Shown: piece after piece, positions 1-64,000 of the stretch | Position numbering within the stretch: position 1 is the first letter of the stretch | How the letters are laid out: each line of letters begins with the position of its first letter | The notes under the pieces: model-generated | Databases searched by the model: none | What the model saw: the letters and a program-made list of their open reading frames with translations, nothing else | What the model was told of the DNA's origin: nothing | Assembly (NCBI GenBank): GCA_016841955.1 | Contig: JAENYE010000001.1 | Coordinates: 818,025 to 882,024, forward strand | Reading direction: 5' to 3' | Length of the DNA: 64,000 bases | From: Methanobacteriota archaeon | Lineage (GTDB): Archaea > Halobacteriota > Methanomicrobia > Methanomicrobiales > Methanoculleaceae | Translations under genes and position numbers: made by a program

Positions 1-302
1 ATTACAGCAAGGACGATGCCCGGGCAACGGTCCTGATCCAGGACTCGGCCTACTATGACGTGGGCTACTGGGAGTCGTGGGATTCGCTCGTTTCGTTCGA
101 GACGAGCGAAGGTTACTACAAGCAGGGCCTGGTCAGCGGCCACCCGTCCTGGGAGTTCTTCACCAAACCCGACTCCTACGGTACCTGGGTCGGCGTGAAT
201 GAACGGTTCATGGTCTCTGTCAGTGTCGAAGGCGGGTCCAAGCAGGACCTCGATGCGTTCGTAAACGCCATCGACTACGGCGACATCGCGAACCTGAAGT
301 AA
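1..302 (+). CDS. C-terminal part of an uncharacterised protein (5' end outside window)
   Basis: The reading frame is open from the first base of the window and stops at 302, so only about the last 99 residues are visible. The fragment is rich in aromatic and acidic residues (Tyr, Trp, Asp) and has no membrane segment. The spacing of aromatics looks like the end of a soluble or exported beta-rich domain. I do not recognise the family. A GTG at 60 could act as a start, but the frame continues upstream without a break, so a truncated larger gene is more likely. The next gene is on the opposite strand and converges with it. Confidence 0.6.
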   Translation, partial: YSKDDARATVLIQDSAYYDVGYWESWDSLVSFETSEGYYKQGLVSGHPSWEFFTKPDSYGTWVGVNERFMVSVSVEGGSKQDLDAFVNAIDYGDIANLK

Positions 303-318
303 CCCTGAACCCTTCTTT

Positions 319-897
319 TTACTCCCCCGGCACGGCCGTGATGATGTAGTGGTACGGCCCTGATTCCGCCACCGTCCTGACCTCCAGCCCCGCCTCCGCC
401 ATCAGCGACGCCGCATGCTCCGGGCTGAACTTCTTTGCGGGCGGCGGGCCGAGGGGAAGGGGTTCCTTCTTCCAGTCCACGTCGACGATCACGCCGGTGT
501 TGAGCGCCATCCGCTTTGCGTTCGCGAGCACCCGGACCGGGTCGGCGAAGTCGTGGAGGTCGATGCCGAAGAAGACGACGTCCGCGCAACCGTTGCAGAG
601 GACGATCTCCTCGGCCATCCCCTGGCGGAGGACGACGTTGTCGAGCCCCCCGGAACGGGCCTTCTCCCGGAGCAGATCCAGCGCTTCGGCGTCGATATCG
701 ATCCCGCAGACACGGCCGCGCGGCCCGACGATCCGCGCCGCAGGGAGTGCGAAGAACCCGTCCCCGCACCCGACGTCGATGAAGGTGCCTCCGGGAGCAA
801 GCCCGATCTCCTCGAGGATGGATTCGGGGTGCTGCCAGCGCCGGCGGGCGGCCTCATCCTCGGAGGAGTGTCTCCGGGAACGCGTATGATGCACCAT
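319..897 (-). CDS. Class I SAM-dependent methyltransferase
   Basis: The 192-residue protein has the Rossmann methyltransferase core: motif I DVGCGDGFF near residues 41-49, an acidic end of strand 2 in GIDID near residue 65, and a motif IV-like region (FFGIDLHDF) where many family members carry the substrate loop. It should transfer a methyl group from S-adenosylmethionine to an unidentified small molecule, protein or metal. The N-terminal 25 residues are basic and probably disordered. It stands alone, convergent with the gene fragment at the window start. The substrate cannot be predicted. Confidence 0.85.
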   Translation of the reverse strand: MVHHTRSRRHSSEDEAARRRWQHPESILEEIGLAPGGTFIDVGCGDGFFALPAARIVGPRGRVCGIDIDAEALDLLREKARSGGLDNVVLRQGMAEEIVLCNGCADVVFFGIDLHDFADPVRVLANAKRMALNTGVIVDVDWKKEPLPLGPPPAKKFSPEHAASLMAEAGLEVRTVAESGPYHYIITAVPGE

Positions 898-939
898 GCC
901 GGTGTCGGGGCTTGCATCCCGGAAAAATCTGCCGCTCCC

Positions 940-1116
940 TCACTTCATCGCCTTGCGGATCTTCTCCTGCACTTCCGGCTGCTCCGGGTTCATCTGGTGG
1001 ACGGTCTGAACATGCCCCTCGACCCGCTTGATCAACTCGTTCTCGTTCTCTGCCTTCTCCTCAAACTCGCACTCAAGGCCAAGATCCTTGCACCTGAATG
1101 TCCGGACTTCCTGCAT
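940..1116 (-). CDS. DUF1059-family small protein
   Basis: I start this 58-residue protein at the ATG at 1116 because GGTGAG lies just upstream and the conserved domain begins there. An in-frame extension to 1218 adds only low-quality sequence. The N-terminus MQEVRTFRCKDLGLECEFEE, followed by a helical segment ending in HVQTVH, matches small DUF1059 proteins common in archaea. Two cysteines and the two histidines of HVQTVH could bind a metal, but that is inference. The function of the family is unknown. It is a single small gene between the methyltransferase and the ABC transporter genes. Confidence 0.75.
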   Translation of the reverse strand: MQEVRTFRCKDLGLECEFEEKAENENELIKRVEGHVQTVHQMNPEQPEVQEKIRKAMK

Positions 1117-1233
1117 GCCTCTCACCGGCCGGGGTTGTATACCTGGTGTAAGATAAAAATATCGTCGTCGGTTTTTCCTGTCCCCTCCCTCCGGTGCAGT
1201 CGGCAGGCCCGACCGCACCCGGGGGCGCCGGGA

Positions 1234-1941
1234 TTACGCCTCTCCGCCCGGGTGCGGTCCCCTCCCGCACTCCGTCATCTCTTCGATCAGCCCGTCCCGC
1301 AGGGTGACGACCCGGCAGAAGTACTCCTTATGCCAGTCCTCGTGCGAGACCATCACGATCGTCTGGTCGAGTTCCTCGTTCAGGCGGGCGAAGAGGTCGA
1401 GGATGCTCCTCGAGGTCTGGCTGTCCAGGTTGGCGCAGGGCTCGTCGGCGAGCAGGATGCTCGGGTTGTTCACGAGCGCCCGCGCGATCGCCACCCGCTG
1501 CTGTTCCCCGCCCGAGAGTTCGCTCTGCCGGTGGTCCATCCGGTCGCCGAGGCCGACCCGGCGAAGGATCTCGGCGCTTCTTTCGAGGTAATCTTCTTTC
1601 GATGCCCCCCTGACGAGCGACGTTAAGTAGACGTTCTCGATCGCAGTGAGTTCACCGATGAGCGCGTAGTCCTGGAAGACGTAGCCGAGCCGGTTCAGCC
1701 GGAAGAGGGTCCGCTGGCGATCGGAGAGGGCGAGGACATCGATCCCGTCGATCGTGACCCTGCCGAAGGTGGGGCGGTCGAGGAGCCCGAGGATGTGGAG
1801 GAGCGTCGACTTGCCGCTGCCGCTCGCTCCCGTTATCCCTACGAACTCTCCCCTGGCGACCTCGAGCGAGACGCCTCCGAGAGCGCGGACCTCCACCTTG
1901 CCCATCGTGTAGACCCTGGTGAGGTTCTCTGCGACGATCAC
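1234..1941 (-). CDS. ABC transporter ATP-binding protein (LolD/MacB type)
   Basis: The 235-residue ATPase has Walker A GASGSGKST, a Q-loop (VFQDYAL), signature LSGGEQQR, Walker B ILLADEP and an H-loop (MVSHE). These place it in the LolD/MacB/FtsE group that works with FtsX-fold permeases. I chose the GTG at 1941, which has GGGGGTGA upstream; the longer frame to 2085 reads through the permease gene and is noise. It starts 4 bases after the permease stop, so the two are almost surely translated together. With the permease and the secreted protein upstream it forms a mechanotransmission or export-type ABC system. Cargo unknown. Confidence 0.92.
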   Translation of the reverse strand: MIVAENLTRVYTMGKVEVRALGGVSLEVARGEFVGITGASGSGKSTLLHILGLLDRPTFGRVTIDGIDVLALSDRQRTLFRLNRLGYVFQDYALIGELTAIENVYLTSLVRGASKEDYLERSAEILRRVGLGDRMDHRQSELSGGEQQRVAIARALVNNPSILLADEPCANLDSQTSRSILDLFARLNEELDQTIVMVSHEDWHKEYFCRVVTLRDGLIEEMTECGRGPHPGGEA

Positions 1942-1945
1942 CTGT

Positions 1946-3157
1946 TCACCCCCTGATTGCGGAGAGGATATCCTCCCGGACGATCTGCCACGCCGGGATG
2001 TAGCCCGCCACCACCGAGACCGCAAAGAGGCTTGCGATGCTCCGGAGGACGGCCGGAGCCTCCACGACCGGGTAGACCGGGCCACCGGGGAAGACGAGCG
2101 GGTAGGCGGTCAGGTAGGTCGTCAGGCCGGCGTTCAGCGCCATTCCGACCAGTGCCCCGACTGCGGTGATGAAGAGCACCTGGAGGACGTAGGAGTTGAT
2201 GATGATCTGCTGGTCGATACCGATCGCCTTTAAGATCCCGATCTGCCGCCGCCGGTTCACGGTGTTGATGAAGATCACGATGAAGACCACCACGACGGCG
2301 ATGATCAGGCTGACGAGCGTCGAGATCGCGTTGATAATATTGAAACTCTGGATTGCCTGGTCGACGAATCCTCCTGCCTTCTCCTGGAATGTCCTGATCT
2401 CCTCCTGGATGCCGTAGGAGAGGAGTTCCATCTTGTACTCCTCTTCTCTGCCGTTGACCTCGGTCTTCACCAGGATCACGGACGCCTGGTCTTGAAGCCC
2501 CAGAACCTCGTTCATCTCGCGGCTGGTGACGAAGGCCGCCGTATCGACGCCGAAGGACTGGGTCTTGAAGATCCCCTTCACCCGGTAGGTTCGGGTCTCG
2601 CCGTTCGGGTAGGCTACCTCTACCGAATCGCCGACCCCGACTCCCCGGAGCGAAGGGAGGCCGCCTGCCTCCTCCCCCTCGACTCCTGCAAGGGTCGCGC
2701 CCATGACGATTGCGTCGGTGTCCCCGTTCGAGAGAAACTCCCCTTCGGTCATGTAATCGGCGATCTTCGTGACCGACCGCTCGTCCTCAGGCGTTATGCC
2801 ATAGAGTGTGCTTGCGGCGTTCCGGCCCCGGTAGAAGTAGGTCACTCCGGCGGTTATCCTGGCCGACGTGCCGACGATCCCCGGGATCCGTTCGACCGTC
2901 TGCTGAAGATCGGTCGCGTTGCCGATATATTGGCTCCCCTCCCGGGGTTCGATGACCAGATTCCCTAAGTTGAAGTCGATCGACTGGGCGTTGAAGGTCT
3001 CGACGACCCCGGAGATGATGGAGGGGAGGAAGACCAGGTTCACGAAGACGAGAGCGATGATCATGATGGTGAGGGCGAGCGTCCCTTTGCTCCCCCGGTG
3101 GATGGACTTCCATGCCAGGAACGCCGAGACCCTGAGGGCTGCAAACACGGCGGTCAC
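1946..3157 (-). CDS. ABC transporter permease, MacB/FtsX family
   Basis: The 403-residue protein has the MacB layout: one N-terminal membrane helix (about residues 20-50), a large extracytoplasmic domain (about 55-260) and three C-terminal helices (about 270-400) forming the FtsX fold. The cytoplasmic loop NRRRQIGILKAIG after the second helix is typical of FtsX-like permeases. Its start overlaps the stop of the upstream secreted protein (3154-3157) and its stop is 4 bases from the ATPase start, so the three genes form one operon. Likely role: drive release or movement of an extracytoplasmic substrate at the cell envelope. Confidence 0.9.
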   Translation of the reverse strand: MTAVFAALRVSAFLAWKSIHRGSKGTLALTIMIIALVFVNLVFLPSIISGVVETFNAQSIDFNLGNLVIEPREGSQYIGNATDLQQTVERIPGIVGTSARITAGVTYFYRGRNAASTLYGITPEDERSVTKIADYMTEGEFLSNGDTDAIVMGATLAGVEGEEAGGLPSLRGVGVGDSVEVAYPNGETRTYRVKGIFKTQSFGVDTAAFVTSREMNEVLGLQDQASVILVKTEVNGREEEYKMELLSYGIQEEIRTFQEKAGGFVDQAIQSFNIINAISTLVSLIIAVVVVFIVIFINTVNRRRQIGILKAIGIDQQIIINSYVLQVLFITAVGALVGMALNAGLTTYLTAYPLVFPGGPVYPVVEAPAVLRSIASLFAVSVVAGYIPAWQIVREDILSAIRG

Positions 3158-4431
3158 TGCTCCTTTCTTCTCCGGTACCAGAGGGCTGCGGCCACGATAA
3201 CGACGACGAGAACCGCTGCCGCGGCGGCAAGCAGCGGGAGCGTGTCCGGTTCGGCAACGATCAGGCTCAGGGCCTGCCGGGTCGTGTGCACCCCGTAGTC
3301 GTCGGTATGCCGGATGACGAGGGTGTAGTCAAACGTTCCCGCCTTGTCGGCCTGCAGGGTGAAGACGGCTGGCCCGTCGTTGCCGGGCTCTATCGTCCCG
3401 AGGAACGCTTCTTTCGTCCCGGGGAGATCCAGACCCTCGATCGTCGCCTGGACCGACTTTGCATCCGCCGTACCGGTGTTCTCGATCCGGATCGTCAGGT
3501 CCACCTGGCTCCCGACGGTGACCCGGGAGGGCTCGGTCCTGATGGAGGCGACGCCCATCTCGGCACGGCCGACGATGGGGATGCCGATCGTCGCCACCTG
3601 CCGGAACGGCGTCATGTCCGCGTTTCGGTAGTCGACGGTGACGATGACCGGTTCGAGCCCGAGCGGTGCGTTGGTGTCCGTCTCGAAGGTCAGGTTCAGG
3701 ACCGCGTCCTTCCCTGCTTCGAGTTTTGGGATGTAGTAGTTCTCCGCGCTCTGCGGCGTGATCGCGCCGGAGGTTGCGTTGACGTTGACGGAGACGTCGT
3801 TCGCACTTGCCTGGCCGTCGTTATGGAGGATCAGCGTGACGTTGAAGGGGTCGCCCGGGTCTACGGATGCCGGGACGGTCTTTTCAACCCGGAGCGCGGG
3901 CTTCTTGATCAGGGCGTATGCCGAGTTGACGTTCACCGGTATGGGATACCGCACACCGGCCCCGTCCCGCACCCGGACCCAGACCTCGGGGAAGTAGATC
4001 CCTTCCTCTCCGGGGGCGCGTATCTGGAATGTGAGCGGGAAGGACTGGCCGGGGCCGATCTCGCCGACGTCCTGGAAACTCCCGGTCAGGACCTCGATAT
4101 CTTTGCTGCTTAAGAGCACATTCTCGATGTAGGCGTTCTCCGGCGTCTCCGTCGAGGTGTTCGCCTCCCCGGTACCGGTGTCCAGCCGGATGTTGAGCGG
4201 CGATCCCGTGGTTACGGGGGCGGTGCTCGTGAGCACCACCGTGATCGTCCCTTCGTCCCCGGGCATCAGGACGGCGGGGGTGACGGTGTAGTTGGAGACG
4301 ATCACCGTCGGGGCGGCCGCGGACGCCGCTGCCGGGACGAGCACAAGAATGAGAATGAGTGCGCCCGGGATACAACCGATCGTTCGCCTCCCCATGCCCC
4401 TCGGGGGAGCAGCCGCGGGTTTCTGGACCAT
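3154..4431 (-). CDS. Secreted CARDB/S-layer-like protein with C-terminal membrane anchor
   Basis: The 425-residue protein begins with a signal peptide (basic start, hydrophobic stretch GALILILVLVPAAASA) and ends with a hydrophobic helix followed by WYRRRKEQ, so it is exported and anchored. Between them are repeated Ig-like beta domains of the CARDB/COG1361 type with phrases such as VDPGDPFNVTLILHNDGQASA. I chose the ATG at 4431 because GGAGGG precedes it and the signal peptide starts there. It is the first gene of the operon with the MacB-like permease and ATPase, and in many archaea such proteins are the extracytoplasmic partner of that transporter. Confidence 0.85.
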   Translation of the reverse strand: MVQKPAAAPPRGMGRRTIGCIPGALILILVLVPAAASAAAPTVIVSNYTVTPAVLMPGDEGTITVVLTSTAPVTTGSPLNIRLDTGTGEANTSTETPENAYIENVLLSSKDIEVLTGSFQDVGEIGPGQSFPLTFQIRAPGEEGIYFPEVWVRVRDGAGVRYPIPVNVNSAYALIKKPALRVEKTVPASVDPGDPFNVTLILHNDGQASANDVSVNVNATSGAITPQSAENYYIPKLEAGKDAVLNLTFETDTNAPLGLEPVIVTVDYRNADMTPFRQVATIGIPIVGRAEMGVASIRTEPSRVTVGSQVDLTIRIENTGTADAKSVQATIEGLDLPGTKEAFLGTIEPGNDGPAVFTLQADKAGTFDYTLVIRHTDDYGVHTTRQALSLIVAEPDTLPLLAAAAAVLVVVIVAAALWYRRRKEQ

Positions 4432-4479
4432 CTCTCTTCCCTCCTGGATAGGGATCTTCGGAGCCCCAGAGTCCCTGAT

Positions 4480-4492
4480 GTTTATATATAAC
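4480..4492 (-). promoter_or_regulatory. TATA box of the CARDB-permease-ATPase operon
   Basis: On the minus strand the stretch reads TTATATATAAAC, a near-ideal archaeal TATA box. It lies about 55 bases upstream of the ATG at 4431, which allows transcription to start near 4460 and a short leader carrying the GGAGGG ribosome binding site. Confidence 0.6.
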
Positions 4493-4872
4493 CGTTGTGC
4501 ATGGCTACCCCTCCGGGTCAGGGTAGTGCGGCACACCGGGTACCCCTGAAAACATTTTTATGCTCTACAAAATATATTGGGTTCGGGATACGGACGGGCC
4601 GGTACGGGATCGGTTCACCGGACGAGTGGTCGCAGACATACCTCCATTCATGTTGCAACGCTCTATACCTCTCTATACGTCATCATAATCCGGTGCTCGT
4701 AACACCGTGCTGCTCTCCGTTCTCACTCATCAGTCCACCACCTTTTTTCCCCAATGCCGGGAAGCGCCGTGAACGCAGGCGAACCGGGCCATCCGAAGAG
4801 TAACTCCCCGGTCATGAGCTGTCTTTATGTTCTTCTGGCGGTATACTCCGTCCACGTTCTAAGGGGGAAGAG
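4493..4872. other. Intergenic region between divergent genes
   Basis: About 380 bases without a convincing gene. It is AT-richer than the flanks, with runs such as the T-rich stretch near 4553 and a second near 4741. It probably holds the promoter of the small plus-strand gene at 4873. I see no RNA gene and no member of the hairpin repeat family here. Confidence 0.5.
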
Positions 4873-5073
4873 ATGGAGACGACCCAATGGCTGGTGACGC
4901 TGACGTTCAGGGTGACGGTAAGCGGTGTCCGGTCGAAGGATGATTCGGTGGCTGCAGGCCTGGAACAACTCAAACAGGGGCTCTGCAGCGGAAAAGACGT
5001 CCCGATGGAGGCGAGTGTCCGGAGGATCACGAATATCATCGAGGAGGAGCCGATCTTCGGCGTGAAGTGGTGA
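4873..5073 (+). CDS. Small hypothetical protein (66 aa)
   Basis: An ATG preceded by AAGGGGGAAGAG opens a 66-residue frame with balanced composition: an N-terminal beta-like stretch (QWLVTLTFRVTVSGVRS), a central helix and a C-terminal IFGVKW. The good ribosome binding site and coding-like composition support it. I do not recognise a family. It lies just upstream of, and on the same strand as, the 2H phosphoesterase-like gene. Confidence 0.55.
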   Translation: METTQWLVTLTFRVTVSGVRSKDDSVAAGLEQLKQGLCSGKDVPMEASVRRITNIIEEEPIFGVKW

Positions 5074-5145
5074 GCGGGGCCCGGCGTGAACCGGCCGCCG
5101 GTCCCGGGGAAAACTCTTTTCTACATCTCCCGCCTGTTCGGCCCC

Positions 5146-5808
5146 ATGTACGAACTTCACGATACGGTTGCCATCGATGTCGTCCTCCTGCCGCCCGGGC
5201 CGATCATGGACATGGCGATCGGTGCGAACCGGGCCCTGCTCGCCGGCAACCCGGACGGAGGGATACGCCTCGATAGAGCAAACTGCCTCCCGCACGTCTC
5301 GGTCGCGATGCTCCCGGCGCGGCGCGGCGATATCCCGGAGATCACCGCGAAGGTGGACCGGATTGCCCGGCGGTGCTCCCCCGTGGCCATGACCCTCGAT
5401 GCCGTCGCAAAACACCGCTCAAGCATGGGAGGGACCGTCTCTGCGTTCCACATCCTCCGGGCGGAGATCCTCCAGCTCCTTCACAAGACCGTGATGAACG
5501 CCTTAAAGCCGCATCAGGCACCCCCGGCCGGGCCCCTGATGTTTGCAGGGGAGGTGTCCGCGTCGTCCGTCGACTGCCTCCTCCGGTTCCCAAAGACCTC
5601 TGCGTATGAGCACTACTCGCCGCACATCACGCTCGGGTTCGGCGACCTTCCCGAGATCATCCCCGGAATCGACTTTCCCGTCCGGTTCGAGGCGACCAAG
5701 GCCGCCGTCTGCCATCTGGGCAGCCACTGCACCTGCCGGCGGGTTCTCGCCGAATTCGATCTCGGGACCCGGACGCCCGCCGCCCGTGGCAGGACGGTCC
5801 GTCGCTAG
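5146..5808 (+). CDS. 2H phosphoesterase / 2'-5' RNA ligase-like protein
   Basis: The 220-residue protein carries two H-x-[ST] motifs about 120 residues apart, HVS (LPHVSVAML) and HIT (SPHITLGFG). This is the hallmark of the 2H phosphoesterase superfamily, which acts on 2'-5' or cyclic phosphodiester bonds in RNA or nucleotides. I place the start at the ATG at 5146 because upstream residues in the longer frame (from 5086) are GC-driven and have no ribosome site; the AT-rich TCTTTTCTACA about 25 bases before the ATG suggests leaderless transcription. The substrate is unknown, and tRNA splicing or cyclic nucleotide turnover are both possible. The basic C-terminal tail may be disordered. Confidence 0.75.
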   Translation: MYELHDTVAIDVVLLPPGPIMDMAIGANRALLAGNPDGGIRLDRANCLPHVSVAMLPARRGDIPEITAKVDRIARRCSPVAMTLDAVAKHRSSMGGTVSAFHILRAEILQLLHKTVMNALKPHQAPPAGPLMFAGEVSASSVDCLLRFPKTSAYEHYSPHITLGFGDLPEIIPGIDFPVRFEATKAAVCHLGSHCTCRRVLAEFDLGTRTPAARGRTVRR

Positions 5809-5816
5809 GCGGCGCG

Positions 5817-6209
5817 TTACAGCAGCAGCACCTTCACGTACGGCCTTCTACAGAGGACGCATCCGGAGTAGCGGTCGATCGTCCCGGTCTCCAGGACCTC
5901 GACCACCGGGGGCTCCTGACGCATGCTGTCTGCAAACCCCGGATCGTGCTCCGCCAACACCTGCAGAAAAACCTGCAGCGGCATGAACGGCCGGGCCTGC
6001 ACCGGGACGATCCGGAAGTCCGCATGGTCCGCATCGAGCGTCGAGTTCCGGGCGAGTTCTTCGTCGAAGTAGAGGATGACCTCTAACTCGTGGCGTTCCT
6101 GCAGGTCCTTCAAGCGATCGAGCCCGAGCCGCACGCCGACTGCGAGGCCGGTTAGTCCGAGTTCCTCCGGTTCCCCGGGGGAGAAGGCCGCATATCCTGA
6201 TTCCGTCAT
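5817..6209 (-). CDS. Conserved hypothetical protein (130 aa)
   Basis: The ATG at 6209 is preceded by GAGGAG at good spacing. The protein is acidic and soluble, with a possible mixed alpha/beta domain (HELEVILYFDEELARNS followed by DFRIVPVQARPFMPLQVFL) and a CVLC pair near the C-terminus in SGCVLCRRPYVKVLLL. No catalytic motif is clear to me. It converges with the 2H phosphoesterase-like gene, with 8 bases between the stops. Confidence 0.65.
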   Translation of the reverse strand: MTESGYAAFSPGEPEELGLTGLAVGVRLGLDRLKDLQERHELEVILYFDEELARNSTLDADHADFRIVPVQARPFMPLQVFLQVLAEHDPGFADSMRQEPPVVEVLETGTIDRYSGCVLCRRPYVKVLLL

Positions 6210-6367
6210 GGTAGCACTCCTCTAGAGTGGTTTCACGGGAAGCGTCTTCTTTCCTCCGGCCGCCGCGGGGATAATCGCTCCCGGATTACCTCCCGCCCTC
6301 CCGCAAAACCGGGAGGAAGAAAATCTTTTCTTCCTTCCGGCGCACCCGGTGCGATCGTGACGAGAGC

Positions 6368-6937
6368 ATGACCGCCCCCCTTCCGGCACTCTCCGGGGTC
6401 CTGGTCCGGGAGGTCCGGGCCGAGACCGTTATCGGCGCCCCGCCCGCGGTCGTCTGGCGGGTGCTGACCGACTTCGCCTCCTACCCCGACTGGAACCCGT
6501 TCATCCTGTCGATCGAGGGGAAACCCTGGGTGGGAACACGCCTTTCGGTCGAGATCCGGCCTCCGGGAAGGAAGAGCATGCGGTTTCGGCCGAGGGTGCT
6601 GCGGGTCGCGAAAGACCACGAGCTCCGGTGGATCGGCCGCGTCCTGATCGCAGGGGTCTTCGACGGCGAGCACCGGTTCACCATCATCCCCGAGGGCGAC
6701 GGTTCCCTGTTCGTCCAGGCCGAGGTCTTCACCGGGCTGCTGGTGCCCGCCGTCGACTTCACCGGCACCTTCCGGGCGACCCATCTCGGGTTCCTGCTCA
6801 TGAACCGGGCGCTCAGGGAGCGAGCTGAATGCGACGGACGGAACGTCCGGAGCTCGAGCACCGGAGGTGCGAGTTGCGACTGGCGGGAGCGTAGCGACCG
6901 GCAGGAGCATGAGAAGACCGAAGGTCTTCGAGCGTGA
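6368..6937 (+). CDS. SRPBCC (START-like) protein whose C-terminus runs into a hairpin repeat
   Basis: Residues 1-155 form an SRPBCC fold: the opening strand VREVRAETVIGAPPAVVWRVLTDFASYPDWNPFI is typical of the polyketide-cyclase/CoxG-like branch, and the end MNRALRERAE is the usual C-terminal helix. The family binds hydrophobic ligands in an internal cavity. The last 35 or so codons lie inside hairpin repeat array A (6822-6992) and read as low-complexity Arg/Ser/Gly sequence. The natural stop was therefore probably lost when the repeat arrived, and the present stop at 6937 lies within the repeat. Confidence 0.8.
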   Translation: MTAPLPALSGVLVREVRAETVIGAPPAVVWRVLTDFASYPDWNPFILSIEGKPWVGTRLSVEIRPPGRKSMRFRPRVLRVAKDHELRWIGRVLIAGVFDGEHRFTIIPEGDGSLFVQAEVFTGLLVPAVDFTGTFRATHLGFLLMNRALRERAECDGRNVRSSSTGGASCDWRERSDRQEHEKTEGLRA

Positions 6938-6992
6938 CTGGCGGAGCGTGACTGGCCGGAGCATGAGCACCGAAGGTGCGAGCGGAACGCCC
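6822..6992. repeat. Modular hairpin repeat, array A
   Basis: A run of short perfect inverted repeats: GGACG-GAA-CGTCC (6836-6848), GCACC-GGA-GGTGC (6858-6870), GAAGACC-GAA-GGTCTTC (6913-6929) and GCACC-GAA-GGTGC (6967-6979), joined by linkers such as GAGCATGAG. Loops are GAA or GGA while stems change. The left part overlaps the 3' end of the SRPBCC gene. Confidence 0.85.
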
Positions 6993-7133
6993 TCGGGAAA
7001 CCTTCTTAACCCGGACGTTCCCAGTATCTGCAATGAATCCGTTCACGGCCCCGTTCCTCCGCCGGGGCGAGGTCTCCGCCGCCGTTGTGCCGGTTACCTC
7101 CCGGACCCTCCTTTCCCGGGGTGAACGCCGCAC

Positions 7134-7973
7134 ATGAGGCTGACGGTCCTCGTGGATAACGCCACCCTCACCGACCGCTACTTCCTCGCGGAACCCGGGC
7201 TCTCGATCTACCTCGAGGACGGAGGAACTCGCGTCCTCTTCGATGCCGGTTACTCGGGCATTCTCGTCGCCAACGCCCGGAAGATGGGGATCGACCTCCT
7301 CCGCGTCGAGGAGATTGTTATCTCCCACGGCCATCTCGACCACACCTGGGGTCTCGACGCTCTCGTCAGGCTCCATACCGAGGCTATCCTCGAGGGCCGG
7401 GAGCGGGTCGAGCCCACGTTCATCGCCCATCCCGATGCGTTCCTCACCCGGAGCTGCGGCGGCGTCGGGGAGATCGGGTGCCACCTCTCGGTCGAGGAAC
7501 TCTTCCGGCACGGGAAGGTCCTCCTCACCGCGGGCCCCCTCTGGCTGACGGAGAACCTGGTCTTCCTCGGCGAGATCGAGCGGCGGTTTGAGTTCGAACA
7601 GGCACCTTCGTGTGGCTACATCTACACCTCCGACGGTATCCGGGACGACACCGTCACCGACGACACCGCGCTCGCCTGCAAGACCCCGGAGGGGCTCGTC
7701 GTCATAACCGGCTGCTCTCACGCGGGCGTCTGCTCGATCGTCGAGCAGGCGCGCGAGGTCTGCGACGAGGACCGGGTCGCCGACGTCATCGGCGGGTTCC
7801 ACCTCCTCGACGCGCCGCCGGAGCAGATGCAGGGAATCCTCGACTACTTCTCGGAGGTGCAGCCGGCGGCCCTCCACCCCTGCCACTGCACCGACCTTGC
7901 GGCAAAGATTGCTCTCTCGAAGGTAGCGGACGTCCGGGAGACCGGCGTCGGGCTGCACCTGGAGTACGGGTGA
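7134..7973 (+). CDS. Metallo-beta-lactamase-fold hydrolase (COG1237 type)
   Basis: The 279-residue protein has the zinc-binding motif SHGHLDH, a later TGCSHAG and a C-terminal HPCHCTD, the pattern of COG1237. That group includes archaeal proteins linked to the synthesis of dihydropterin-ribofuranosylaminobenzene phosphate in methanopterin biosynthesis, but the exact reaction is not settled from sequence. The ATG has GGGGTGA 8 bases upstream. The gene stands between two hairpin repeat arrays (A upstream, B downstream), with no operon partner. A second member of the fold lies at 36059. Confidence 0.85.
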   Translation: MRLTVLVDNATLTDRYFLAEPGLSIYLEDGGTRVLFDAGYSGILVANARKMGIDLLRVEEIVISHGHLDHTWGLDALVRLHTEAILEGRERVEPTFIAHPDAFLTRSCGGVGEIGCHLSVEELFRHGKVLLTAGPLWLTENLVFLGEIERRFEFEQAPSCGYIYTSDGIRDDTVTDDTALACKTPEGLVVITGCSHAGVCSIVEQAREVCDEDRVADVIGGFHLLDAPPEQMQGILDYFSEVQPAALHPCHCTDLAAKIALSKVADVRETGVGLHLEYG

Positions 7974-8057
7974 GTCAGGGGGCGAGTTCCCGGAACCCGG
8001 GTTCTGTAGACACCCTCTTCCTGAGGTCAAATCCCCTCCCAATGATCCATGCATTAC

Positions 8058-8225
8058 TGGCTTACGCGAAGGTGCGAAGAGGAGTTACTCTCAGCGACAT
8101 ACCGAACTTCGCGTTCTTCGCACCTGACGGTGCTCATGCTCTGTTCCGTTGGAACGTCGCACTTCGCGGCTTCGCGTGAGACTTTTTGCTATCTCTATGA
8201 CAACCTCACGCGAAGCCGCGAAGGG
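8058..8225. repeat. Modular hairpin repeat, array B, with 19-bp mirrored core
   Basis: Modules GCACC-TGAC-GGTGC (8120-8133) and GTTCC-GTT-GGAAC (8143-8155) lead into CTTCGCGGCTTCGCGTGAG (8162-8180). Its exact reverse complement follows at 8205-8223 after a 24-base AT-richer spacer. The element fills most of the gap between the hydrolase and aminopeptidase genes, which converge. If transcribed, the core would form a very stable stem-loop. Confidence 0.85.
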
Positions 8226-8313
8226 AAGTATCAACATGCTCCTATCCTCTCTGGGTTGCACCTGCCGCTATGAGCGAATCCTCCTCCACCCATCTGAAGA
8301 TGTTGAGGCGTTC

Positions 8314-11175
8314 TCAGGGGGCGAGTTCCCGTATGGCCGGGATCTCCCCGTGCTCCTCTTCGTAAGCGCGGACGGCCTCCGGGGCGCCGAGGAGGAAGCG
8401 GCGGGCGTTGTTGTAGACGGCCGGGTATGCACCCGCATCAAGGGAGGCGAGGAGGTCGGCAAGCACCGCGACGGCCGGCACCCGGTGGCGGGGCTCCATT
8501 CCGTCGATGAACGCGAACGCGTCGAGAGCCCGGACGGTGCTGTACTCGTTGACCGGGGCGAGCCGCCGGAGCACCTCCCCGAGGTAGGCCCGCCCCTCTT
8601 CGGTCTCGAGCGACCGCTTCCTGTTCAGCGCGAACCTCCCGTAGAGTGCCCGCTGCTGGTCGGCCTGCTCGACCGCAAAGGCGGGCGAGGACTCGATCCC
8701 GGATAGAATCGCGACAAGGTCGTCGCAGTCGCTCCCTGCGACGGTGCCGAGGAAGGCCTCCCATGCTATGGGGCTTTTCGCTGAAACGGCTGCGAACGCC
8801 TCAAGGACCTCCAGCCGTTCCGGCACACTGCTCTCGAGGATCAGCGAAAACGCGGTGAGGCGGTCGGTCGCGGCCGCCGCCTCCCGGAACTGGCGGAGAA
8901 GCAGCCGGTGGACCTCGGGGGTATCCAGGGTGGCGAGGATTGCGAGGCAGGCGTTCTTGCGCTGCCGGTGCCGGATCGCCGCGGCCTCTTCCTCCAGGGA
9001 GTCCGGCCCGCCGGGAGCGCTCGCCGTTGTTGCCCGCCGGTAGAGCGAAAGGAGGGTGTCGCGGCTCCGTGCGGCGACAGAAGCGAGTATCTTTTTCCGG
9101 GCATCGTGAAGCGCCCGGTAACGGTGGGCGAACCGCTCGTCCTCGACCGAGGGGAAGACGGTCAGGAACTGCCCGCCCGCCTCCTCCATGAGGCGGTCGT
9201 CGGCGAGGAGGCGGGCGCAGAGGTCGGCAAACCGGCCGGAGACCGCTGCGTCCGGGTCCTCGAGGAGCCGGAGCATCTCACGGTCGGCGAGCGCGAGAAA
9301 TGCGGCGAAGCGGCCGACGATATCGGTATCCTTCATGACCTGGAGGTAGAGTTCGTCCTCCGGCGGCCGAAACATCGTCTTCCCGTAGAAGGAGTAGCCG
9401 CGGTTGAGCGAGAGGAATGCGGGCCGATCGACGTTATCAAGGCCGATCTCCCCTGCCTCGTCCGCGATCCGGACGGTCCGGTCCGCGATCTCGCCGCCTT
9501 CGACGTCCAAGAGCGCGAACCGGAACGGAAACTCCCAGAGACGGCCGCCCGGTGAGCGGCTCTGCCGGTAGGCGAGGGTGAACCGCCGGGCGGCCGGGTC
9601 GTACGCCGGGGTCACGGTGAGGACCGGGTACTCCTTCTCCTTCAGCCAGACCGCTGCCATCCCCGAGAAGTCCATGCCTGAGGTCTCCTCCATGCAGCGT
9701 ATCCAGTCGTCCCTGGAGGCGTTCGCATGCCGGAACCGGTCGTGGTAGCGGGCGAGCCCTTCCGCAAACCTCTCCTCCCCCATCAGCGTCTCGATCATCC
9801 TGACGAACTCGGGGGCTTTCACGTAGGTGACCCCGGTTATGAGGTCGTTCGGGTCGTTGAAGCCGTCCGGCTCGATCGGCATCGAGCCCGCGCCCCGGTC
9901 GAGGGCGAGCGTCCCGGCCGCGGGGTCGAGGAGATCGAGCACGGTCCGGAGGCGGGAGTAGGCCTCGCCGAAGAGGAAGGCGTGGTACTGGTTCTCGACA
10001 TGGACCGTCACCGCTTCGTTGAGCCAGATCTCGAACGGGCTCCTCCCCGTCACCTCGGAGCCGTTCTCGTTGTGGTAGTACTCGTGGACCTTCACCCTGA
10101 CCATGTACTCGAAGGCCGGGTCGGTCGCCTCAGTGTAGGGCATGATCCGGTTTGCGGCAATCGTCGTGTTCCCGACGTTCTCCATCCCGCCGAAGTCGGA
10201 GTTCTGCATGGCGATCTCCCGGTAGACCGATCCCGTGTAGGCGTAACCCGTCGTGATGGTCTTAACAAGCCCTGCGAGCGCTTTTCTGGACTCTTCGAGG
10301 GCCTCCCGGTCGCCGGAGCGTTTCGCCTCGTCCCGCACCCGTGCGAGGCGCCACGCTTCCTGCCGGGTCTCCCTGTCGCGGTACTGTGCGTGGCCGGTGA
10401 AGAGGTGGACCCACATCACCGCATCCGCGAGGATCTCGAGCGCACGCTCCGCCGCTCCGGGGTCGGAGCCGGGTTTCGCGAGGAGTTCGAGGGAGAACGT
10501 CCGCCTGTCGGGGTACTCGAACTCCCGCCGGTAGGTGTCGTAGCACCCCACCCCGAGGAAGAAGAGGTAGGGGGCCATCGGGGTCGTGGTGTTCTCGTAC
10601 TCCTGGACGGAGCGGCCGGGACCCAGCGAGTACCGCGGCCCTGCGGGGTCGCCGTTCGATATGAGGTTCGTATACCCGTCGTCGGCGACGATCGCCGTCG
10701 TGTAGGTGCACTTCGCGGTCATGTCGTCGAGGCAGGGGACCAGCCGCTGGAACCCCCACTGCTGGCACTGGGTGATCTGGGTGGGCGGCCCGGCGGGGCA
10801 GGCCCCATCGTAGTAGAGGCCTTCGAGGACGTGGCTGCTCGGCCGGCAGATCGTCTCGGTATCGAGGGTGAACCGGGCCCTGGGCGGGACGGGAGGGTCG
10901 AAGGCGACGGTGAGGACCGCGGCGCCCCTATCGTAGGTATAGGTGACGGCGTATCCGGCACACTCGACGCGGAGGATATCGAGATCCCGGGCGTTCAGGG
11001 CGAGGGACGCAAGCGGCGCATCGAGGGTCTCGGCGGTGAGGGCGGAGACGACCCGGGTGTGGCTGTCGTAGATGTCGAAGGCGAGGTCCATGTGGACGAC
11101 CCTCACCGGGAGCGCCCCGAAGTCCCCCGGATAGTAGCGAAAGAGCCTCTCCTGCCCTTCTTTTCCCCCGGTCAA
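8314..11175 (-). CDS. M1-family zinc aminopeptidase
   Basis: The protein of about 953 residues has the M1 signature: the exopeptidase motif GGMEN, then HEYYHN (HExxH) with the third zinc ligand in NEAVTVH downstream. A long alpha-helical C-terminal domain follows, as in aminopeptidase N. It should remove N-terminal residues from peptides in the cytoplasm. The frame is open to 11571, but the part before 11175 is a shadow of the HEAT gene. I favour a TTG at 11175 overlapping the TGA of that gene, because the segment FRYYPGDFGALPVRV looks conserved; the alternative is the ATG at 11091, with GGTGAGG upstream. Coupled translation with the HEAT protein is likely. Confidence 0.88.
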   Translation of the reverse strand: MTGGKEGQERLFRYYPGDFGALPVRVVHMDLAFDIYDSHTRVVSALTAETLDAPLASLALNARDLDILRVECAGYAVTYTYDRGAAVLTVAFDPPVPPRARFTLDTETICRPSSHVLEGLYYDGACPAGPPTQITQCQQWGFQRLVPCLDDMTAKCTYTTAIVADDGYTNLISNGDPAGPRYSLGPGRSVQEYENTTTPMAPYLFFLGVGCYDTYRREFEYPDRRTFSLELLAKPGSDPGAAERALEILADAVMWVHLFTGHAQYRDRETRQEAWRLARVRDEAKRSGDREALEESRKALAGLVKTITTGYAYTGSVYREIAMQNSDFGGMENVGNTTIAANRIMPYTEATDPAFEYMVRVKVHEYYHNENGSEVTGRSPFEIWLNEAVTVHVENQYHAFLFGEAYSRLRTVLDLLDPAAGTLALDRGAGSMPIEPDGFNDPNDLITGVTYVKAPEFVRMIETLMGEERFAEGLARYHDRFRHANASRDDWIRCMEETSGMDFSGMAAVWLKEKEYPVLTVTPAYDPAARRFTLAYRQSRSPGGRLWEFPFRFALLDVEGGEIADRTVRIADEAGEIGLDNVDRPAFLSLNRGYSFYGKTMFRPPEDELYLQVMKDTDIVGRFAAFLALADREMLRLLEDPDAAVSGRFADLCARLLADDRLMEEAGGQFLTVFPSVEDERFAHRYRALHDARKKILASVAARSRDTLLSLYRRATTASAPGGPDSLEEEAAAIRHRQRKNACLAILATLDTPEVHRLLLRQFREAAAATDRLTAFSLILESSVPERLEVLEAFAAVSAKSPIAWEAFLGTVAGSDCDDLVAILSGIESSPAFAVEQADQQRALYGRFALNRKRSLETEEGRAYLGEVLRRLAPVNEYSTVRALDAFAFIDGMEPRHRVPAVAVLADLLASLDAGAYPAVYNNARRFLLGAPEAVRAYEEEHGEIPAIRELAP

Positions 11176-11702
11176 AGCCCCGCCTCGCAGGTGATCTCGC
11201 GAAGCGCACGGCGGATCGCCGTCCTGACCTCGGGCTCCTCCTCGCCCTCGAGCGCGGCGGAGAGGGCGCTTGCCGCGCGCGGGTCGCGCAGTTTCCCGAG
11301 CGCATCGGCGGCGGCCGTCCTGACGTCCTTCTTTTTGTCCGCAAGAAGGGGGAGGAGGGGCTCGACCGCGCGGGGGTCGCCGAGCTCGCCGAGCGACCAG
11401 GCGGCGCCGCGCCGCGTCCACCGGTCCGGGTCGGCGAGGAGGGGGAGGATCGGCTCGACCGCCCGTGGGTCGCGGAGTCTCCCGAGCGCCTGCGCAGCCA
11501 CCCAGCGGACCTCGTTCTCCAGGTCGTGCAAGGCGGCGATCAGCGGCTCGACCGCCCGCGGATCGGCGCATCTCCCCAGCGCCTCGGCCGCCCGCAGCCG
11601 GTAGGGGGTGCTCTCGTCCGAGAGCTGCTCGATGTACTTGCCGATGTTCTCCTCACGCCGCTTCTCCCTGTCCTCCACGAGGCGTTTTACCGAGCGTTCC
11701 AT
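11172..11702 (-). CDS. HEAT-repeat (PBS lyase-type) protein
   Basis: The 176-residue protein starts with a charged helix (MERSVKRLVEDREKRREENIGKYIEQL). About four HEAT repeats of roughly 31 residues follow, each with the phrase DPRAVEPL and a following AALxALGxLxD helix pair. Such repeats form superhelical scaffolds for protein contacts. I start at the ATG at 11702, preceded by TGGAGGGAT. Its stop overlaps the probable start of the aminopeptidase gene, so the two are co-translated and the HEAT protein may be a partner or adaptor of that peptidase (inference). Confidence 0.88.
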   Translation of the reverse strand: MERSVKRLVEDREKRREENIGKYIEQLSDESTPYRLRAAEALGRCADPRAVEPLIAALHDLENEVRWVAAQALGRLRDPRAVEPILPLLADPDRWTRRGAAWSLGELGDPRAVEPLLPLLADKKKDVRTAAADALGKLRDPRAASALSAALEGEEEPEVRTAIRRALREITCEAGL

Positions 11703-11744
11703 CTCTATCCCTCCAGGTTTTGCTGCACACCAGATGTCGTTTGC

Positions 11745-11754
11745 GGTATATAGC
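11745..11754 (-). promoter_or_regulatory. TATA box for the HEAT-aminopeptidase operon
   Basis: The minus strand reads GCTATATACC about 45 bases before the ATG at 11702. Transcription should start near 11722, giving a short leader that contains the GGAGGG site. Confidence 0.5.
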
Positions 11755-11811
11755 ACCTGGCACGGCATCCCTCAGTGTTGCAGGTGCCGGGTTTGCCGTC
11801 GCCCATAATGG

Positions 11812-12165
11812 TTACGCAGTTACCTCTTCTTCTTCGCCGACAACGTCGAATGCGACGATCCTGTAGTTGTAGTACCGCCCGTCCGGGGCGGTGAAGAAGA
11901 GGAAGACCATCAGCCCGTGCTCGTCCGAGATCCAGAGGTCGGCGTCGTCGTCGATGGTGTGGTATTCAAAGCCGAACCCGACGAGAGCCTCCTCGATGGC
12001 GCCGTCGCCCTCCATATCCCGGACCATCTCAAACGTCGCGGCCAGGGGGTACTGCTGCTCCTCGAGAGCAGATACCTGGAGCCTTGCCTGTTTCTCCGCA
12101 AGGAGGAGATTGTCCAGGGTGGCCATGATCTCCTGCGCGACCGGGTTCGCCTCTTCCAACCCCAT
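11812..12165 (-). CDS. Hypothetical protein, probably leaderless (117 aa)
   Basis: The protein has an N-terminal coiled-coil-like helix (about residues 8-40) and a C-terminal beta domain with the phrases DADLWISDEHGLMVFLFFT and GRYYNYRIVAFDVV. It is acidic and soluble. No family is recognised. A TATATA at 12188-12193 is centred about 25 bases from the ATG, which places the transcript start at or next to the start codon, as in leaderless archaeal mRNAs. Its divergent neighbour is the small GTPase gene. Confidence 0.65.
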   Translation of the reverse strand: MGLEEANPVAQEIMATLDNLLLAEKQARLQVSALEEQQYPLAATFEMVRDMEGDGAIEEALVGFGFEYHTIDDDADLWISDEHGLMVFLFFTAPDGRYYNYRIVAFDVVGEEEEVTA

Positions 12166-12187
12166 ATCCGTACCTTGGACCTGCCGG

Positions 12188-12193
12188 TATATA
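12188..12193 (-). promoter_or_regulatory. TATA box of a leaderless gene
   Basis: TATATA centred about 25 bases upstream of the ATG at 12165; no ribosome binding site lies in between at useful spacing. Confidence 0.45.
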
Positions 12194-12349
12194 GTTCAAG
12201 AAGCCCCCCGCGAAACCGGCAACCGATCGTTCCCCCTCCATCACGATTCCGGAAAAAACATTTCCCGGAAACGGCCGGGTACGTCTCCATCCTCGCCACG
12301 CCGTCACCATAACGAAACTCTAAAACATCCTGGTGCCGATACAACGCTA

Positions 12350-12835
12350 ATGGCAGAAGGCAGGCTCAAGATTGTCGTATTCGGCTCCTTCAACGCAGGC
12401 AAGTCCAGTTTTATCCAGGCACTCGACCCCCGTAGCCGCCACATCGAGGCAACCTCGAAAGAAGGCCCCACGACCGTTGCGTTCGATTTCGGCAGACTGA
12501 CGGTAAGAGACCAGGCGGTCTTCCTCTTCGGGACGCCGGGGCAGGAACGATTCGAGTTTGTCCGGCAGATCCTCTCGCGGGGGATGGACGGCGCGATCAT
12601 CGTCGTGGACGCCACCAAGGGAGTGGACGCGATGACCCGGCATCTCTACGGCCAGTTGAAGGCCCTCGAGGTGCCGCTCGCGTTCATGGCGAACAAGTGC
12701 GACAGTCCGGGTGCGGTGCCCGAGGCTGTCTGCCGGGATCTCCCCGGAGAGATGGTGCACCCCATCTCTGCGCGGAACGGCGAGAACGTCCATGCGGCAC
12801 TTGATGCCTTCGTGGCAACTCTGGCCGCCCGGTAG
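12350..12835 (+). CDS. Small Ras-like GTPase
   Basis: The 161-residue protein has the GTPase motifs in order: P-loop GSFNAGKS (G1), a Thr in the switch I region (PTTVAF), GTPGQERF (a G3 variant in which the usual Asp is replaced), NKCD (G4) and ISARN (G5). It resembles the archaeal COG2229-type GTPases related to MglA and Arf. A longer open frame exists upstream to 11891, but its sequence is a shadow of the opposite gene, and the P-loop begins right after the ATG at 12350. Role unknown; related proteins act in polarity, motility or signalling. Confidence 0.88.
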   Translation: MAEGRLKIVVFGSFNAGKSSFIQALDPRSRHIEATSKEGPTTVAFDFGRLTVRDQAVFLFGTPGQERFEFVRQILSRGMDGAIIVVDATKGVDAMTRHLYGQLKALEVPLAFMANKCDSPGAVPEAVCRDLPGEMVHPISARNGENVHAALDAFVATLAAR

Positions 12836-12877
12836 CGATCATTTTTACTGCCTGCGGGTCGTTGTTCTCTGCACACA

Positions 12878-13702
12878 ATGACCCGCAAAGAGACCTATAT
12901 CAGGGAGGTTGCCCGGCTGCTCACGAGTTTTCTTTCGAGCGGGAGCGCCGCGGATCTGCTCGCCTACCTGGTCGCGGGAAGCCATCTCCCCGGACCCCGG
13001 GCAAACCTGGAGCTCGCAGATGCGTTCAGCGAGACCGTGCGGGAGTTCGCGGTTGCCGATGCCGACGAGCACCGGATCCTGTGGGACCTCTGCGTCGAGC
13101 TCGCCTGCGTCTCCCCGGATGATGCACCGACGGGAGATCCGCACGAGTTCCTCTCATTCTGCGGCGTCAGGGGTATCGGGGCGATCGGGTCCGTATCGCC
13201 GGTATGCGTCGAGGCGGCGCTCACGCACCTCGCGGAGGCCTCCGTCGATCCACGGTGGCGAATCAGGGAGGCGGTGGCAATGGGGCTTCAGGACCTCCTC
13301 TCCCGGCAGCGGGATATGACTGTCCCGGAGCTGGAAGACTGGGTGGAAGGAGGCTCCTGGCTCACCATGCGGGCCGCGGTCGCAGGGATTGCCGAACCGG
13401 ACCTCCTGGCAGAGCCGGAGCTCGCACAGACGGCGTTCAGGTTCCACCGGAAGACCCTGATCCGTGTCTATACCGCAAAGGAGAGGCAGTCCGAGGCTTT
13501 CCGCGCGCTTCGAAAGGCGCTCGGCCACACGCTCAGCCTCGTCATCGTCGCCCTTCCCGGGATCGGTTTTGAGTACCTGCGGCAGCTCGCAACCCTCGAC
13601 GACCAGGATATCCGGTGGATTGTGAGGGAGAACCTCGAAAAAAGCCGGCTTCAGAGGCAGTATCCCGAGACGGTGCAGCACATCCGGGCGCAGATGGCGT
13701 AG
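12878..13702 (+). CDS. HEAT/ARM-like helical repeat protein
   Basis: The 274-residue protein is almost all helical, with repeated helix pairs (SVDPRWRIREAVAMGLQDLLSR, then TMRAAVAGIAEPDLL) resembling HEAT or DNA-alkylation-repeat proteins. It has no membrane segment. The ATG lies 43 bases after the GTPase stop on the same strand, so a two-gene unit is plausible; pairing of a small GTPase with a helical scaffold is common for effectors, but that link is only inferred from position. Confidence 0.75.
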   Translation: MTRKETYIREVARLLTSFLSSGSAADLLAYLVAGSHLPGPRANLELADAFSETVREFAVADADEHRILWDLCVELACVSPDDAPTGDPHEFLSFCGVRGIGAIGSVSPVCVEAALTHLAEASVDPRWRIREAVAMGLQDLLSRQRDMTVPELEDWVEGGSWLTMRAAVAGIAEPDLLAEPELAQTAFRFHRKTLIRVYTAKERQSEAFRALRKALGHTLSLVIVALPGIGFEYLRQLATLDDQDIRWIVRENLEKSRLQRQYPETVQHIRAQMA

Positions 13703-13751
13703 AAGGGATCCGATAGTCGGTGAAGGCCAGCGATCTACCCTTATGGCAATG

Positions 13752-13918
13752 TCTCACGCGAAGAACGCGAAGACGCGAAGGGGAGTAGTAGTTAACAACC
13801 CTGGACTTCGCGAGTCGCACCTAGCGGTACTCCAACTCCGCTCTTTCGCACTCATCGAGTGCTCACGCTCCGGCCCTTCTGCCCATCGCGCATTGGAGCG
13901 TCGTTCTTCGCGTGAATC
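13752..13918. repeat. Modular hairpin repeat, array C
   Basis: It begins with CTCACGCGAAG (13753-13763) followed by CGCGAAG repeats. The modules GCACC-TAGC-GGTAC (13817-13830) and GCACTC-ATC-GAGTGC (13848-13862) follow, and the array ends with GTTCTTCGCGTGA. Here the order of the mirrored ends is reversed relative to array B (right-hand end first), so the unit could be one element bounded by inverted ends. Confidence 0.8.
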
Positions 13919-13955
13919 AACAGCAGATGCATATCCTCTGACGTTTTCCGGTCCC

Positions 13956-14696
13956 TTATTCTACAACTGCCGATGCCGTCTCGTCGAAGGGGTTTGTCCG
14001 CATCGCAAGCGAGAAGAGGTACGGGTAGTTCTTCTGCAGGTAGCGCATGTAGTCCAGCCACTCGCGGATCAGGAGGCCGTAGATCCGTTCGAGATCGCCT
14101 GCGAGATGGGCCGTGTCGGTCTTTGGCAGATCGGAGAAGCCGGGCCGGCGCTGCAGTTCTTCGTTGAAGTGGAATACCGCCCGGAGGAGTTCGGTAAACG
14201 TCTCGTGCTCGAGGAGCACAGGGTTCTCCAGCAGCCGCAGGAGGAAGTCCTCGCGTGACCCGAGGAACCGTTTGACGGCGTCCAGGTCGACGTTTTCCAT
14301 CCCGACACGGCAGGGATGTCGTTTCAGCTGCCTTGCAACCCCCCGGAACTTCTCGTCGGTCCAGGTATCATCGACCAGCAGCAGCGGCCGGACCCGGTCC
14401 AGGTTGGGGTCGTTATCGGAGATGTAGGTCAGGAGCTGTGTCCCGAGGGCCGAGAAGAACATCCCGATGACCATGTTCAGTTTTTCCATCCTCTGCCGCC
14501 GGTCGCGGGACGCGAGCACCTGGTGGAAGACGAGCGTCACCAGGAGGACCTCGAGCGGGAGGAACGCAATATCGCCGAGCGTGTAGATGCCGATGTGGTG
14601 GAGGTCGTGGAAGACCAGGAAGTGCAGGGCGTAGAGCACGGCCGAGAGGATGACAAGCCCCGTCCCGAAGGCGATCAGCCACCGTCTTTCGTCCAT
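13956..14696 (-). CDS. Membrane protein with two N-terminal helices and a long cytoplasmic domain
   Basis: The 246-residue protein has two hydrophobic helices near the N-terminus (about residues 8-30 and 38-62) followed by a soluble helical domain of about 180 residues containing LNMVIGMFFSALGTQLLTYISD. It is full of charged helix and lacks obvious catalytic motifs. Similar two-helix proteins of unknown role occur in Methanomicrobiales. The start is the ATG at 14696. It may be co-transcribed with the HAD gene upstream on the same strand, with 58 bases between them. Confidence 0.7.
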   Translation of the reverse strand: MDERRWLIAFGTGLVILSAVLYALHFLVFHDLHHIGIYTLGDIAFLPLEVLLVTLVFHQVLASRDRRQRMEKLNMVIGMFFSALGTQLLTYISDNDPNLDRVRPLLLVDDTWTDEKFRGVARQLKRHPCRVGMENVDLDAVKRFLGSREDFLLRLLENPVLLEHETFTELLRAVFHFNEELQRRPGFSDLPKTDTAHLAGDLERIYGLLIREWLDYMRYLQKNYPYLFSLAMRTNPFDETASAVVE

Positions 14697-14754
14697 CGTG
14701 AGGGCCTATGTACACCCGAATCCCATGAAACCCGCGGCCCCGGGTAGAGTGAGC

Positions 14755-15426
14755 TCACCGCCCCCACACCCCGTAGCGCCTCCACGCCTCTTCCACGTGC
14801 AGTGCCTGCATCCCGAGCCTCCGGGGCGCGAGCACGTCGTTCTCGGAGTTGTCCCCGATGAAGAGGACGTCGGGGGCCGAAAGGCCCATCCGCCCGAGAG
14901 CCGCCGTGTATATCCGCGGGTCCGGCTTCTGGTAGCCGAGGTCTGAAGAGAAGATGACGAAGTCGAGACGGTCGTAGAGTCCGAGCGCCCGCATCTCGCG
15001 CTCCGAAAAGACCCGCTGCCCGTTCGAAACGACCCCCGTCTTCTTCGCGCCGAAGAGGTCGAGCAGCCTCCGGCTCTTTTCGATGACGCCGAGACGCCTG
15101 AGCGACGCGGCCCGAAACGCCCGGGCGGCCTCGACGCCGAGCCGCTTGCCATCGATCCTCCAGACGGCGTGTTCGGCGCAGATGCCCGCAAAGACCTCCT
15201 CGACCCGCACCTCCGGATGGCACTCCCCGGTCCGGTCGGCCGCTTCCCTGACCCGGACGGCGTAGAGCTCCTTCAGGGCTTCGGGCATGATCCGGACGCC
15301 CTGGTAGATGAACCACCGTGAGAGGCACCGGTAAGTCTCGATATCGCGTTCATCGGTCAGGATATCGATGAGCGTCCCGTAGCAGTCGAAGAGAACCCCC
15401 GCTACCGGTGGACCGCGGCCAGGCAC
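14755..15426 (-). CDS. HAD-superfamily hydrolase
   Basis: The 223-residue protein has HAD motif I DCYGT (nucleophile Asp in VLFDCYGTLID), motif II VSNGQ, a conserved Lys in the GYQKPDPRIY segment (motif III) and motif IV IGDNSENDV. The helical cap after motif I places it in subclass I phosphatases/dehalogenases. It likely removes phosphate from a small metabolite. Its start overlaps the 3' end of the phosphotransferase gene by 25 bases, so the two are translationally coupled; a kinase-like and a phosphatase-like protein encoded together may act on one substrate (inference). Confidence 0.88.
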   Translation of the reverse strand: MPGRGPPVAGVLFDCYGTLIDILTDERDIETYRCLSRWFIYQGVRIMPEALKELYAVRVREAADRTGECHPEVRVEEVFAGICAEHAVWRIDGKRLGVEAARAFRAASLRRLGVIEKSRRLLDLFGAKKTGVVSNGQRVFSEREMRALGLYDRLDFVIFSSDLGYQKPDPRIYTAALGRMGLSAPDVLFIGDNSENDVLAPRRLGMQALHVEEAWRRYGVWGR

Positions 15427-16349
15427 GCCTCCGCCTCCGAAAGCAGCCAGTCACGTTCCGCCGCCCGCCAGGGCAGCCGGGCGATCCTGAGGTACCCGAG
15501 CGCCATGAAGAAGGGGAGGGTGGCGGTATGGCGCCGGAACTCTTCAACGCTCTGGCTATAGTGCCAGAGCAGGTGGCCGATGTAGTCTTCGGCCATCGAG
15601 CTGCTCCCGCCCGATGTCTTGAGTTCCGCGGCGAGGATGCCGAGGTCGCGGACCGGGTGGGTGTGGTTCCGGGATCCCTCGAAGTCGATCGCGCAGGTGT
15701 CCCCGTCGAAGAGGTAGTTGCTGAGCGTGGCGTCGCCGTGGACCATGCAGCCGACATTGGGGTCAAGCCGCGTGCCGTGCCACCACGCCCCGAGCAGGCG
15801 ATCGAACCGCTTCCTCCGGGGGGCCGGGAGGGCGTTCTGGTCGAGCACCGCGTGGAAGTAGGCGAAATCGCGCTCCCGTTTGCAGGAGGTCCGCGTGGCG
15901 TCGTGGAGCCGGCGGAGCAGGTGCGCGACGCCGGTCAGGGGCTCGTAAAGGGATTCCCCCGCCGCGAGGAGTTCCCGCATGGTCGTGCCGGGGACATACT
16001 CGGTCACGAGGACGGAATGAAACCGGCTGTTCGTCGCGAGCGCATGGGGAACGCGGATCCAGCCGGATACATGGCGGAGCCGGCGAAATTCGTTCTTCAT
16101 CGCCGCATCCGCGTTGTAGCGGGTCTTCGCACCCGTCGGCGCGCCGAAGAACTTGCCGACCACGCTGAATGCGGTGCCGGCAAACTCGTACCGGCAGACG
16201 ACGTGCGATGCAGGCTCTATCCTGTAAACCCTGTTCTCACCGCGCCACCCGGCCAATCGGTCGGCGAGGACGCCCGCGAGCCAGTCCCCGAACGCATCGC
16301 CGGCCTCCAGGCGTCCTTCCTCCCTCTCGACGATCGACCTCTGTATCAC
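15402..16349 (-). CDS. Aminoglycoside phosphotransferase-like kinase
   Basis: The protein has the APH/choline-kinase fold. MVHGDATLSNYLF holds the catalytic Asp and the metal-binding Asn, and CAIDFEGS holds the DFG-like metal ligand. Members phosphorylate small molecules or act as fructosamine/choline-type kinases. I choose a GTG at 16349; the frame remains open to a GTG at 16406, but an A-rich TATA-like stretch near 16405-16412 would place the transcript start downstream of that codon. Its 3' end overlaps the HAD hydrolase gene. Confidence 0.8.
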   Translation of the reverse strand: MIQRSIVEREEGRLEAGDAFGDWLAGVLADRLAGWRGENRVYRIEPASHVVCRYEFAGTAFSVVGKFFGAPTGAKTRYNADAAMKNEFRRLRHVSGWIRVPHALATNSRFHSVLVTEYVPGTTMRELLAAGESLYEPLTGVAHLLRRLHDATRTSCKRERDFAYFHAVLDQNALPAPRRKRFDRLLGAWWHGTRLDPNVGCMVHGDATLSNYLFDGDTCAIDFEGSRNHTHPVRDLGILAAELKTSGGSSSMAEDYIGHLLWHYSQSVEEFRRHTATLPFFMALGYLRIARLPWRAAERDWLLSEAEACLAAVHR

Positions 16350-16464
16350 CGGAAGACCCGGGGGTCCCGCAGGGCAATGAAGATACCCATGGCACCAGAC
16401 CCACACCTTTTTTACTGTCAGGACGTCTTAACGGGGTGCCGGTGCATCCCGGGAGTGACGAGCC

Positions 16465-17400
16465 ATGATACCGTTTCGCGAGTATCTCGAGAGAATCAGG
16501 CCCGCCGTCAACCGCCGGATCGAGGAGGTGGCGAGCGGGGAGGGGGCAATCGACCCCGGCGTCCTCCCACTCCTCGTCAGGGGGAAGCGGATGCGGGCGG
16601 GACTCCTCCTCTGCATCCACGCCGGCCTCGCCCGGACGACGGTGCCCACCCGCCAGGCGCTCGACCTCGCCTGTGCCGTCGAGCTCGCCCACGCCGCAAG
16701 CCTCATCCTCGACGACATGCTGGACGGAGACACCGTCCGGCGGGGAGCCCCCTCCCTTCACCTCACCCGGGGAGAGGGGCGGGCGGTTCTCGACGCCGTC
16801 GGCATCCTCGCTCTCCCCTACGTGCTCGCCGCCCCCTACGGTGCCGGATACGTAACGATGCTTGCGTCGGCCCAGCAGAATATGGCCCGGGGCGTGGCCT
16901 GGGAGATGCTCGGGGGACCGGAGCTCCCGGCGGCCGAACTTTATGATGCGATCATCGCCAGAAAAACGGGGTGCCTCTTCTCGCTCGCGGCCGCCTGGGG
17001 TGCCATGGCGGCGGGAGAGGAGGAGACGGTCGTCGCCGCGTTCGCGGACTTCGGCCTCTCTGCCGGGAAGGCGATGCAGATTGCCGACGACATCGCGGAC
17101 CTGCAGACGCCTGCGGCAGGAAGCCGTGACTCCCTGCCCGGGTCCGAGGCGCTCCTCCTCCGGTGCGCTTCTCCGGGAGATAACGGCACCCGGCAGACGC
17201 TGGGATGGATACTCGAGCGGGAGACGGATGGTGCGGCTGCCCGGATCGCGAATGAAGGCCGGCAGCGGGTGCCGCCGGAGGTGTGGGAACCCTTCGGGCA
17301 GGTGGTCCGGGATATCGTGGGGCTCACGATCGCGGGGGGGGAGCCGGACGACGGAACCCTGTTCCGGGTTGCCTGCCCTGACGGCCTTCCGCAACGATAA
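16465..17400 (+). CDS. Polyprenyl diphosphate synthase family protein
   Basis: The 311-residue helical protein has both aspartate-rich motifs of trans-prenyl synthases: LILDDMLDGD (first DDxxD) and QIADDIADLQ (second DDxxD). The LVRGKRMRAGLLL segment supplies the Lys/Arg that bind isopentenyl diphosphate. It probably elongates an allylic diphosphate for archaeal lipid or other isoprenoid synthesis. It is a divergent member, and the main geranylgeranyl diphosphate synthase could lie elsewhere. GGGAGTGA precedes the ATG. The tautomerase gene follows by 33 bases. Confidence 0.88.
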   Translation: MIPFREYLERIRPAVNRRIEEVASGEGAIDPGVLPLLVRGKRMRAGLLLCIHAGLARTTVPTRQALDLACAVELAHAASLILDDMLDGDTVRRGAPSLHLTRGEGRAVLDAVGILALPYVLAAPYGAGYVTMLASAQQNMARGVAWEMLGGPELPAAELYDAIIARKTGCLFSLAAAWGAMAAGEEETVVAAFADFGLSAGKAMQIADDIADLQTPAAGSRDSLPGSEALLLRCASPGDNGTRQTLGWILERETDGAAARIANEGRQRVPPEVWEPFGQVVRDIVGLTIAGGEPDDGTLFRVACPDGLPQR

Positions 17401-17433
17401 ATACCGCTCCGCCCCACACTCTTCTGAGAAACT

Positions 17434-17619
17434 ATGCCGGTAATAACCATTCGTATGGCAGAGGGGCGGACGCTTGAACAGAAACGGATACTCGCAGACG
17501 AGATCACCGCCGCGGTCACGAAGACGTTCGGTGTCGACCCGCAGGTGGTTACCCTCTTCTTCGAGGAACTCAAGACCGAGAACATCGCACGGGCGGGAAA
17601 ACTCCTCTCGGAGTCGTAG
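17434..17619 (+). CDS. 4-oxalocrotonate tautomerase-family protein
   Basis: The 61-residue protein starts MPVITIRMAEGRTLEQKR. After removal of Met, the exposed Pro is the catalytic base of this family, and the length matches the 60-70 residue subunits that form hexamers. Substrate is unknown; archaeal members often accept enol/keto compounds promiscuously. It sits between the prenyl synthase and a small hypothetical gene on the same strand. Confidence 0.9.
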   Translation: MPVITIRMAEGRTLEQKRILADEITAAVTKTFGVDPQVVTLFFEELKTENIARAGKLLSES

Positions 17620-17682
17620 TCCCTTGATTGGCGAACACTTTTTTGCCGGAAGAAGTCTCAAACCCCGGGAGTGAACGGCATC

Positions 17683-18030
17683 ATGGCGCGCGAACTTGAC
17701 GAGAAGGACTTTGCCATCCTGCGGAAACTGGCCCCCGAATACAGCGGGATCCTCTGCCCGGAGTCAGGGCACGAGTTCCACTCGATCCTCCCCCCGGTCT
17801 CAAACCACATCGCGACGGACGAGGAGGATTTTGCCCGGCGGGTCTGCCGCCTCTCGGACGAGGACTGGGACTACCTCACCGACCAGATTGTCTCCGGCCG
17901 GGAAGACCTCGGGTGCATGCCACAAGAGGATATCGAGACCATCCTCGCCCGCATCCGGGAGGCGGTATCGGATGAGGCGGCTGAGAGGGTCCGCAGGCTC
18001 TACCACCTCTCCGGGTGCGGGATGCTGTAG
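17683..18030 (+). CDS. Conserved hypothetical protein (115 aa)
   Basis: I use the ATG at 17683 because GGGAGTGA lies at good distance; an in-frame GTG at 17671 is within that ribosome site. The protein is acidic and mostly helical (LDEKDFAILRKLAPEYSGIL, then EDIETILARIREAVSDEAAERVRRLYHL). It may be a small helical-bundle protein. The C-terminal SGCGML resembles no tag I know. Function is not predicted. Confidence 0.7.
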   Translation: MARELDEKDFAILRKLAPEYSGILCPESGHEFHSILPPVSNHIATDEEDFARRVCRLSDEDWDYLTDQIVSGREDLGCMPQEDIETILARIREAVSDEAAERVRRLYHLSGCGML

Positions 18031-18081
18031 CGACTGGCCGCATCCGGTAACGGTATATGCCCCGGCGACGACCAGACCTTC

Positions 18082-18564
18082 ATGGAATTAAAAGAGCAAC
18101 TCACCGGCGTCCCCGGGATGCTCCGGCCGTTCAAGGCATACCTCCGCGAGGCAGGGCTCGATGCGGGCGACCAGGTCGTTTACTACGGCTGCCCCGGCAC
18201 CTGCACCCCCTTCATCGAACTCCTGGGGTTCGCCGTCCGGGATCTCCCTATCGAGCAGGTCTATGTGCCCTACGCGGACGAGGCGGCGGCAAAGGCGATC
18301 CGCCCGGTCGGGGGTGTCGGGATGCAGGTCTCCGGCGACGCGGTCCGCGTCGATCCGAAGGTGATCGTCCTGATGGGCGGGCTTTCGATGCCGGGCGTCC
18401 CGGTCGAGAAAGAGGCGATGCAGGCGGCCGTCGGCGCCCATACGGGGGCGAAGGTCGTGGGCATCTGCTTCATGCAGATGTTTGAGAAGGCGGGATGGCT
18501 CGATACCTTCGACTTCGACCTGATCATCGATGCTGCCATCGACCCGGTCAGGGTCTGGCGGTGA
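18082..18564 (+). CDS. DUF2124-family protein
   Basis: The 160-residue protein matches DUF2124, a family almost limited to methanogens. It has YYGCPGTCTPFIELLGFAVRD near the N-terminus with two close Cys, and a central VIVLMGGLSMPG before a VGICFMQMFEKAGW segment. The alternating hydrophobic strands and helices suggest a Rossmann-like fold. Biochemical role is not known to me. Its 3' end overlaps the end of the convergent kinase gene by 17 bases. Confidence 0.85.
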   Translation: MELKEQLTGVPGMLRPFKAYLREAGLDAGDQVVYYGCPGTCTPFIELLGFAVRDLPIEQVYVPYADEAAAKAIRPVGGVGMQVSGDAVRVDPKVIVLMGGLSMPGVPVEKEAMQAAVGAHTGAKVVGICFMQMFEKAGWLDTFDFDLIIDAAIDPVRVWR

Positions 18565-19984
18565 TCAACCGGTCGGCCGCTGGCATCCTCTGCACCGGCG
18601 GCTCCCGCGTCCGGTCGGACCGGGGGAGGGTGAACCGGAACGCCGCGCCGCATTCGGGATGCTCCGGCACCCGGTCCTCGACCCACACCCGGCCACCGTA
18701 GCGCTCGATCAGGGTGCGGGTGATGTAGAGGCCGAGTCCTTTCCCGCTCCGGGTGCTCGTGCCCCGGACAAAGCGGGTGAAGAGGATGGGTTTGACCGCG
18801 TCGGGCACCCCCGGCCCGGTATCCTCGACCGAGACCCCGACCGTCCCGTCGCCCTTCTCGACGCGGACGTTGATCTCGACTCCGGGCTCTCCGAACTTGA
18901 TACTGTTGCCGATGAGGTTCGCAAAGACCTCCTGAAGGAGGTCGTCGGCCATAACCCGGACCGGCTTTCCTTCGTAGGCAATCCCGGCATCGGGATGGTG
19001 GGCGATCTCGGCCCTGATGACGGTGTCGAGGTCGACGGGTTTTGTCGTCGTCTCATGGGAATGCAGCCGCCGGATCGTTGAGACGTTCTGGATGATCTCG
19101 ATGCTCCGGCTGATGCCGCCTCTGAGTTTCCGGACCATCTCCCTCTGCTTTCCCTCCAGCATGTCGACCAGCAGGTCGGCATAGCCGAGCGTGACGGCGT
19201 TGGCGTTGTTGATATCGTGCGCCATGATGTCGAGGTAGAGGTTCGCCTCGTCGTGGGCCTCCCGCAGCGCTTCCTCGGCTCTGATCCGGTCGGTGATGTC
19301 GGCTCCCGAACCGATCACCCCGATCGGCCGGCCGTCGTCGCCGGTAAGCACGGTGTCCTGCCACGCGAGGATCAGTTCGTCCCCGCTCCGCGTGACGACC
19401 GGGTTCTCCCGGCGGCCGGGGAAGGCAGCGTTCCGGGCGATCGCGGCATCGAAGTCCTGCCGCCGCGTCTCCCGGGATACTTCGGGGACGATGGTTGCAA
19501 ACCAGTTCCTCCCGAGCAGTTCCTCCTCGCGGTAACCGAGCAGTTCGCAGCCGTGGCGGTTGACGGCCCGGATGGTATGGTTTGCGTCGATGACGACGAA
19601 GAGGACGGCCGCCACGTCAAGGTAACGCTGCGCAAGGTCCCTCTGTTTCTTCACCTCGCGCTCCCGCCTTTTGAGCTGCTCGGAGAGGGAGGCGACGACG
19701 GAGGCGATGACGACGAACATCAGTGCGCGTCCGTAATCGTTCAGCGTCAGGATCTCGGGCCTGTACAGGAGGCTGCTGACGACGACGAGCCCACCGAGGA
19801 AGATGGCGACCAGGATGCTCCGCTTCTCCCACCAGAGCGCGGTCAGGATGATCGGGATGTAGAAGAAGTGCGAAAAGACGGTCCCGAGCATCAGGACGGT
19901 GTGGAAGTAGTAGGTCAGGAGGATCGATATGGCAAGGAGGGCCATGATGATGGCCACTCGCTGGTTTTCGGTAAGGGTAGTCAC
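18548..19984 (-). CDS. Membrane PAS-domain histidine kinase
   Basis: The protein of about 478 residues starts with four hydrophobic helices (about residues 8-115), a short coiled coil, one PAS domain (about 120-240) and a kinase core. The phosphoacceptor helix carries LDIMAHDINNAN, and the ATPase domain carries NLIGNSIKFGEPG (N box), VEDTGPGVP (G1) and SGKGLGLYITRTL (G2). This atypical H-box is shared with the kinases at 47645 and 53956. I use the GTG at 19984, with GAGGTG just upstream. No response regulator is adjacent, so its partner is unknown. Confidence 0.9.
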   Translation of the reverse strand: MTTLTENQRVAIIMALLAISILLTYYFHTVLMLGTVFSHFFYIPIILTALWWEKRSILVAIFLGGLVVVSSLLYRPEILTLNDYGRALMFVVIASVVASLSEQLKRREREVKKQRDLAQRYLDVAAVLFVVIDANHTIRAVNRHGCELLGYREEELLGRNWFATIVPEVSRETRRQDFDAAIARNAAFPGRRENPVVTRSGDELILAWQDTVLTGDDGRPIGVIGSGADITDRIRAEEALREAHDEANLYLDIMAHDINNANAVTLGYADLLVDMLEGKQREMVRKLRGGISRSIEIIQNVSTIRRLHSHETTTKPVDLDTVIRAEIAHHPDAGIAYEGKPVRVMADDLLQEVFANLIGNSIKFGEPGVEINVRVEKGDGTVGVSVEDTGPGVPDAVKPILFTRFVRGTSTRSGKGLGLYITRTLIERYGGRVWVEDRVPEHPECGAAFRFTLPRSDRTREPPVQRMPAADRLITARP

Positions 19985-20005
19985 GGGGTGCCCACCTCGA
20001 GTACC

Positions 20006-20033
20006 GATATATATAATCTCCAGCATATAAAAA
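20006..20033 (-). promoter_or_regulatory. Tandem TATA-like elements before the membrane kinase gene
   Basis: Two AT-rich boxes on the minus strand, TTATATATATC (about 20006-20016) and TTTTTATATG (about 20023-20033), lie 25-45 bases before the GTG at 19984. The farther box would give a transcript that includes the GAGGTG site, the nearer one an almost leaderless mRNA. Confidence 0.45.
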
Positions 20034-20397
20034 TATCTGCATTTAAATTATCCGCAGATTCTGGCGGATTCTCCGGCGATTCCCTGGGAGGGGAGCGATC
20101 TGGCGGGCAGCAGGACGCCACGGGCCGGCCGGGTACGTGACCGGCGTCCTATGGGCGGGGAAGGAACGGGAGGGTCCCCGCAGCTCTCCCGATACGAGAG
20201 TATTCTGCCGGATGCGGCCGGTTTTCTGCAAACTGCCTATATTTAATAGATCGTAGAGCAAAACTATTCCAACCGCCTGCTTCACCGGAGCGGCTGCCCG
20301 GAGGGCCGCATCGCGTGAAGCGGTACCGTGCAACGCACCGTGGCGCAACCTGCCCGGGAAGACCCCGGCGCCACGAAACGCACCCGCTGGTGAATCC
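20034..20397. other. Long leader or intergenic region before the VirB4-like ATPase gene
   Basis: About 360 bases without a gene. A TATA-like stretch CTATATTTAATAG at about 20236-20248 points toward the ATPase gene and would leave a leader of about 130 bases. I see several GC-rich potential hairpins but no known riboswitch pattern, and no member of the hairpin repeat family. Confidence 0.4.
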
Positions 20398-22722
20398 GTG
20401 TCAACAGACCTTACCGAAGCACTCAAAGCGATGGGCTATGCAGATGCCGGGATCCGTACCCTGGTGGAGTCGTTCCCTCCCGCCGTCATCGAGTACCTGC
20501 GGGACTTCCGGCTGCAGGAGGTCCACGACATCGTCGAGACACTCCTCTATATCTACATCGCCCAGAACAGCGCGTCATCCCGGGGGGAAGGGGAGGGCGT
20601 GGTCGAACAGAGTTGTTACGCCTATACGTCGGGGCCGCTCTTTGCGCTCAGGCAGGTCGACCTCATCGAGTCCACCTCCTGGCACGGCACGACGGTGATC
20701 AGGGCGACCTCCGCCGGAGAAGCGATCGCCCGGCCGCTGATGGAGGCGCGGCTCCAGGCGCTGGATATCCCCCGACTGGCGCGCGAGATCCACGAGGTCG
20801 TCCCGGCCCTCCTCGCGGGGACCGTGAAGGGGTCGTTTGTCAACAAGACCTTCCCGTCCACGCTCCCCCGCACCGAAGAGACGTTCGTCAGTTTCCTCCT
20901 CAACAACAGTCCCGGCCTCTTTGAGGAGTGCGAGCGGTTCGCCGCCCGGCTCAGGGCCGCCGGGTGCGCGGTCCTTGCCTACGCCTACGATCTCGACGGG
21001 TCCGGGGTCGACGGGGTCGTCTACACCTTTCCGCCGGAGTTTGCGTACATCCTCAAGGGGATGCTCGAGACGATCGACCCGGGGGTCCGGGAGCACTACG
21101 ACATGCTCCTGGAGTCGTTCTATTCGACGTTCACCGTTCTGCGCTACCTCGTCGTAGGCGAGGACTACGACCGTATCCGGGCATCGCCGGCTCACCGCCG
21201 CGAACTGACACGGGTGCTTTCCCTGCTCACCGACGCGATCTACGTCCTCGACGGGGTGCGCGAGGACGATGGGGTCGACCTTGCCCGGTTCATCGTCAAG
21301 GATCGGAACCTCTACGAAATGCGCCTCCGCGACCTCGGGCGGGAGCTGATGGCCGACGTTGCCGCGAAGATCGTCATCGACCGGCCGGCCCCTGCGGCGG
21401 AGCCTCTCCCTCCCCGTGAAGAGCCTTCCTTCGTCCTGGAGGAGGTCCCGGCCGCAACTCCTGTTCCTCCGGCCGAAGAGGAGGAAGAAGACGGGTGGGA
21501 CGAGACCTTCTTCGCCGACGAAACAGAAGAGGAGCCGGAAGAAGAGGAGGAAGAGTTCCCGCTCCCGCCGCCGCCCGCGCTCCGCCGGTTCGTCACACCC
21601 CCTCCGGCCCCCGTAATCCGGCCCGCCCCGGAACCGGCACCCATCCGTTCCAACGGACTCGACATCTTCCTCGGCCACGCCCCGGACGGGCGGCAGGTCG
21701 ACTGGTCGCCGGGACAGCTCAACAACGGCCACATGATCATCCTCGGCGGCTCGGGCGCCGGCAAGACCGAGACGATCCGGTGCATCGCATCGGAGCTCGC
21801 GGCACAGGCGATGCCGGTCGTCCTGATCGACTTCCACGGGGACATGGCCGCGAGCAACGGGGATATACGGTCCTACAAGATCCGCGAGGGCGGGCAGTAC
21901 TACTTCAACCCGCTGGAGCTCGATCCTTCCATCGACGAGATCACCCCCCTCCGGGCCACCTCGGACTTCGTCGACGCTATCTCCATCAACTTCCCGACGC
22001 TCGGCATCCAGCAACGCAGGAAGATCAAGAACATCATCAAGGACTGTTACCGGCTCTCGGGGATCACGGGGAACACCGAGACCTGGACGCGGGTGCTCGA
22101 CTTCGACGACATCGAGGGCGAGATCATGGGCTGCGAGGACGAGGCGATCCCGGCCTATCTCGAGGACATCTTCGACTACAAACTCTTCTCGGGGGAGGAG
22201 AAGATCTCCCTCCCCACGATCCTCTCCGGCGGGATCACTCACATCAACCTAAACGCCCTCCCGGAGAACCTGCGCTACCTCTTTGCAGACCTCTTCCTCC
22301 GGCGGATCTACTACACCCTCCAGGCGACGGGCGAGATCCCGCGCGGGACGGAGGACGAGCGGGCGAAGTTCCGGCTCTTCGTCATCGTCGACGAGGCGAA
22401 ACTCCTGGTGAGCCAGAAGAGTGGCTCGAAGACGGCGATCAAGGCGGTCCTGAACAAGTACGCCACCGAGATGCGGAAGTTCGGGGTCTCGCTGATCCTC
22501 GCGTCGCAGCTGATCGCCCACTTCAACGAGGAGATCCTCGCGAACATCGCCGTGAAGTTCTGCATGCGGTCCGAGAACAAGAAGCAGGCCCAGGAGAACG
22601 CCAAGTTCTTCGAGGTGAGCGAGAAGGATCTCCTCAACTTCCAGCCGGGGGAGGGTATCCTGATCATCGGCTCGGAGAAGATGAACGTCCGGATCGTCCC
22701 TGCGTCCGGGCGAAACTCCTAG
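20398..22722 (+). CDS. VirB4/HerA-like ATPase with a unique N-terminal half
   Basis: The 774-residue protein has three parts. Residues 1-340 are an uncharacterised helical region. Residues 340-430 are an acidic and Pro-rich linker (runs of Glu and Pro). Residues 430-774 are a P-loop ATPase with Walker A GGSGAGKTE near 450, Walker B LFVIVDEAKLL near 660, and the late LASQL sensor segment of the HerA/VirB4/FtsK group. Such motors move DNA or protein. No nuclease (NurA), relaxase or secretion gene is adjacent, so the role is open. The GTG start has GGTGA upstream. It is monocistronic and followed by hairpin repeat array D. Confidence 0.85.
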   Translation: MSTDLTEALKAMGYADAGIRTLVESFPPAVIEYLRDFRLQEVHDIVETLLYIYIAQNSASSRGEGEGVVEQSCYAYTSGPLFALRQVDLIESTSWHGTTVIRATSAGEAIARPLMEARLQALDIPRLAREIHEVVPALLAGTVKGSFVNKTFPSTLPRTEETFVSFLLNNSPGLFEECERFAARLRAAGCAVLAYAYDLDGSGVDGVVYTFPPEFAYILKGMLETIDPGVREHYDMLLESFYSTFTVLRYLVVGEDYDRIRASPAHRRELTRVLSLLTDAIYVLDGVREDDGVDLARFIVKDRNLYEMRLRDLGRELMADVAAKIVIDRPAPAAEPLPPREEPSFVLEEVPAATPVPPAEEEEEDGWDETFFADETEEEPEEEEEEFPLPPPPALRRFVTPPPAPVIRPAPEPAPIRSNGLDIFLGHAPDGRQVDWSPGQLNNGHMIILGGSGAGKTETIRCIASELAAQAMPVVLIDFHGDMAASNGDIRSYKIREGGQYYFNPLELDPSIDEITPLRATSDFVDAISINFPTLGIQQRRKIKNIIKDCYRLSGITGNTETWTRVLDFDDIEGEIMGCEDEAIPAYLEDIFDYKLFSGEEKISLPTILSGGITHINLNALPENLRYLFADLFLRRIYYTLQATGEIPRGTEDERAKFRLFVIVDEAKLLVSQKSGSKTAIKAVLNKYATEMRKFGVSLILASQLIAHFNEEILANIAVKFCMRSENKKQAQENAKFFEVSEKDLLNFQPGEGILIIGSEKMNVRIVPASGRNS

Positions 22723-22759
22723 ACCCGATACTTCGCTCATTTTTGCGCCCGGCATCGGG

Positions 22760-23095
22760 GAAGTCGTTCTTCGCGGTCGCACCTTCGGTCTTCTCATGCT
22801 CACTACGTTCGCACTTCGAAACCCTTCGGGTTTCTCGAACTCCGTCCCTTCAGGACGTCGTTCTGTGGAACGTCGCACTTCGCTTGAGCTGATTGTAGGG
22901 AGAATGATACGGCCTCACGCGAAGCCGCGAAGAACGCGAAGTTTGGTATAGTTCCCTGCAACTCCCCTTTGCACCTGACGGTGCTCAAACTCCTTCCCCT
23001 CCGCACCTAGCGGTGCTCATGCGACGGACGGAACGTCCGTCGCACTTCGGAGAAGTCGTTCTTCGCGTCTTCGCGTCTTTCGCGTGAGGAAGTCG
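22760..23095. repeat. Modular hairpin repeat, array D (largest in window)
   Basis: Modules include AAACCC-TTC-GGGTTT (22819-22833), CGTCC-CTTCA-GGACG (22843-22857), GCACC-TGAC-GGTGC (22971-22984), GCACC-TAGC-GGTGC (23003-23016) and GACGGACG-GAA-CGTCCGTC (23023-23041). The mirrored core CTTCGCTTGAG / CCTCACGCGAAG with a short spacer lies at about 22878-22925, and the array ends with CTTCGCGTCTTTCGCGTGAG. It separates the ATPase gene from the phosphoesterase gene. Confidence 0.85.
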
Positions 23096-23187
23096 GTGGT
23101 TTGGCCTCCGGCGGGCTTCCTCAAAGACTTTAGCGAAGCACCGGGATCGGGAAAACCCTTATCCCCCGGTAGCGCCGGAGTTCCCGT

Positions 23188-23781
23188 ATGGCAGGACCGG
23201 ATCCGCTTGATAAGTATCGCGAGAAGAGGGACTTCTCCCGGACACCGGAGCCGCCGGGGGAACGGAAGGCGACCTCCCACCCCGTCTTTGTCATCCAGAA
23301 GCACCACGCGACCACGCTCCACTACGACTTCCGCCTGGAAGTCGACGGCGTGCTGAAGTCCTGGGCGGTCCCGAAGGGACCGTCTGTCGACCCGAAGGAG
23401 AAGCGCCTCGCCGTCCCGACAGACGATCACCCCCTCGACTACGCCGACTTCGAGGATGTCATCCCGGCGGGGAGCTACGGGGCCGGAACGGTCCTCGTCT
23501 GGGACCGGGGAACCTACCGGAACCTCACGCGGAAGGAGGGGCGGGAGGTCGGGGTCGCCGAGGCCGTGAGAAGGGGCCACATCTCCGTCTGGCTCGAGGG
23601 GGAGAAGATCCGGGGCGGGTATGCCCTCACCCGCTTCAGGACCGGGAAGGGCGAGGCCTGGCTTCTCGTGAAGATGGACGATACAGAGGCAGACCCCGGC
23701 CAAAACCTGGTCGCGACGGAGCCCCGGTCGGTCGTCTCCAACCGGACGCTCGAGGAGATCGCGTCGGGGAGGGATGAGTGA
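23188..23781 (+). CDS. Stand-alone LigD-type DNA repair 3'-phosphoesterase
   Basis: The 197-residue protein matches the phosphoesterase domain of bacterial LigD: KYREKRDFSRTPEP at the N-terminus, then HHATTLHYDFRLEVDGVLKSWAVPKGPS, then FEDVIPAGSYGAGTVLVWDRGTY, which hold the metal-binding His/Asp and catalytic His/Arg residues. The enzyme trims 3'-phosphate and 3'-ribonucleotide ends during DNA break repair. In several archaea it occurs free of ligase and polymerase domains, as here. Its TGA overlaps the ATG of a small zinc-finger gene. No Ku or ligase gene is adjacent. Confidence 0.92.
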   Translation: MAGPDPLDKYREKRDFSRTPEPPGERKATSHPVFVIQKHHATTLHYDFRLEVDGVLKSWAVPKGPSVDPKEKRLAVPTDDHPLDYADFEDVIPAGSYGAGTVLVWDRGTYRNLTRKEGREVGVAEAVRRGHISVWLEGEKIRGGYALTRFRTGKGEAWLLVKMDDTEADPGQNLVATEPRSVVSNRTLEEIASGRDE

Positions 23782-23933
23782 TGGGCGAACCCCCGCGGAG
23801 GAGAAGGGTCCCCGATTTTCCCGTGGAGACGGGTGAGTTCATCTGTCCTGTCTGCGGCAGGCAGTATCCCACGCTCGAAGACCTCCATGCCCACGTCCGG
23901 CGAGCACACCGGCGCCCCCCGGAGGTCCGGTGA
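23781..23933 (+). CDS. Small C2H2 zinc-finger protein coupled to the phosphoesterase
   Basis: The ATG overlaps the TGA of the phosphoesterase gene (TGATG). The 50-residue product has a basic N-terminus (RRRR), then CPVC, and HAHVRRAH, giving Cys-x2-Cys-x12-His-x4-His, a classical C2H2 finger with the hydrophobic Leu in place. It probably binds nucleic acid or a protein, perhaps helping the repair enzyme find ends (inference). It is too short for usual gene-finding cut-offs. Confidence 0.75.
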   Translation: MGEPPRRRRVPDFPVETGEFICPVCGRQYPTLEDLHAHVRRAHRRPPEVR

Positions 23934-24489
23934 GGGCACCCGTCTGCGGCAGGTCCCTGCCCCGGGCTCCCGGCGGGGTGCGCGAGGGGGGCCGGGGGTG
24001 CGCGTCGGGTGATGGAGATGCCGGGTCTCCCGCCCCGGCAGGGGTGGTCCCGTAGTCGTCGCCCGGCTGCCTTTCGGTCGGGGTACTGGCCGGTGCGGGA
24101 ACAGATATTTTCAAATCCCGACTTAACGGTTTTTCACTCCTGAAAAGTAATCCGGGAATCGTACCGAGAAAAGAGTTTGTTTTTAAGGCCCCGATAGCCC
24201 GTGAACCCCCGGAGCAGGGGTCCCGGAAAAGATTGGGTGCCGGTGCCGAATCATACTTGGTGTGATTTAATCATGGCAAACAGCATACTCGAGGGCAAAT
24301 GGGCCACGCAAAGTCACCAATTTTGAAATCTGTCAAAAATAAGCCGTAGAATTTCGGATACACAGGGATTGCTCTGGCGTAAACGCGAAATAACCGTTAT
24401 TCTCCATTAGTATGATGGATAAGTTTAAAATCTGAACTATCAAAAATTACAGAGATCAATCGATCGTAGATCCTCTCGAAGGTGAGATC
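23934..24489. other. Intergenic region before the SpeD-like gene
   Basis: About 550 bases. The first 130 bases are very GC-rich, then composition shifts to AT-rich from about 24100. No convincing gene is visible; an ATG at 24273 opens only 17 codons. The stretch near 24290-24320 holds GGGCAAA and ACGCAAAG, which recall c-di-GMP-I riboswitch motifs, but the intervening hairpin is missing. A TATA-like AAGTTTAAAAT near 24421 may drive the downstream gene, leaving a leader of about 40 bases. Confidence 0.45.
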
Positions 24490-24921
24490 ATGGCTAGTAA
24501 AGTAATGACAAACAACGTTATGGCAGAGACAGTAAGCGACGCGGAGATCGTTGCACAGTTCAAACAACGTGGTTGTTGGGGGCTGTACACGAGCGTGGAC
24601 ATAAAGGGATGCGACCCGGCATCGATCCGGGACGCTGAGAAGATTCGTCAGTTCATCATCGAACTGTGCGACCTTATCGACATGAAGAGGTTCGGCGAAC
24701 CGCAGATCATCCACTTCGGCCCGAATGAGAAGGTCGCAGGGTTCTCCATGACCCAGCTCATCGAGACATCGCTGGTCTCCGGTCACTTCGCGAACGAGAC
24801 CAACGCGGCCTACCTCGATATCTTCAGCTGCAAGGAGTACGAGCCTTCGAAAGCAGCAGAGTTTTGCAGGAACTTTTTTGGAGCAGAGTCGGCAACCTAC
24901 CAGGTACTGTTCAGGGACTGA
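24490..24921 (+). CDS. S-adenosylmethionine decarboxylase-like pyruvoyl enzyme
   Basis: The 143-residue protein has the SpeD fold. Aligned by eye with the bacterial/archaeal ESHxSxHTxPE core, its segment TSLVSGHFANE keeps the self-processing serine (Ser94), a second Ser (Ser97) and His99. YLDIFSC keeps the catalytic Cys (Cys114). The residues flanking the cleavage site differ (Thr for Glu, Leu for His). It should cleave itself to a pyruvoyl enzyme; the substrate may be S-adenosylmethionine for polyamine synthesis or another amino acid, as in SpeD relatives with changed substrate. GGTGAG precedes the ATG. It is a single gene. Confidence 0.8.
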   Translation: MASKVMTNNVMAETVSDAEIVAQFKQRGCWGLYTSVDIKGCDPASIRDAEKIRQFIIELCDLIDMKRFGEPQIIHFGPNEKVAGFSMTQLIETSLVSGHFANETNAAYLDIFSCKEYEPSKAAEFCRNFFGAESATYQVLFRD

Positions 24922-25096
24922 ATACGAACACGACACCCGGCAAACGCTTCACCGGTAATGTATAACGAAAGAGAGCCGCTGCCATCTCCCGCCGGTCTAA
25001 CCGGAGACTGCGGCGGGGCGGCCCCCACCCTCGATTTTCCCTAAGGATTTTGCCCGGAGATCCGGGTTCGGATGTTCGGCTGGATGGCGATATGCG

Positions 25097-25180
25097 ACGT
25101 TCCGACAGGAACGGAGCACGAGCACCGGAGAACGAAGTTCCTCTAGGAACAGAGTTCGAGCACCGGAGGTGCGAGGTGCG
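25097..25180. repeat. Modular hairpin repeat, array E
   Basis: Modules GTTCC-GACA-GGAAC (25099-25112), GTTCC-TCTA-GGAAC (25137-25150) and GCACC-GGA-GGTGC (25160-25172), joined by GGAGCACGAGCACCGGAG-type linkers as in array A. No mirrored CTCACGCGAAG core is present. Confidence 0.8.
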
Positions 25181-25289
25181 CAGTCCCCACGGTCCACTGC
25201 ACCAGGACATTTTCCTCATTCCGGCCGTTTTATTTGTTGCACCTTGCATCAGACGACATTGTTGCCCCGGCCCTGTGATCGGTCACCCC

Positions 25290-25312
25290 GCGAAACCCTT
25301 TCGGGTTTTCAA
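25290..25312. repeat. Modular hairpin repeat, single module F
   Basis: One module, AAACCC-TTTC-GGGTTT (25293-25308), preceded by GCG and followed by TCAAGATC. The stem is the same as a module in array D, so it looks like a remnant of the same family. Confidence 0.6.
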
Positions 25313-25437
25313 GATCCGCCCGGCCTCTCCGAGGCAATCCTATCTTGACAAGGGCCAAGCTGTAGCATTGGAACTGTTCCAGGGACGACTCTCCGGAGAG
25401 GGCTTGAACAAGGTCGAAACGACCAAAAAAAAGAGTT

Positions 25438-26325
25438 TCAGGGAGACTCGTAGGGGTTCCGGAGACCCTTGGGGGTTCCGTCCGCCTTGAGGCCCACCGT
25501 CTTACGTGCATCCACGTTCTTCTGGTTCTTCGTGATCTTCTCGGTGGCGAGTTTCTTAACGAGGTCGAGGCCGGGCTTGACCTGGTCCATCGGCTTCGTT
25601 TCGAAGAGACCGGCGGCCATGGCGCCGTCCCAGACCTCGTTGCCCTTCATGCTCCGCACGAAGACCGTGCTCCAGCCGTCGGGGCTGCCCACGGAACCGC
25701 TGGAGATGTCGGCGAGGTTCGCGACGTAGTCCAGGCAGACGTGGCATCCGGGCTGCACGTACTTGTGGATCAGCTTGAGCGGCATCTGGCTGACCGCACC
25801 GCGCTCGGTGTAGACCGTGAATTTGCCCTTGCCGATGTCCATCTTCTTGACGGACTCCATCTTCTGGTTGCAGTGGTCCTCGACGATGGCCTCGAGCGCC
25901 TGGTAGGAGAGGTTCTCCATACAGTAGATGCCGAGCGCAAGAGCGATCTTGTCGTCGACATCGCGCATGCCGATCGGGTAGAGCTGAGCCTTCCGGACAG
26001 CCTGGATCTGGCAGGGCACACCGACGATACCTACCCTGTCAAGGCCGTAACTGCGGGTCGCCTCCTTGATCAGGTAGAGGTTCGGGCTGATGGTGTAGCG
26101 CGTTCCGGCAGCGGCCAGAAGTTCGGCCTTCGTGGTCGCGACCGTGGGCTCCGGCCTCCAGGGCTCGTCGCTCGGCCCTGCGACGATGGCACCGTCGATG
26201 ATGCCTTCTTCGAGCGCATAGGCAAAGAGCGTCGTGATGATACCGCCGTCCTGGGCCTTCTTCTGGATGTCCTTATCGGTCGAGCGTGCCGAGATCGCGG
26301 ACTTGTAGTTACCGAGTACGTCCAT
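25438..26325 (-). CDS. frhB: Coenzyme F420-reducing hydrogenase, beta subunit
   Basis: FrhB (295 residues) carries the FAD and [4Fe-4S] site that passes electrons to coenzyme F420. Family features are the N-terminal DGGIITTLFAYALEEGIIDGA, GVPCQIQAVRKAQ, the GIYCMENLSY segment and CHVCLDYVANLADIS with cluster cysteines. I start at the ATG at 26325, with GGTGAG upstream; the frame to 26361 is a shadow. It is the last gene of the frhADGB operon, 10 bases after frhG, and works in the cytoplasm as part of the large Frh complex supplying reduced F420 for methanogenesis. Confidence 0.95.
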   Translation of the reverse strand: MDVLGNYKSAISARSTDKDIQKKAQDGGIITTLFAYALEEGIIDGAIVAGPSDEPWRPEPTVATTKAELLAAAGTRYTISPNLYLIKEATRSYGLDRVGIVGVPCQIQAVRKAQLYPIGMRDVDDKIALALGIYCMENLSYQALEAIVEDHCNQKMESVKKMDIGKGKFTVYTERGAVSQMPLKLIHKYVQPGCHVCLDYVANLADISSGSVGSPDGWSTVFVRSMKGNEVWDGAMAAGLFETKPMDQVKPGLDLVKKLATEKITKNQKNVDARKTVGLKADGTPKGLRNPYESP

Positions 26326-26335
26326 CTTTCTCACC

Positions 26336-27295
26336 TCACTGCATGGCTCCCTTGATGGCATCCATGATGCCCTCGTAGTTGTTCATGACGTCGAAGTTGA
26401 ACCAGCTCCGCGGGCACTGCGCGTAGCAGGCACCGCACTTGATGCACTGGTCACGGTTCACGTTCGGCTTGCCGTACTCCATGGTGATGGCACGGACCGG
26501 GCAGGTGCCGGCGCAGGTCCCGCATCCCATGCAGAGACCCTGGTTGATCACGTCATACATCAGGTCGCAGCCGCAGGCTGTGTCGCCGCGCTGTGCAAGC
26601 TGCATCAGCGGCGTCAGGTATGCGGTCGCGAGGTTCTTCTGATCGTCGTTGCCCCGAAGCAGCAGGTAGGCCATGACGGCGACGTTCCTGACTGCCTGGG
26701 GGCACGGGGGACACGACGGCAGGAAGAGGTCGACATCGACGACCTCGCTGATGGGCACATACGATTCGTGTCCGGGCTGGTTCCACTGACCGCCACGGCA
26801 GAACCGCGTGATGTTGCCGTAGGCCGCACAGGCGCCGTAGGCGACGAGCACCTTCGACTTCGCCCTTGCTTGTTTCAGTTCCTCTACCGAGAGTTTGTCG
26901 TCAAGACAGCACGAACCCTCGACCAGGCACACGTCCATCTCGGGTACGTGGCGCACGTCGACCAGGGTCAATGCATAGACCAGGTCCGCATAATCATCGA
27001 GCAGCTTGAAGAGACCCTCGTAGTTATCCGCAAGCGTCACGAGGCATCCCGTACATCCGCTCAGGTGTAATTCACCTATCGAAATCTTTTCTGCCACAGG
27101 CTTTTCCTCCTTTTGTACAACTTCCACCTTTTCGTTTACAATCACATCAGAGGGCTTCACCTCGGGCTTCGCCTGCGGCTGGCTTGCCGCCGGCTTCGCC
27201 TCAGGCCTGCTCTCCGGGGTTCTTCCCGGCATCTCCGGTGGTTTCTCCCGGCGACGCCCAAAGATGCGTTCCTTGATGGTTGATAGCAGCCCCAT
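26336..27295 (-). CDS. frhG: Coenzyme F420-reducing hydrogenase, gamma subunit (small subunit)
   Basis: FrhG links the NiFe site in FrhA to FrhB through [4Fe-4S] clusters. The core has LHLSGCTGCLVTLADN (proximal cluster), CGCDLMYDVINQGLCMGCGTCAGTCP and CIKCGACYAQCP (two ferredoxin-type clusters). As drawn, the protein has 319 residues with a Lys/Pro-rich extension of about 66 residues (MGLLSTIKERIFGRRREK onward). It overlaps the frhD 3' end by 95 bases. A GTG at 27097, with AGGAGG at ideal spacing, would give a 253-residue form starting VAEKISIGELHLSGC, close to the usual family start. Either start, or both, could be used. Confidence 0.9.
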   Translation of the reverse strand: MGLLSTIKERIFGRRREKPPEMPGRTPESRPEAKPAASQPQAKPEVKPSDVIVNEKVEVVQKEEKPVAEKISIGELHLSGCTGCLVTLADNYEGLFKLLDDYADLVYALTLVDVRHVPEMDVCLVEGSCCLDDKLSVEELKQARAKSKVLVAYGACAAYGNITRFCRGGQWNQPGHESYVPISEVVDVDLFLPSCPPCPQAVRNVAVMAYLLLRGNDDQKNLATAYLTPLMQLAQRGDTACGCDLMYDVINQGLCMGCGTCAGTCPVRAITMEYGKPNVNRDQCIKCGACYAQCPRSWFNFDVMNNYEGIMDAIKGAMQ

Positions 27296-27761
27296 ATTCT
27301 ACCCCAATTTCTTCCAGTACGATACGCACTGTTTTGGGAATGGCCCTTTCAACCTCCTCAGTGAGCCCTAGTTCAAACTCATGGCTCGCGACACGCTTGG
27401 GCTGGCACCCGATGATCGTGATATCGATGATGTCTTTTAATCGCTGTAGCGGCTCGGAAAGGTCCCATGAATGGGCATCCCGGTAGGCGCCCGGCGGCAG
27501 GTCTTCGGGCCGGAGCTTCGTCACATCACCGGGGTTAGCGCCGAAATCGGCGATATCGATGATGATCAGCTTCTTCACCGGCACCTCTGCATCTTCCATC
27601 AGCGTAAAGAGGAAGTGAGGGGCGCCAAGGCCGGCATCGATCACCTTGACGTTGTCGGGCAGTTGTAACTTCTGGAGTTCTTCGACGACTGCAGGGCCGA
27701 ACCCGTCGTCTCCGTAGAGGGGGTTGCCGCATCCTGCGATCACGATCTCACGGAATAGCAT
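27201..27761 (-). CDS. frhD: F420-reducing hydrogenase maturation endopeptidase
   Basis: FrhD (186 residues) belongs to the HycI/HybD proteases that cut the C-terminal peptide of the large subunit after nickel insertion. Seen here: GCGNPLYGDDGFGPAVVEEL near residues 10-29 with the metal-binding acidic residue, DAGLGAPH near 42-49, and IIDIADFG. The usual domain ends near residue 155; the last 30 residues are extra and share DNA with the frhG start in another frame. It lies between frhA and frhG, as in other methanogens. Confidence 0.92.
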   Translation of the reverse strand: MLFREIVIAGCGNPLYGDDGFGPAVVEELQKLQLPDNVKVIDAGLGAPHFLFTLMEDAEVPVKKLIIIDIADFGANPGDVTKLRPEDLPPGAYRDAHSWDLSEPLQRLKDIIDITIIGCQPKRVASHEFELGLTEEVERAIPKTVRIVLEEIGVEYGAAINHQGTHLWASPGETTGDAGKNPGEQA

Positions 27762-27771
27762 GCGTGTACGC

Positions 27772-29139
27772 TCACTGAATGAGTTTCTGGGCCACCAGTC
27801 TCTTGTCTTCGTCGATCACCAGCATGTGCGTCGCACAGGAGACGCAGGGGTCGTATGCACGCATGATGACTTCCGCGAGCCGCCAGGGTGCACCGGTCAG
27901 TGCACGGCTGCAGGTGGGGAAGTTCCAGGTGGTCGGGACGAGCATCCCGTAGTACTGTACCCGGCCGTCCTTGACCCGGGCGAGGTGGACGTCGGTTCCA
28001 CGGGGAGCCTCGTTCGCGGCCCATCCGAGGGTTCCGTCGCCCTGCGGGATATCGTCGGCGAGTACCGATCCGGAGGTGTCGAGCGCGTCCACGGCGTCGA
28101 TGATGCCGTAGGCGGTCTCGGGGAACTCCATCTGGCGTGCGATCTGCAGGCCGATGGCGCCCTTCTCGTCGTAGTTTTTGAACTGGACCAGACGTGCACG
28201 CGGTCCGACCTCGACCGGCTGGCCGTCATAGAGCGGGACGCCGGTGCAGGCCTCCATCTGGGGCCAGGCCTTGTTTCCTACGGGTGTGGTGCCGCCGATC
28301 GGGTAGTTCGGGTCGGCCTCGTCGATCTCAACCTCGCCCATGTACCAGTCCCAGGGGCGGACTTCGGTGAACCGCTCGGGGAACCAGGTCGGGTTCTCGT
28401 CGAGGCTGGAGCTGCCGTACATCGGCGCGGTGGCCATGTAGCCCTGGTTGTGGTAGCCGAGGTCCTTCAGGATCGGGACTTCGACACCGCCGACTTCAGC
28501 CCAGTCGCGCTTCTGGTAGTTCCGGAAGACCGCGATCATGAACTCCATCTGCTCCTGCGCGAGCACCCGGGATTCCTTCGCGAGGTCGTAGATCTTTGCC
28601 TTCGCACGGGGGCTGATGTTCTTGTACATACCGCCTACGCGGGGGTTGCTCGGGTGGATGGCCTCTCCGCCGACGATCTCGCCGATGGTCTGGCCGATCT
28701 CACGAAGCCGCTGGATCCGAAGGGCAACGCTCCTGACCGGTTCTTCCTTGGTGAACGGGTTAATCTTCACGTCGGTCCCGGGGATGTACATGTCCGGGAG
28801 GGACAGGATGTTGTGCAGGGCGTGGCTGTGCATCCTGTTGGCACACTGCAGGATGTAACGCAGGAGTTTTGCGTCCTCGGGGATCTCGCACCCGATGGAA
28901 GCCTCCATCGCCTCGACACCCGCCAGGGTGTGCGCGATAGGGCAGATACCGCAGACGCGCGATGCAATCTTTGGAACCTGCTCCATCGTCTTGCCGATGG
29001 CGAGTTTCTCGACTCCCCTCACCGGGGTGATGCTGAGCCAGTCTCCACGCTCGACGATGCCGTCATCGTTGACCTTCAGAACGAGCTTTGAATGGCCTTC
29101 ATGTCTCGTTGTTGGGGAAATCTCTACAACTTTCGACAA
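27772..29139 (-). CDS. frhA: Coenzyme F420-reducing hydrogenase, alpha subunit (NiFe large subunit)
   Basis: FrhA (455 residues) holds the NiFe active site. The four cysteine ligands are in RVCGICPIAH (Cys63, Cys66) and DPCVSCATH (Cys432, Cys435). His438 marks the FrhD cleavage site, leaving a 17-residue peptide to be removed. The family start SKVVEISPTTRHEGHSKL is preceded by TTG at 29139 with GAGG 8 bases upstream; there is no in-frame ATG nearby, so TTG initiation is likely. It is the first gene of frhADGB. With F420 the complex takes electrons from hydrogen for CO2 reduction to methane. Confidence 0.95.
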   Translation of the reverse strand: MSKVVEISPTTRHEGHSKLVLKVNDDGIVERGDWLSITPVRGVEKLAIGKTMEQVPKIASRVCGICPIAHTLAGVEAMEASIGCEIPEDAKLLRYILQCANRMHSHALHNILSLPDMYIPGTDVKINPFTKEEPVRSVALRIQRLREIGQTIGEIVGGEAIHPSNPRVGGMYKNISPRAKAKIYDLAKESRVLAQEQMEFMIAVFRNYQKRDWAEVGGVEVPILKDLGYHNQGYMATAPMYGSSSLDENPTWFPERFTEVRPWDWYMGEVEIDEADPNYPIGGTTPVGNKAWPQMEACTGVPLYDGQPVEVGPRARLVQFKNYDEKGAIGLQIARQMEFPETAYGIIDAVDALDTSGSVLADDIPQGDGTLGWAANEAPRGTDVHLARVKDGRVQYYGMLVPTTWNFPTCSRALTGAPWRLAEVIMRAYDPCVSCATHMLVIDEDKRLVAQKLIQ

Positions 29140-29364
29140 ATATATCGCCTCATTCCGATATTATGATGTTCTGAACACTATACTGGTGTTACCACACAAT
29201 TCTGTACTTAAAACGTACACGGGTACGTCAACAGGGAATATGAAGAAAACAGAGTTTATAGCTTTCGCTTCCGGACATTTCGGAATGTTACGATATACAG
29301 AAAGTGTAACAAAGGATGGTAAAATACATTGACAATTTATAAAAAAAGTAAAATAATCTTATGT
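29140..29364. promoter_or_regulatory. AT-rich promoter region of the frh operon
   Basis: About 225 bases with clearly lower GC than the neighbours. The minus strand contains several TATA-like stretches, including one around 29155-29165, upstream of the TTG of frhA. The neighbouring mptA gene ends into this region, so it serves the hydrogenase operon only. Exact start sites cannot be set by eye. Confidence 0.5.
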
Positions 29365-30306
29365 CTATAGTTTGCCTTCGTCCATCTCCGCGATGAGCTC
29401 CGCTATCGTCGCCTTCCGCTCCGCATAGGCGTTATGCTGGTGGATACTCTCCTCATTCGTCTGTTTTATGGTGACCACGGTGTCTCCGGGAAGGTCCCGG
29501 AACTGTGTGATCACTTTGCGCGCCATTTCACGAACACAGTCTTCGACGAACCGGGGGTTCTTGTGGGCTTCCATCACCACGTAACTCTCGTCGCCGCGCT
29601 TGAGAAGCTCGTAGATACGCGCACTCATCGAATCCTTCAGGATCTTGATGATCTTCTCGAGGCTGATATGCTGGTCGTCGTCGATCTCGATGCAGAGGAA
29701 ACCCCGTCCACGCTGGTTGTGGGTGGCCATCGGCACCTCGTCGAAGAACGCCTCGATCTTATCCTCCGCCACGTCGAGGTTCTCGAGGACATGCAGGGCA
29801 TGGTCCTTCATGATGTTCTGGGCGCAGGGGCAGGCGGTCATCCCGGTCACTTCGGCGCCGATGCTCTTTCGGATGATCGGGTTTCCTTCGTTCCGCTGGG
29901 CTATTGCTCTCGCGTGAACGTTCACGACCTCATGGCAGCCCGTCTCGCTGATCGGCGTCTCCCGCCGGACCATGAACTGGCTCCGCATCCGGACCTCGGT
30001 CCGTTCCGCGTACTCGTGCCGGTCGAGGAGTTTCCTCGCCACTGCGCTACAGAGTACCTCGATCTCCTTTACGTCTCCGTCGATGGCCTGCTGCAGCACG
30101 TCATCGATCACCTCGAAGTTGCGGGAGAGATTTGCACCTTTGAGGCTCCCCGGCAGATCGACGAAAACATCGAATTTGGAGATGAAAATGACCGGCCGCT
30201 TACCGGGTCGGGCGACTTCAACGAGTTTTTGGACGTTTTTGACACCCACCCTAGTCAGGTTGATACGGACCTCCGGCAGGCTGGACTGGACATCTGGCAG
30301 TTCCAT
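29365..30306 (-). CDS. mptA: GTP cyclohydrolase IV (MptA)
   Basis: The 313-residue protein matches MptA, the Fe(II)-dependent GTP cyclohydrolase that makes 7,8-dihydroneopterin 2',3'-cyclic phosphate, the first step of tetrahydromethanopterin synthesis. Recognisable segments are the N-terminal LPDVQSSLPEVRINLTRVGVKNVQKLV, MTACPCAQNIMKDHAL with the conserved Cys, and MATHNQRGRGFLCIE with the metal-binding His. The ATG at 30306 has GAGG about 7 bases upstream. It is divergent from ilvC and upstream of the frh operon on the same strand. Confidence 0.95.
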   Translation of the reverse strand: MELPDVQSSLPEVRINLTRVGVKNVQKLVEVARPGKRPVIFISKFDVFVDLPGSLKGANLSRNFEVIDDVLQQAIDGDVKEIEVLCSAVARKLLDRHEYAERTEVRMRSQFMVRRETPISETGCHEVVNVHARAIAQRNEGNPIIRKSIGAEVTGMTACPCAQNIMKDHALHVLENLDVAEDKIEAFFDEVPMATHNQRGRGFLCIEIDDDQHISLEKIIKILKDSMSARIYELLKRGDESYVVMEAHKNPRFVEDCVREMARKVITQFRDLPGDTVVTIKQTNEESIHQHNAYAERKATIAELIAEMDEGKL

Positions 30307-30435
30307 TACAAATCCTCAATAGCGTATAGTAGGTAAGGTTTCTCTTCATCAACCTTAAAATGACCCTCACTGCACCACTGAAGTTCCCCGATATAATATT
30401 TATCAGGTTTGCTGTCCAACCGGGAGTGAGAACCT

Positions 30436-31425
<990 letters not shown>

Positions 31426-31431
31426 CATCCC

Positions 31432-31441
31432 TCTTTTTTCC
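31432..31441 (+). terminator. Likely T-rich terminator of ilvC
   Basis: A CTTTTTTCC run a few bases after the ilvC stop, followed by the GC-rich CGGGCGACGG, fits archaeal T-tract termination. No strong hairpin precedes it. Confidence 0.4.
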
Positions 31442-31504
31442 GGGCGACGGCTCCATATACGTGCTTTGCACGAGCCCCGGAATACTCCCTGCTCGGACCT
31501 CAAA

Positions 31505-31665
31505 GACCTCCAGTCGTCTCGAACTCCAGTTCTCGCACCTTCGGTGCTCAAACTCCTTTCCCTTCGGGAAAATCGTTCTTCGCGGCTTCGCGCCTTCGCG
31601 TGAGGTTCCGATGTAGGGATAGCGATGCAGCCTCACGCGAAGACGCGAAGGGCGCGAAGAGATAG
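31505..31665. repeat. Modular hairpin repeat, array G, with mirrored core
   Basis: Modules GCACC-TTC-GGTGC (31535-31547) and TTTCCC-TTC-GGGAAA (31557-31571) are followed by CTTCGCGGCTTCGCG and CTTCGCGTGAGG (31594-31605). A 25-base spacer follows, then CCTCACGCGAAG (31631-31642) and CGCGAAG repeats. It lies between ilvC and the flavodoxin gene. A further CTTCGCGTGAGG-like end lies near 31692-31703. Confidence 0.85.
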
Positions 31666-31759
31666 GTGGAGAGTATCGACAGTCACACGGCCTTCGCGTG
31701 AGGCAACGAGGTCAGGACGGCTCCGGAGAAATACCCCACGCTACCCCACCCGATACCCG

Positions 31760-31767
31760 TTTATATC
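31760..31767 (+). promoter_or_regulatory. TATA box of the leaderless flavodoxin gene
   Basis: TTTATATC is centred 25 bases before the flavodoxin ATG at 31788, so the mRNA should begin at the start codon itself. No ribosome binding site is needed or seen. Confidence 0.55.
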
Positions 31768-31787
31768 CGGCCGCGCCACTCTCCGGT

Positions 31788-32282
31788 ATGTCAGTTTGCA
31801 TCATCTATCACTCGGAGACCGGCAATACCCGCGCCGTCGCCGAACAGCTTGCCGCCCTGATCGGCGGCGAGCTCATCGAGGTAAAAGACCTTGCGGGTTA
31901 CTCGAAGGTGGGGATGTACCTGAAAGGCGCTCCGCGGGCCGCACAGGGGAAGAAAGCCGATATCGAACCCGCTGTCATCGACGTCTCCGGCTACGACACC
32001 GTCGTCGTCGGAACCCCCGTATGGGCCGGTAGTCCGACACCCGCGGTCAACGCCGCAATCAACGCTCTCGCGGGCATTGAGGGGAAGAGCGCGGTCGTCT
32101 TCTGCACATCGGGCGGGGGGCCGAGGAAGACGCTCGAACGGATGCAGGAGATGCTTGCGGACCGGGGCGCCGATGTCCGGGGCGCGGTCTCATTTACAAA
32201 GCGGGACCTGCAGAAGGCGGAGATGCTGGAGACCCTAGCCGATCTCGTCCGGCGGTCGGAAAAAGAGAGGATCGTTCAGTAG
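31788..32282 (+). CDS. Flavodoxin-like protein
   Basis: The 164-residue protein starts [22 protein letters not shown], the phosphate-binding loop SETGNT of flavodoxins, with the later [20 protein letters not shown] and [14 protein letters not shown] loops that hold the isoalloxazine ring of FMN. It is a probable one- or two-electron carrier. The open frame extends to 31698, but a TATA box at 31760 fits leaderless transcription from the ATG at 31788. Its 3' end overlaps purL on the other strand by 7 bases. Redox partners are not evident. Confidence 0.9.
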
Positions 32283-34348
32283 CGCATCGTCCGGGTCGTC
32301 GCGGTGAGCGCCGTCTCGAGTTCCCCGGGCGTGATGGCGACCGTCCCGTCCCTCAGCCGGAGGGTAAGGGCGTCACCGCCGACCGTGCCGATGATCCGGT
32401 GCTCCGTCCCGGCGAGGGCCGACTCGTCCCTGGCCGCGACCAGGAACCGGCCGTAGGTCTCGGCGAAAAGTTCCTCCAGGGGGTCGCCGGCGAGCGTGAC
32501 GTCGGCACGCGGCGCGATCTTTGCGAGCGCCGCAAGGAGTCCGCCCCGGGAGAGGTCGGTCACGGTCGTGACCCGGTTTGCCCGAACCAGGTCGCGGACG
32601 ACGGTGACGACGGCCGGGTCCGCCATTGCGGGCGCTAGCCCGCCGCACCCGGTTACGGCATCAAGGACCGATCCGCCGAAATCGGGCAACGTCTGCCCGA
32701 TCAGGGCGAGGATCTCGCCGTCCTGCGGCGCCGTCCACACCCGGACCTCCCCGCTTCCTGCCATCCCGAGCGACGGCGTGGGCTTGATCTGCGTCTCGAA
32801 CTCGTCGCTCTCGTTGTAGAGCGAAACGTTGCCGCCGACGATCGGGATCGCCATCTTCCGTGCCGCATCCCCGAGGCCGAGGACGCTCTGCTCGATCTGC
32901 CACGCGATCTCCGGGTGCTCGGGACTCGCGAAGTTCAGGCAGTCGACGATGCAGAGCGGGTCTGCGCCGAGGCAGGCGAGATTGCTCGCGTTTTCGATGA
33001 CGGCGTTCGCCGTTCCTTCGAAGGGCTTCAAGTGGATGTGCCGGGGGTTGCACCCGCAGGAGAGGACGAGCGCCTTGTCCTCCAGGCGGAGCACGGCGGC
33101 GTCGTGGAGGAGCGAGACCGACTGGAGCTGGACGTCCTTGTCGTACTGCTCGTAGACCCAGTCCTTCTGCGCCACGTCCGGGTGCGCGAGCACCGCGAGC
33201 GCGAGGTCCTTTATCGCGGTCTCCGGGCGGGAGAAGGGTGTCTCCGCAGAGTAGGGCGACTTCTCCCAGGCGCAGAGCGGCGCTCCGCCGACCAGGAGGT
33301 CTATGGGCAGGTCGGCGACGGTCTCGCCGTGGAACTTCACGATGTAGCGGGCATCCGCGATCACCTCGCCGATGTCGCTCCACCGGAGGTCGTACTTCTC
33401 CGCGATCGCCCCCATCAGGGCGACGTCCTCGGGAGCCACCTCGACGAGCATCCGCTCCTGGGACTCGGCGAGCATGATCTCCCGCGGCACCATCCCGGTC
33501 TCCCGGAGGTGGACCCGGTCGGCGTGGAGCACCGCCCCGAAGGTGCTCGCCATCTCGCTCGACGCCCCGGCAAGCCCCGCCGCCCCGAGGTCGCGGCAGG
33601 AGAGAACCTTCCCGGTCTCCGCCATCGCCAGGATCGCGTCGATGAGGAGTTTCTCGGTGTAGGGATCGCCGACCTGGACGCTCGGCCGGTCGGCGGCCTC
33701 CGAGTCCTCGGAGAGGTCCCGGGAGGCGAACGACGCCCCGCCGAGGCCGTCCCGGCCGGTCGAGGAGCCGATCAGCACAAGACGGCTGCCGGGCCGTTTC
33801 ACCCGGGCGGTGATGTAGCGGCCGGGGTCCACGGTCCCGACGCAGACGACGTTCACGAGCGGGTTGCCCGAGTAGGAGGGGTCGAAGACGAGTTCCCCCC
33901 GGACGACCGGCACCCCGATGCAGTTGCCGTAATCCCCGATCCCGGCGACGATGTGCTCGACGAGGTAGCGGTTCTTCTCGCTGTCGAGGGGGCCGAAGTA
34001 GAGCGGGTCCATCAGGGCGACGGGCCGGGCGCCCATGGAGAGGATGTCGCGGACGATCCCGCCGACCCCGGTGGCGGCGCCGTCGTAGGGGTCCACGTAA
34101 CTGGGGTGGTTATGGCTCTCCATCCCGATGGCGAGGGCACAGGTATCGCTGAACCGCACGATTGCGGCGTCGTCCCCCGGCCCGAGCAGCACCTCGCTCC
34201 CGTCTGTGGGCAGCGTCCGCAGGAGGGGTTTGGTGGACCGGTAACTGCAGTGTTCGCTCCAGAGATTTTCAAAACAGGCAAGCTCGACGTCGGTCGGGTC
34301 GCGTCCGAGGGTTTTTCGCAGCAATGCAAGGTCCTGAGCCGATAACAT
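32276..34348 (-). CDS. purL: Phosphoribosylformylglycinamidine synthase subunit PurL
   Basis: PurL (690 residues, small archaeal/Gram-positive form) makes FGAM from FGAR with ATP and ammonia from PurQ in purine synthesis. Markers are the N-terminal [20 protein letters not shown] with catalytic His, the ATP-binding [10 protein letters not shown] and [22 protein letters not shown], and GGNVSLYNE in the second half. An AT-rich stretch TTTTATAG lies just upstream of the ATG at 34348. PurS and PurQ genes are not in the window. Confidence 0.96.
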
Positions 34349-34441
34349 ACTATAAAACTGGTGGGTTGCCTATCTACATAAGCGTGTGCAAGCCCCAAAC
34401 GAGGTACTCACTTTTTGACGTCGCGCGACCAATAGTTGGGT

Positions 34442-35059
34442 ATGACCCCGTCATACGAAGACCTTCTGAAGGAGGCGTATACCAATATCACGGAGCCGAC
34501 GGAGTTTGAAGATCGGTTCACGGTCCCTGCCGCCCGCGCCTTCGTCGAGGGGAAGACCACGGTCCTTGAGAACTTCGCCGAGATTGCGGGCATCCTCCGG
34601 CGCGACCAGGACCACCTGATGAAGCACCTCCTCGGGGAGCTCGGCACCGCCGGCAAGATCGAAGGGACGCGGGCCGTCTTCTCGGGGAAGTTCGAGCAGG
34701 AGCAGATCAACACGATCATCAAAGGCTACGTCGACGATTACGTCATCTGCTCGGAGTGCGGAAAGCCCGATACCCGGCTGGTCAAGACCGACCGGGTCCT
34801 GACGCTGCGGTGCGACGCCTGCGGCGGCCACCGGCCGGTCCGGAAGCGGAAAGCAACGGTGGACCCCTCTGCAGCCTCGAAACCGACCGAGGGCGCTATC
34901 ATGGACGTCACCCCGCAGTTCCTCTCGAAGCGCGGCGACGGCGTGGTGAAGATCGACCGCTACACGATGTATGTCGCGAACGCAAAGCCGGGCCAGACAG
35001 TGAAGATCAAAATTACCCGGATCGCCGGGACGATCATCTTCACCGAGCGCGTCGACTAA
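34442..35059 (+). CDS. Translation initiation factor aIF2 beta with C-terminal TRAM domain
   Basis: The 205-residue protein has the aIF2-beta core (about residues 1-135): the N-terminal helix YEDLLKEAY, a central [20 protein letters not shown] and a C-terminal zinc ribbon [10 protein letters not shown] ... LRCDACGG. Residues 148-205 add a TRAM domain ([40 protein letters not shown]), an RNA-binding beta barrel. aIF2 brings initiator tRNA to the ribosome. I use the ATG at 34442 rather than a TTG at 34436. The end overlaps the convergent methyltransferase gene by 20 bases. Confidence 0.93.
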
Positions 35060-35678
35060 AAGGGGTCGGGTCTTTCCGGATCTCAACCCATAGCCCCTCT
35101 TCTTCTTCCCTGATACGAGCGTGGGCAACACCGCTCTGGCCGAGTTCCCGGCGGAGCAGGTCCGGGGTCGCCCGCCCGCTCCTCCGGGCTATATCCCGGT
35201 CCCAGTCCGGGTTTCGCCGCCGCATCCGGGTATTGATCGTCTCCCGGAGCGCTGGGGTCCCGAAGCTGCCGCCGACGAACGCGACGCCGCCGGGCCGGAG
35301 TATGCGCTCGATCTCGGAGAATGCCCGCGGCCGGTCCTCCCAGAAGTAGATCGAGCCCCGGCTGACGACGAGCGAGACGGTGCCGTCCCTGATCGGCATG
35401 CAGTGGGCGTCGCCGATGACCGGGACCACCCGGCCCGGCGAGCTTGCGGCGGTCTTTTGGGCAATCCGGGCCATTGCCGGGTCGGTATCGAGCGCAATAA
35501 CAAAAAGATCGCTCTTCTCCGCCAGCGCGACGGAGAGGAGGCCGGGGCCGCTCCCGAGGTCGAGTGCGAGGCCGTCCCGTATCCCGGACCACGCGAGCGC
35601 CTGCTCCGCGATGACGGGATAGATGGGAGCAAAGACTTCCCGGGCAATCCGGGCGAAGCCTTCTGCGCTCTTTTTCAT
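35040..35678 (-). CDS. Class I SAM-dependent methyltransferase (UbiE-like)
   Basis: The 212-residue protein has motif [11 protein letters not shown], an Asp after strand 2 (ALDTDPAM), motif II-like [25 protein letters not shown] and a post-motif [13 protein letters not shown], as in UbiE/COQ5-type enzymes. The substrate is not known. I start at the ATG at 35678; the longer frame to 35852 reads through the rpoL gene and is a shadow. It follows rpoL on the same strand by 40 bases and may be its downstream co-transcript. Confidence 0.85.
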
Positions 35679-35718
35679 GGCCGCCTTGTGCGGATTTCCG
35701 CCTTGTGCGGATTCCCTT

Positions 35719-35997
35719 CTATGCGGTCTCGAGGGCTTCCATCTGCCGGAGGAGTTCGCCGGCGTAGCCGGAGAGCCGCTTTGCCGCGTCCGTGATTGCG
35801 AGAAGAGGGGACCGGCCGTTGATCGTGGTGACGACCAGTTCGGGGTCTGCAAACAGGAATACCTGCCTGTGCTGCGCCACGTCCACCCCGGGATCGTTGA
35901 TGAGTTCGGCGGCGAGCGCGTTTATGTAAGTCTTCCCTTCGCCTTCGAAGAGGATCCGGGCCTTGTCGTCAGTCAGCTCCAGGAGTTTGAGTTTCAT
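35719..35997 (-). CDS. rpoL: DNA-directed RNA polymerase subunit Rpo11 (L)
   Basis: The 92-residue protein matches Rpo11: MKLKLLELTDDKARILFEGEGKTYINALAAELINDPGV, then ELVVTTINGRSPLLAITDAAKRL and a C-terminal helix. It pairs with Rpo3 in the assembly platform of RNA polymerase. In-frame codons reach 36009, but the family start is the ATG at 35997. A TATA-like ATATAATCC lies near 36030-36040 on the minus strand, giving its own promoter within the minus-strand gene run. Confidence 0.93.
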   Translation of the reverse strand: MKLKLLELTDDKARILFEGEGKTYINALAAELINDPGVDVAQHRQVFLFADPELVVTTINGRSPLLAITDAAKRLSGYAGELLRQMEALETA

Positions 35998-36058
35998 GGC
36001 CATACGCACCCTATGTTTGGTCCCGGGAGGGATTATATGTATGGGTGGGTCTGCCGCC

Positions 36059-36787
36059 TCACTCCCAGCAGAACGTCTCCATATCGTACCCCGCGTGCGG
36101 CATCTCCGGCGGCACCATATGGCTCATGTGGACGCACCGGTAGTCCCGGGCCCCGACGTCGCGGGCGAACCGGACTGCCTCGGCGTAGTTCATGTGCTTG
36201 CTGATGGCGTACCTCTCTGGGGCGATGGCGTCCACGAAGAGGAGGTCGATGGCGGCACCGCGGAGGAGGTCCCTGCTCTTCTGCGGGATATCCTCCCGCG
36301 TGTCGGCGGTGTAGGCGACCCTGATGCCGTCGTGCTCGAGCAGGAGCCCGCAGGTGTAGACCGGGGGGTGGTTCACCTCGAAGAACGTGAAGGTGACCCC
36401 GAAGAGGTCGAACGGTTCGTAGGCCGGGACCGGGTGCTTCTCGAACGGCAGAAAGTGGAGGTAGCCGGCGCAGTAGTCCATCACCTGCGGCGGTGCGTAG
36501 GCCGGGGGCACCCTCTGGACGCGGTAGAACTCCCCGAAGCCGATGAAGTGGTCGTAGTGGCCGTGAGACCAGATGACCGCGTCGATGTGGGGCGAGCAGG
36601 CCCGGAGGAGCTGCTGCCGCAGGTCCGGCGACGACTCGATAAGAATGTGCTTTCCCCCCACCTCGATGAGGAGGGACGTCCGGAGCCGCGACCGTCCCGC
36701 CGCCGCCATCGCCCGGCAGTTTTCGCAGTCGCACCCAATCTTCGGCGTCCCGATGGCGTCGCCGGTCCCGAGCAGCGTGATCTCCAT
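36059..36787 (-). CDS. PhnP-like metallo-beta-lactamase-fold hydrolase
   Basis: The 242-residue protein starts MEITLLGTGDAIGTPKIGCDCENCRAM, with the structural Cys motif C-x-C-x2-C of PhnP, then SSPDLRQQLL and the metal motif SHGHYDH, plus ADTRED and a C-terminal MSHM. PhnP is a phosphodiesterase acting on cyclic ribose phosphates; archaeal members probably act on related cyclic phosphates. Its ATG is separated by one base from the stop of the AAA ATPase gene, so translation is coupled. Confidence 0.88.
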   Translation of the reverse strand: MEITLLGTGDAIGTPKIGCDCENCRAMAAAGRSRLRTSLLIEVGGKHILIESSPDLRQQLLRACSPHIDAVIWSHGHYDHFIGFGEFYRVQRVPPAYAPPQVMDYCAGYLHFLPFEKHPVPAYEPFDLFGVTFTFFEVNHPPVYTCGLLLEHDGIRVAYTADTREDIPQKSRDLLRGAAIDLLFVDAIAPERYAISKHMNYAEAVRFARDVGARDYRCVHMSHMVPPEMPHAGYDMETFCWE

Positions 36788-36788
36788 G

Positions 36789-38078
36789 TCAGTGCCCGAT
36801 GCCGCGGATGATGTTGCGCTCCTCGACCCTGAGGAGGCCCTGCTCGATGTCCACCGGGTCGACCCGGTACCGGTCCTCCATCAGCGCCGACATCACTGCC
36901 TCCTTCATCATCATCCGGAGGTCGGAGCCCGAGAACCCCTCCGTACGGGCGGCGAGATCCGCGAAGTCGCAGTCGCACTCGATTGCAGCGGCGACCTTCT
37001 CGAGGATCGCCTGCCGCATCGTCTGGTCGGGGAGCGGGAACTCCACCACCTCATCAAAGCGCCGCCAGGCCGCCTCGTCGAGGATGCGGGGGTGGTTCGT
37101 CGCCCCGATGAGGAGGACGCCGTTCTTCACGAAGCTGATCTGGTCGATGTTTTTCAAGAGCATGTTCACCGCGCGCTTCATCGCGCCGTGGTCGTCGCTG
37201 ACCCGGGTCTTCGCCACGAAGTCGAACTCGTCGATGAAAAGGATGCAGGGGGCGAGTTTCTTTGCGAGGTCGAAGATCCGGTCGATGTTCTTCGAGGTCT
37301 CGCCCAGGTACTGGGAGGTAACCATCGCGAGACGGACCTCGAGCACCGGCATGTGGAGCTCACGGGACATCGCGAGCGCAAGCGAGGTCTTCCCGGTGCC
37401 GGGCGGGCCGACGAAGAGGAGCCGGCCGAACTCGTAGATCTCGTGCTGCTTTAAGAAGTCACGGTGATCGAGGGCGACGCCGATCTTTCGGATGATCTCC
37501 TCCTGCCGCGGGGTGCAGACCAGTTTTGCAAGCGTGAACTCGACCTCGTTCGGCGCACTGATGATGATGAGGTCGCGGGCCTCCCGCATCTCCTCGCTCC
37601 CGGCGATGAGCCGGGATACCTTCGCCTCCATGTACTCCTTCGTGTCCTCGAACCGGGGGTTCTTCGCCCGGACGTCCTGGTACCGGGCGGCGGTGCCGTC
37701 CTTCCCCTCGAAGAAGTATGCGAGCACGGGGTTCTCCCCGACTCTTTCCTCTCCGCCTTTCTTGAGGTACCATCCTGCGGCCGCGTCGAGCGAAGGCAGG
37801 CTCAGGCGCTGCCCGAACTCGTCGTAGCCGACGAACGGGTTCTGGCGGACGGCCTGGCAGACGGCATCCGGGCTGCCGAGCACCTTCTTGATCGCCCCCT
37901 CGCTCACGATCAGGGGGCGCTTCACCTCAGGGCTCCCGCCGCTCCCGGCGCTAAAAAAATCCCGGCAGCGCGGAGGAAGGTCGTTGATGCCGAGGTCCTC
38001 GTTCCGGTTGAAGATCTCCGCGGTGAGCAGGAGTTCCATGATGGTGAGGACGTCGCGCGTACCCGTGTCACTGGTCAT
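36789..38078 (-). CDS. AAA-family ATPase
   Basis: The 429-residue protein has a novel N-terminal half (about residues 1-210) and one AAA module: Walker A GPPGTGKT near 224, Walker B ILFIDEFD, sensor 1 LLIGATNH and the arginine finger/sensor region RRFDEVVEFPLPD. It resembles the proteasome-activating and katanin-like AAA branch. It may remodel proteins; a target is not evident. It lies in a minus-strand run after two M24 peptidase genes and before the PhnP-like gene, to which it is tightly coupled. Confidence 0.88.
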   Translation of the reverse strand: MTSDTGTRDVLTIMELLLTAEIFNRNEDLGINDLPPRCRDFFSAGSGGSPEVKRPLIVSEGAIKKVLGSPDAVCQAVRQNPFVGYDEFGQRLSLPSLDAAAGWYLKKGGEERVGENPVLAYFFEGKDGTAARYQDVRAKNPRFEDTKEYMEAKVSRLIAGSEEMREARDLIIISAPNEVEFTLAKLVCTPRQEEIIRKIGVALDHRDFLKQHEIYEFGRLLFVGPPGTGKTSLALAMSRELHMPVLEVRLAMVTSQYLGETSKNIDRIFDLAKKLAPCILFIDEFDFVAKTRVSDDHGAMKRAVNMLLKNIDQISFVKNGVLLIGATNHPRILDEAAWRRFDEVVEFPLPDQTMRQAILEKVAAAIECDCDFADLAARTEGFSGSDLRMMMKEAVMSALMEDRYRVDPVDIEQGLLRVEERNIIRGIGH

Positions 38079-38122
38079 GTCTATGAGCAGACATATTGGC
38101 GCGCGTTATCAATAAGCGTAAC

Positions 38123-39004
38123 TCACCGGGTGGTGACCTCGCACCCGGCGTCCGTGACGATCAGGGTATGCTCCGCCTGCGAGACGAACGACCCCGGCAC
38201 GTCGTGCAGCATCGGGAAGGGATGGAGGATCCCTGCCCGCACGAGCGTCGCAAGCCCGATCTCGACCTTGTCGCCGGGGACCCAGCGGCGGGAGAACGGG
38301 AGCCCCCGCCGCGGCCGGGCGGCTTCAAGGATCCTCTTTGCCGACGGGAGGCGTGCGGGGCGGACCGCGATCTGCTTGTAGATCTCCACCCGCGTCGCCT
38401 CGCCGACCTTCCCCGACCCTGTTGTGGCGAAGGGCTCGATCGCAAAGACCATTCCCTCCTCGATGACCGTCCCGCCGGTCATGGCGATGTTCGGGATGGT
38501 GGGCCTTGTGTGGAGGTTGTAGCGGTCGAGGCCGTGTCCGGTGAGGTTTGCGACCGGCCGATAACCGTGCTCCTCGATCGTTGCCTGGATGGCCTCCCCG
38601 AGCTCCCCGGCGGTGATTCCCGGACGGACGGCGGCGATCGCCGCCTCGAGGGCCGCCCGGGATGCCTCGACGAGCGCCCCGTGGTCGCCGAGGTCGACGG
38701 TCATGGCGGTGTCGGCGATGTAGCCGTCGATATGCACCCCGAGGTCGACCTTGACGAGGTCGCCCCGGGCAAACGTCCGCTCGTCGCCGGGCATGGCGGT
38801 GTCGTGGGCCGCGGCCTCGTTGAAGGAGACGTTGAGGGGGAAGGCGAGAAGCGCTCCCTCCTCCGTCACCATGTTTTCCGTCTCTTCGACCATCTCGAGG
38901 AGGCTCGACCCCTCCTTCACGAGCCCTGCACCCCGGCGGAGCACCCTTCGCGCCAGCGCCCCTGCTTCCCGGTAGGCGTCGTAGACTTCGTCATCCATGA
39001 TCAT
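38123..39004 (-). CDS. map: Methionine aminopeptidase, type II
   Basis: The 293-residue protein is a type II archaeal MetAP. Metal ligands appear in order: Asp in VKVDLGVHIDGYIADTAMTVD, His in GHGLDRYNLHT, and Glu in MVFAIEPF and QAEHTLIV; His in AAAHDTAMPGDER lines the pocket. It removes the initiator Met from new proteins. I use the ATG at 39004, with GAGGAG 8 bases upstream; another ATG is at 38998. Its start overlaps the stop of the upstream M24 peptidase gene by 4 bases. Confidence 0.95.
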   Translation of the reverse strand: MIMDDEVYDAYREAGALARRVLRRGAGLVKEGSSLLEMVEETENMVTEEGALLAFPLNVSFNEAAAHDTAMPGDERTFARGDLVKVDLGVHIDGYIADTAMTVDLGDHGALVEASRAALEAAIAAVRPGITAGELGEAIQATIEEHGYRPVANLTGHGLDRYNLHTRPTIPNIAMTGGTVIEEGMVFAIEPFATTGSGKVGEATRVEIYKQIAVRPARLPSAKRILEAARPRRGLPFSRRWVPGDKVEIGLATLVRAGILHPFPMLHDVPGSFVSQAEHTLIVTDAGCEVTTR

Positions 39005-40131
39005 AGCGTGAGCTCCTCTTCGTATTGGGTGAACCGGTCAAACCCGGTCTGCGTCACCGCGCCCATATCCTCCAGGCGGACGCCGCCGGTCCCGGGGTAG
39101 TAGAGCCCCGGTTCGACGGTGACGACGTTTCCGGCGGAAAGAATCCCTCCCTGGGGTCCGAGCGACGGCTCCTCGTGCACCTCGAGGCCGACGCCGTGGC
39201 CGAGGCTGTGGGTGAACCCCTGCATGTTGCTCTCGTAGCCGCGGTCGCGGAAGAACTCCACCACGGCACGGTAGAGGTCGGCGCCGACGGCCCCGGCACG
39301 GAGCATCGACGCGCCTAGGGCCTGTGCGTCCCGGACGGCGTCGTACATCTCCCGGATTGCGGGGGAGGGCTCGCCCTTCACCACCGTCCGGGTCATGTCG
39401 GCGTGGTAGCCGGAGAGGTCGTCCTGCGGGTAGATGTCGATGACGATCGGTTCGTCCTCCCGGAGCGGTCCCGTGCCGGGGCTGTGCGGGAGGGCGGTAT
39501 CGGGGCCGCAGGAGACGATGGTATCGACCCCCCGGTATCCGTGGACGAGAAGGAAGGTGTGCATCTCCGCACGGACGTCCTCGGAGGTGAGGGGCGCACC
39601 GTCCCGGTGGAGGATGCCCCCCTTCGGGACGGAGGACCGGATGAGTGCGATCCCCCGCTCCATCGCGGCCTCGGTGGCCCGCTGCACCGAGCGTATCCGC
39701 TCGATCTCCTCCGGCGTCTTGACCGCCCTCATCCCCTCGACAGCTCCGGCGGTATCGAGCACGACCGGGTGGAACGACTCGAGTTCCCGGGCGAGGGCGA
39801 GAGGAAACGCCGCGGGAACAAGGACGGGGCCGCCGGCGAGGTCCGCGATCATGTGGGCGGTCGCCCGCCAGCGCGGCTCCCCGGCCTTGATGTATTCGAG
39901 GTACCCGGCATCGGCCCGGGTGACGACCGCCGCAGCCGATTCACGGACCGCCCGTTCGTGCTCCATCTGCGGGACGACGATCATCCCGCGCTCGCCCGGC
40001 CTCTGCACGTAGACCACCGGGTCGGTGGTGCGGAACCGGGTCAGGTAGCGCACGTTGGCGTCTGCAGACGAGCCGTAGGCCGCGTATGCTGCTGCCCCCG
40101 CATCATGGATAGCGGAATCCAGTCCGTTCAT
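39001..40131 (-). CDS. M24-family Xaa-Pro peptidase
   Basis: The 376-residue protein has an N-terminal creatinase-type domain (about residues 1-125) and an M24 pita-bread domain. Ligands are in IVIDIYPQDDLSGYHADMTRTVV, HSLGHGVGLEVHEEP and VVTVEPGLYYPG, ending with a Glu in VRLEDM. It should cut peptides with Pro in position two. I choose the ATG at 40131; upstream in-frame codons to 40203 overlap the divergent gene and look non-coding. It starts the minus-strand run with map, the AAA gene and the PhnP-like gene. Confidence 0.92.
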   Translation of the reverse strand: MNGLDSAIHDAGAAAYAAYGSSADANVRYLTRFRTTDPVVYVQRPGERGMIVVPQMEHERAVRESAAAVVTRADAGYLEYIKAGEPRWRATAHMIADLAGGPVLVPAAFPLALARELESFHPVVLDTAGAVEGMRAVKTPEEIERIRSVQRATEAAMERGIALIRSSVPKGGILHRDGAPLTSEDVRAEMHTFLLVHGYRGVDTIVSCGPDTALPHSPGTGPLREDEPIVIDIYPQDDLSGYHADMTRTVVKGEPSPAIREMYDAVRDAQALGASMLRAGAVGADLYRAVVEFFRDRGYESNMQGFTHSLGHGVGLEVHEEPSLGPQGGILSAGNVVTVEPGLYYPGTGGVRLEDMGAVTQTGFDRFTQYEEELTL

Positions 40132-40190
40132 TCTACCAACTCTTTCGCTGAAACCACAAGTACTTTTACCACCGCGTTCAAGTATGAATA

Positions 40191-40424
40191 ATGGATGAGG
40201 CAACCAAACAGGCCCTCAAGGGCAGGTTTATCGTACTGACGGTCATGCTGAACATCATCGTCCTGTGTTTTGCCATGGCGGCCTTCGTCCTCTTCCGGTT
40301 CGCCCCCGAAGGAATCCCCGGCCTTGCGATCGGTATCCTCCTTCTCGCCGTCGGGGTGGCCTTCTCCGTATCGTTCCGGAAGCATTACACCCTGACGAAG
40401 GCCTGGCTGCACGAACAGCCGTAA
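40191..40424 (+). CDS. Small two-helix membrane protein, probably leaderless
   Basis: The 77-residue protein has two hydrophobic helices (about residues 13-37 and 43-60) with a short loop, a positively charged end (SFRKHYTLTKAW) and no known motif. A TATA-like TACTTTTAC is centred about 26 bases before the ATG, as for leaderless mRNA. It is divergent from the M24 peptidase gene and 34 bases upstream of the winged-helix gene, so it may share its transcript. Confidence 0.75.
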   Translation: MDEATKQALKGRFIVLTVMLNIIVLCFAMAAFVLFRFAPEGIPGLAIGILLLAVGVAFSVSFRKHYTLTKAWLHEQP

Positions 40425-40458
40425 CGCGCGTGAACCAACAGTCTCTGAAGCGGATGAA

Positions 40459-40758
40459 ATGCTCGCAAAACTCAAATCCGAGATCGAACTCGTCTCAAGG
40501 CACCTTGAGGTGATCCGGGCGGTCGTGGAGCACCAGCCCATCGGCATCATGAAGCTCTCCGAGATCCTGGACCTCCCCTACCACCGGGTCCGCTACTCGC
40601 TCCGGATCCTCGAACACGAGGGGTATATCCGCGCTTCCCCGGCCGGTGCGGTGGCGACGCCGCTTGCGGCCGACCTTCTTTCCGATCTCGAGGGCGAGGT
40701 CGACGAACTGATCGATCTCCTGCAGGCTATGCGGAAAGAGAATTCCCGTAATGTTTAA
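40459..40758 (+). CDS. Winged-helix transcriptional regulator
   Basis: The 99-residue protein has a winged helix-turn-helix (IMKLSEILDLPYHRVRYSLRILEHEGYIRAS) followed by a short acidic helix (LEGEVDELIDLLQAMRKE) probably used for dimerisation. Similar one-domain archaeal regulators are common. The ATG is at 40459 after the small membrane protein. Targets are unknown. Confidence 0.85.
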   Translation: MLAKLKSEIELVSRHLEVIRAVVEHQPIGIMKLSEILDLPYHRVRYSLRILEHEGYIRASPAGAVATPLAADLLSDLEGEVDELIDLLQAMRKENSRNV

Positions 40759-40797
40759 TACGATTCATGCGAGACATTATAGAGCACTTGTTCCGGT

Positions 40798-40870
40798 GCC
40801 GCCATAACTCAGTTGGTAGAGTGGCTGGCTGTTAACCAGCATGTCACAGGTTCGAGTCCTGTTGGCGGCG
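40798..40870 (+). tRNA. tRNA-Asn (anticodon GTT)
   Basis: The 73-base sequence folds as a full cloverleaf: acceptor GCCGCCA/TGGCGGC, D arm ACTC...GAGT, anticodon arm GCTGG-CTGTTAA-CCAGC with anticodon GTT, and T arm ACAGG-TTCGAGT-CCTGT. CCA is not encoded. A TATA-like GTTTAATACG lies about 40 bases upstream. The decayed integrase fragment starts about 87 bases after its 3' end, a usual arrangement for tRNA-targeted elements. Confidence 0.97.
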
Positions 40871-40956
40871 TTTCGTAATCTTCTTCGATTCTTCCCCCCG
40901 ATTTTGAATACGTTTTTTCAAATGTCTCTCCATGTGGCGGTTCAGCCGCTCCTGCC

Positions 40957-41180
40957 ATGAAGGGCCGTGAGTTTTACCCTGTCGGGTCGGGGTATGCACA
41001 CCGTTCCATCCGGCACGCCGTTGAAGAACAGCATCTCGTCCCTGACGACACCAAACTCATGTACGAGTTTCTCACCGAAATCTAGGCATCACAGGGGATC
41101 ACCGGGTCCCGGAAGAACGAGATCGTCTACCTGCTCGCCAGCTGGCGGCGCTACCTGCTGCCCTACCGCGACTGCATGAT
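40957..41180 (+). pseudogene. Broken tyrosine recombinase (integrase), N-terminal fragment
   Basis: From the ATG at 40957 the frame reads HLVPDDTKLMYEFLTEI, then a TAG at 41083, then continues in the same frame as ASQGITGSRKNEIVYLLASWRRYLLPYRDCM. This is the SAM-like, DNA-binding N-terminal domain typical of archaeal integrases. The in-frame stop and the loss of the whole catalytic domain with its Arg and Tyr residues show decay. It lies right after tRNA-Asn, the probable insertion site. Confidence 0.7.
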
Positions 41181-41183
41181 CTT

Positions 41184-41468
41184 TCAGGTTTTCAAAGCCA
41201 CATCGACGATCAAGATAGTTACTAACCAGCGCGGCCGGTCCTTTAAGCAGAACTCATTCGCGATAACATTCTCCTCCTCAAACGCTTCCTCCCTTGGTTG
41301 ATCGAGGAACTTGTAGAGTCGGCCCACCTTCATCTCGTTGTACCGTTCTCGTTCATAGAACGGGTGGAGCAGGGTCGCAAATGTTGCTGGCGAGACCGGG
41401 ACGTCTGCCTCTTCGAGCTGGGCCCGGATCGATGGCCAGTACGTCCTATCAGCCTTCCCATCCTTCAA
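41184..41468 (-). CDS. Fragment of an uncharacterised protein
   Basis: A 94-codon frame with protein-like composition (SPATFATLLHPFYERERYNEMKVGRLYKFLDQPREEAFEEENVIANEF). The only start is TTG at 41468 and no ribosome site is visible. The frame is open a few codons further upstream to a TAA, and its last 20 codons run into the integrase remnant, so it is probably a truncated cargo gene of the decayed element. No family recognised. Confidence 0.35.
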   Translation of the reverse strand: MKDGKADRTYWPSIRAQLEEADVPVSPATFATLLHPFYERERYNEMKVGRLYKFLDQPREEAFEEENVIANEFCLKDRPRWLVTILIVDVALKT

Positions 41469-41623
41469 ATTTGTGGTAATATTTCCGACGGATTATGCCT
41501 GATTACGAGATCTTACGAGATCCGCAAAGATTAACTGCTCAAGGACGAGTGGAAGTACGTGCTTTGAAATAGGAGGATGTTCACATTTCTCTAATGCTAA
41601 TTACATGAGTTGAGGACTCCAGA

Positions 41624-41926
41624 ATGACATTTTCACGCACGTCTTTTCCCGCTGGCCCAGATCCCGGATTCGAGGGTGCTAGTTTCCTCGGCTGGCTCAA
41701 AAAGCGTAGTGGGATACGTAATGTATCCCACTGTGAGGCTAAATGTAAGGAAAATGGCTTTACCGCCAAGGAGTTCATTGACCGAGTTGGAGAGGAGTAT
41801 GTGCTATTGGGAAGAAGACCTGGCGGCGAGAGAGTCATCAAACTCGAGAAAAAGGTTTGGGCCGACCAATGGATGAGCTATTATAATCTTGAAGTCCCAC
41901 ACCATCGGCACTGGATGAGGCTGTAA
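41624..41926 (+). CDS. Small hypothetical protein of the decayed element
   Basis: The 100-residue frame has lower GC than the chromosome around it. The part from residue 20 on (SFLGWLKKRSGIRNVSHCEAKCKENGFTAKEF...) looks like a folded small domain with two Cys; the start is uncertain and no ribosome site is clear. It sits between the integrase remnant and the winged-helix gene and is likely cargo of the same element. Confidence 0.4.
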   Translation: MTFSRTSFPAGPDPGFEGASFLGWLKKRSGIRNVSHCEAKCKENGFTAKEFIDRVGEEYVLLGRRPGGERVIKLEKKVWADQWMSYYNLEVPHHRHWMRL

Positions 41927-41994
41927 AAAATTACAGGATATAGGAAAATATTTATCAACAGTTATGCTATATCATGTGTATATTGAGGTGAATC

Positions 41995-42489
41995 ATGCGC
42001 ACTAAAAAACTACCAGTCATCACCGACGAAGAGGAGATGTATCTTGATCATCCCTATGGTGGGTTATTTGGCGACTCGGTGATCGCAAGCGTGGTTGAAG
42101 AATTAGTCGCTGATCCAACGATGGATTACCGCCCCAAATATCTTGAAAAAATTACAGGAAAATCTCAAAAATCTATCTATACGGCACTAAAGAAGCTAAT
42201 TGATCTCAAACTTATCGAAAAAGTGGGCGATGACCAGCACCCCGTGTTCAGGGTCAGGGTTGCGTCAAAAAAATTTATTGCGCTCAGCTTTCTGGCGTAT
42301 GCGATGCTGGATGATAGGGAAGGCTCGGATTGCATGGACATGGCAATTCATGATTACTACGAGTCGGTCCTCAAAAGTCGATACGAACCATGGGCGATTG
42401 CGACCATTAACCGGTATGATATTGCCGAGATCACTGGAAACGACCACTATAAACAACTGATTGTGAAAACAACTGCTGCGAGTGCTTAA
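41995..42489 (+). CDS. Winged-helix regulator of the integrated element
   Basis: The 164-residue protein has a helix-turn-helix in the middle (YLEKITGKSQKSIYTALKKLIDLKLIEKVGDDQHPVFRV), a winged-helix pattern, preceded by an acidic N-terminus and followed by a helical region. GAGGTGAATC precedes the ATG and a TATA-like AAATATTTATC lies about 45 bases upstream. The gene is AT-richer than its surroundings, consistent with foreign origin. It is one base from the DUF3467-like gene, so the two form an operon. Confidence 0.78.
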   Translation: MRTKKLPVITDEEEMYLDHPYGGLFGDSVIASVVEELVADPTMDYRPKYLEKITGKSQKSIYTALKKLIDLKLIEKVGDDQHPVFRVRVASKKFIALSFLAYAMLDDREGSDCMDMAIHDYYESVLKSRYEPWAIATINRYDIAEITGNDHYKQLIVKTTAASA

Positions 42490-42490
42490 A

Positions 42491-42874
42491 ATGCCTAGAA
42501 AAGAACCAGAACAAAAAGATGAACCGACGTTGATCGATCTCCGGGAGTTATACAAATGGAAACCCGAAGATCTGTTCCCTGAAATCTCATACAGTACTTA
42601 CTCAAATCTCGCATACATTCAGGTCACTCATCGGGATGTGTATATCGACTTCCTTGAGATGCCTGGGATTAAACAGGAAGACGGTAAGATGCATGTGAAC
42701 GGGACACGGATATTCATGTCCCACGCTGCCGCCCAGAAACTCGCAGAGGCACTGAATGGGATTCTCAATCAAGTTCATAATGAAGGTGGAATGGAGAGTT
42801 ACAGTCCCGTGGATAAAGGAAAGTCCGAACTCACTTCAAAAGTAAGCAGAAAGACAACCGAAAAAACCACCTAA
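42491..42874 (+). CDS. DUF3467-like protein
   Basis: The 127-residue protein has the segment YSNLAYIQVTHRDVYIDFLEMPG ... GTRIFMSHAAAQKLAEALNGIL, which resembles DUF3467, a small family found in bacteria and archaea, often on mobile DNA. The C-terminal 35 residues are Ser/Lys-rich and probably disordered. I use the ATG at 42491; a GTG at 42482 is in frame. It follows the winged-helix gene with a one-base gap and lower-than-average GC. Confidence 0.65.
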   Translation: MPRKEPEQKDEPTLIDLRELYKWKPEDLFPEISYSTYSNLAYIQVTHRDVYIDFLEMPGIKQEDGKMHVNGTRIFMSHAAAQKLAEALNGILNQVHNEGGMESYSPVDKGKSELTSKVSRKTTEKTT

Positions 42875-42901
42875 TTTTTAATTACCCCAAGTCTCCGATC
42901 C

Positions 42902-43123
42902 TCACTCCAGTATCTGCACCAGCACTGCCACCATCCCGTCGACCAGCCCACCGATCGTAGCGCTAATCCGGTGCATCTGCTGTTCCTCACCCACCTTCCC
43001 CCTCGCGGAGCCGTCCTCGTGGTCTCCAACGAGCGCTTTCACTTTGTCAAGCGTCCTGCACAGCCATTTCACGTCCCGGTTGGTCTCGTAGACTATCTCC
43101 TGAGTCGCCTTCTCCTCGCTCAT
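42902..43123 (-). CDS. Small helical protein (73 aa)
   Basis: The protein has an N-terminal helix MSEEKATQEIVYETNRDVKWLCRTLDKVKAL and a C-terminal hydrophobic helix (RISATIGGLVDGMVAVLVQIL). Similar short proteins with an NRDVKWLCRTL-like start occur in archaeal mobile DNA, by memory only. It could be a small membrane-associated or coiled-coil protein. It converges with the DUF3467-like gene and probably belongs to the same element. Confidence 0.55.
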   Translation of the reverse strand: MSEEKATQEIVYETNRDVKWLCRTLDKVKALVGDHEDGSARGKVGEEQQMHRISATIGGLVDGMVAVLVQILE

Positions 43124-43503
43124 ATGTGCGTTCGTCCATTGGAGAGCAGATAGGCGGTAAAGTCAGGTTTTTCTCTAGCGCATTTCACAGGTTAGTTAGC
43201 CGCACCTGCAGCAAAGGACCGGGCGCCCGGTCCTGCTTCATCTGCAGTAAGGGGCTCTACGCTGCTTGAATTTTCGAATAGCGTGCAGTTCTACGAGCCA
43301 ACGTTATAAGGTCTGTTAAACGCCATTAAATGAGCCATACCCAATTAAAATCAGGAGAGGTTACCATCCTGCCTCCCGGGATCGGGTCTCATCGGAAGAA
43401 GAGAGCACTCATGGATATACATGTGAGGTAACATTGAAAAAATTCCTATAACCATATTTCCTCGATCGTTTGAAAGCGTCTCCTCCGCACGTCGATCGGG
43501 GGG
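43124..43503. other. Non-coding end of the element, with an 18-base palindrome
   Basis: About 380 bases with no gene. GGACCGGGCGCCCGGTCC at 43216-43233 is a perfect 18-base palindrome, nested between CTGCAG sequences at about 43206 and 43242. The rest is AT-richer and includes no RNA gene that I can see. Confidence 0.45.
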
Positions 43504-44805
43504 TTATCCCAGATCGTTGCGCCTGAGGAACTCACGGATCGCATGGGACTCCACCCAGCCCCGGTCGAGTTGCCTGACGATCTCGTTGATCCGGCGCACC
43601 TGCTCCCGGATACTCGCAGCGGTCTCTCCGTCCTCCATCAGGTCCGCCCTCGCCAGGATCACCTGGAGCGGATGGCGGACATGGTCGCCCAGAATGGCGA
43701 ACTGCTCCATATTATGTTCGATCTGATCGTAGGCCTGCTGCCGGATCGCTTCGTGGTGTTTCCGGTCGGTGATATCGTACATGATACCGTGGCTTGAGAC
43801 GGCCCGGCCGTCAGCATCGTAAGCGAACCTGCGGATCGAATGCACCCAGTGCTCCTCGCCGCCCGGGAGGCAGATGCGGTAGTCCGTCACGTAATCCTCT
43901 CGCGCCCGGATACTTCGCTCAAGCTCCGCGGTGACGCGCTCGCGGTCGCCAGGGTGCACCCGGTCGAGCAGTGCAGCGGGGCCGGGCTCGACGGTCCCGG
44001 GGCCGTATCCCAGCAGCTCGAACTGCCGGGGGTTCCACTCCGTTCTGTCGTTTTTGATATCCCAGAACGACACCCCGGCCTGGATGGCGTCCAGTGCCAG
44101 GGCCAGCCGGTCACGACCTCTGCGCAGTCTGTCCTCGGCCAGTTTGGCTTCGGTGATGTCCTTGAATAGGATGGCCACCCTGTTGCTGTTCCGCGCGCCA
44201 ACCGGGAAGGCATAGACATCGTACCACCCTCCCATAAGCGGTTTTGCTGCCCGGGTAAAGCGTTTGGGTTTGCCTGTTGTGGCAATCTCGCCGTAGATTT
44301 CAAACCAGTGCTCTTCATGGTTCGGAACAAACTCCCGCATCCTCTTTCCTGCCGCTCCATGCATCCCGGTCTGCTTCTCGAACGCCCGGTTCGTCTCCAG
44401 GAACCGGTAATCGATTGGCTTCCCTGCGGCATCGAAGATCATTTCGATGATGCAGAAACCTTCGTCGATGGAATCGAACAGGGCTTGATACCTGGCCTCG
44501 CCCTCCCGGAGAACTACTTCGGTTCGTTCGCGCTCTCCAATCTCGGCCAGGAGCCGGGTATTGGAGCACCCGAGTTCGGCCGTCCGCTCCCTCACCCGGG
44601 CGTCGAGTTCGGTGTAAGCCTCTTTCAACGCCTCCCCGGCCTGCTTGAGTTCTGCGTTCTCACGCCGGAGTACGTCAACTTCTGCCTGGAGTTCCTGCGT
44701 CCGCTCGTTCACGAGCCATTCGACTTCGGCGGGGATATCCTGTGCCGCTTCGTCCTGTCTGGCGGGATCGGAGTCCTCCCGCGTGGTTCCTGGTGGCGCC
44801 TGCAT
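43504..44805 (-). CDS. PAS-domain sensor with dimerisation-like helix but no kinase domain
   Basis: The 433-residue protein has an N-terminal coiled coil (about residues 28-105, with RVRERTAELGCSNTRLLAEI), two PAS domains (about 108-222 and 230-350, each ending in a DIT signature), and a final helical pair with GDHVRHPLQVILARADLMEDGET. The last part resembles a histidine-kinase dimerisation helix containing a His. The protein ends there, with no N, G1 or G2 box, so it cannot phosphorylate by itself. It is divergent from the Kai cluster and may be a signal input or a partner of the kinase at 47645 (inference). Confidence 0.82.
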   Translation of the reverse strand: MQAPPGTTREDSDPARQDEAAQDIPAEVEWLVNERTQELQAEVDVLRRENAELKQAGEALKEAYTELDARVRERTAELGCSNTRLLAEIGERERTEVVLREGEARYQALFDSIDEGFCIIEMIFDAAGKPIDYRFLETNRAFEKQTGMHGAAGKRMREFVPNHEEHWFEIYGEIATTGKPKRFTRAAKPLMGGWYDVYAFPVGARNSNRVAILFKDITEAKLAEDRLRRGRDRLALALDAIQAGVSFWDIKNDRTEWNPRQFELLGYGPGTVEPGPAALLDRVHPGDRERVTAELERSIRAREDYVTDYRICLPGGEEHWVHSIRRFAYDADGRAVSSHGIMYDITDRKHHEAIRQQAYDQIEHNMEQFAILGDHVRHPLQVILARADLMEDGETAASIREQVRRINEIVRQLDRGWVESHAIREFLRRNDLG

Positions 44806-45184
44806 CAGAATCGGGGGTTCCTTTCGATGGGAGTACCCCTAAGTTTCCCATATTGGTTAATAACAATAACCCTCCCGGGAAGAATTGTTTACGTTAATGG
44901 TTTCTACATGACGCAGGGGGCAATTCAGTTTTTACACGAAGAATTCGGTCGGAAAGGCAAATCAATATTGCACAGGCCGCCCTCAAACCCTTGCCTAGGA
45001 TCTTGCATGTATGCAACGGCTACGCCCCCGGCAGAGCGGGGAGAAAGATCGCTCATAACCGGGTCGGGATGCCCTGTTTCCTCCGGGAGAGATGCAAAGA
45101 CGCAGGGATAGAAACACGCCACGTCCCACCTTTACATATATTTTAACATCCCTGAAATTCAACAGATTTTCACCGTTGATGTAA
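44806..45184. promoter_or_regulatory. Divergent promoter region before kaiC
   Basis: About 380 bases between divergent genes. A TATA-like ACATATATTTTAA at about 45134-45146 lies 40 bases before the kaiC ATG. The rest is mixed AT/GC sequence without a gene; a candidate promoter for the opposite gene lies in the AT-rich part near 44860-44890. Confidence 0.5.
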
Positions 45185-46948
45185 ATGTACCACACAGAAC
45201 AACCCCGGAGATCGACTCACATCGAGTTACCGAAAAGTCCGACAGGTATCCAGGGCCTCGATGAGGTCACCCTGGGCGGCCTGCCGAGAGGGCGTCCGAC
45301 CCTCGTCGTCGGGAGGGCGGGGTCCGGCAAAACCCTGCTCGGGATGGAGTTCCTGGTGCACGGTGCGCTGGAGTTCGGGGAGCCCGGCGTCTTCGTTTCT
45401 TTTGAGGAGACGCCCGAGGACCTTGTTCAGAACGTCGCATCGCTCGGCTACGACCTGAACGATCTCCGGGAGAGGAACCTGCTCTCGATAGACCACGTAG
45501 AGGTATCCCGGAGCGATGTCATCGAGACAGGGGAGTTCGATCTCGAGGCGCTCTTCATCAGGCTCGGCTATGCCATCGACTCGATCGGCGCGAAAAGGAT
45601 TGTCCTCGACACCATCGAGTCGCTCTTCTCCGGCCTCATGAATACCGGCATTCTCCGCGCCGAACTCCGGCGGCTCTTCTTCTGGCTGAAAGATAAAGGC
45701 GTTACCGCAGTCGTCACCGGAGAGAGCGGTGAAGCGACCATGACCCGCCACGGCCTCGAGGAGTACATCTCGGACTGCGTGATCCTCCTCGACCACCGGG
45801 TGGACGACCAGGTCTCCACACGCCGCCTGCGGGTGGTGAAGTACCGTGGTTCGGTCCACGGCACCAACGAGTACCCCTTCCTGATCGACGAGACCGGAAT
45901 CTCGGTGCTGCCCATCACCTCCACCGGCCTTACGCATACCGTCACCAGCGAACGCATCTCAAGCGGCGTCGAGCGTCTCGATGCCATGCTCGAGGGGGAG
46001 GGCTTCTATCGCGGCAGCACGATCATGGTCGCGGGGACGCCCGGCACCGGAAAGAGCAGTTTCGGGGCGAGTTTCGTGAATGCCGCCTGCCTCCGGGGAG
46101 AGAAATGCCTCTACTTCTCCTTTGAGGAGTCTCCCGACCAGATCGTGCGCAACATGCAGTCCATCGGCATCGACCTTGTGCCCCACATCGAAAGCGGTCT
46201 CCTCGAGATCAATTCCTCCCGGCCGACAATGTACGGCCTGGAGATGCACCTCTTGATGCTCCTCAAGCAGATCCAGGAGAAACAGCCCAGAGTTGTGGTG
46301 ATCGATCCCTTGAGCGATCTCATCGCGATCGGTACCACAAAGGACGTCAAGGTCATGCTCACGCGCCTGATCGACTACTTAAAGACGAGCAGGATCACCA
46401 CGCTCTTTACCCACCTGATCCACACGCGGGAGAAGATGGCGCCCTCGGACCTCGCTGTCTCCTCGCTCATCGATACCCTGATCCAGCTGCAGGACATCGA
46501 GTCTGCCGGAGAGCGCAACCGCGGACTCTACGTGCTGAAGTCCCGGGGGATGGGGCATTCCAACCAGATCCGCGAATACCGGATCACCGATGACGGCATC
46601 GAGCTCACGGACGTCTACGCCGGGCCTGCCGGGATGTTCATGGGCACCGCCCGGCTCGTGCAGGAGGCGAGGGAACGGGCGGAGGCAGAGGCCAGAAGAG
46701 AGGAGATCGCATCCCGGCAGCGCGAACTGGAACAGGAACGGAGCGCCGTGGAAGCCCGGATCGCTGCGTTGCAGAGTGTGTTTGCCTCGCAGGAGGAGGA
46801 CGTCCGGAGAATGATCGAAGCGGAGAGCCGCCAGCAGAAGATAATTGATGCTGATACCCGGGCAATCGGGAAGCTGCGGAAAGCCGATGCTTCCGACGAT
46901 GATAAAAAGGTCCAGGCAACAATAGGGGAGGCCGAGGAGGAGCGATGA
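45185..46948 (+). CDS. kaiC: KaiC-family tandem RecA-like ATPase
   Basis: The 587-residue protein has two RecA-like KaiC domains, CI with Walker A GRAGSGKT near residues 43-50 and CII with Walker [10 protein letters not shown] near 283-290. Each is followed by the [11 protein letters not shown] / [11 protein letters not shown] segment holding the catalytic Glu pair. Residues 490-587 are a long coiled coil not found in cyanobacterial KaiC. In archaea KaiC-like proteins act as signalling or regulatory ATPases rather than proven clocks. The next gene, kaiB, overlaps its stop by 4 bases, and a second kaiB and a large kinase follow. Confidence 0.92.
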
Positions 46949-47259
46949 CCGATACGGAGAAGACGGCCGGCGAGGAGAACGGGGAGGAGTGGATCCTGCG
47001 GCTCTACGTCGCCGGCCAGACGCCGAAGTCGCTCGCCGCATTCGCCAACTTAAAGAGGATCTGCGAAGAGCACATGGCCGGGAGGTACAAGATCGAGGTG
47101 ATCGATCTCCTCGAGCACCCCCAGCTCGCCAAGGGCGACCAGATCTTTGCTGTCCCCACGCTTGTCCGGAAGTTACCTCCGCCGCTGCGAAAGATCATCG
47201 GGGACCTCTCGAACACGGAGAAGGTCCTCGTCGGCCTGGACGTGCGACCGAGGAGCTGA
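46945..47259 (+). CDS. kaiB: KaiB-family protein (first copy)
   Basis: The 104-residue protein has a thioredoxin-like KaiB domain: [28 protein letters not shown], then [41 protein letters not shown]. KaiB binds the CI ring of KaiC after fold switching in cyanobacteria. The ATG overlaps the kaiC stop (ATGA), so it is translationally coupled. A second paralogue follows after 6 bases. Confidence 0.92.
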
Positions 47260-47265
47260 TGCGGT

Positions 47266-47622
47266 ATGGCGAACGGAAAGAATGAGAATGCAGAGGATCG
47301 GGATTCGGCCACGGATGCGTTCGAGCTGGCGCTGGAGAGGACGGATGCCCGTTATGTCCTGCGGCTCTATGTCACGGGAATGACGCCCCGGTCACAGAGG
47401 GCGATCGAGAACATCAAGGAGATCAGCGAGGAGCACCTCGCGGGGCGCTACGACCTCGAGGTGATCGACATCTACCAGCAGCCCGAACGGGCACAGGAAG
47501 CCCAGGTCGTCGCGACCCCCACGCTCATCAAACAGCTGCCTCTGCCTCTCCAGAAGCTGATCGGGGATATGTCGGATAAAGACCGTGTTCTGATCGGGCT
47601 TGGCATCCAGAAGAAGGAGTAA
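47266..47622 (+). CDS. KaiB-family protein (second copy)
   Basis: The 118-residue protein has a charged N-terminal extension (about 28 residues) and then the KaiB domain: YVLRLYVTGMTPRSQRAIENIKEISEEH and YDLEVIDIYQQPERAQEAQVVATPTLIKQLPLPLQKLIGDM. It differs clearly from the first copy, so the two may bind different KaiC sites or act as alternating partners (inference). It lies between the first kaiB and the histidine kinase gene in one operon. Confidence 0.9.
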   Translation: MANGKNENAEDRDSATDAFELALERTDARYVLRLYVTGMTPRSQRAIENIKEISEEHLAGRYDLEVIDIYQQPERAQEAQVVATPTLIKQLPLPLQKLIGDMSDKDRVLIGLGIQKKE

Positions 47623-47644
47623 CCGGTCTATCCGGTAATACACG

Positions 47645-50635
47645 ATGCAGGGTTTAGACCAGCCGTCTGATACGAACGCTCCCCGGGTGCCGCGGGAGAA
47701 GGAGCTCCTCCGCGTACTGGAGGAGCTCTACGGCGGCTTTTCCGGAGCGGAAGAGACACTTTCGGCGATCCGGAAGGGGGAGGTCGACGCCTTCGTCGTC
47801 TCCACGGAAGAAGGAGAGAAGGTCTACACCTTAAAGACCGCCGAGCATCCCTACCGCGTCCTCATCGAGCAGATGTGGGAAGCAGCGGCGCTATTTTCCG
47901 CCGACGGCACTATCCTCTACAGCAACGCAAGCTTCGCCCGGCTGCTCGCTATGCCGCTTGGGAAGGTGATGGGGGAGTCGATTCATACCTTCATCGCTCC
48001 TGCCGGTAAGGCGAGATTCCGGAGGATGATGAAGGCGGATACGTTCGGCAGCACGGGCGAGAGCACGCTGCAGGCGCGGGACGGCAGCCGGGTGCCGGTA
48101 CACCTCTCCTTAAAACCGCTGCCGATGGACGGAGTGCAGGTATTCTCCCTGGTTGCCACGGATCTGACCGAGTCGAAACAGGCAGAGGAGACGCTGCGGA
48201 GAGCGCATGACGAGCTCGAGGAACGGGTCAGGGAGCGAACGGCTGAACTCGAACGCTCCAATACCCGGCTCCTAATCGAGATAAAAGAGCGCAAGCGGGC
48301 GGAAGAGGAGCTAGAGTCCATCGCCCGGTTCCCTGCCGAAAATCCTAATCCAGCCCTGCGGCTTGACAACGGGCGCACCATCGTCTACGCCAACAAAGCA
48401 GCCCGGGCAATATTTGCAGAGGCGTTCGCCGGCCCCGGCACGGATGCCCCCGAAGATATCGCCGCGATAGCAGAAACGGCGCTGGCGTCCGGCGTCCGGC
48501 AGGAGGTGGAGCACTGCATCGGTGCAGAGACTTACCTTCTCGCGTTTGTTCCGTTCAGGGATCGTCACTACGTGAACGTATATGGAATAGATATCACCCA
48601 GCGCAAAAAGGCCGAGGATGCGTTGCGGCAGAGCGAACAGTCCCTCGCGGTGGAGCTTGACGCCACCCGGCGCCTCCAGCAGGTCAGCACGCAGATGATC
48701 CGGGCCGACAGAGTCGAAGCGCTTTACGAGCAGATTCTCGATACCGCGGTGACGATCCTCGACGCCGATTTCGCGAGCATCCAGGTGCTCTACCCGGAAC
48801 GCGGAACCGCGGGGGAACTCCGGCTCCTGGGTTGCCGCGGGTTTACCGAAGAAGCCGCAAGGTTCTGGGAATGGGTGCGCCCGGATTCCAAGAGTTCCTG
48901 CGGTATAGCTCTACGCACCGGGCAGCGCGTCATCATCCCGGATATCCTGGACTGCGAATTCCTGACCGGCAGCGCCGATCGGGAGACATTCCTCCAGACC
49001 GGCATCCGTGCCGTGCAGACCACGCCGCTGGTCTCGCGTTCCGGCACTCTTCTCGGAATGCTCTCCACGCACTGGCGCCGGCCGCACGAACCCACGGCAA
49101 ACGAGCTGCGTTTCATCGATGTTCTGGCGCGCCAGGCCGCCGATTTCATCGACCGGAAGCGGGCCGAGGAAGCCCTGCGCCGGAGCGAGGAGCGATTCAG
49201 GCTGCTCACCGAGAACGCCTCGGATATCGTCATCGTTCTCGATGCAGGAGGGAACATCTCGTATGCAAGCCCGTCGGTGAGACAGGTCGGGGGATATGCG
49301 CCCGAAGAACTCATCGGACGGCATGCCATCGAAATGACGCATCCCGACGATCTGCCGGTGGTGATGAAGGCCCTCTCCACTGCTGCCGCCCATCATCCGG
49401 AGGGCAGGGTCGCCCTCGAAGTTCGGCTTCGGCACAGTTCGGGAGAGTGGCTGAATTTCGATGTAATCGGCGTCAATCTTCTGAAAGAGCCGGCTGTCCG
49501 GGGGTTTTTGGTGAATGCACGCGACATTACCGACCGGAGGAGAGCGGAAGATGCCCTCCGGGAGAGCGAGGAGAAGTACCGTAACCTCGTCGAGAACAGC
49601 ATCGACGCAGTCCTTCTCACAGCTCCCGACAGCTCGGTCTACGCCGCCAATGCCGAGGCATGCTGGATCTTCGGCATGACCGAAGAGGAGTTGATCCGCC
49701 GGGGCAGGGACGGTGTCGTTGACCCCTCAGACCCACGCCTCCGGCCCGCTCTCGAGGAGAGGGCCCGGACCGGGCGGTTCAAGGGAGAACTCAGGTTCCG
49801 GCGAAAAAACGGGACCGTCTTCCCCGGCGAGGTCTCGTCCGCGCTCTACACGGACAGAGACGGGCAGGTCAGGACGACGATGATCATCCGGGATATCACC
49901 GACCGCAAGCGGACGGAAGAGGCACTTGTGCGCCGCACCGAAGACCTCATCCGGAAGAGCCTTGAGGTCGAGGCGGCACGCGACGAGGCGAACATGTACC
50001 TCGACATCATGACCCACGATGTCAGGAACGCGAACAACGTCTCAGGCATGTACGCCGACCTCCTGACCGAGCTGGCTGATGAGGGCCTGAAGACCTATAC
50101 GGAGAAACTGCACGCCAGCATCGAGCGAAGCAGCGAGATCCTCAGGAACGTCGCCACCGTCCGGCGGATACACGAGGAAGAGACCGGCCTTGTGCCGGTA
50201 AACCTCGACGCAGTTATCCGGAATGAGATCGGCAGGTTCCCCGAAGCATCGATCGACTACCTTGACCCGCAGATCGAGGTGCTGGCGGACGGTCTCCTTC
50301 CGACCGTCTTTATCAACCTCATCGGCAACGCCATGAAGTTCGGCGGTCCCGATGTTAAGATCACCATCCGGGCCAGGGAGCAGGACGGGGAGGTGCTGGT
50401 CTCGGTCGAGGACACCGGCCCGGGTGTGCCGGACGAGGTGAAGGAGAAACTCTTCATCCGGTTCGAACGGGGCATGGGACGGGGAAGAGGCGAAGGCCTC
50501 GGGCTTTTCATCGTCCGGACGCTTGTTACGCGCTACGGCGGGAAGATCCGGGTCGAGGACCGGGTGCCCGGGCACCCGGAGCGAGGGGCGGCGTTTCTGT
50601 TCACGCTGAAGAAGGCTTCAGCCGTCCACGAATAG
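47645..50635 (+). CDS. Large PAS/GAF histidine kinase of the Kai cluster
   Basis: The 996-residue cytoplasmic protein has PAS domains at about 70-180, 235-325, 515-640 and 645-765, a coiled coil at about 185-230 (LEERVRERTAELERSNTRLL) and a GAF domain at about 345-500. It ends in a kinase core. The phosphoacceptor helix holds MYLDIMTHDVRNANN (His791), and the ATPase domain holds NLIGNAMKFGGPD, VEDTGPGVP and GRGEGLGLFIVRTL. The coiled-coil sequence is nearly the same as that of the divergent PAS protein at 43504. It follows the second kaiB by 22 bases, so it is the likely output or input kinase for KaiC/KaiB. Confidence 0.93.
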   Translation: MQGLDQPSDTNAPRVPREKELLRVLEELYGGFSGAEETLSAIRKGEVDAFVVSTEEGEKVYTLKTAEHPYRVLIEQMWEAAALFSADGTILYSNASFARLLAMPLGKVMGESIHTFIAPAGKARFRRMMKADTFGSTGESTLQARDGSRVPVHLSLKPLPMDGVQVFSLVATDLTESKQAEETLRRAHDELEERVRERTAELERSNTRLLIEIKERKRAEEELESIARFPAENPNPALRLDNGRTIVYANKAARAIFAEAFAGPGTDAPEDIAAIAETALASGVRQEVEHCIGAETYLLAFVPFRDRHYVNVYGIDITQRKKAEDALRQSEQSLAVELDATRRLQQVSTQMIRADRVEALYEQILDTAVTILDADFASIQVLYPERGTAGELRLLGCRGFTEEAARFWEWVRPDSKSSCGIALRTGQRVIIPDILDCEFLTGSADRETFLQTGIRAVQTTPLVSRSGTLLGMLSTHWRRPHEPTANELRFIDVLARQAADFIDRKRAEEALRRSEERFRLLTENASDIVIVLDAGGNISYASPSVRQVGGYAPEELIGRHAIEMTHPDDLPVVMKALSTAAAHHPEGRVALEVRLRHSSGEWLNFDVIGVNLLKEPAVRGFLVNARDITDRRRAEDALRESEEKYRNLVENSIDAVLLTAPDSSVYAANAEACWIFGMTEEELIRRGRDGVVDPSDPRLRPALEERARTGRFKGELRFRRKNGTVFPGEVSSALYTDRDGQVRTTMIIRDITDRKRTEEALVRRTEDLIRKSLEVEAARDEANMYLDIMTHDVRNANNVSGMYADLLTELADEGLKTYTEKLHASIERSSEILRNVATVRRIHEEETGLVPVNLDAVIRNEIGRFPEASIDYLDPQIEVLADGLLPTVFINLIGNAMKFGGPDVKITIRAREQDGEVLVSVEDTGPGVPDEVKEKLFIRFERGMGRGRGEGLGLFIVRTLVTRYGGKIRVEDRVPGHPERGAAFLFTLKKASAVHE

Positions 50636-50746
50636 AGTCATGTCCTTCTGCCTGTTTCCTCCATACAGGCCACGCAGTCTTGCAGCACGAAAGGAAACCT
50701 TCCTAACCCCGGAGGTCGAGTTCCATGCATCGACGGGGTGGTTGAG

Positions 50747-50893
50747 ATGCCGAGGCTGGTACTGATCGATACGGCGACGGGGAAACGGGTCCGGCACCGG
50801 ATCCGGAGCATACGGCAGGCCCTGAGGCAGCAGGAGTGGTACGAGACGGTGCTCGGGCGGCGTGTGCGGATCGAGAAGGAGTTCGAGCGGTAA
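50747..50893 (+). CDS. Small basic protein (48 aa)
   Basis: An ATG with GGGGTGGTTGAG upstream opens 48 codons ending in TAA: a strand-like start MPRLVLIDTATGKRVRHRI, then a helix with QALRQQEWYE and a charged end. It is Arg-rich and might bind nucleic acid. Its small size and lack of known family make it uncertain, but composition is coding-like and the frame fills the gap between the kinase and the next membrane protein. Confidence 0.45.
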   Translation: MPRLVLIDTATGKRVRHRIRSIRQALRQQEWYETVLGRRVRIEKEFER

Positions 50894-50992
50894 CGCTGCT
50901 CCGGGCGGGCGGGACCGCTCGCCGATCAAGTCCACATCCTCTGTCGGGAACCCGGGAAACACTGATGGTCCCATCTGGCGTACCTGACAATC

Positions 50993-51400
50993 ATGCGTGG
51001 TGATGCGGCAGAACGGGTCTCGCTCAGGGACGCTCTTATAGCGGCGGAGGTCTCCTGCCGGGAAAAGAAGAAGAACCCGGCGATAGCTGCAGGGCTTTCG
51101 CTCCTCTTCAACGGCCTCGGGCAGGCCTACAACGGGCAGTTCACAAGAGGCGTCCTGGTGCTGCTTGGAAGTCTCTTCGGGCTCTTTCTTATGATTGTTC
51201 CGGGCGTGACGGTCTGGCTCTGGGGCGGCTACGATGCTTACCGGACGGCGAAAGGGATGAACGAGGGCCTCGTCCCCTACCGGGAGACAAGCGCATTGAT
51301 GATCGTCGCATTCATGGTCGTCTGGGCGGTGACGATCTTCTCGCTCTCGGCAGCGGCGACGATGATGCTTGTCGCCATGGGGCTGCAGGGTATGGTGTAG
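50993..51400 (+). CDS. TM2-like small membrane protein
   Basis: The 135-residue protein has a charged N-terminus, a pair of hydrophobic helices separated by a short loop (GLSLLFNGLGQAYNGQFTRG, then LVLLGSLFGLFLMIVPGVTVWLWGGYDAYRTA) as in TM2-domain proteins, and a further C-terminal helix pair. The pattern of Gly, Asn/Gln and the WGGYDAYRTA end are typical of that family. Function unknown. The start has no clear ribosome site. Confidence 0.75.
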   Translation: MRGDAAERVSLRDALIAAEVSCREKKKNPAIAAGLSLLFNGLGQAYNGQFTRGVLVLLGSLFGLFLMIVPGVTVWLWGGYDAYRTAKGMNEGLVPYRETSALMIVAFMVVWAVTIFSLSAAATMMLVAMGLQGMV

Positions 51401-51630
51401 CCGGGCGCGGGCGGCCGGTTGGGACCGACGCTGCTGTACGCGACCCGAAAGGAGATTTTACGGGGCCTGGTGCCGGCCTGAGCAACCTTGAGCCCCCCCG
51501 GGCGGCCTGCGGCGTATCGAACCCGTCGAAGAGCCCGAAGGACCCATAAGGCTGTCGGACCGCTCGACCGGGGTGATGGAGAGCAGAAATGCACGGGGCG
51601 CCTGCGGGGAGGGGCATAAGGGCCCCTTCC

Positions 51631-51891
51631 CTATCCGCCGAGATGTTTCAGCGCCTCTTTTGCTTCCATGACCGGGTGCATCTCCGTGTAGCCGAGGTCG
51701 CCCCAGGGATAGCCGGCTTTCAGGAGAGCTACGGGTTTTTCCACCTCGATCAGCCGGAAGACCGTGTTGCTGCCGAGCTCGATCCACTCGTTGATCACGA
51801 TCATCCCGTCCGGGGTCTTCTCCGCGGCCCGCATCTCCATGACCTCGCCGGTCTTTCCAGGATCCCAGGTAAAGATACTCATGAACTGCAT
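51631..51891 (-). CDS. DUF3303-like protein
   Basis: The 86-residue protein starts MQFMSIFTWDPGKTGEVMEMR and continues with IVINEWIELGSNTVFRLIEVEKP, matching small DUF3303 proteins with a ferredoxin-like (alpha/beta-barrel dimer) fold. I start at the ATG at 51891, preceded by GGGTGGT; the frame to 51951 is non-conserved. Function unknown. It stands alone between the TM2-like gene and the small membrane ORF. Confidence 0.72.
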   Translation of the reverse strand: MQFMSIFTWDPGKTGEVMEMRAAEKTPDGMIVINEWIELGSNTVFRLIEVEKPVALLKAGYPWGDLGYTEMHPVMEAKEALKHLGG

Positions 51892-51994
51892 GGTATGGAC
51901 CACCCTTTCCGTGTCGCGCCCCGGCATGCCGGGGCGGGCAGTCGGCGTCAACGGTCTCCCGGTATAAATACCTGGTGCAGGGCAGGATCGTCCG

Positions 51995-52144
51995 CTACGG
52001 CTGCTGCCCCGTCCTCTCCTTCACGGTGGCGGAGATGAGCATGGCGATGAGGACGACCTGCCAGAGGTTCGGGGTTCCTTCCCGGTTACCGGGCTCGATG
52101 CAGGTCCGCTCTCCCGGCGCCGGGCCGTCTGCAGGTGCCGGCAT
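51995..52144 (-). CDS. Possible small single-helix protein (49 aa)
   Basis: A 49-residue frame from an ATG at 52144 encodes a Pro/Gly-rich start and one hydrophobic helix (NLWQVVLIAMLISATV) followed by KERTGQQP. The helix with a charged tail looks like a membrane anchor. No clear ribosome site; a GTG 9 bases earlier is in frame. It could be a fragment of a larger lost gene. Confidence 0.35.
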   Translation of the reverse strand: MPAPADGPAPGERTCIEPGNREGTPNLWQVVLIAMLISATVKERTGQQP

Positions 52145-52249
52145 GGCAGGCACGACGCGGGCCGTTCACCGTTCCGGGCAATCTTCCTTGCGGTCGACTT
52201 CCTCTGCCCGCCGAAAAAGAGTATCCGTTCCCCGAACCACCGTCCGGGG

Positions 52250-52741
52250 TTACCTCCGCCGGGGCCGCGTCTCGACGCGCTCCGTCGTGACGACCTCGGA
52301 TGGTGGGGGCTCCTCCCGCTTCATGGCCTCCGCCTCCTCCCGGGTAGGAGGGGTCATGGTTCCGGCCGACTCGATCAGGCTGTAGTCCGCTTCCCGGGGC
52401 CAGTTGTCCTCCTCGAAGCCCGGCTCGTCGTCCAGCCGCCGCTTGTCGATGTTCACGACAAAGTTGTCGTCACCCGAGTGGTAGATCACGGCCTCCGGCG
52501 GGATGGCGAACCTCTTTGCCGCCATGCCGAGCACGCCGCCGTACCTGAGCACCAGGTACTGCACCTTGCCCTCGGGGAACCCGATCCGCATATCCGAGAT
52601 CTCCCCGAGGTCGTCTCCCTGCGGGTTGATCACGTTCTTGTCCAGGATTTCGTCGGCCGACATGAACCATTCTTCGCCGGCCATCCGCGTCCTGCGTTCC
52701 AGAATTACTTCCGATCTCTCCTGCATCTTCTTCGCCTCCAT
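52250..52741 (-). CDS. PRC-barrel domain protein
   Basis: The 163-residue protein has a PRC-barrel (about residues 25-105): MSADEILDKNVINPQGDDLGEISDMRIGFPEGKVQYLVLRYGGVLGMAAKRFAIPPEAV. The tail after residue 110 is acidic, Pro-rich and probably disordered. PRC barrels mediate protein contacts in photosynthesis, RNA processing and division proteins; archaeal single-domain copies are of unknown role. The ATG at 52741 has a GGGGGCG-type site directly upstream. Confidence 0.85.
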   Translation of the reverse strand: MEAKKMQERSEVILERRTRMAGEEWFMSADEILDKNVINPQGDDLGEISDMRIGFPEGKVQYLVLRYGGVLGMAAKRFAIPPEAVIYHSGDDNFVVNIDKRRLDDEPGFEEDNWPREADYSLIESAGTMTPPTREEAEAMKREEPPPSEVVTTERVETRPRRR

Positions 52742-52905
52742 CGCCCCCTACCGGGGGCGTGCACTGAGTGCCGAGAGTCCTTAAAATGATTTGCACCTGC
52801 ATGCCGGGAGCCCGCCCGGCCGCCGGGCTGGTGCGCCCCCGGGCCGGATGAACTCCCGGGCGGCTTTTATTCGGCCCAAGGAACCATCTATGGGCCCCGA
52901 ACCAA

Positions 52906-53238
52906 ATGGATGAGATTATTACCGGGTGCGTCAATCCCCTCTTTATGGGGCCTACTGTCAGACTGGATCTCACCACGATCCTCGAGGCAACGGGCGAGTT
53001 GCAACACTTTCTCGACCTGGGCGCCGCCCGCCTGCGGGTGGAAGGGCCGTTACCGGAAGAAGATTCGGAAGCGCTGATCTTTTCGATAGCCGACGAACTT
53101 GAGGACCACCTGCGGGCGATGCGCGGCCGGCAGGGGTCCGCCAGCATCAACGATCTCCGGGTCTGGACCCGGGCCTGGATCGACGGGCAGCAGGAGGCAC
53201 TCGTGGAAGGATCTCTGCAGGGCGGAGGCCCGGGATAA
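52906..53238 (+). CDS. Hypothetical protein (110 aa)
   Basis: The acidic, mostly helical protein (LDLTTILEATGELQHFLDLGAARLRV, then EALIFSIADELEDHLRAMRG) has no motif I recognise. A TATA-like TTTTATTC lies about 35 bases before the ATG. It is divergent from the PRC-barrel gene. Only its coding-like composition and clear start support it. Confidence 0.6.
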   Translation: MDEIITGCVNPLFMGPTVRLDLTTILEATGELQHFLDLGAARLRVEGPLPEEDSEALIFSIADELEDHLRAMRGRQGSASINDLRVWTRAWIDGQQEALVEGSLQGGGPG

Positions 53239-53367
53239 CCACCCCGGGCGCGCAGGGAGTAACGCCCCGGTACGGGAGGCGGGACCCGCATCGGCTCTGC
53301 TCCCGGGGGGAGTGGCACCTCCGGCGGGCCTTATGATTTATCATCACCCGCAGCAATGCGGCCCCCG

Positions 53368-53853
53368 ATGCCTCACTTCGACCTCTTCTTCAAGACCGAA
53401 GAACTGCGACGGAGGCTTGAGCCGCACCTCCGGCTCGTCCCGCCGTACTTCGAGTTCACCATTCGGATCGGCACCCCGGAGGTCCGCTACTTCGAACAGA
53501 AGGATCCGATGTGGAAGGGCTTCCCCTTCCCGGTTCCGGAACATACCGTCTACGTCTTCGACGACGCGATCCCCGCCCGGGCGCTCGGGGGCGGGATGAA
53601 TATGCGGGCGAGCGTCCGGGTCACGCGCGAGGACAGCGATGACGAGGCGCTGGTCCTCCGTATCTGGCACGAGGTCCTGCACGCTATCGGGCAGCCGGCG
53701 GACGATATGGCCCGGCGAGCGGGCGAGTGGCAGACCGTGGCCGAACGGCTCATGTGGGCGGCCTGGCAGTCGCTCTCCCGGCCGGTGGACGTGCCGTTCT
53801 GGCACCGGAAGTTTTACTCGTGGCTGACGGAGCGGGCGGCGAGCGGGAGGTAG
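53368..53853 (+). CDS. Hypothetical protein with an HExxH zinc-peptidase-like motif
   Basis: The 161-residue protein has a beta-rich N-terminal half and the segment LRIWHEVLHAIGQPADDMARRAGEW. HEVLH fits the HExxH zinc-binding motif, and the following Gly and helix resemble small archaeal or phage metallopeptidases. A third ligand could be in GEWQTVAERL. I chose the ATG at 53368 over 53356 because an AT-rich box at about 53330-53341 would place the transcript start between them. Activity is unproven. Confidence 0.6.
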   Translation: MPHFDLFFKTEELRRRLEPHLRLVPPYFEFTIRIGTPEVRYFEQKDPMWKGFPFPVPEHTVYVFDDAIPARALGGGMNMRASVRVTREDSDDEALVLRIWHEVLHAIGQPADDMARRAGEWQTVAERLMWAAWQSLSRPVDVPFWHRKFYSWLTERAASGR

Positions 53854-53955
53854 GGCCCCTCCGGTCCCGGGTATGCGTGCGGGGTTACCGTTATTGTATG
53901 AAGGAAATATTTTTCGATTATCCGAAACGAAATGTCCCGGGGTGAGACCGGCAGC

Positions 53956-56070
53956 ATGAAGATGAGCGTTCGCCAGGACTGCAAACGGCAACCTGCGGTT
54001 GAAGGCTCCGGCGGGCGCAGAGCCCCCGGGGAGGCCGACCGATGGATGGACGAAACACTTGAGTACCGGGGGAAGGAATACTCATGGGCACATGCCCTCC
54101 TCCCGAGGACCGGGGAGAGGACGAAATCCTCCACAGAGAATACAAGAGGGTACCGGATGGCAGGAAACGAGCGCAAGAACCCGGTGGTCCCGGTCATCGC
54201 CGGTGTGGCAATGAATGTAGCCGGGCGCAACCTGGTGGAAGAGGAGCCGGAGAGGGTACTGGAAGAGCTGGAGAAGATCGTCAATCGAAGTCCGGCCGTT
54301 GCGTTTCTCTGGCGTGCGACGGAGGGATGGCCGGTCGAATTCGTATCCGAAAACGTCCGCCAGTTCGGCTATACGCCGGCGGATTTCACATCGGGCCGCA
54401 TTCTCTACGCCCGGATCATCCACCCCCAGGACCTGGAACGGGTAACGGCGGAGGTCTTCCGGTACAGCCGCGAAGGGCGCGACGAGTTCGTTCACGAGTA
54501 CCGGATTCTCACGGCCTCCGGCGAAGTCCGCTGGCTTGACGATCGGACCTGGATCCGCCGCGATCAAAACGGCGCCGTCACCCACTACCAGGGGGTCGTG
54601 CTCGACGTAACCGAGCGCAAACGGGCGGAGGAGGCGCTGCGGGAGAGCGAGGAGCGCTACCGCTCCCTGATCGAGCTCATGCCGGAAGCCATCGCCGTAC
54701 ACCGGGACGGAACCATCATCTACGTGAATCCTGCCTGCGTCCGGATCGCAGGCGGGAAGAGTCCCGAAGACCTCGTGGGCAGATCGATTTACCAGTTCGT
54801 TCACCCTGAGTTCCGCGATCTCGTCGCCGAGCGTGTCATCCGGCAGCAGCAGGGGGGCACAATCTCCCCACCGATCGAAGAGAAATTCCTGACCCTCGAC
54901 GGCAGAACCCGCTGGGTCGAAATCACCGGGGCCCCTATGTTCTACCAGGGCCAGCCTGCGAATCTGGCTATTTTCCGGGACATCTCTGACCGAAAACTGG
55001 CGGAGGAGAGGATCCGGCAAGCAGAGCACCGCAGCGCCGTCCTTCTCGGTGCCATCCCCGACCTGATGTTCGTCCTTTCCCGTGAGGGGGAATACCGGGA
55101 CTTTCAGGTACCGGATGTACGTCTGCTCGCGCTTCCCCCCGATGAGATCATCGGCAAAAACATTCGCGATGTAGGGTTTTCTCCGGAATCCCTGGACGTC
55201 ATCCTGCAGATGGTCCGCAGAGCGATCGATACCCGGGAGCTCCAGCGTGTAGAGTACGAGCTCGCGGTGCCGTCGGGAATCAGGCAGTTTGAGGCACGTC
55301 TGCTGGCGCTGAACGACCAGGAGGTTCTCTGCATCGTCCGCGACATTACCGACCAAAAACGGGTGGAGGAGGCGCTCCGGCGCCACACCGACGACCTCAT
55401 CCGTCTGCACCGGCAACTGGAAGCCTCAAACCGGGAGGCGAACCTCTACCTCGACATCCTCACCCACGACATCGGGAACACCGAGAACGTCGCGAACCTC
55501 TACGCCGACCTGCTCATCGAGTCCCTGGAGGGAGAGGAGGCCCGGTACGCGGAGCAGTTGCAGCGCAGCATCCGGAAGAGCATCGAGATCCTGCGCACCG
55601 TCTCCACCATCCGCCGGATTCATCAGGCATCCCCTGAGCTCAAGCCGATGGACCTCGACGCGGTCATCCGGAGGGCGATCGAGGCCTTCCCGGGCGGCAC
55701 CTTCCGCTACGAAGGGACACAGTACCGGGTCATGGCGGACGATCTGCTCTCCGTGGTCTTCAACAACCTGATCGGCAACGTCGTCAGGTTCGGCGGTCCC
55801 GAAGTCGTAGTCACCGTCCGGGTCGAGGAAGAGGACGGGTCCGTCGTGGTAACGGTCGCGGACACCGGTCCCGGCGTCCCGGACGACGAGAAGGACGCGA
55901 TCTTCCACCGCTACGAAGAGCAGAAACGGGGCGTCGGCGAAGGGCTCGGGCTCTACCTCGTGCAGATCCTCGCCGAGCGGTACGGGGGGCGGGTCTGGGT
56001 CGAGGACCGCATACCGGGCCACCCGGAGGAAGGGGCGGCATTCCGGTTTACGCTCGGGGTTGCCGGGTAG
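53956..56070 (+). CDS. Cytoplasmic PAS histidine kinase
   Basis: The protein of about 704 residues has three PAS domains (about residues 95-215, 220-340 and 345-465), a short coiled coil and a kinase core. The core has NLYLDILTHDIGNTENV (phosphoacceptor His near 504), NLIGNVVRFGGPE, VADTGPGVPDDEK and VGEGLGLYLVQIL. The same unusual H-box as in the two other kinases shows shared descent. I use the ATG at 53956, with GGGGTGAG 9 bases upstream; 53932 and 54157 are alternatives. The first 70 residues have a weak, possibly non-native composition. No response regulator lies next to it. Confidence 0.9.
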   Translation: MKMSVRQDCKRQPAVEGSGGRRAPGEADRWMDETLEYRGKEYSWAHALLPRTGERTKSSTENTRGYRMAGNERKNPVVPVIAGVAMNVAGRNLVEEEPERVLEELEKIVNRSPAVAFLWRATEGWPVEFVSENVRQFGYTPADFTSGRILYARIIHPQDLERVTAEVFRYSREGRDEFVHEYRILTASGEVRWLDDRTWIRRDQNGAVTHYQGVVLDVTERKRAEEALRESEERYRSLIELMPEAIAVHRDGTIIYVNPACVRIAGGKSPEDLVGRSIYQFVHPEFRDLVAERVIRQQQGGTISPPIEEKFLTLDGRTRWVEITGAPMFYQGQPANLAIFRDISDRKLAEERIRQAEHRSAVLLGAIPDLMFVLSREGEYRDFQVPDVRLLALPPDEIIGKNIRDVGFSPESLDVILQMVRRAIDTRELQRVEYELAVPSGIRQFEARLLALNDQEVLCIVRDITDQKRVEEALRRHTDDLIRLHRQLEASNREANLYLDILTHDIGNTENVANLYADLLIESLEGEEARYAEQLQRSIRKSIEILRTVSTIRRIHQASPELKPMDLDAVIRRAIEAFPGGTFRYEGTQYRVMADDLLSVVFNNLIGNVVRFGGPEVVVTVRVEEEDGSVVVTVADTGPGVPDDEKDAIFHRYEEQKRGVGEGLGLYLVQILAERYGGRVWVEDRIPGHPEEGAAFRFTLGVAG

Positions 56071-56100
56071 GGCGGCTGAAGCGCGGGCTGTAACCCGCCT

Positions 56101-56901
56101 TCATACGACGATCCACCCAACGCTTGGCAGTAGTATCGTCAAACCAAGCATCACCGCCGCCGCTACCCTCTCTCCTTTTGTTTCGGCTGTCATTCCCACC
56201 GCGATCAGCGACGGCACGAGCAGCCCGAGCGCGAACCCCCCGAGGTGCGCGTACACGTTGATGTTTTTGGTGCGCAGGTCGAGAAGGATGAAGGCTATTA
56301 CCGGGATAAGGCTGAGGAACGTCATCGAGAGGAGGGCGAATGCCAGCCGGTATGTGTCGCGGTTCGGGCTCTCAAGTATTGTCGTGTAGGCCCAGCCGAG
56401 CATCAGAAAGACGAGCAGGCCAAACAGTGCATAGCTTATCCCGGAAAACCCGGACGCCCATGCTATCCCCATGATCCTGGCGGACCAGATAGAGATCCCG
56501 GAGATCGCGAACGGGAGCAGGAGGAAGAAGACGAGGTAGGTTGCCAGAAAGAATTTCGGGGGCATCCGGTAGCCGATTGCGGGCAGGACGATCGTGCCGG
56601 CGAGGAAGACGGCGACAAGCAGGGAGATCGTGGTGAGAAGGTTGTTTGCGATGTGTGTCGGGTCGAATGGGTTGTGCATGTAGTTGCTCAGGAGCATGCT
56701 CGAGGGATTCGGCGTGGTCATGTTGAGGTAGATGTAGTCGAGGGTGAAGCCTGCCGGGATGATGTAGAGGATCGAGTGCTGGAAAAAGACGAGCAACGCC
56801 GCTATTCCGACAACAAAACCGAAGAAGTAAACATACTCCGATCTCGGGACGGTTTTCGCATACCCGAGGATAAAGGCGAGGTTCCCGCCGACGGAGGCCA
56901 T
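56101..56901 (-). CDS. Rhomboid-family intramembrane serine protease
   Basis: The 266-residue protein has about seven hydrophobic helices. The catalytic dyad is visible: Ser153 in the G-x-S-G motif ASGFSGISYALFG and His219 in NVYAHLGGFALGLL. HIANN in the second helix fits the oxyanion-hole Asn region. It should cut transmembrane substrates in the cytoplasmic membrane. It converges with the PAS kinase gene, with a 30-base gap. Substrates unknown. Confidence 0.85.
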   Translation of the reverse strand: MASVGGNLAFILGYAKTVPRSEYVYFFGFVVGIAALLVFFQHSILYIIPAGFTLDYIYLNMTTPNPSSMLLSNYMHNPFDPTHIANNLLTTISLLVAVFLAGTIVLPAIGYRMPPKFFLATYLVFFLLLPFAISGISIWSARIMGIAWASGFSGISYALFGLLVFLMLGWAYTTILESPNRDTYRLAFALLSMTFLSLIPVIAFILLDLRTKNINVYAHLGGFALGLLVPSLIAVGMTAETKGERVAAAVMLGLTILLPSVGWIVV

Positions 56902-57106
56902 TAAGATGGTAGTCGTCTGAGATCCGGATAAGGATTTCCTTTTTGGGTATTGGCTGAATTCGTGTGAGATGAGGGCTCATACGGCCACACGGCATCGCCC
57001 TTTAGAGTTCATTCACCGGGGAGGTCGGGTGCCGACGGGCCGCTCCGGTGCGTCGCCCTGGCCTCCTTGCGTCTCCCGGGCGTCGCCGCCGCGAACTACT
57101 AACATC

Positions 57107-57128
57107 TACTAAATTAGTATTTCACGAA
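57107..57128. repeat. Short inverted repeat TACTAA(A)TTAGTA, copy 1
   Basis: TCTACTAAATTAGTATTTCAC lies about 40 bases past the stop of the zinc-ribbon gene. A near-identical copy with one extra A lies at 59167-59189, where it truncates a HEPN-like frame. The AT-rich inverted repeat stands out in GC-rich surroundings. Confidence 0.6.
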
Positions 57129-57168
57129 GCGCTGAAACGGGGTTGCTGTCCCTGATAGGCGGTCCCGG

Positions 57169-57390
57169 TCAGCGCTTCGTTTTGCGGTCGATTTCTTCGG
57201 TCGCCGCCTTGAAATCCTTTAAATAGTTCTCAATCGACCTGTCGGCGTCGCGAAGGGTCATGTTCTTGTTGCAGCCGCCGCAAACGATCGGTTTGTTGTC
57301 TCTAAAGTGCTCGACCGTAATCTGAAGCGCAGAACCGCAGTCCGGGCACCTTATTGTTGTTACAACCCGGCTTCTATCGACCATACTCAT
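57169..57390 (-). CDS. Small zinc-ribbon protein (73 aa)
   Basis: The protein has two CxxC knuckles, CPDC (Cys15, Cys18) and CGGC (Cys37, Cys40), which make a zinc ribbon, followed by a charged C-terminal helix (NYLKDFKAATEEIDRKTKR). It may bind nucleic acid or act as an adaptor. An AT-rich stretch AACTATTCC centred about 23 bases before the ATG suggests a leaderless mRNA. An in-frame ATG two codons later is possible. Confidence 0.8.
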   Translation of the reverse strand: MSMVDRSRVVTTIRCPDCGSALQITVEHFRDNKPIVCGGCNKNMTLRDADRSIENYLKDFKAATEEIDRKTKR

Positions 57391-57659
57391 AATTATGGCC
57401 GCTGATGGAATAGTTTTTCGATACCCGGCTTTTTTAACTATCTAATCCTGCCCGGGCTGATTCATGGTGCACTCTTCCCGCCTCCGCCACGGATATGGGC
57501 AAGGGTATGCTGATACCGACGAGCTTAAACCGGATTGCCGCAATCACGCCGAAACAGTTCCTCGGCAGAGCAAGCGGCGGGTTCTCGGTAGCCCTGAACC
57601 TCGGCCAGTTTGACCACACCCCGGCAGCTCACGCAGTCCTGAAACCCGTACGACATCCC

Positions 57660-58313
57660 TCACCCGCTAAGAACAATTCCCTGCCGGATACTATCGAAGA
57701 ATGGGGCATCCTCGGTCTTTAATCGATAGGTTTCGTCCGGGGTATGGACGATCGGGGAGAACTCCCGCGAGAGGGCGACCTGGTGCCGTTGCAGCATCTC
57801 CCGGACGGCTTCTTTTGCGGTGGTCTCGATATAGAGGTCGATATCGCTCGCAGACGTATCCTCCCCTCGTGCACAACTGCCGTAGAGTACGACGTTCGTC
57901 GTCACGCCCTGCAGGTCGCGGATGAGGGCCTGCAGTTCCAGGAGCGTGAACCAGATCTTCATTTGCCGGAGGAGGACGCTCTCCATCTTCGCCTGGTAAA
58001 AGGCGAGGTTTCCCACATCTTCACGGGTGACCAGATCCATTGCCTCCAGGTATTTGAGGTTTTTACTGACGAGCGAGACATCGCGCTCCACCATCCGCGA
58101 GAGCTCCCGGACGTGGAATTTTTTTGTATACTCTCTTCCGAGGACGACGAGGAGGATCAATGACGACTTACGGAGGAGCGACCCGTATGCATCCAGGAAG
58201 TCCCAGGGGTGGAGGTCTCCGGCCGTCGCGGGCTCCGGCGTCTCATCGTCCGGGTGTCGCCGGTCGCGATCGTTATGTTGTTTTATATTCAACATATGTT
58301 GATTTTCTCTCAT
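57660..58313 (-). CDS. Winged-helix plus nucleotidyltransferase (MNT-like) protein
   Basis: The 217-residue protein has an N-terminal winged helix (HVRELSRMVERDVSLVSKNLKYLEAMDLVTRE, about residues 65-105) and a C-terminal minimal nucleotidyltransferase with LYGSCARGEDTSASDIDLYIE, holding the GS and D-x-D residues. Fused regulators of this kind occur with HEPN partners in toxin-antitoxin systems. I choose the ATG at 58313 because a duplicated promoter segment (58298-58405 and 60021-60127) keeps ATGAGA in both copies and puts a TATA-like box about 28 bases before it. A 14-base palindrome sits in the first codons. No intact HEPN gene follows. Confidence 0.82.
   Translation of the reverse strand: MRENQHMLNIKQHNDRDRRHPDDETPEPATAGDLHPWDFLDAYGSLLRKSSLILLVVLGREYTKKFHVRELSRMVERDVSLVSKNLKYLEAMDLVTREDVGNLAFYQAKMESVLLRQMKIWFTLLELQALIRDLQGVTTNVVLYGSCARGEDTSASDIDLYIETTAKEAVREMLQRHQVALSREFSPIVHTPDETYRLKTEDAPFFDSIRQGIVLSG
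58289..58302. promoter_or_regulatory. 14-base palindrome in the start region of the MNT gene
   Basis: TCAACATATGTTGA is a perfect palindrome overlapping codons 4-8 of the winged-helix/MNT gene. A further half site TTCAACA lies about 20 bases upstream in the leader. It could be an operator for the winged helix encoded there (inference). Confidence 0.45.
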
Positions 58314-58405
58314 CGTTTGTTGAATATATGTCAAGGGTGTACATAAAGGTATCCGGATGGGGCTTTCTGTTTTGCACGGGAGTACCCGGGCGTGGTATTT
58401 GTGCA
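58298..58405. repeat. Duplicated promoter segment, copy 1
   Basis: About 108 bases similar (roughly 80 percent by eye) to 60021-60127, including CTCATCGTTTGTTGAATAT, GGGGCTTTCTGTTTTGCACGG and GGTATTTGTGCA. Copy 1 supplies the promoter and first codons of the winged-helix/MNT gene. A further related stretch, GTGCAGGAGGTGCTTGCACGAAT, follows at about 58478. Confidence 0.7.
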
Positions 58406-58763
58406 ACAGGCTGCTGCATCAATTTTTTCCTGTTCTCACAACCGTATCATCGCCGATAAAGCGTGAGCTGGGCATTTGTGCAGGAGGTGCTTGCACGAAT
58501 TATACATAACGACCATATCGCATCGCCCTCTGAAGTTCACTTTACCGGTAGACCGGGTGCAGGACCACAGTCCGGTGCCGGGAGCGGTTCTTCAGGTTCG
58601 GAGGGGTGGTTTTCCGGGCCGGGAGCGGCGACCCCCATATATAACAGTTGAATTGGCCGATTTTTCATTTACCCGGAGTTTTCTCGGCTGGTACAACGAT
58701 AGGGATATGTATATGACGGAAAACGGTAAACAGAACCATTCAAAGACGTAGCGAGGTAACTGT
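58406..58763. other. Intergenic region with AT-rich promoter-like stretches
   Basis: About 360 bases between divergent genes. It holds the second half of the duplicated segment (near 58478-58530) and TATATA-like stretches at about 58636-58643 and 58707-58713 that may drive the Lys-rich small gene. No gene of its own is convincing. Confidence 0.45.
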
Positions 58764-58901
58764 ATGCCGACGAGCAAGAAACAATTGGAGAAACTAAACA
58801 GAGCAAAGAAGGCCAAGGCAGAAGAACTCGCGCAGCAGGCGGCTGCGGGTAGCCAGGCCGCCAAGAAGAAACTCAAGAAGCTCGAGAAAAAGATAAAGTG
58901 A
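58764..58901 (+). CDS. Small Lys/Ala-rich helical protein (45 aa)
   Basis: An ATG with GAGGTAA 6 bases upstream opens a 45-residue frame that is almost wholly helical: MPTSKKQLEKLNRAKKAKAE, then an Ala/Gln-rich stretch and a Lys-rich end KKKLKKLEKKIK. It is strongly basic and may bind DNA or RNA, in the manner of small chromatin-like proteins. It is too short for most gene finders, but start signal, composition and exact stop support it. Confidence 0.65.
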   Translation: MPTSKKQLEKLNRAKKAKAEELAQQAAAGSQAAKKKLKKLEKKIK

Positions 58902-59166
58902 GCCGCCCGGAATTTCAAACCGTTTTCCTTTTCTCATTTATGGGCTGATACAAAGAAGTGCGAGCGGGTGTCCCTCTCCTGACAAAGGTGTTCTGGGACA
59001 ACCATTCTATCACCTCGTTTACAATATCTATCAGAATGTATCAAACTGATAGATTGTGTTACTAAGGATCGAAGCAATGAGTGAGATCTGCGGAGGAAGG
59101 ATTAGCGGGGTTCCCCACTGTTTCACTCATCGGTGAAGGCTTTCACCGGGTTCAAAATAAATGACT

Positions 59167-59189
59167 TCTACTAAAATTAGTATTTCACA
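59167..59189. repeat. Short inverted repeat TACTAA(A)TTAGTA, copy 2
   Basis: TCTACTAAAATTAGTATTTCAC, nearly the same as at 57107-57128. The TGA that ends the HEPN-like remnant lies inside it (59185-59187), so the repeat marks where the HEPN gene is cut. Confidence 0.55.
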
Positions 59190-59244
59190 GATCGTTGTCG
59201 ATCGCTTCCAGGATGTCGAGGAGCCGTTCATTCCCGTCCCTCAT
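59185..59244 (-). pseudogene. Truncated HEPN-like (DUF86-type) remnant
   Basis: The ATG overlaps the MNT stop (ATGA), the classic MNT-HEPN arrangement. The frame reads MRDGNERLLDILEAIDNDL and then stops. This is the usual start of DUF86/HEPN toxins, which run to about 110 residues, so over 80 percent of the gene is gone and the active site (R-x4-6-H) with it. Confidence 0.6.
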
Positions 59245-59534
59245 AACGGCACTGCCTCTTTGAGTATCCGCTTTTTATAGCGCTCCTTGAGTGCTGTCTC
59301 TGTCACCACGTCCACCCGGCAATCAAGGTCTTCCTCCAGGTCCTGGATGAGCGCGATGTGGTCGAGGAGGCTCCTGCCCGGCTCCAGCTCCACCAGGAGG
59401 TCGAGGTCGCTCTCCGGCCCGGTCTCTCCCCGGGCGACCGATCCGAAGACCCGCAGGTTTGTTGCCCCGTGCCGCCCGGCTATTGCGAGAATCCTGGACC
59501 GCTTTTTCCGGATCTGATCCAGCGTGACGGGCAT
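59241..59534 (-). CDS. Minimal nucleotidyltransferase (MNT antitoxin-like)
   Basis: The 97-residue protein has the MNT core LRVFGSVARGETGPESDLDLLVEL with the GS motif and D-x-D metal ligands, and a conserved later Asp in CRVDVVTETAL. In MNT-HEPN toxin-antitoxin pairs, MNT adds AMP to HEPN and silences it. Here the partner is only a 19-residue remnant, so this gene is an orphan antitoxin or has another role. The ATG has no strong ribosome site; a GGAGATATAAATCTCC palindrome with a TATA core lies about 30 bases upstream. Confidence 0.85.
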   Translation of the reverse strand: MPVTLDQIRKKRSRILAIAGRHGATNLRVFGSVARGETGPESDLDLLVELEPGRSLLDHIALIQDLEEDLDCRVDVVTETALKERYKKRILKEAVPL

Positions 59535-59698
59535 AGCTGTTCAATGCATTCTATCGGGAGCAGGAGATATAAATCTCCCTCACCGTGGTGTTTTGTAGAA
59601 AAGAACCGGGTGCCGGAATCCGGATGGTTATGTGTTGTCAACAGCGCCGGCCCGGATGCACACGTCGACCACCTTGACGATCTTTCGGATACCTATGG

Positions 59699-59851
59699 TT
59701 ATCGAAGTTGCTCCTTCTCGGCCAGCCGAATTGCTACCCGCATCATTTCACGCCCGCGTTGCGGTAGCTCTTCGTGGCCTTCCATGTACCGGTGAAAACG
59801 CAGCGCATCTTCTCCGGTCAATTCCAGTCCGGTTTGCAGCGGCTTCGCCAT
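59699..59851 (-). CDS. Small antitoxin-like protein (50 aa)
   Basis: The ATG at 59851 has GAGGAG 11 bases upstream and a TATA-like GTCTATATC near 59885. The frame encodes MAKPLQTGLELTGEDALRFHRYMEG, then a helix ending RVAIRLAEKEQLR. Small archaeal proteins with the pattern KPLxTGxxLxGxDAxxFxxYM often stand next to toxin genes; I recall this only by pattern. No intact toxin gene follows. Confidence 0.55.
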   Translation of the reverse strand: MAKPLQTGLELTGEDALRFHRYMEGHEELPQRGREMMRVAIRLAEKEQLR

Positions 59852-60434
59852 GGTTGCAATATCTCCTCACGGGAACAATTCTGATATAGACAGTGGGTCG
59901 TTCTTCTGTTTGAAAATATCGTGTCTCACCCGCTGCCGACATGCCTACTGTTAGTTTTCGGGCATATGTAGGTTTTGAGTTATCAAAAACACGCCGATTA
60001 TGGTAAAATATTCATCTGTTGTTGACTTTTTTCTCATCGTTTGTTGAATATGTGTCAACAGTACAAATAACGGTCCGGGTGGGGCTCTCTGTTTTGCACG
60101 GGATTACCCGGGCATGGTATTTGTGCAGGAAGTGCTTGCACGAATCATGTGACCGCATGGCATCGGCTCCGCGGTTCGTTTTTCCGGACGGGGTTTGGTC
60201 TGGATGAGTTTTCGGGCGGAGCGGTGGGGATGAGCGTTGCGTTGCGGGGGGGTGTTAGGGGCTTGGGGTGGTTAAGGCATCGGGGACATACTTTTGAAGG
60301 CCTGGAGCTGGCGCACGATCTGGTGGGCAGGAAGACGGTGTTGGATTTCACGGATCCAGCGTATACAATTGACCGGCTGCATCCAAAACCCACTTAGATG
60401 TTCCTTTTGTCGATTCATTAATTAAAGTTCGAAA
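59852..60434. other. Remnant-rich intergenic region
   Basis: About 580 bases. It contains the second copy of the duplicated promoter segment (60021-60127), followed by G-rich sequence with an 82-codon plus-strand frame (60149-60397) that I cannot support as a gene. Composition drops sharply in GC at about 60400, the border of the AT-rich cassette. Confidence 0.45.
60021..60127. repeat. Duplicated promoter segment, copy 2
   Basis: Similar to 58298-58405 with the same TTTGTTGAATAT, GTTTTGCACGGGATTACCCGGGC and GTATTTGTGCAGGA motifs. Read on the minus strand, the conserved ATGAGA opens only a 28-codon frame, so the gene once driven here appears lost. Confidence 0.7.
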
Positions 60435-61346
60435 TTATCTTGATTCACGGTAAATCGCAATGGGTGTGATAGCAATTTCAGGAAACATGACACACTGAGC
60501 CATTATTTCTACGCCTCTGAACGCATCGAAGATCCCTTGGAGAGCAGTTTCAATTTGAGTCCCACTCATGTTCAAACCTTCATGTGATCTATCTTCTGGC
60601 GGTATCGAGGATACTTGGCCAAAGATTGTCCATTCCGAAACCGGAGCCGTTCCGTACTTATAAATGATGCTTGAAATATCATCTCGTAAGTAGGTTTTAT
60701 CGATATTGCCTACAAACCGAAAATCTGGATTATCTTTGTAGGGTATGGATTTGATCACAACTCTATCCTTATAGAAGAGATCAAAAAAGAGCATAAAGCC
60801 TGAACGCATGTTTTTATCTAAGCTACCTGTCAATTCTTTTGTTAGTTGTTGAGTAGCCTTTTGGCGTTGAGCATTCGTTTTGAACTCTTGATTTTGGAGG
60901 TTGCACTCTACAAGAAATGATGCTAGGTCACCATAGTGTTCGATGAAGGATCTTAATAGACCAAAGTCATTGATATTTACAAGTCCTTTTATTAAAACGA
61001 AAGACGTATCGCCGATTACTTCTCTAATGTCATCAGAATACCTGGGATATGAGCTATTCGGTAATTCAAGCAACTCTCCATGCTCGACGAGGTAACTCTC
61101 TACCCTATTATAGATATAATCATGTAACGATCTTGTTTCGGATATTTGGCGATGTAAATTGACCTCAGCTTCGACGTGCCCCTCTAACAGAAAGGGTACT
61201 TTACCTTTTCCACCACCCGAAGCACTAGTTGAATTCCCTCTCGTTTCTTCTGTTAAATTTATTAAACCTTCCTCTGTTTGAGAAATTATGGACTTTAGGC
61301 GTTCAATGTCGACATAAATGTAATCTCGAACTCGAAAACGCTTCAT
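60435..61346 (-). CDS. DUF6414-like protein of an AT-rich cassette
   Basis: The 303-residue protein starts MKRFRVRDYIYVDIERLKSIISQTEEGL, a pattern I recall from DUF6414 proteins (a Tyr/Asp start followed by a helix with SQ); this is memory, not a search. It continues with a Gly/Ser-rich linker near residues 38-50 and mixed alpha/beta sequence. No catalytic motif is clear and there is no membrane segment. The gene is far AT-richer than the chromosome. It lies about 110 bases after a polytopic membrane protein gene on the same strand, and the pair sits next to tRNA-Leu. Confidence 0.65.
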   Translation of the reverse strand: MKRFRVRDYIYVDIERLKSIISQTEEGLINLTEETRGNSTSASGGGKGKVPFLLEGHVEAEVNLHRQISETRSLHDYIYNRVESYLVEHGELLELPNSSYPRYSDDIREVIGDTSFVLIKGLVNINDFGLLRSFIEHYGDLASFLVECNLQNQEFKTNAQRQKATQQLTKELTGSLDKNMRSGFMLFFDLFYKDRVVIKSIPYKDNPDFRFVGNIDKTYLRDDISSIIYKYGTAPVSEWTIFGQVSSIPPEDRSHEGLNMSGTQIETALQGIFDAFRGVEIMAQCVMFPEIAITPIAIYRESR

Positions 61347-61455
61347 AATATCACCTTCTTTGGTTGATTCTTGAAATGAGCATTACTAACACTTTTCTTG
61401 TGCAGAACGCCATTCACACTGAATAAGCATTTTACGGCATTAACGTACCATTCGG

Positions 61456-62061
61456 TTAAATCCGATAAGGATCTTGATGTCTCACCTCCGAAACTGCATT
61501 TTCAATAAATGCTGACAATATTAAAACTATAAGCGATATTATCAAGGAAATAGAATAGTTCACTAGCCCGTCTGTTATAGAAATCGCTGGTAACGCATAT
61601 CCACTAATAGATACGGCTAATAGCGCAAAGTTTGGAACGAATTTGGAAAAGTAATTGAGGACCACTATAAACATCGTCGGTTCATCCGAGAGTTTTGATG
61701 GGGCATAAATAAACGCACAAGCGAAGCTAAGGCATAGAAGCGATGTCGATATGTAATCAACGTTTAAAATGACAAAACCCAAGGTCACCAATAAGAAGGG
61801 TGCTAAAAACGATCCTAAGAAGTAAAACTGTAATTTTGACTTTATTTTTGTTTGCCCCCAATTGTATCCAGCGGCATATCCCAAAAAGACGAAAGTTAAA
61901 TATTTAACAACCTGATTTTCGAATAATGGTAACTGGCCTCCTGTTGTATAACTGCCCACTCCAAATCCTAAAGTGATAATGAGAAATGAGAGGAGAGCGC
62001 CAAAAATGGTGGCGTTTCGAATATCGTTATCTGTATATATTCGATTAATCCATTCAGGCAT
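61456..62061 (-). CDS. Polytopic membrane protein of the AT-rich cassette
   Basis: The 201-residue protein has about six hydrophobic helices (near residues 18-40, 52-68, 78-100, 105-120, 130-155 and 165-190) and short loops. No family is recognised. It is the upstream gene of a two-gene minus-strand unit with the DUF6414-like gene and shares its low GC. A membrane protein plus a soluble partner at a tRNA border is a common plan for defence or mobile cargo (inference). Confidence 0.7.
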   Translation of the reverse strand: MPEWINRIYTDNDIRNATIFGALLSFLIITLGFGVGSYTTGGQLPLFENQVVKYLTFVFLGYAAGYNWGQTKIKSKLQFYFLGSFLAPFLLVTLGFVILNVDYISTSLLCLSFACAFIYAPSKLSDEPTMFIVVLNYFSKFVPNFALLAVSISGYALPAISITDGLVNYSISLIISLIVLILSAFIENAVSEVRHQDPYRI

Positions 62062-62301
62062 ACTAAACGATTGATATTGTGTATAATAAATCTATCTTCG
62101 AATAACTGATTCCGAACATCCTGAAAGTCAGTTACTGGAATTCCCGGTAGGACTGCCAACCATAAGTGCTTAATTGCTAAGCAGGGTCCAGTTTTCCTGA
62201 GATAACCGCCGCGTGGGGCTGGCGTGAGGGGAGGTAAGCAAAAGGAGTTAACGGTTAACTAGGTCCTATTTTTCGAGATACCTATAACCCAAACCAAAAA
62301 A

Positions 62302-62384
62302 TGCGAGTGGCAGGATTCGAACCTGCGAACTCCTTCGAGAATCGATCTTGAGTCGATCACCTTTGGCCTCTCGGTAACACTCGC
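62302..62384 (-). tRNA. tRNA-Leu (anticodon CAA)
   Basis: The 83-base minus-strand sequence folds as a class II tRNA: acceptor GCGAGTG/CACTCGC with discriminator A, anticodon arm ATCGA-CTCAAGA-TCGAT with anticodon CAA, a long variable arm (TCTCGAAGGAGTTC region) and T arm GCAGG-TTCGAAT-CCTGC. CCA is not encoded. Its 3' end faces the AT-rich cassette, so it is a plausible integration site. Confidence 0.95.
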
Positions 62385-62511
62385 GCCTGTACCTCTTGAA
62401 CCTCTAAAGTAATGAGCTTGATGGCGGCCCGCCCCGCCGGACCTCACCCCGACAGGCACCCGCCGGCCGCGAACCCATTACTTCGCTAAAATGTTTGAGA
62501 TAGTCCTCAGG

Positions 62512-62645
62512 AGGTCAAACCACCGACTTCCCTTCGCGTTCTTCGCGGCTTCGCGTGAGTATTCAGCACCGGTGGGGGTGATAGAGCCTCACGCGAAGTG
62601 CGACGGATGGGACATCCGGAGCTTGAGCACCGTCAGGTGCGAAGT
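62512..62645. repeat. Modular hairpin repeat, array H, with mirrored core
   Basis: CTTCGCGTTCTTCGCGG leads to CTTCGCGTGAG (62549-62559). A 28-base spacer follows, then CTCACGCGAAG (62588-62598) and modules GGATG-GGA-CATCC (62605-62617) and GCACC-GTCA-GGTGC (62627-62640). It lies between tRNA-Leu and the DP2 gene. Confidence 0.85.
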
Positions 62646-62743
62646 CCAGTGTCTGGGTGGTGCTAACTCCGTTTTAAGTCGTCGCACGAGGCTGCATTGC
62701 TCGATGCCTGATGTCAAAATTGGTGAAGTACTGGAACCCCCCC

Positions 62744-64000
62744 TCACATAAAGTCCGCGAGCCCCAGTTGCTTCTCCGGGGGCTGGCCGAAGGTGGACTC
62801 GATCTGCATGAAGAGGACCTCTACCCGCTGCTTCGTGTACGCCGAGACCGCGTAGGTCTCGCAGATGTTGCGCGACATCTCCAGGTACTTCTTCACCGAG
62901 CCCTCGTGGACGGTCGGGATGACGTTGCCCCCGCAGCGGGTGCACTTCCCTGCGAGCGGCATCCGGCGGTATTTCGCGTTGCACTTCATGCACCGGACCT
63001 TTTGTTTGGAAAACGCGTTGAGGTTGCCCTGGAGGTCCCGGATGAAGTGGGTGTTTAAGACCCGCTCGGCAACATCGTCCTCGTCCACCGCCCGGATCTT
63101 CTTCGCGAGGTCGAGCTCCGCCTCGAGCTTGTCGAGCATCGACCCGAGCTTCGTGTAGGTGGACTCGAGCGGCCCCGCGGAGATGTCAGAGGTCGGGTGG
63201 GTGAAGAGGAACCCCTCGACCTGGGCCGGGGTCCCGAGCCGCCGCTCCACCCGGTCGACGTATTTGTCGAGGTCTTTGGGGTGGGCGTAGGCGAGGCAGC
63301 CGTTGTAGACCTCGAGGGGGTAGTGGTCGCAGACGTCGACGTTGAGGCTCTCCTTGTCGACCTCCGCCGGGTCGATCCGGGTGGTCAGGACGAGCGGCGC
63401 GTCCATCGTCCCGCCCCGCGTCTCGGGGAGGTAGGCCCGGGAGAAGTTGATCAGCCCGTCGAGGAGGAGCATCACGCAGTCCTCGTCGCCGTCGCACTGG
63501 CCGCAGAAGATGCCGTTCGCGACCAGCGTATGGTTCTCGGCGACCGTCAGGCAGTAGACCCGGTCGTCGAGCGCCTGGACGGTCTCGCGGGCCACGACCT
63601 CGTCGCTGACGACGAGCCCGCCCTCCTCCACCGGGACCCGGTCGCCGACCGCAACCTCGAGCGCCCGGATCTTTCGCAGGTAATCGGTGTCCCAGACCAG
63701 CATCGCGTGGTCGGGCGTGACCGTGAGGATCCTCCCCCGCCTCGTCGCGAACCGGATCAGGTGCGCCGGGGCCCGGTGGACCGAGACGGAGGTGACCTTC
63801 TTCAGGCTGGTCTTCCCCTGCGGGTCGATGCTTCTCGCGTAGAACGGCTGCTTAGGATCGGAGTAGAACGTCCCCACGTGGTCCAGCCCCGGTTTTCTGA
63901 GATCGAAGTTCTCCGTCACGAACTGCCGGATCGGCACCGTTATCCACTGTCTGCCGTCGGAGACGGTGATCTCGGTATCGCCCGCAAAACAGTTCCGGCG
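62744..64000 (-). CDS. polC: DNA polymerase D large subunit (DP2), 3' part with intein
   Basis: The gene enters from the right edge and stops at 62744. The C-extein begins [29 protein letters not shown], the catalytic metal-binding region of DP2, and ends with [25 protein letters not shown], a zinc finger, then a helical tail. The N-extein is visible only as RRN at the edge. Between them lies a 165-residue in-frame intein. DP2 is the catalytic subunit of the archaeal replicative polymerase PolD. No start is in the window. Confidence 0.95.
63497..63991 (-). other. Mini-intein in DP2 with C-terminal Gln
   Basis: The intein starts [21 protein letters not shown] (block A, nucleophile Cys1) directly after [18 protein letters not shown] is block B with T-x2-H, and [21 protein letters not shown] forms blocks F and G, before extein Cys+1 of CDGDED. 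It is 165 residues, so there is no room for a homing endonuclease. The last residue is Gln, not Asn, and the penultimate residue is Gly where His is usual. DP2 inteins of Pyrococcus are known to end in Gln; I recall this without a citation at hand. Confidence 0.88.

Follow-up and report, generated by a model that had tools for sequence, protein, structure and literature searches.

An AT-rich cassette encoding a DUF6414 protein and a polytopic membrane protein as candidate antiviral cargo at an archaeal tRNA-Leu hotspot

The window analyzed here, by which we mean the whole stretch of 64,000 nucleotides, comes from a Methanoculleaceae genome of 2.43 Mb in 9 contigs, and its archaeal origin is reflected in a polC gene of the archaeal DP2 type by Pfam. 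The features at the locus are as follows.

59241..59534, minus strand: MNT nucleotidyltransferase, MntA/PDC-S09-like, an accessory neighbor (Pfam NTP_transf_2, E=2e-15; PADLOC PDC-S09, E=7e-37)
60400..62265, no strand: AT-rich cassette (GC profile; content clusters; absent from the site in 20 relatives compared by blastn)
60435..61346, minus strand: DUF6414 protein, 303 aa (Pfam PF19952 over its full length; AF2 model)
61456..62061, minus strand: orphan polytopic membrane protein, 201 aa, with about six hydrophobic segments (ORF; hydropathy)
62066..62100, minus strand: possible TATA-like element (TTTATTATA) 5' of the membrane gene (read by eye)
62302..62384, minus strand: tRNA-Leu(CAA), intact, the conserved border of the variable site (ARAGORN; kept in relatives)
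62744..63937, minus strand: polC, DNA polymerase II large subunit, partial, the core flank (Pfam PolC_DP2_cat, E=2e-52)

The cassette stands out by composition, with a GC content of 0.37 to 0.40 between about 60.40 and 62.27 kb, compared with 60 to 68% for the genes at 50 to 56 kb and 0.55 to 0.69 to the right of tRNA-Leu. As the interval at 57 to 60 kb is already intermediate (0.47 to 0.59), the drop into the cassette is a second step and not a direct fall from core GC. The right edge lies at about 62,265, and homology to relatives stops at 62269 to 62301; the left edge is placed at about 60,400 by composition, with the homology of relatives stopping at 59,858 to 59,980. Two ORFs are found within these limits, both on the minus strand: the gene for the 201-aa membrane protein, which is the first of a putative operon, and the DUF6414 gene 109 bp downstream of it without overlap. 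Since tRNA-Leu(CAA) is itself on the minus strand, the cassette lies on the 3' side of the tRNA. Two repeats adjoin these features. An approximately 260-bp dispersed repeat at 62476 to 62734 occupies the interval between polC and the tRNA and has many partial copies (about 68 to 98% identity) in this genome and the genus, while a short stretch at 60019 to 60150, next to the cassette, recurs at 58357 to 58480, both copies reading similar to GLSVLHG.TRAWYLC, and is probably a degenerate dispersed repeat. The polC gene also carries an intein region (Pfam Intein_splicing, E=2.8e-6).

The first-pass annotation, made from the letters alone, had described much of this arrangement, and its account of a sharp GC fall near 60.4 kb with recovery by the tRNA, of a DUF6414-like soluble protein and a six-helix membrane protein on one strand, of a position on the 3' side of tRNA-Leu(CAA), of a core replication gene as flank and of a foreign composition all agree with our analysis; the last is borne out by the GC of 37 to 40%. 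Its description of MNT/HEPN debris to the left was partly right. The MNT component is there, in the gene at 59241 to 59534 and in a protein with an HTH and an MNT nucleotidyltransferase at 57660 to 58406 (PADLOC PDC-M05A), the latter being conserved near the site in several relatives. On inspection by eye, no HEPN gene was seen among the ORFs there. Considered as the antitoxin of a possible type VII (HEPN/MNT) toxin-antitoxin system, the gene at 59241 to 59534 scores 45.5 bits against the NCBIfam MntA model, below the cut-off of 60; it probably does not belong with the cassette's pair.

The 303-aa protein matches Pfam PF19952 at E=6e-29 and 102 bits (cut-off 25) over positions 2 to 283 of a 283-position profile, and shares the N-terminal FIYLD..R..S..SQ...G and C-terminal P.IAITPIAIYR motifs of the family; it is a member of DUF6414 (PF19952; PHROG 9699) that differs from it in nothing. 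An AF2 model built from 45 sequences (pLDDT 84.6, pTM 0.78) describes an alpha/beta protein in which residues 33 to 71 are disordered. Foldseek searches with this model against the PDB and BFVD returned nothing at E<0.001, a sequence-profile search of the PDB gave no match, and neither a catalytic motif nor a known fold pointing to a biochemical activity is evident. DUF6414 is a family without assigned function. Neither cassette protein has a match in PADLOC-DB 2.0.0 at E<=1, and "DUF6414" is nowhere named in the 5.39 million open-access papers searched, a scope that leaves aside supplements and subscription journals.

The frame of the 201-aa protein is longer than the longest stop-free frame (157) among 500 compositionally matched Markov-random sequences, and the protein's hydropathy and helices are compatible with about six membrane helices, the structure model being of low confidence. 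That model, with a mean pLDDT of 47, is unusable and was kept out of the fold search. No family was found for the protein in Pfam, NCBIfam, or PADLOC, and no convincing homologue in phages, plasmids, IMG/VR, 393 genomes of the phylum, or 229 genomes of the order; the best match outside the window is weak (E=3e-4, with 27% identity along 119 aa within a frame of 580 aa at locus L157). The check by HMM and structure that had been suggested for both proteins thus yielded a family for DUF6414, no solved fold, and no family for the membrane protein. Upstream of the membrane gene, TTTATTATA may represent an archaeal TATA-like element.

When the site is placed into the context of the genus, additional insight is gained. 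A query consisting of tRNA-Leu and the end of polC matched all 35 genomes of the genus, and in blastn comparison with 20 relatives the similarity of polC and the tRNA is kept and stops at 62269 to 62301, that is, at the 3' end of the tRNA or just past it. The 1.5 kb beside the tRNA holds 16 unrelated contents among 21 genomes, the window counted: five genomes have one content in common (52 to 59% GC) and two a type I restriction system, while each of the other 14, that of the window among them, occurs once. Of these 14, five are AT rich (36 to 39% GC over 1.5 kb), again counting the window. Relatives have restriction-modification genes of both type I and type II at the site: HsdR is encoded in two genomes, C5 methylase and Vsr together with a GHKL ATPase and a Methyltransf_35 protein in one, and an N4/N6 methylase in another. 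As 16 contents are combined with confirmed restriction-modification cargo, the tRNA-Leu/polC site is a genuine, genus-wide accessory-gene hotspot carrying defense cargo. It resembles the hotspots described for P2/P4 phages and for the cI-integrase interval of Vibrionaceae phages (PMC9122126) in offering a fixed site to variable cargo, and differs from them in being an archaeal chromosomal tRNA-Leu site and not a prophage.

The distribution of DUF6414 is patchy, and acquisition of the cassette was probably recent. Besides its occurrence in 1 of 40 genomes of the archaeal family, DUF6414 was found in 24 of 393 genomes of the phylum sample, in 9 of 378 from the phylum of a Clostridium genome, and in 3 of 321 from the class of an Idiomarina genome; a contig scan with the single sequence had recovered no relatives, which were obtained with a six-sequence alignment. 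The range takes in methanogens, haloarchaea (Haloferax volcanii has a DUF6414 gene), and ANME archaea as well as bacteria and temperate phages. In three haloarchaea-like loci (L079, L081, and L089), the gene for a DUF6414 protein of 410 to 435 aa overlaps head to tail with that for a protein of 390 to 430 aa on the same strand. Archaeal proteins at L100 and L105 with an apparent N-terminal TM helix of their own match the family only near threshold and were for that reason left out of the evidence. The nearest relatives of the window's DUF6414, in Methanosarcina (52%), Aegiribacteria (45%), and the same order (41 to 43%), have no membrane neighbor of the window type. Co-inheritance had been named beforehand as the point on which the original reading would turn, and the window's pair is not conserved in the other genomes searched; its status as an inherited unit is not supported.

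A different picture emerges from a phage clade. The P2-like Vibrio phage PQ189350 and several contigs of IMG/VR encode a protein of about 145 aa with three or four TM segments, followed usually by a single-TM protein of about 62 aa and then by DUF6414, with gene overlaps of 4 to 8 bp in most, and where the contig is long enough the operon is placed between cI and integrase. For Vibrionaceae K139-like phages, this interval has been described as a hotspot of antiviral genes (Rousset et al. 2022, PMC9122126), and the phage DUF6414 modules sit exactly within it. Between the phage DUF6414 gene and integrase follow a KAP NTPase, an AriA-like AAA ATPase, a Schlafen/AlbA protein, or a DUF2971 or TIR-like protein. 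A query with the 145-aa protein found DUF6414 in 8 of 8 contigs and the reciprocal query found the 145-aa protein in 10 of 10; the two sets overlap in seven contigs, so that the counts are not independent of each other. The three-gene operon was recorded at L110 (5391-6924), L145 (7865-9407), L153 to L156, L164, L169, L174, L175, and L177. L145, from a genome in the phylum of an uncultured Clostridium, has the same gene order and a DUF6414 sister to the phage clade (support 95/88). Its membrane genes show weak similarity to phage profiles built without it (E=0.023 and no match), so that the case for L145 rests on gene order, size, topology, a 4-bp overlap, and the DUF6414 clade. DUF6414 and a membrane protein are obligate together in the phage clade, and the operon, in which DUF6414 is joined by two small membrane proteins, is by itself a clean candidate for a defense system.

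The window shares with this operon a DUF6414 protein of about 300 aa encoded last, with membrane gene(s) just upstream on the same strand, and differs from it in having a single, larger, unrelated membrane protein, a gap of 109 bp, and a DUF6414 of another clade. No ~62-aa single-TM protein overlapping the start of DUF6414 was detected by hmmsearch at the window locus. An apparent similarity of the 201-aa protein to a phage protein of 147 aa (pairwise E of 2e-4 without composition correction) disappeared in profile comparison, hhalign giving a probability of 0.2% against the ~145-aa protein and hmmsearch no match. The arrangement of a soluble and a membrane protein, advanced for the window from its sequence, recurs in the operon of the phage clade, but the window's own two genes are not conserved as a pair.

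Defense genes also accompany DUF6414 closer to the window. Within the window's own clade (support 97/92), type II genes for a methylase and a restriction enzyme (PADLOC E=4e-99) immediately precede DUF6414 at L114, and HsdR is found near it at L115; at other loci, the neighbors include Eco57I restriction-modification, SIR2, Dcm, TIR with YhcG, and GmrSD. These neighbors, chosen by visual inspection of about 33 non-phage loci, then confirmed by profile, and set against no matched control, constitute an association and not a measured enrichment, and many DUF6414 loci have no recognized defense neighbor. Such neighbors in relatives lend support to the defense reading of the first-pass annotation. 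From this genomic context, the DUF6414 family most likely takes part in antiviral defense.

It can be hypothesized, at a level of confidence that falls somewhat short of even, that the cassette reached this genus-wide variable site by horizontal acquisition, as accessory cargo, that its DUF6414 protein is of a family of antiviral defense not described before, and that the mechanism is coupled to the membrane. The soluble DUF6414 protein would then sense or relay an infection signal, and the polytopic protein encoded upstream would act as effector or membrane anchor, arresting the cell or blocking the virus. The first-pass annotation had proposed an abortive-infection type system, in which infected cells would stop growing or die and thereby shield the population. 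The genes with their foreign composition, the hotspot, the defense neighbors in relatives, and the obligate operon of another clade are observed; co-transcription, physical coupling, the direction of signaling, and an antiviral effect of the pair are what we infer here. As a DUF6414 cousin is locked with membrane proteins in a phage antiviral region, the window pair is a good but unproven candidate, and the cassette is best described as horizontally acquired candidate antiviral cargo whose pairing in the window is unproven. It is conceivable, and we put this forward more as a suggestion than as an expectation, that DUF6414 is an undescribed antiviral family of unsolved fold, spread over archaea, bacteria, and prophages and repeatedly teamed with unrelated membrane proteins, of which the window pair would be an archaeal version. 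Against the membrane-coupled reading stand the orphan nature of the membrane protein, the closest DUF6414 relatives, which have no such membrane neighbor, the 109-bp gap, the selection of the defense neighbors by eye, and the negative searches for a catalytic motif or a known fold.

The same observations lend themselves to the main rival, in which DUF6414 is a stand-alone antiviral or antiplasmid protein and the membrane gene an unrelated neighbor that arrived with it or separately. All close relatives of the DUF6414 protein are solo or beside other genes, none of the collections searched holds a convincing homologue of the membrane protein, and a strong SD-like site (AAGGTGAT) just 5' of the DUF6414 ATG, within the 109-bp gap, makes separate expression of DUF6414 possible. 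We consider a bystander membrane gene less likely than a coupled one; both genes lie on the same strand with the same low GC in a cassette that is otherwise empty, and elsewhere in the family one clade always has a membrane partner.

A pair without an antiviral role, serving in membrane stress, in a surface function, or as a toxin-antitoxin system of membrane toxin and soluble antitoxin, appears improbable. Toxin-antitoxin and regulatory loci do include small polytopic membrane proteins encoded next to soluble ones, a role in defense is proposed here from genomic context rather than from function, and the many DUF6414 loci devoid of recognized defense neighbors would fit such a pair; restriction-modification and other defense neighbors, together with recurrence in a published prophage hotspot, would be unexpected for a metabolic or stress function.

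A soluble and a membrane protein in a defense hotspot are already a known general kind. Kiwa pairs KwaA, a membrane protein of about 200 aa, with KwaB (DUF4868), a soluble protein of about 310 aa. By analogy, the window's pair may be likened to Kiwa in general plan and sizes only, as it has no PADLOC or Pfam (DUF4868) match to KwaA or KwaB, and Foldseek found no meaningful similarity to deposited structures.

Site-specific insertion of a small integrative element into the tRNA-Leu gene is very improbable: the homology edge in relatives does fall at the 3' end of the tRNA or within about 30 bp of it, but any hotspot just outside a conserved tRNA gives the same coincidence, the last bases of the tRNA are not directly repeated over 12 or more positions within 22 kb (a single direct 11-mer, 8.6 kb off, is at chance level), no flanking repeat of at least 9 bases was found at the cassette edges, and no site-specific recombinase was found among the eight ORFs scanned at 56 to 64 kb. 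Of the tRNA border in the original reading, the variable site is thus retained and integration at the tRNA is not, the suggested search for attachment-site repeats having come out negative.

Even if the defense reading is wrong, the site would still be a useful marker of an accessory-gene hotspot of the genus. If it is right, the tRNA-Leu site would be a defined hotspot from which methanogen defense could be mined, and to our knowledge few defense systems have been tested in methanogens. With the phage operon, the hypothesis can be put to a direct test in common laboratory bacteria, and, should the defense reading hold, DUF6414 would add an antiviral family for which no fold or function is known and which extends from methanogens, haloarchaea, and ANME archaea to bacteria and temperate phages.
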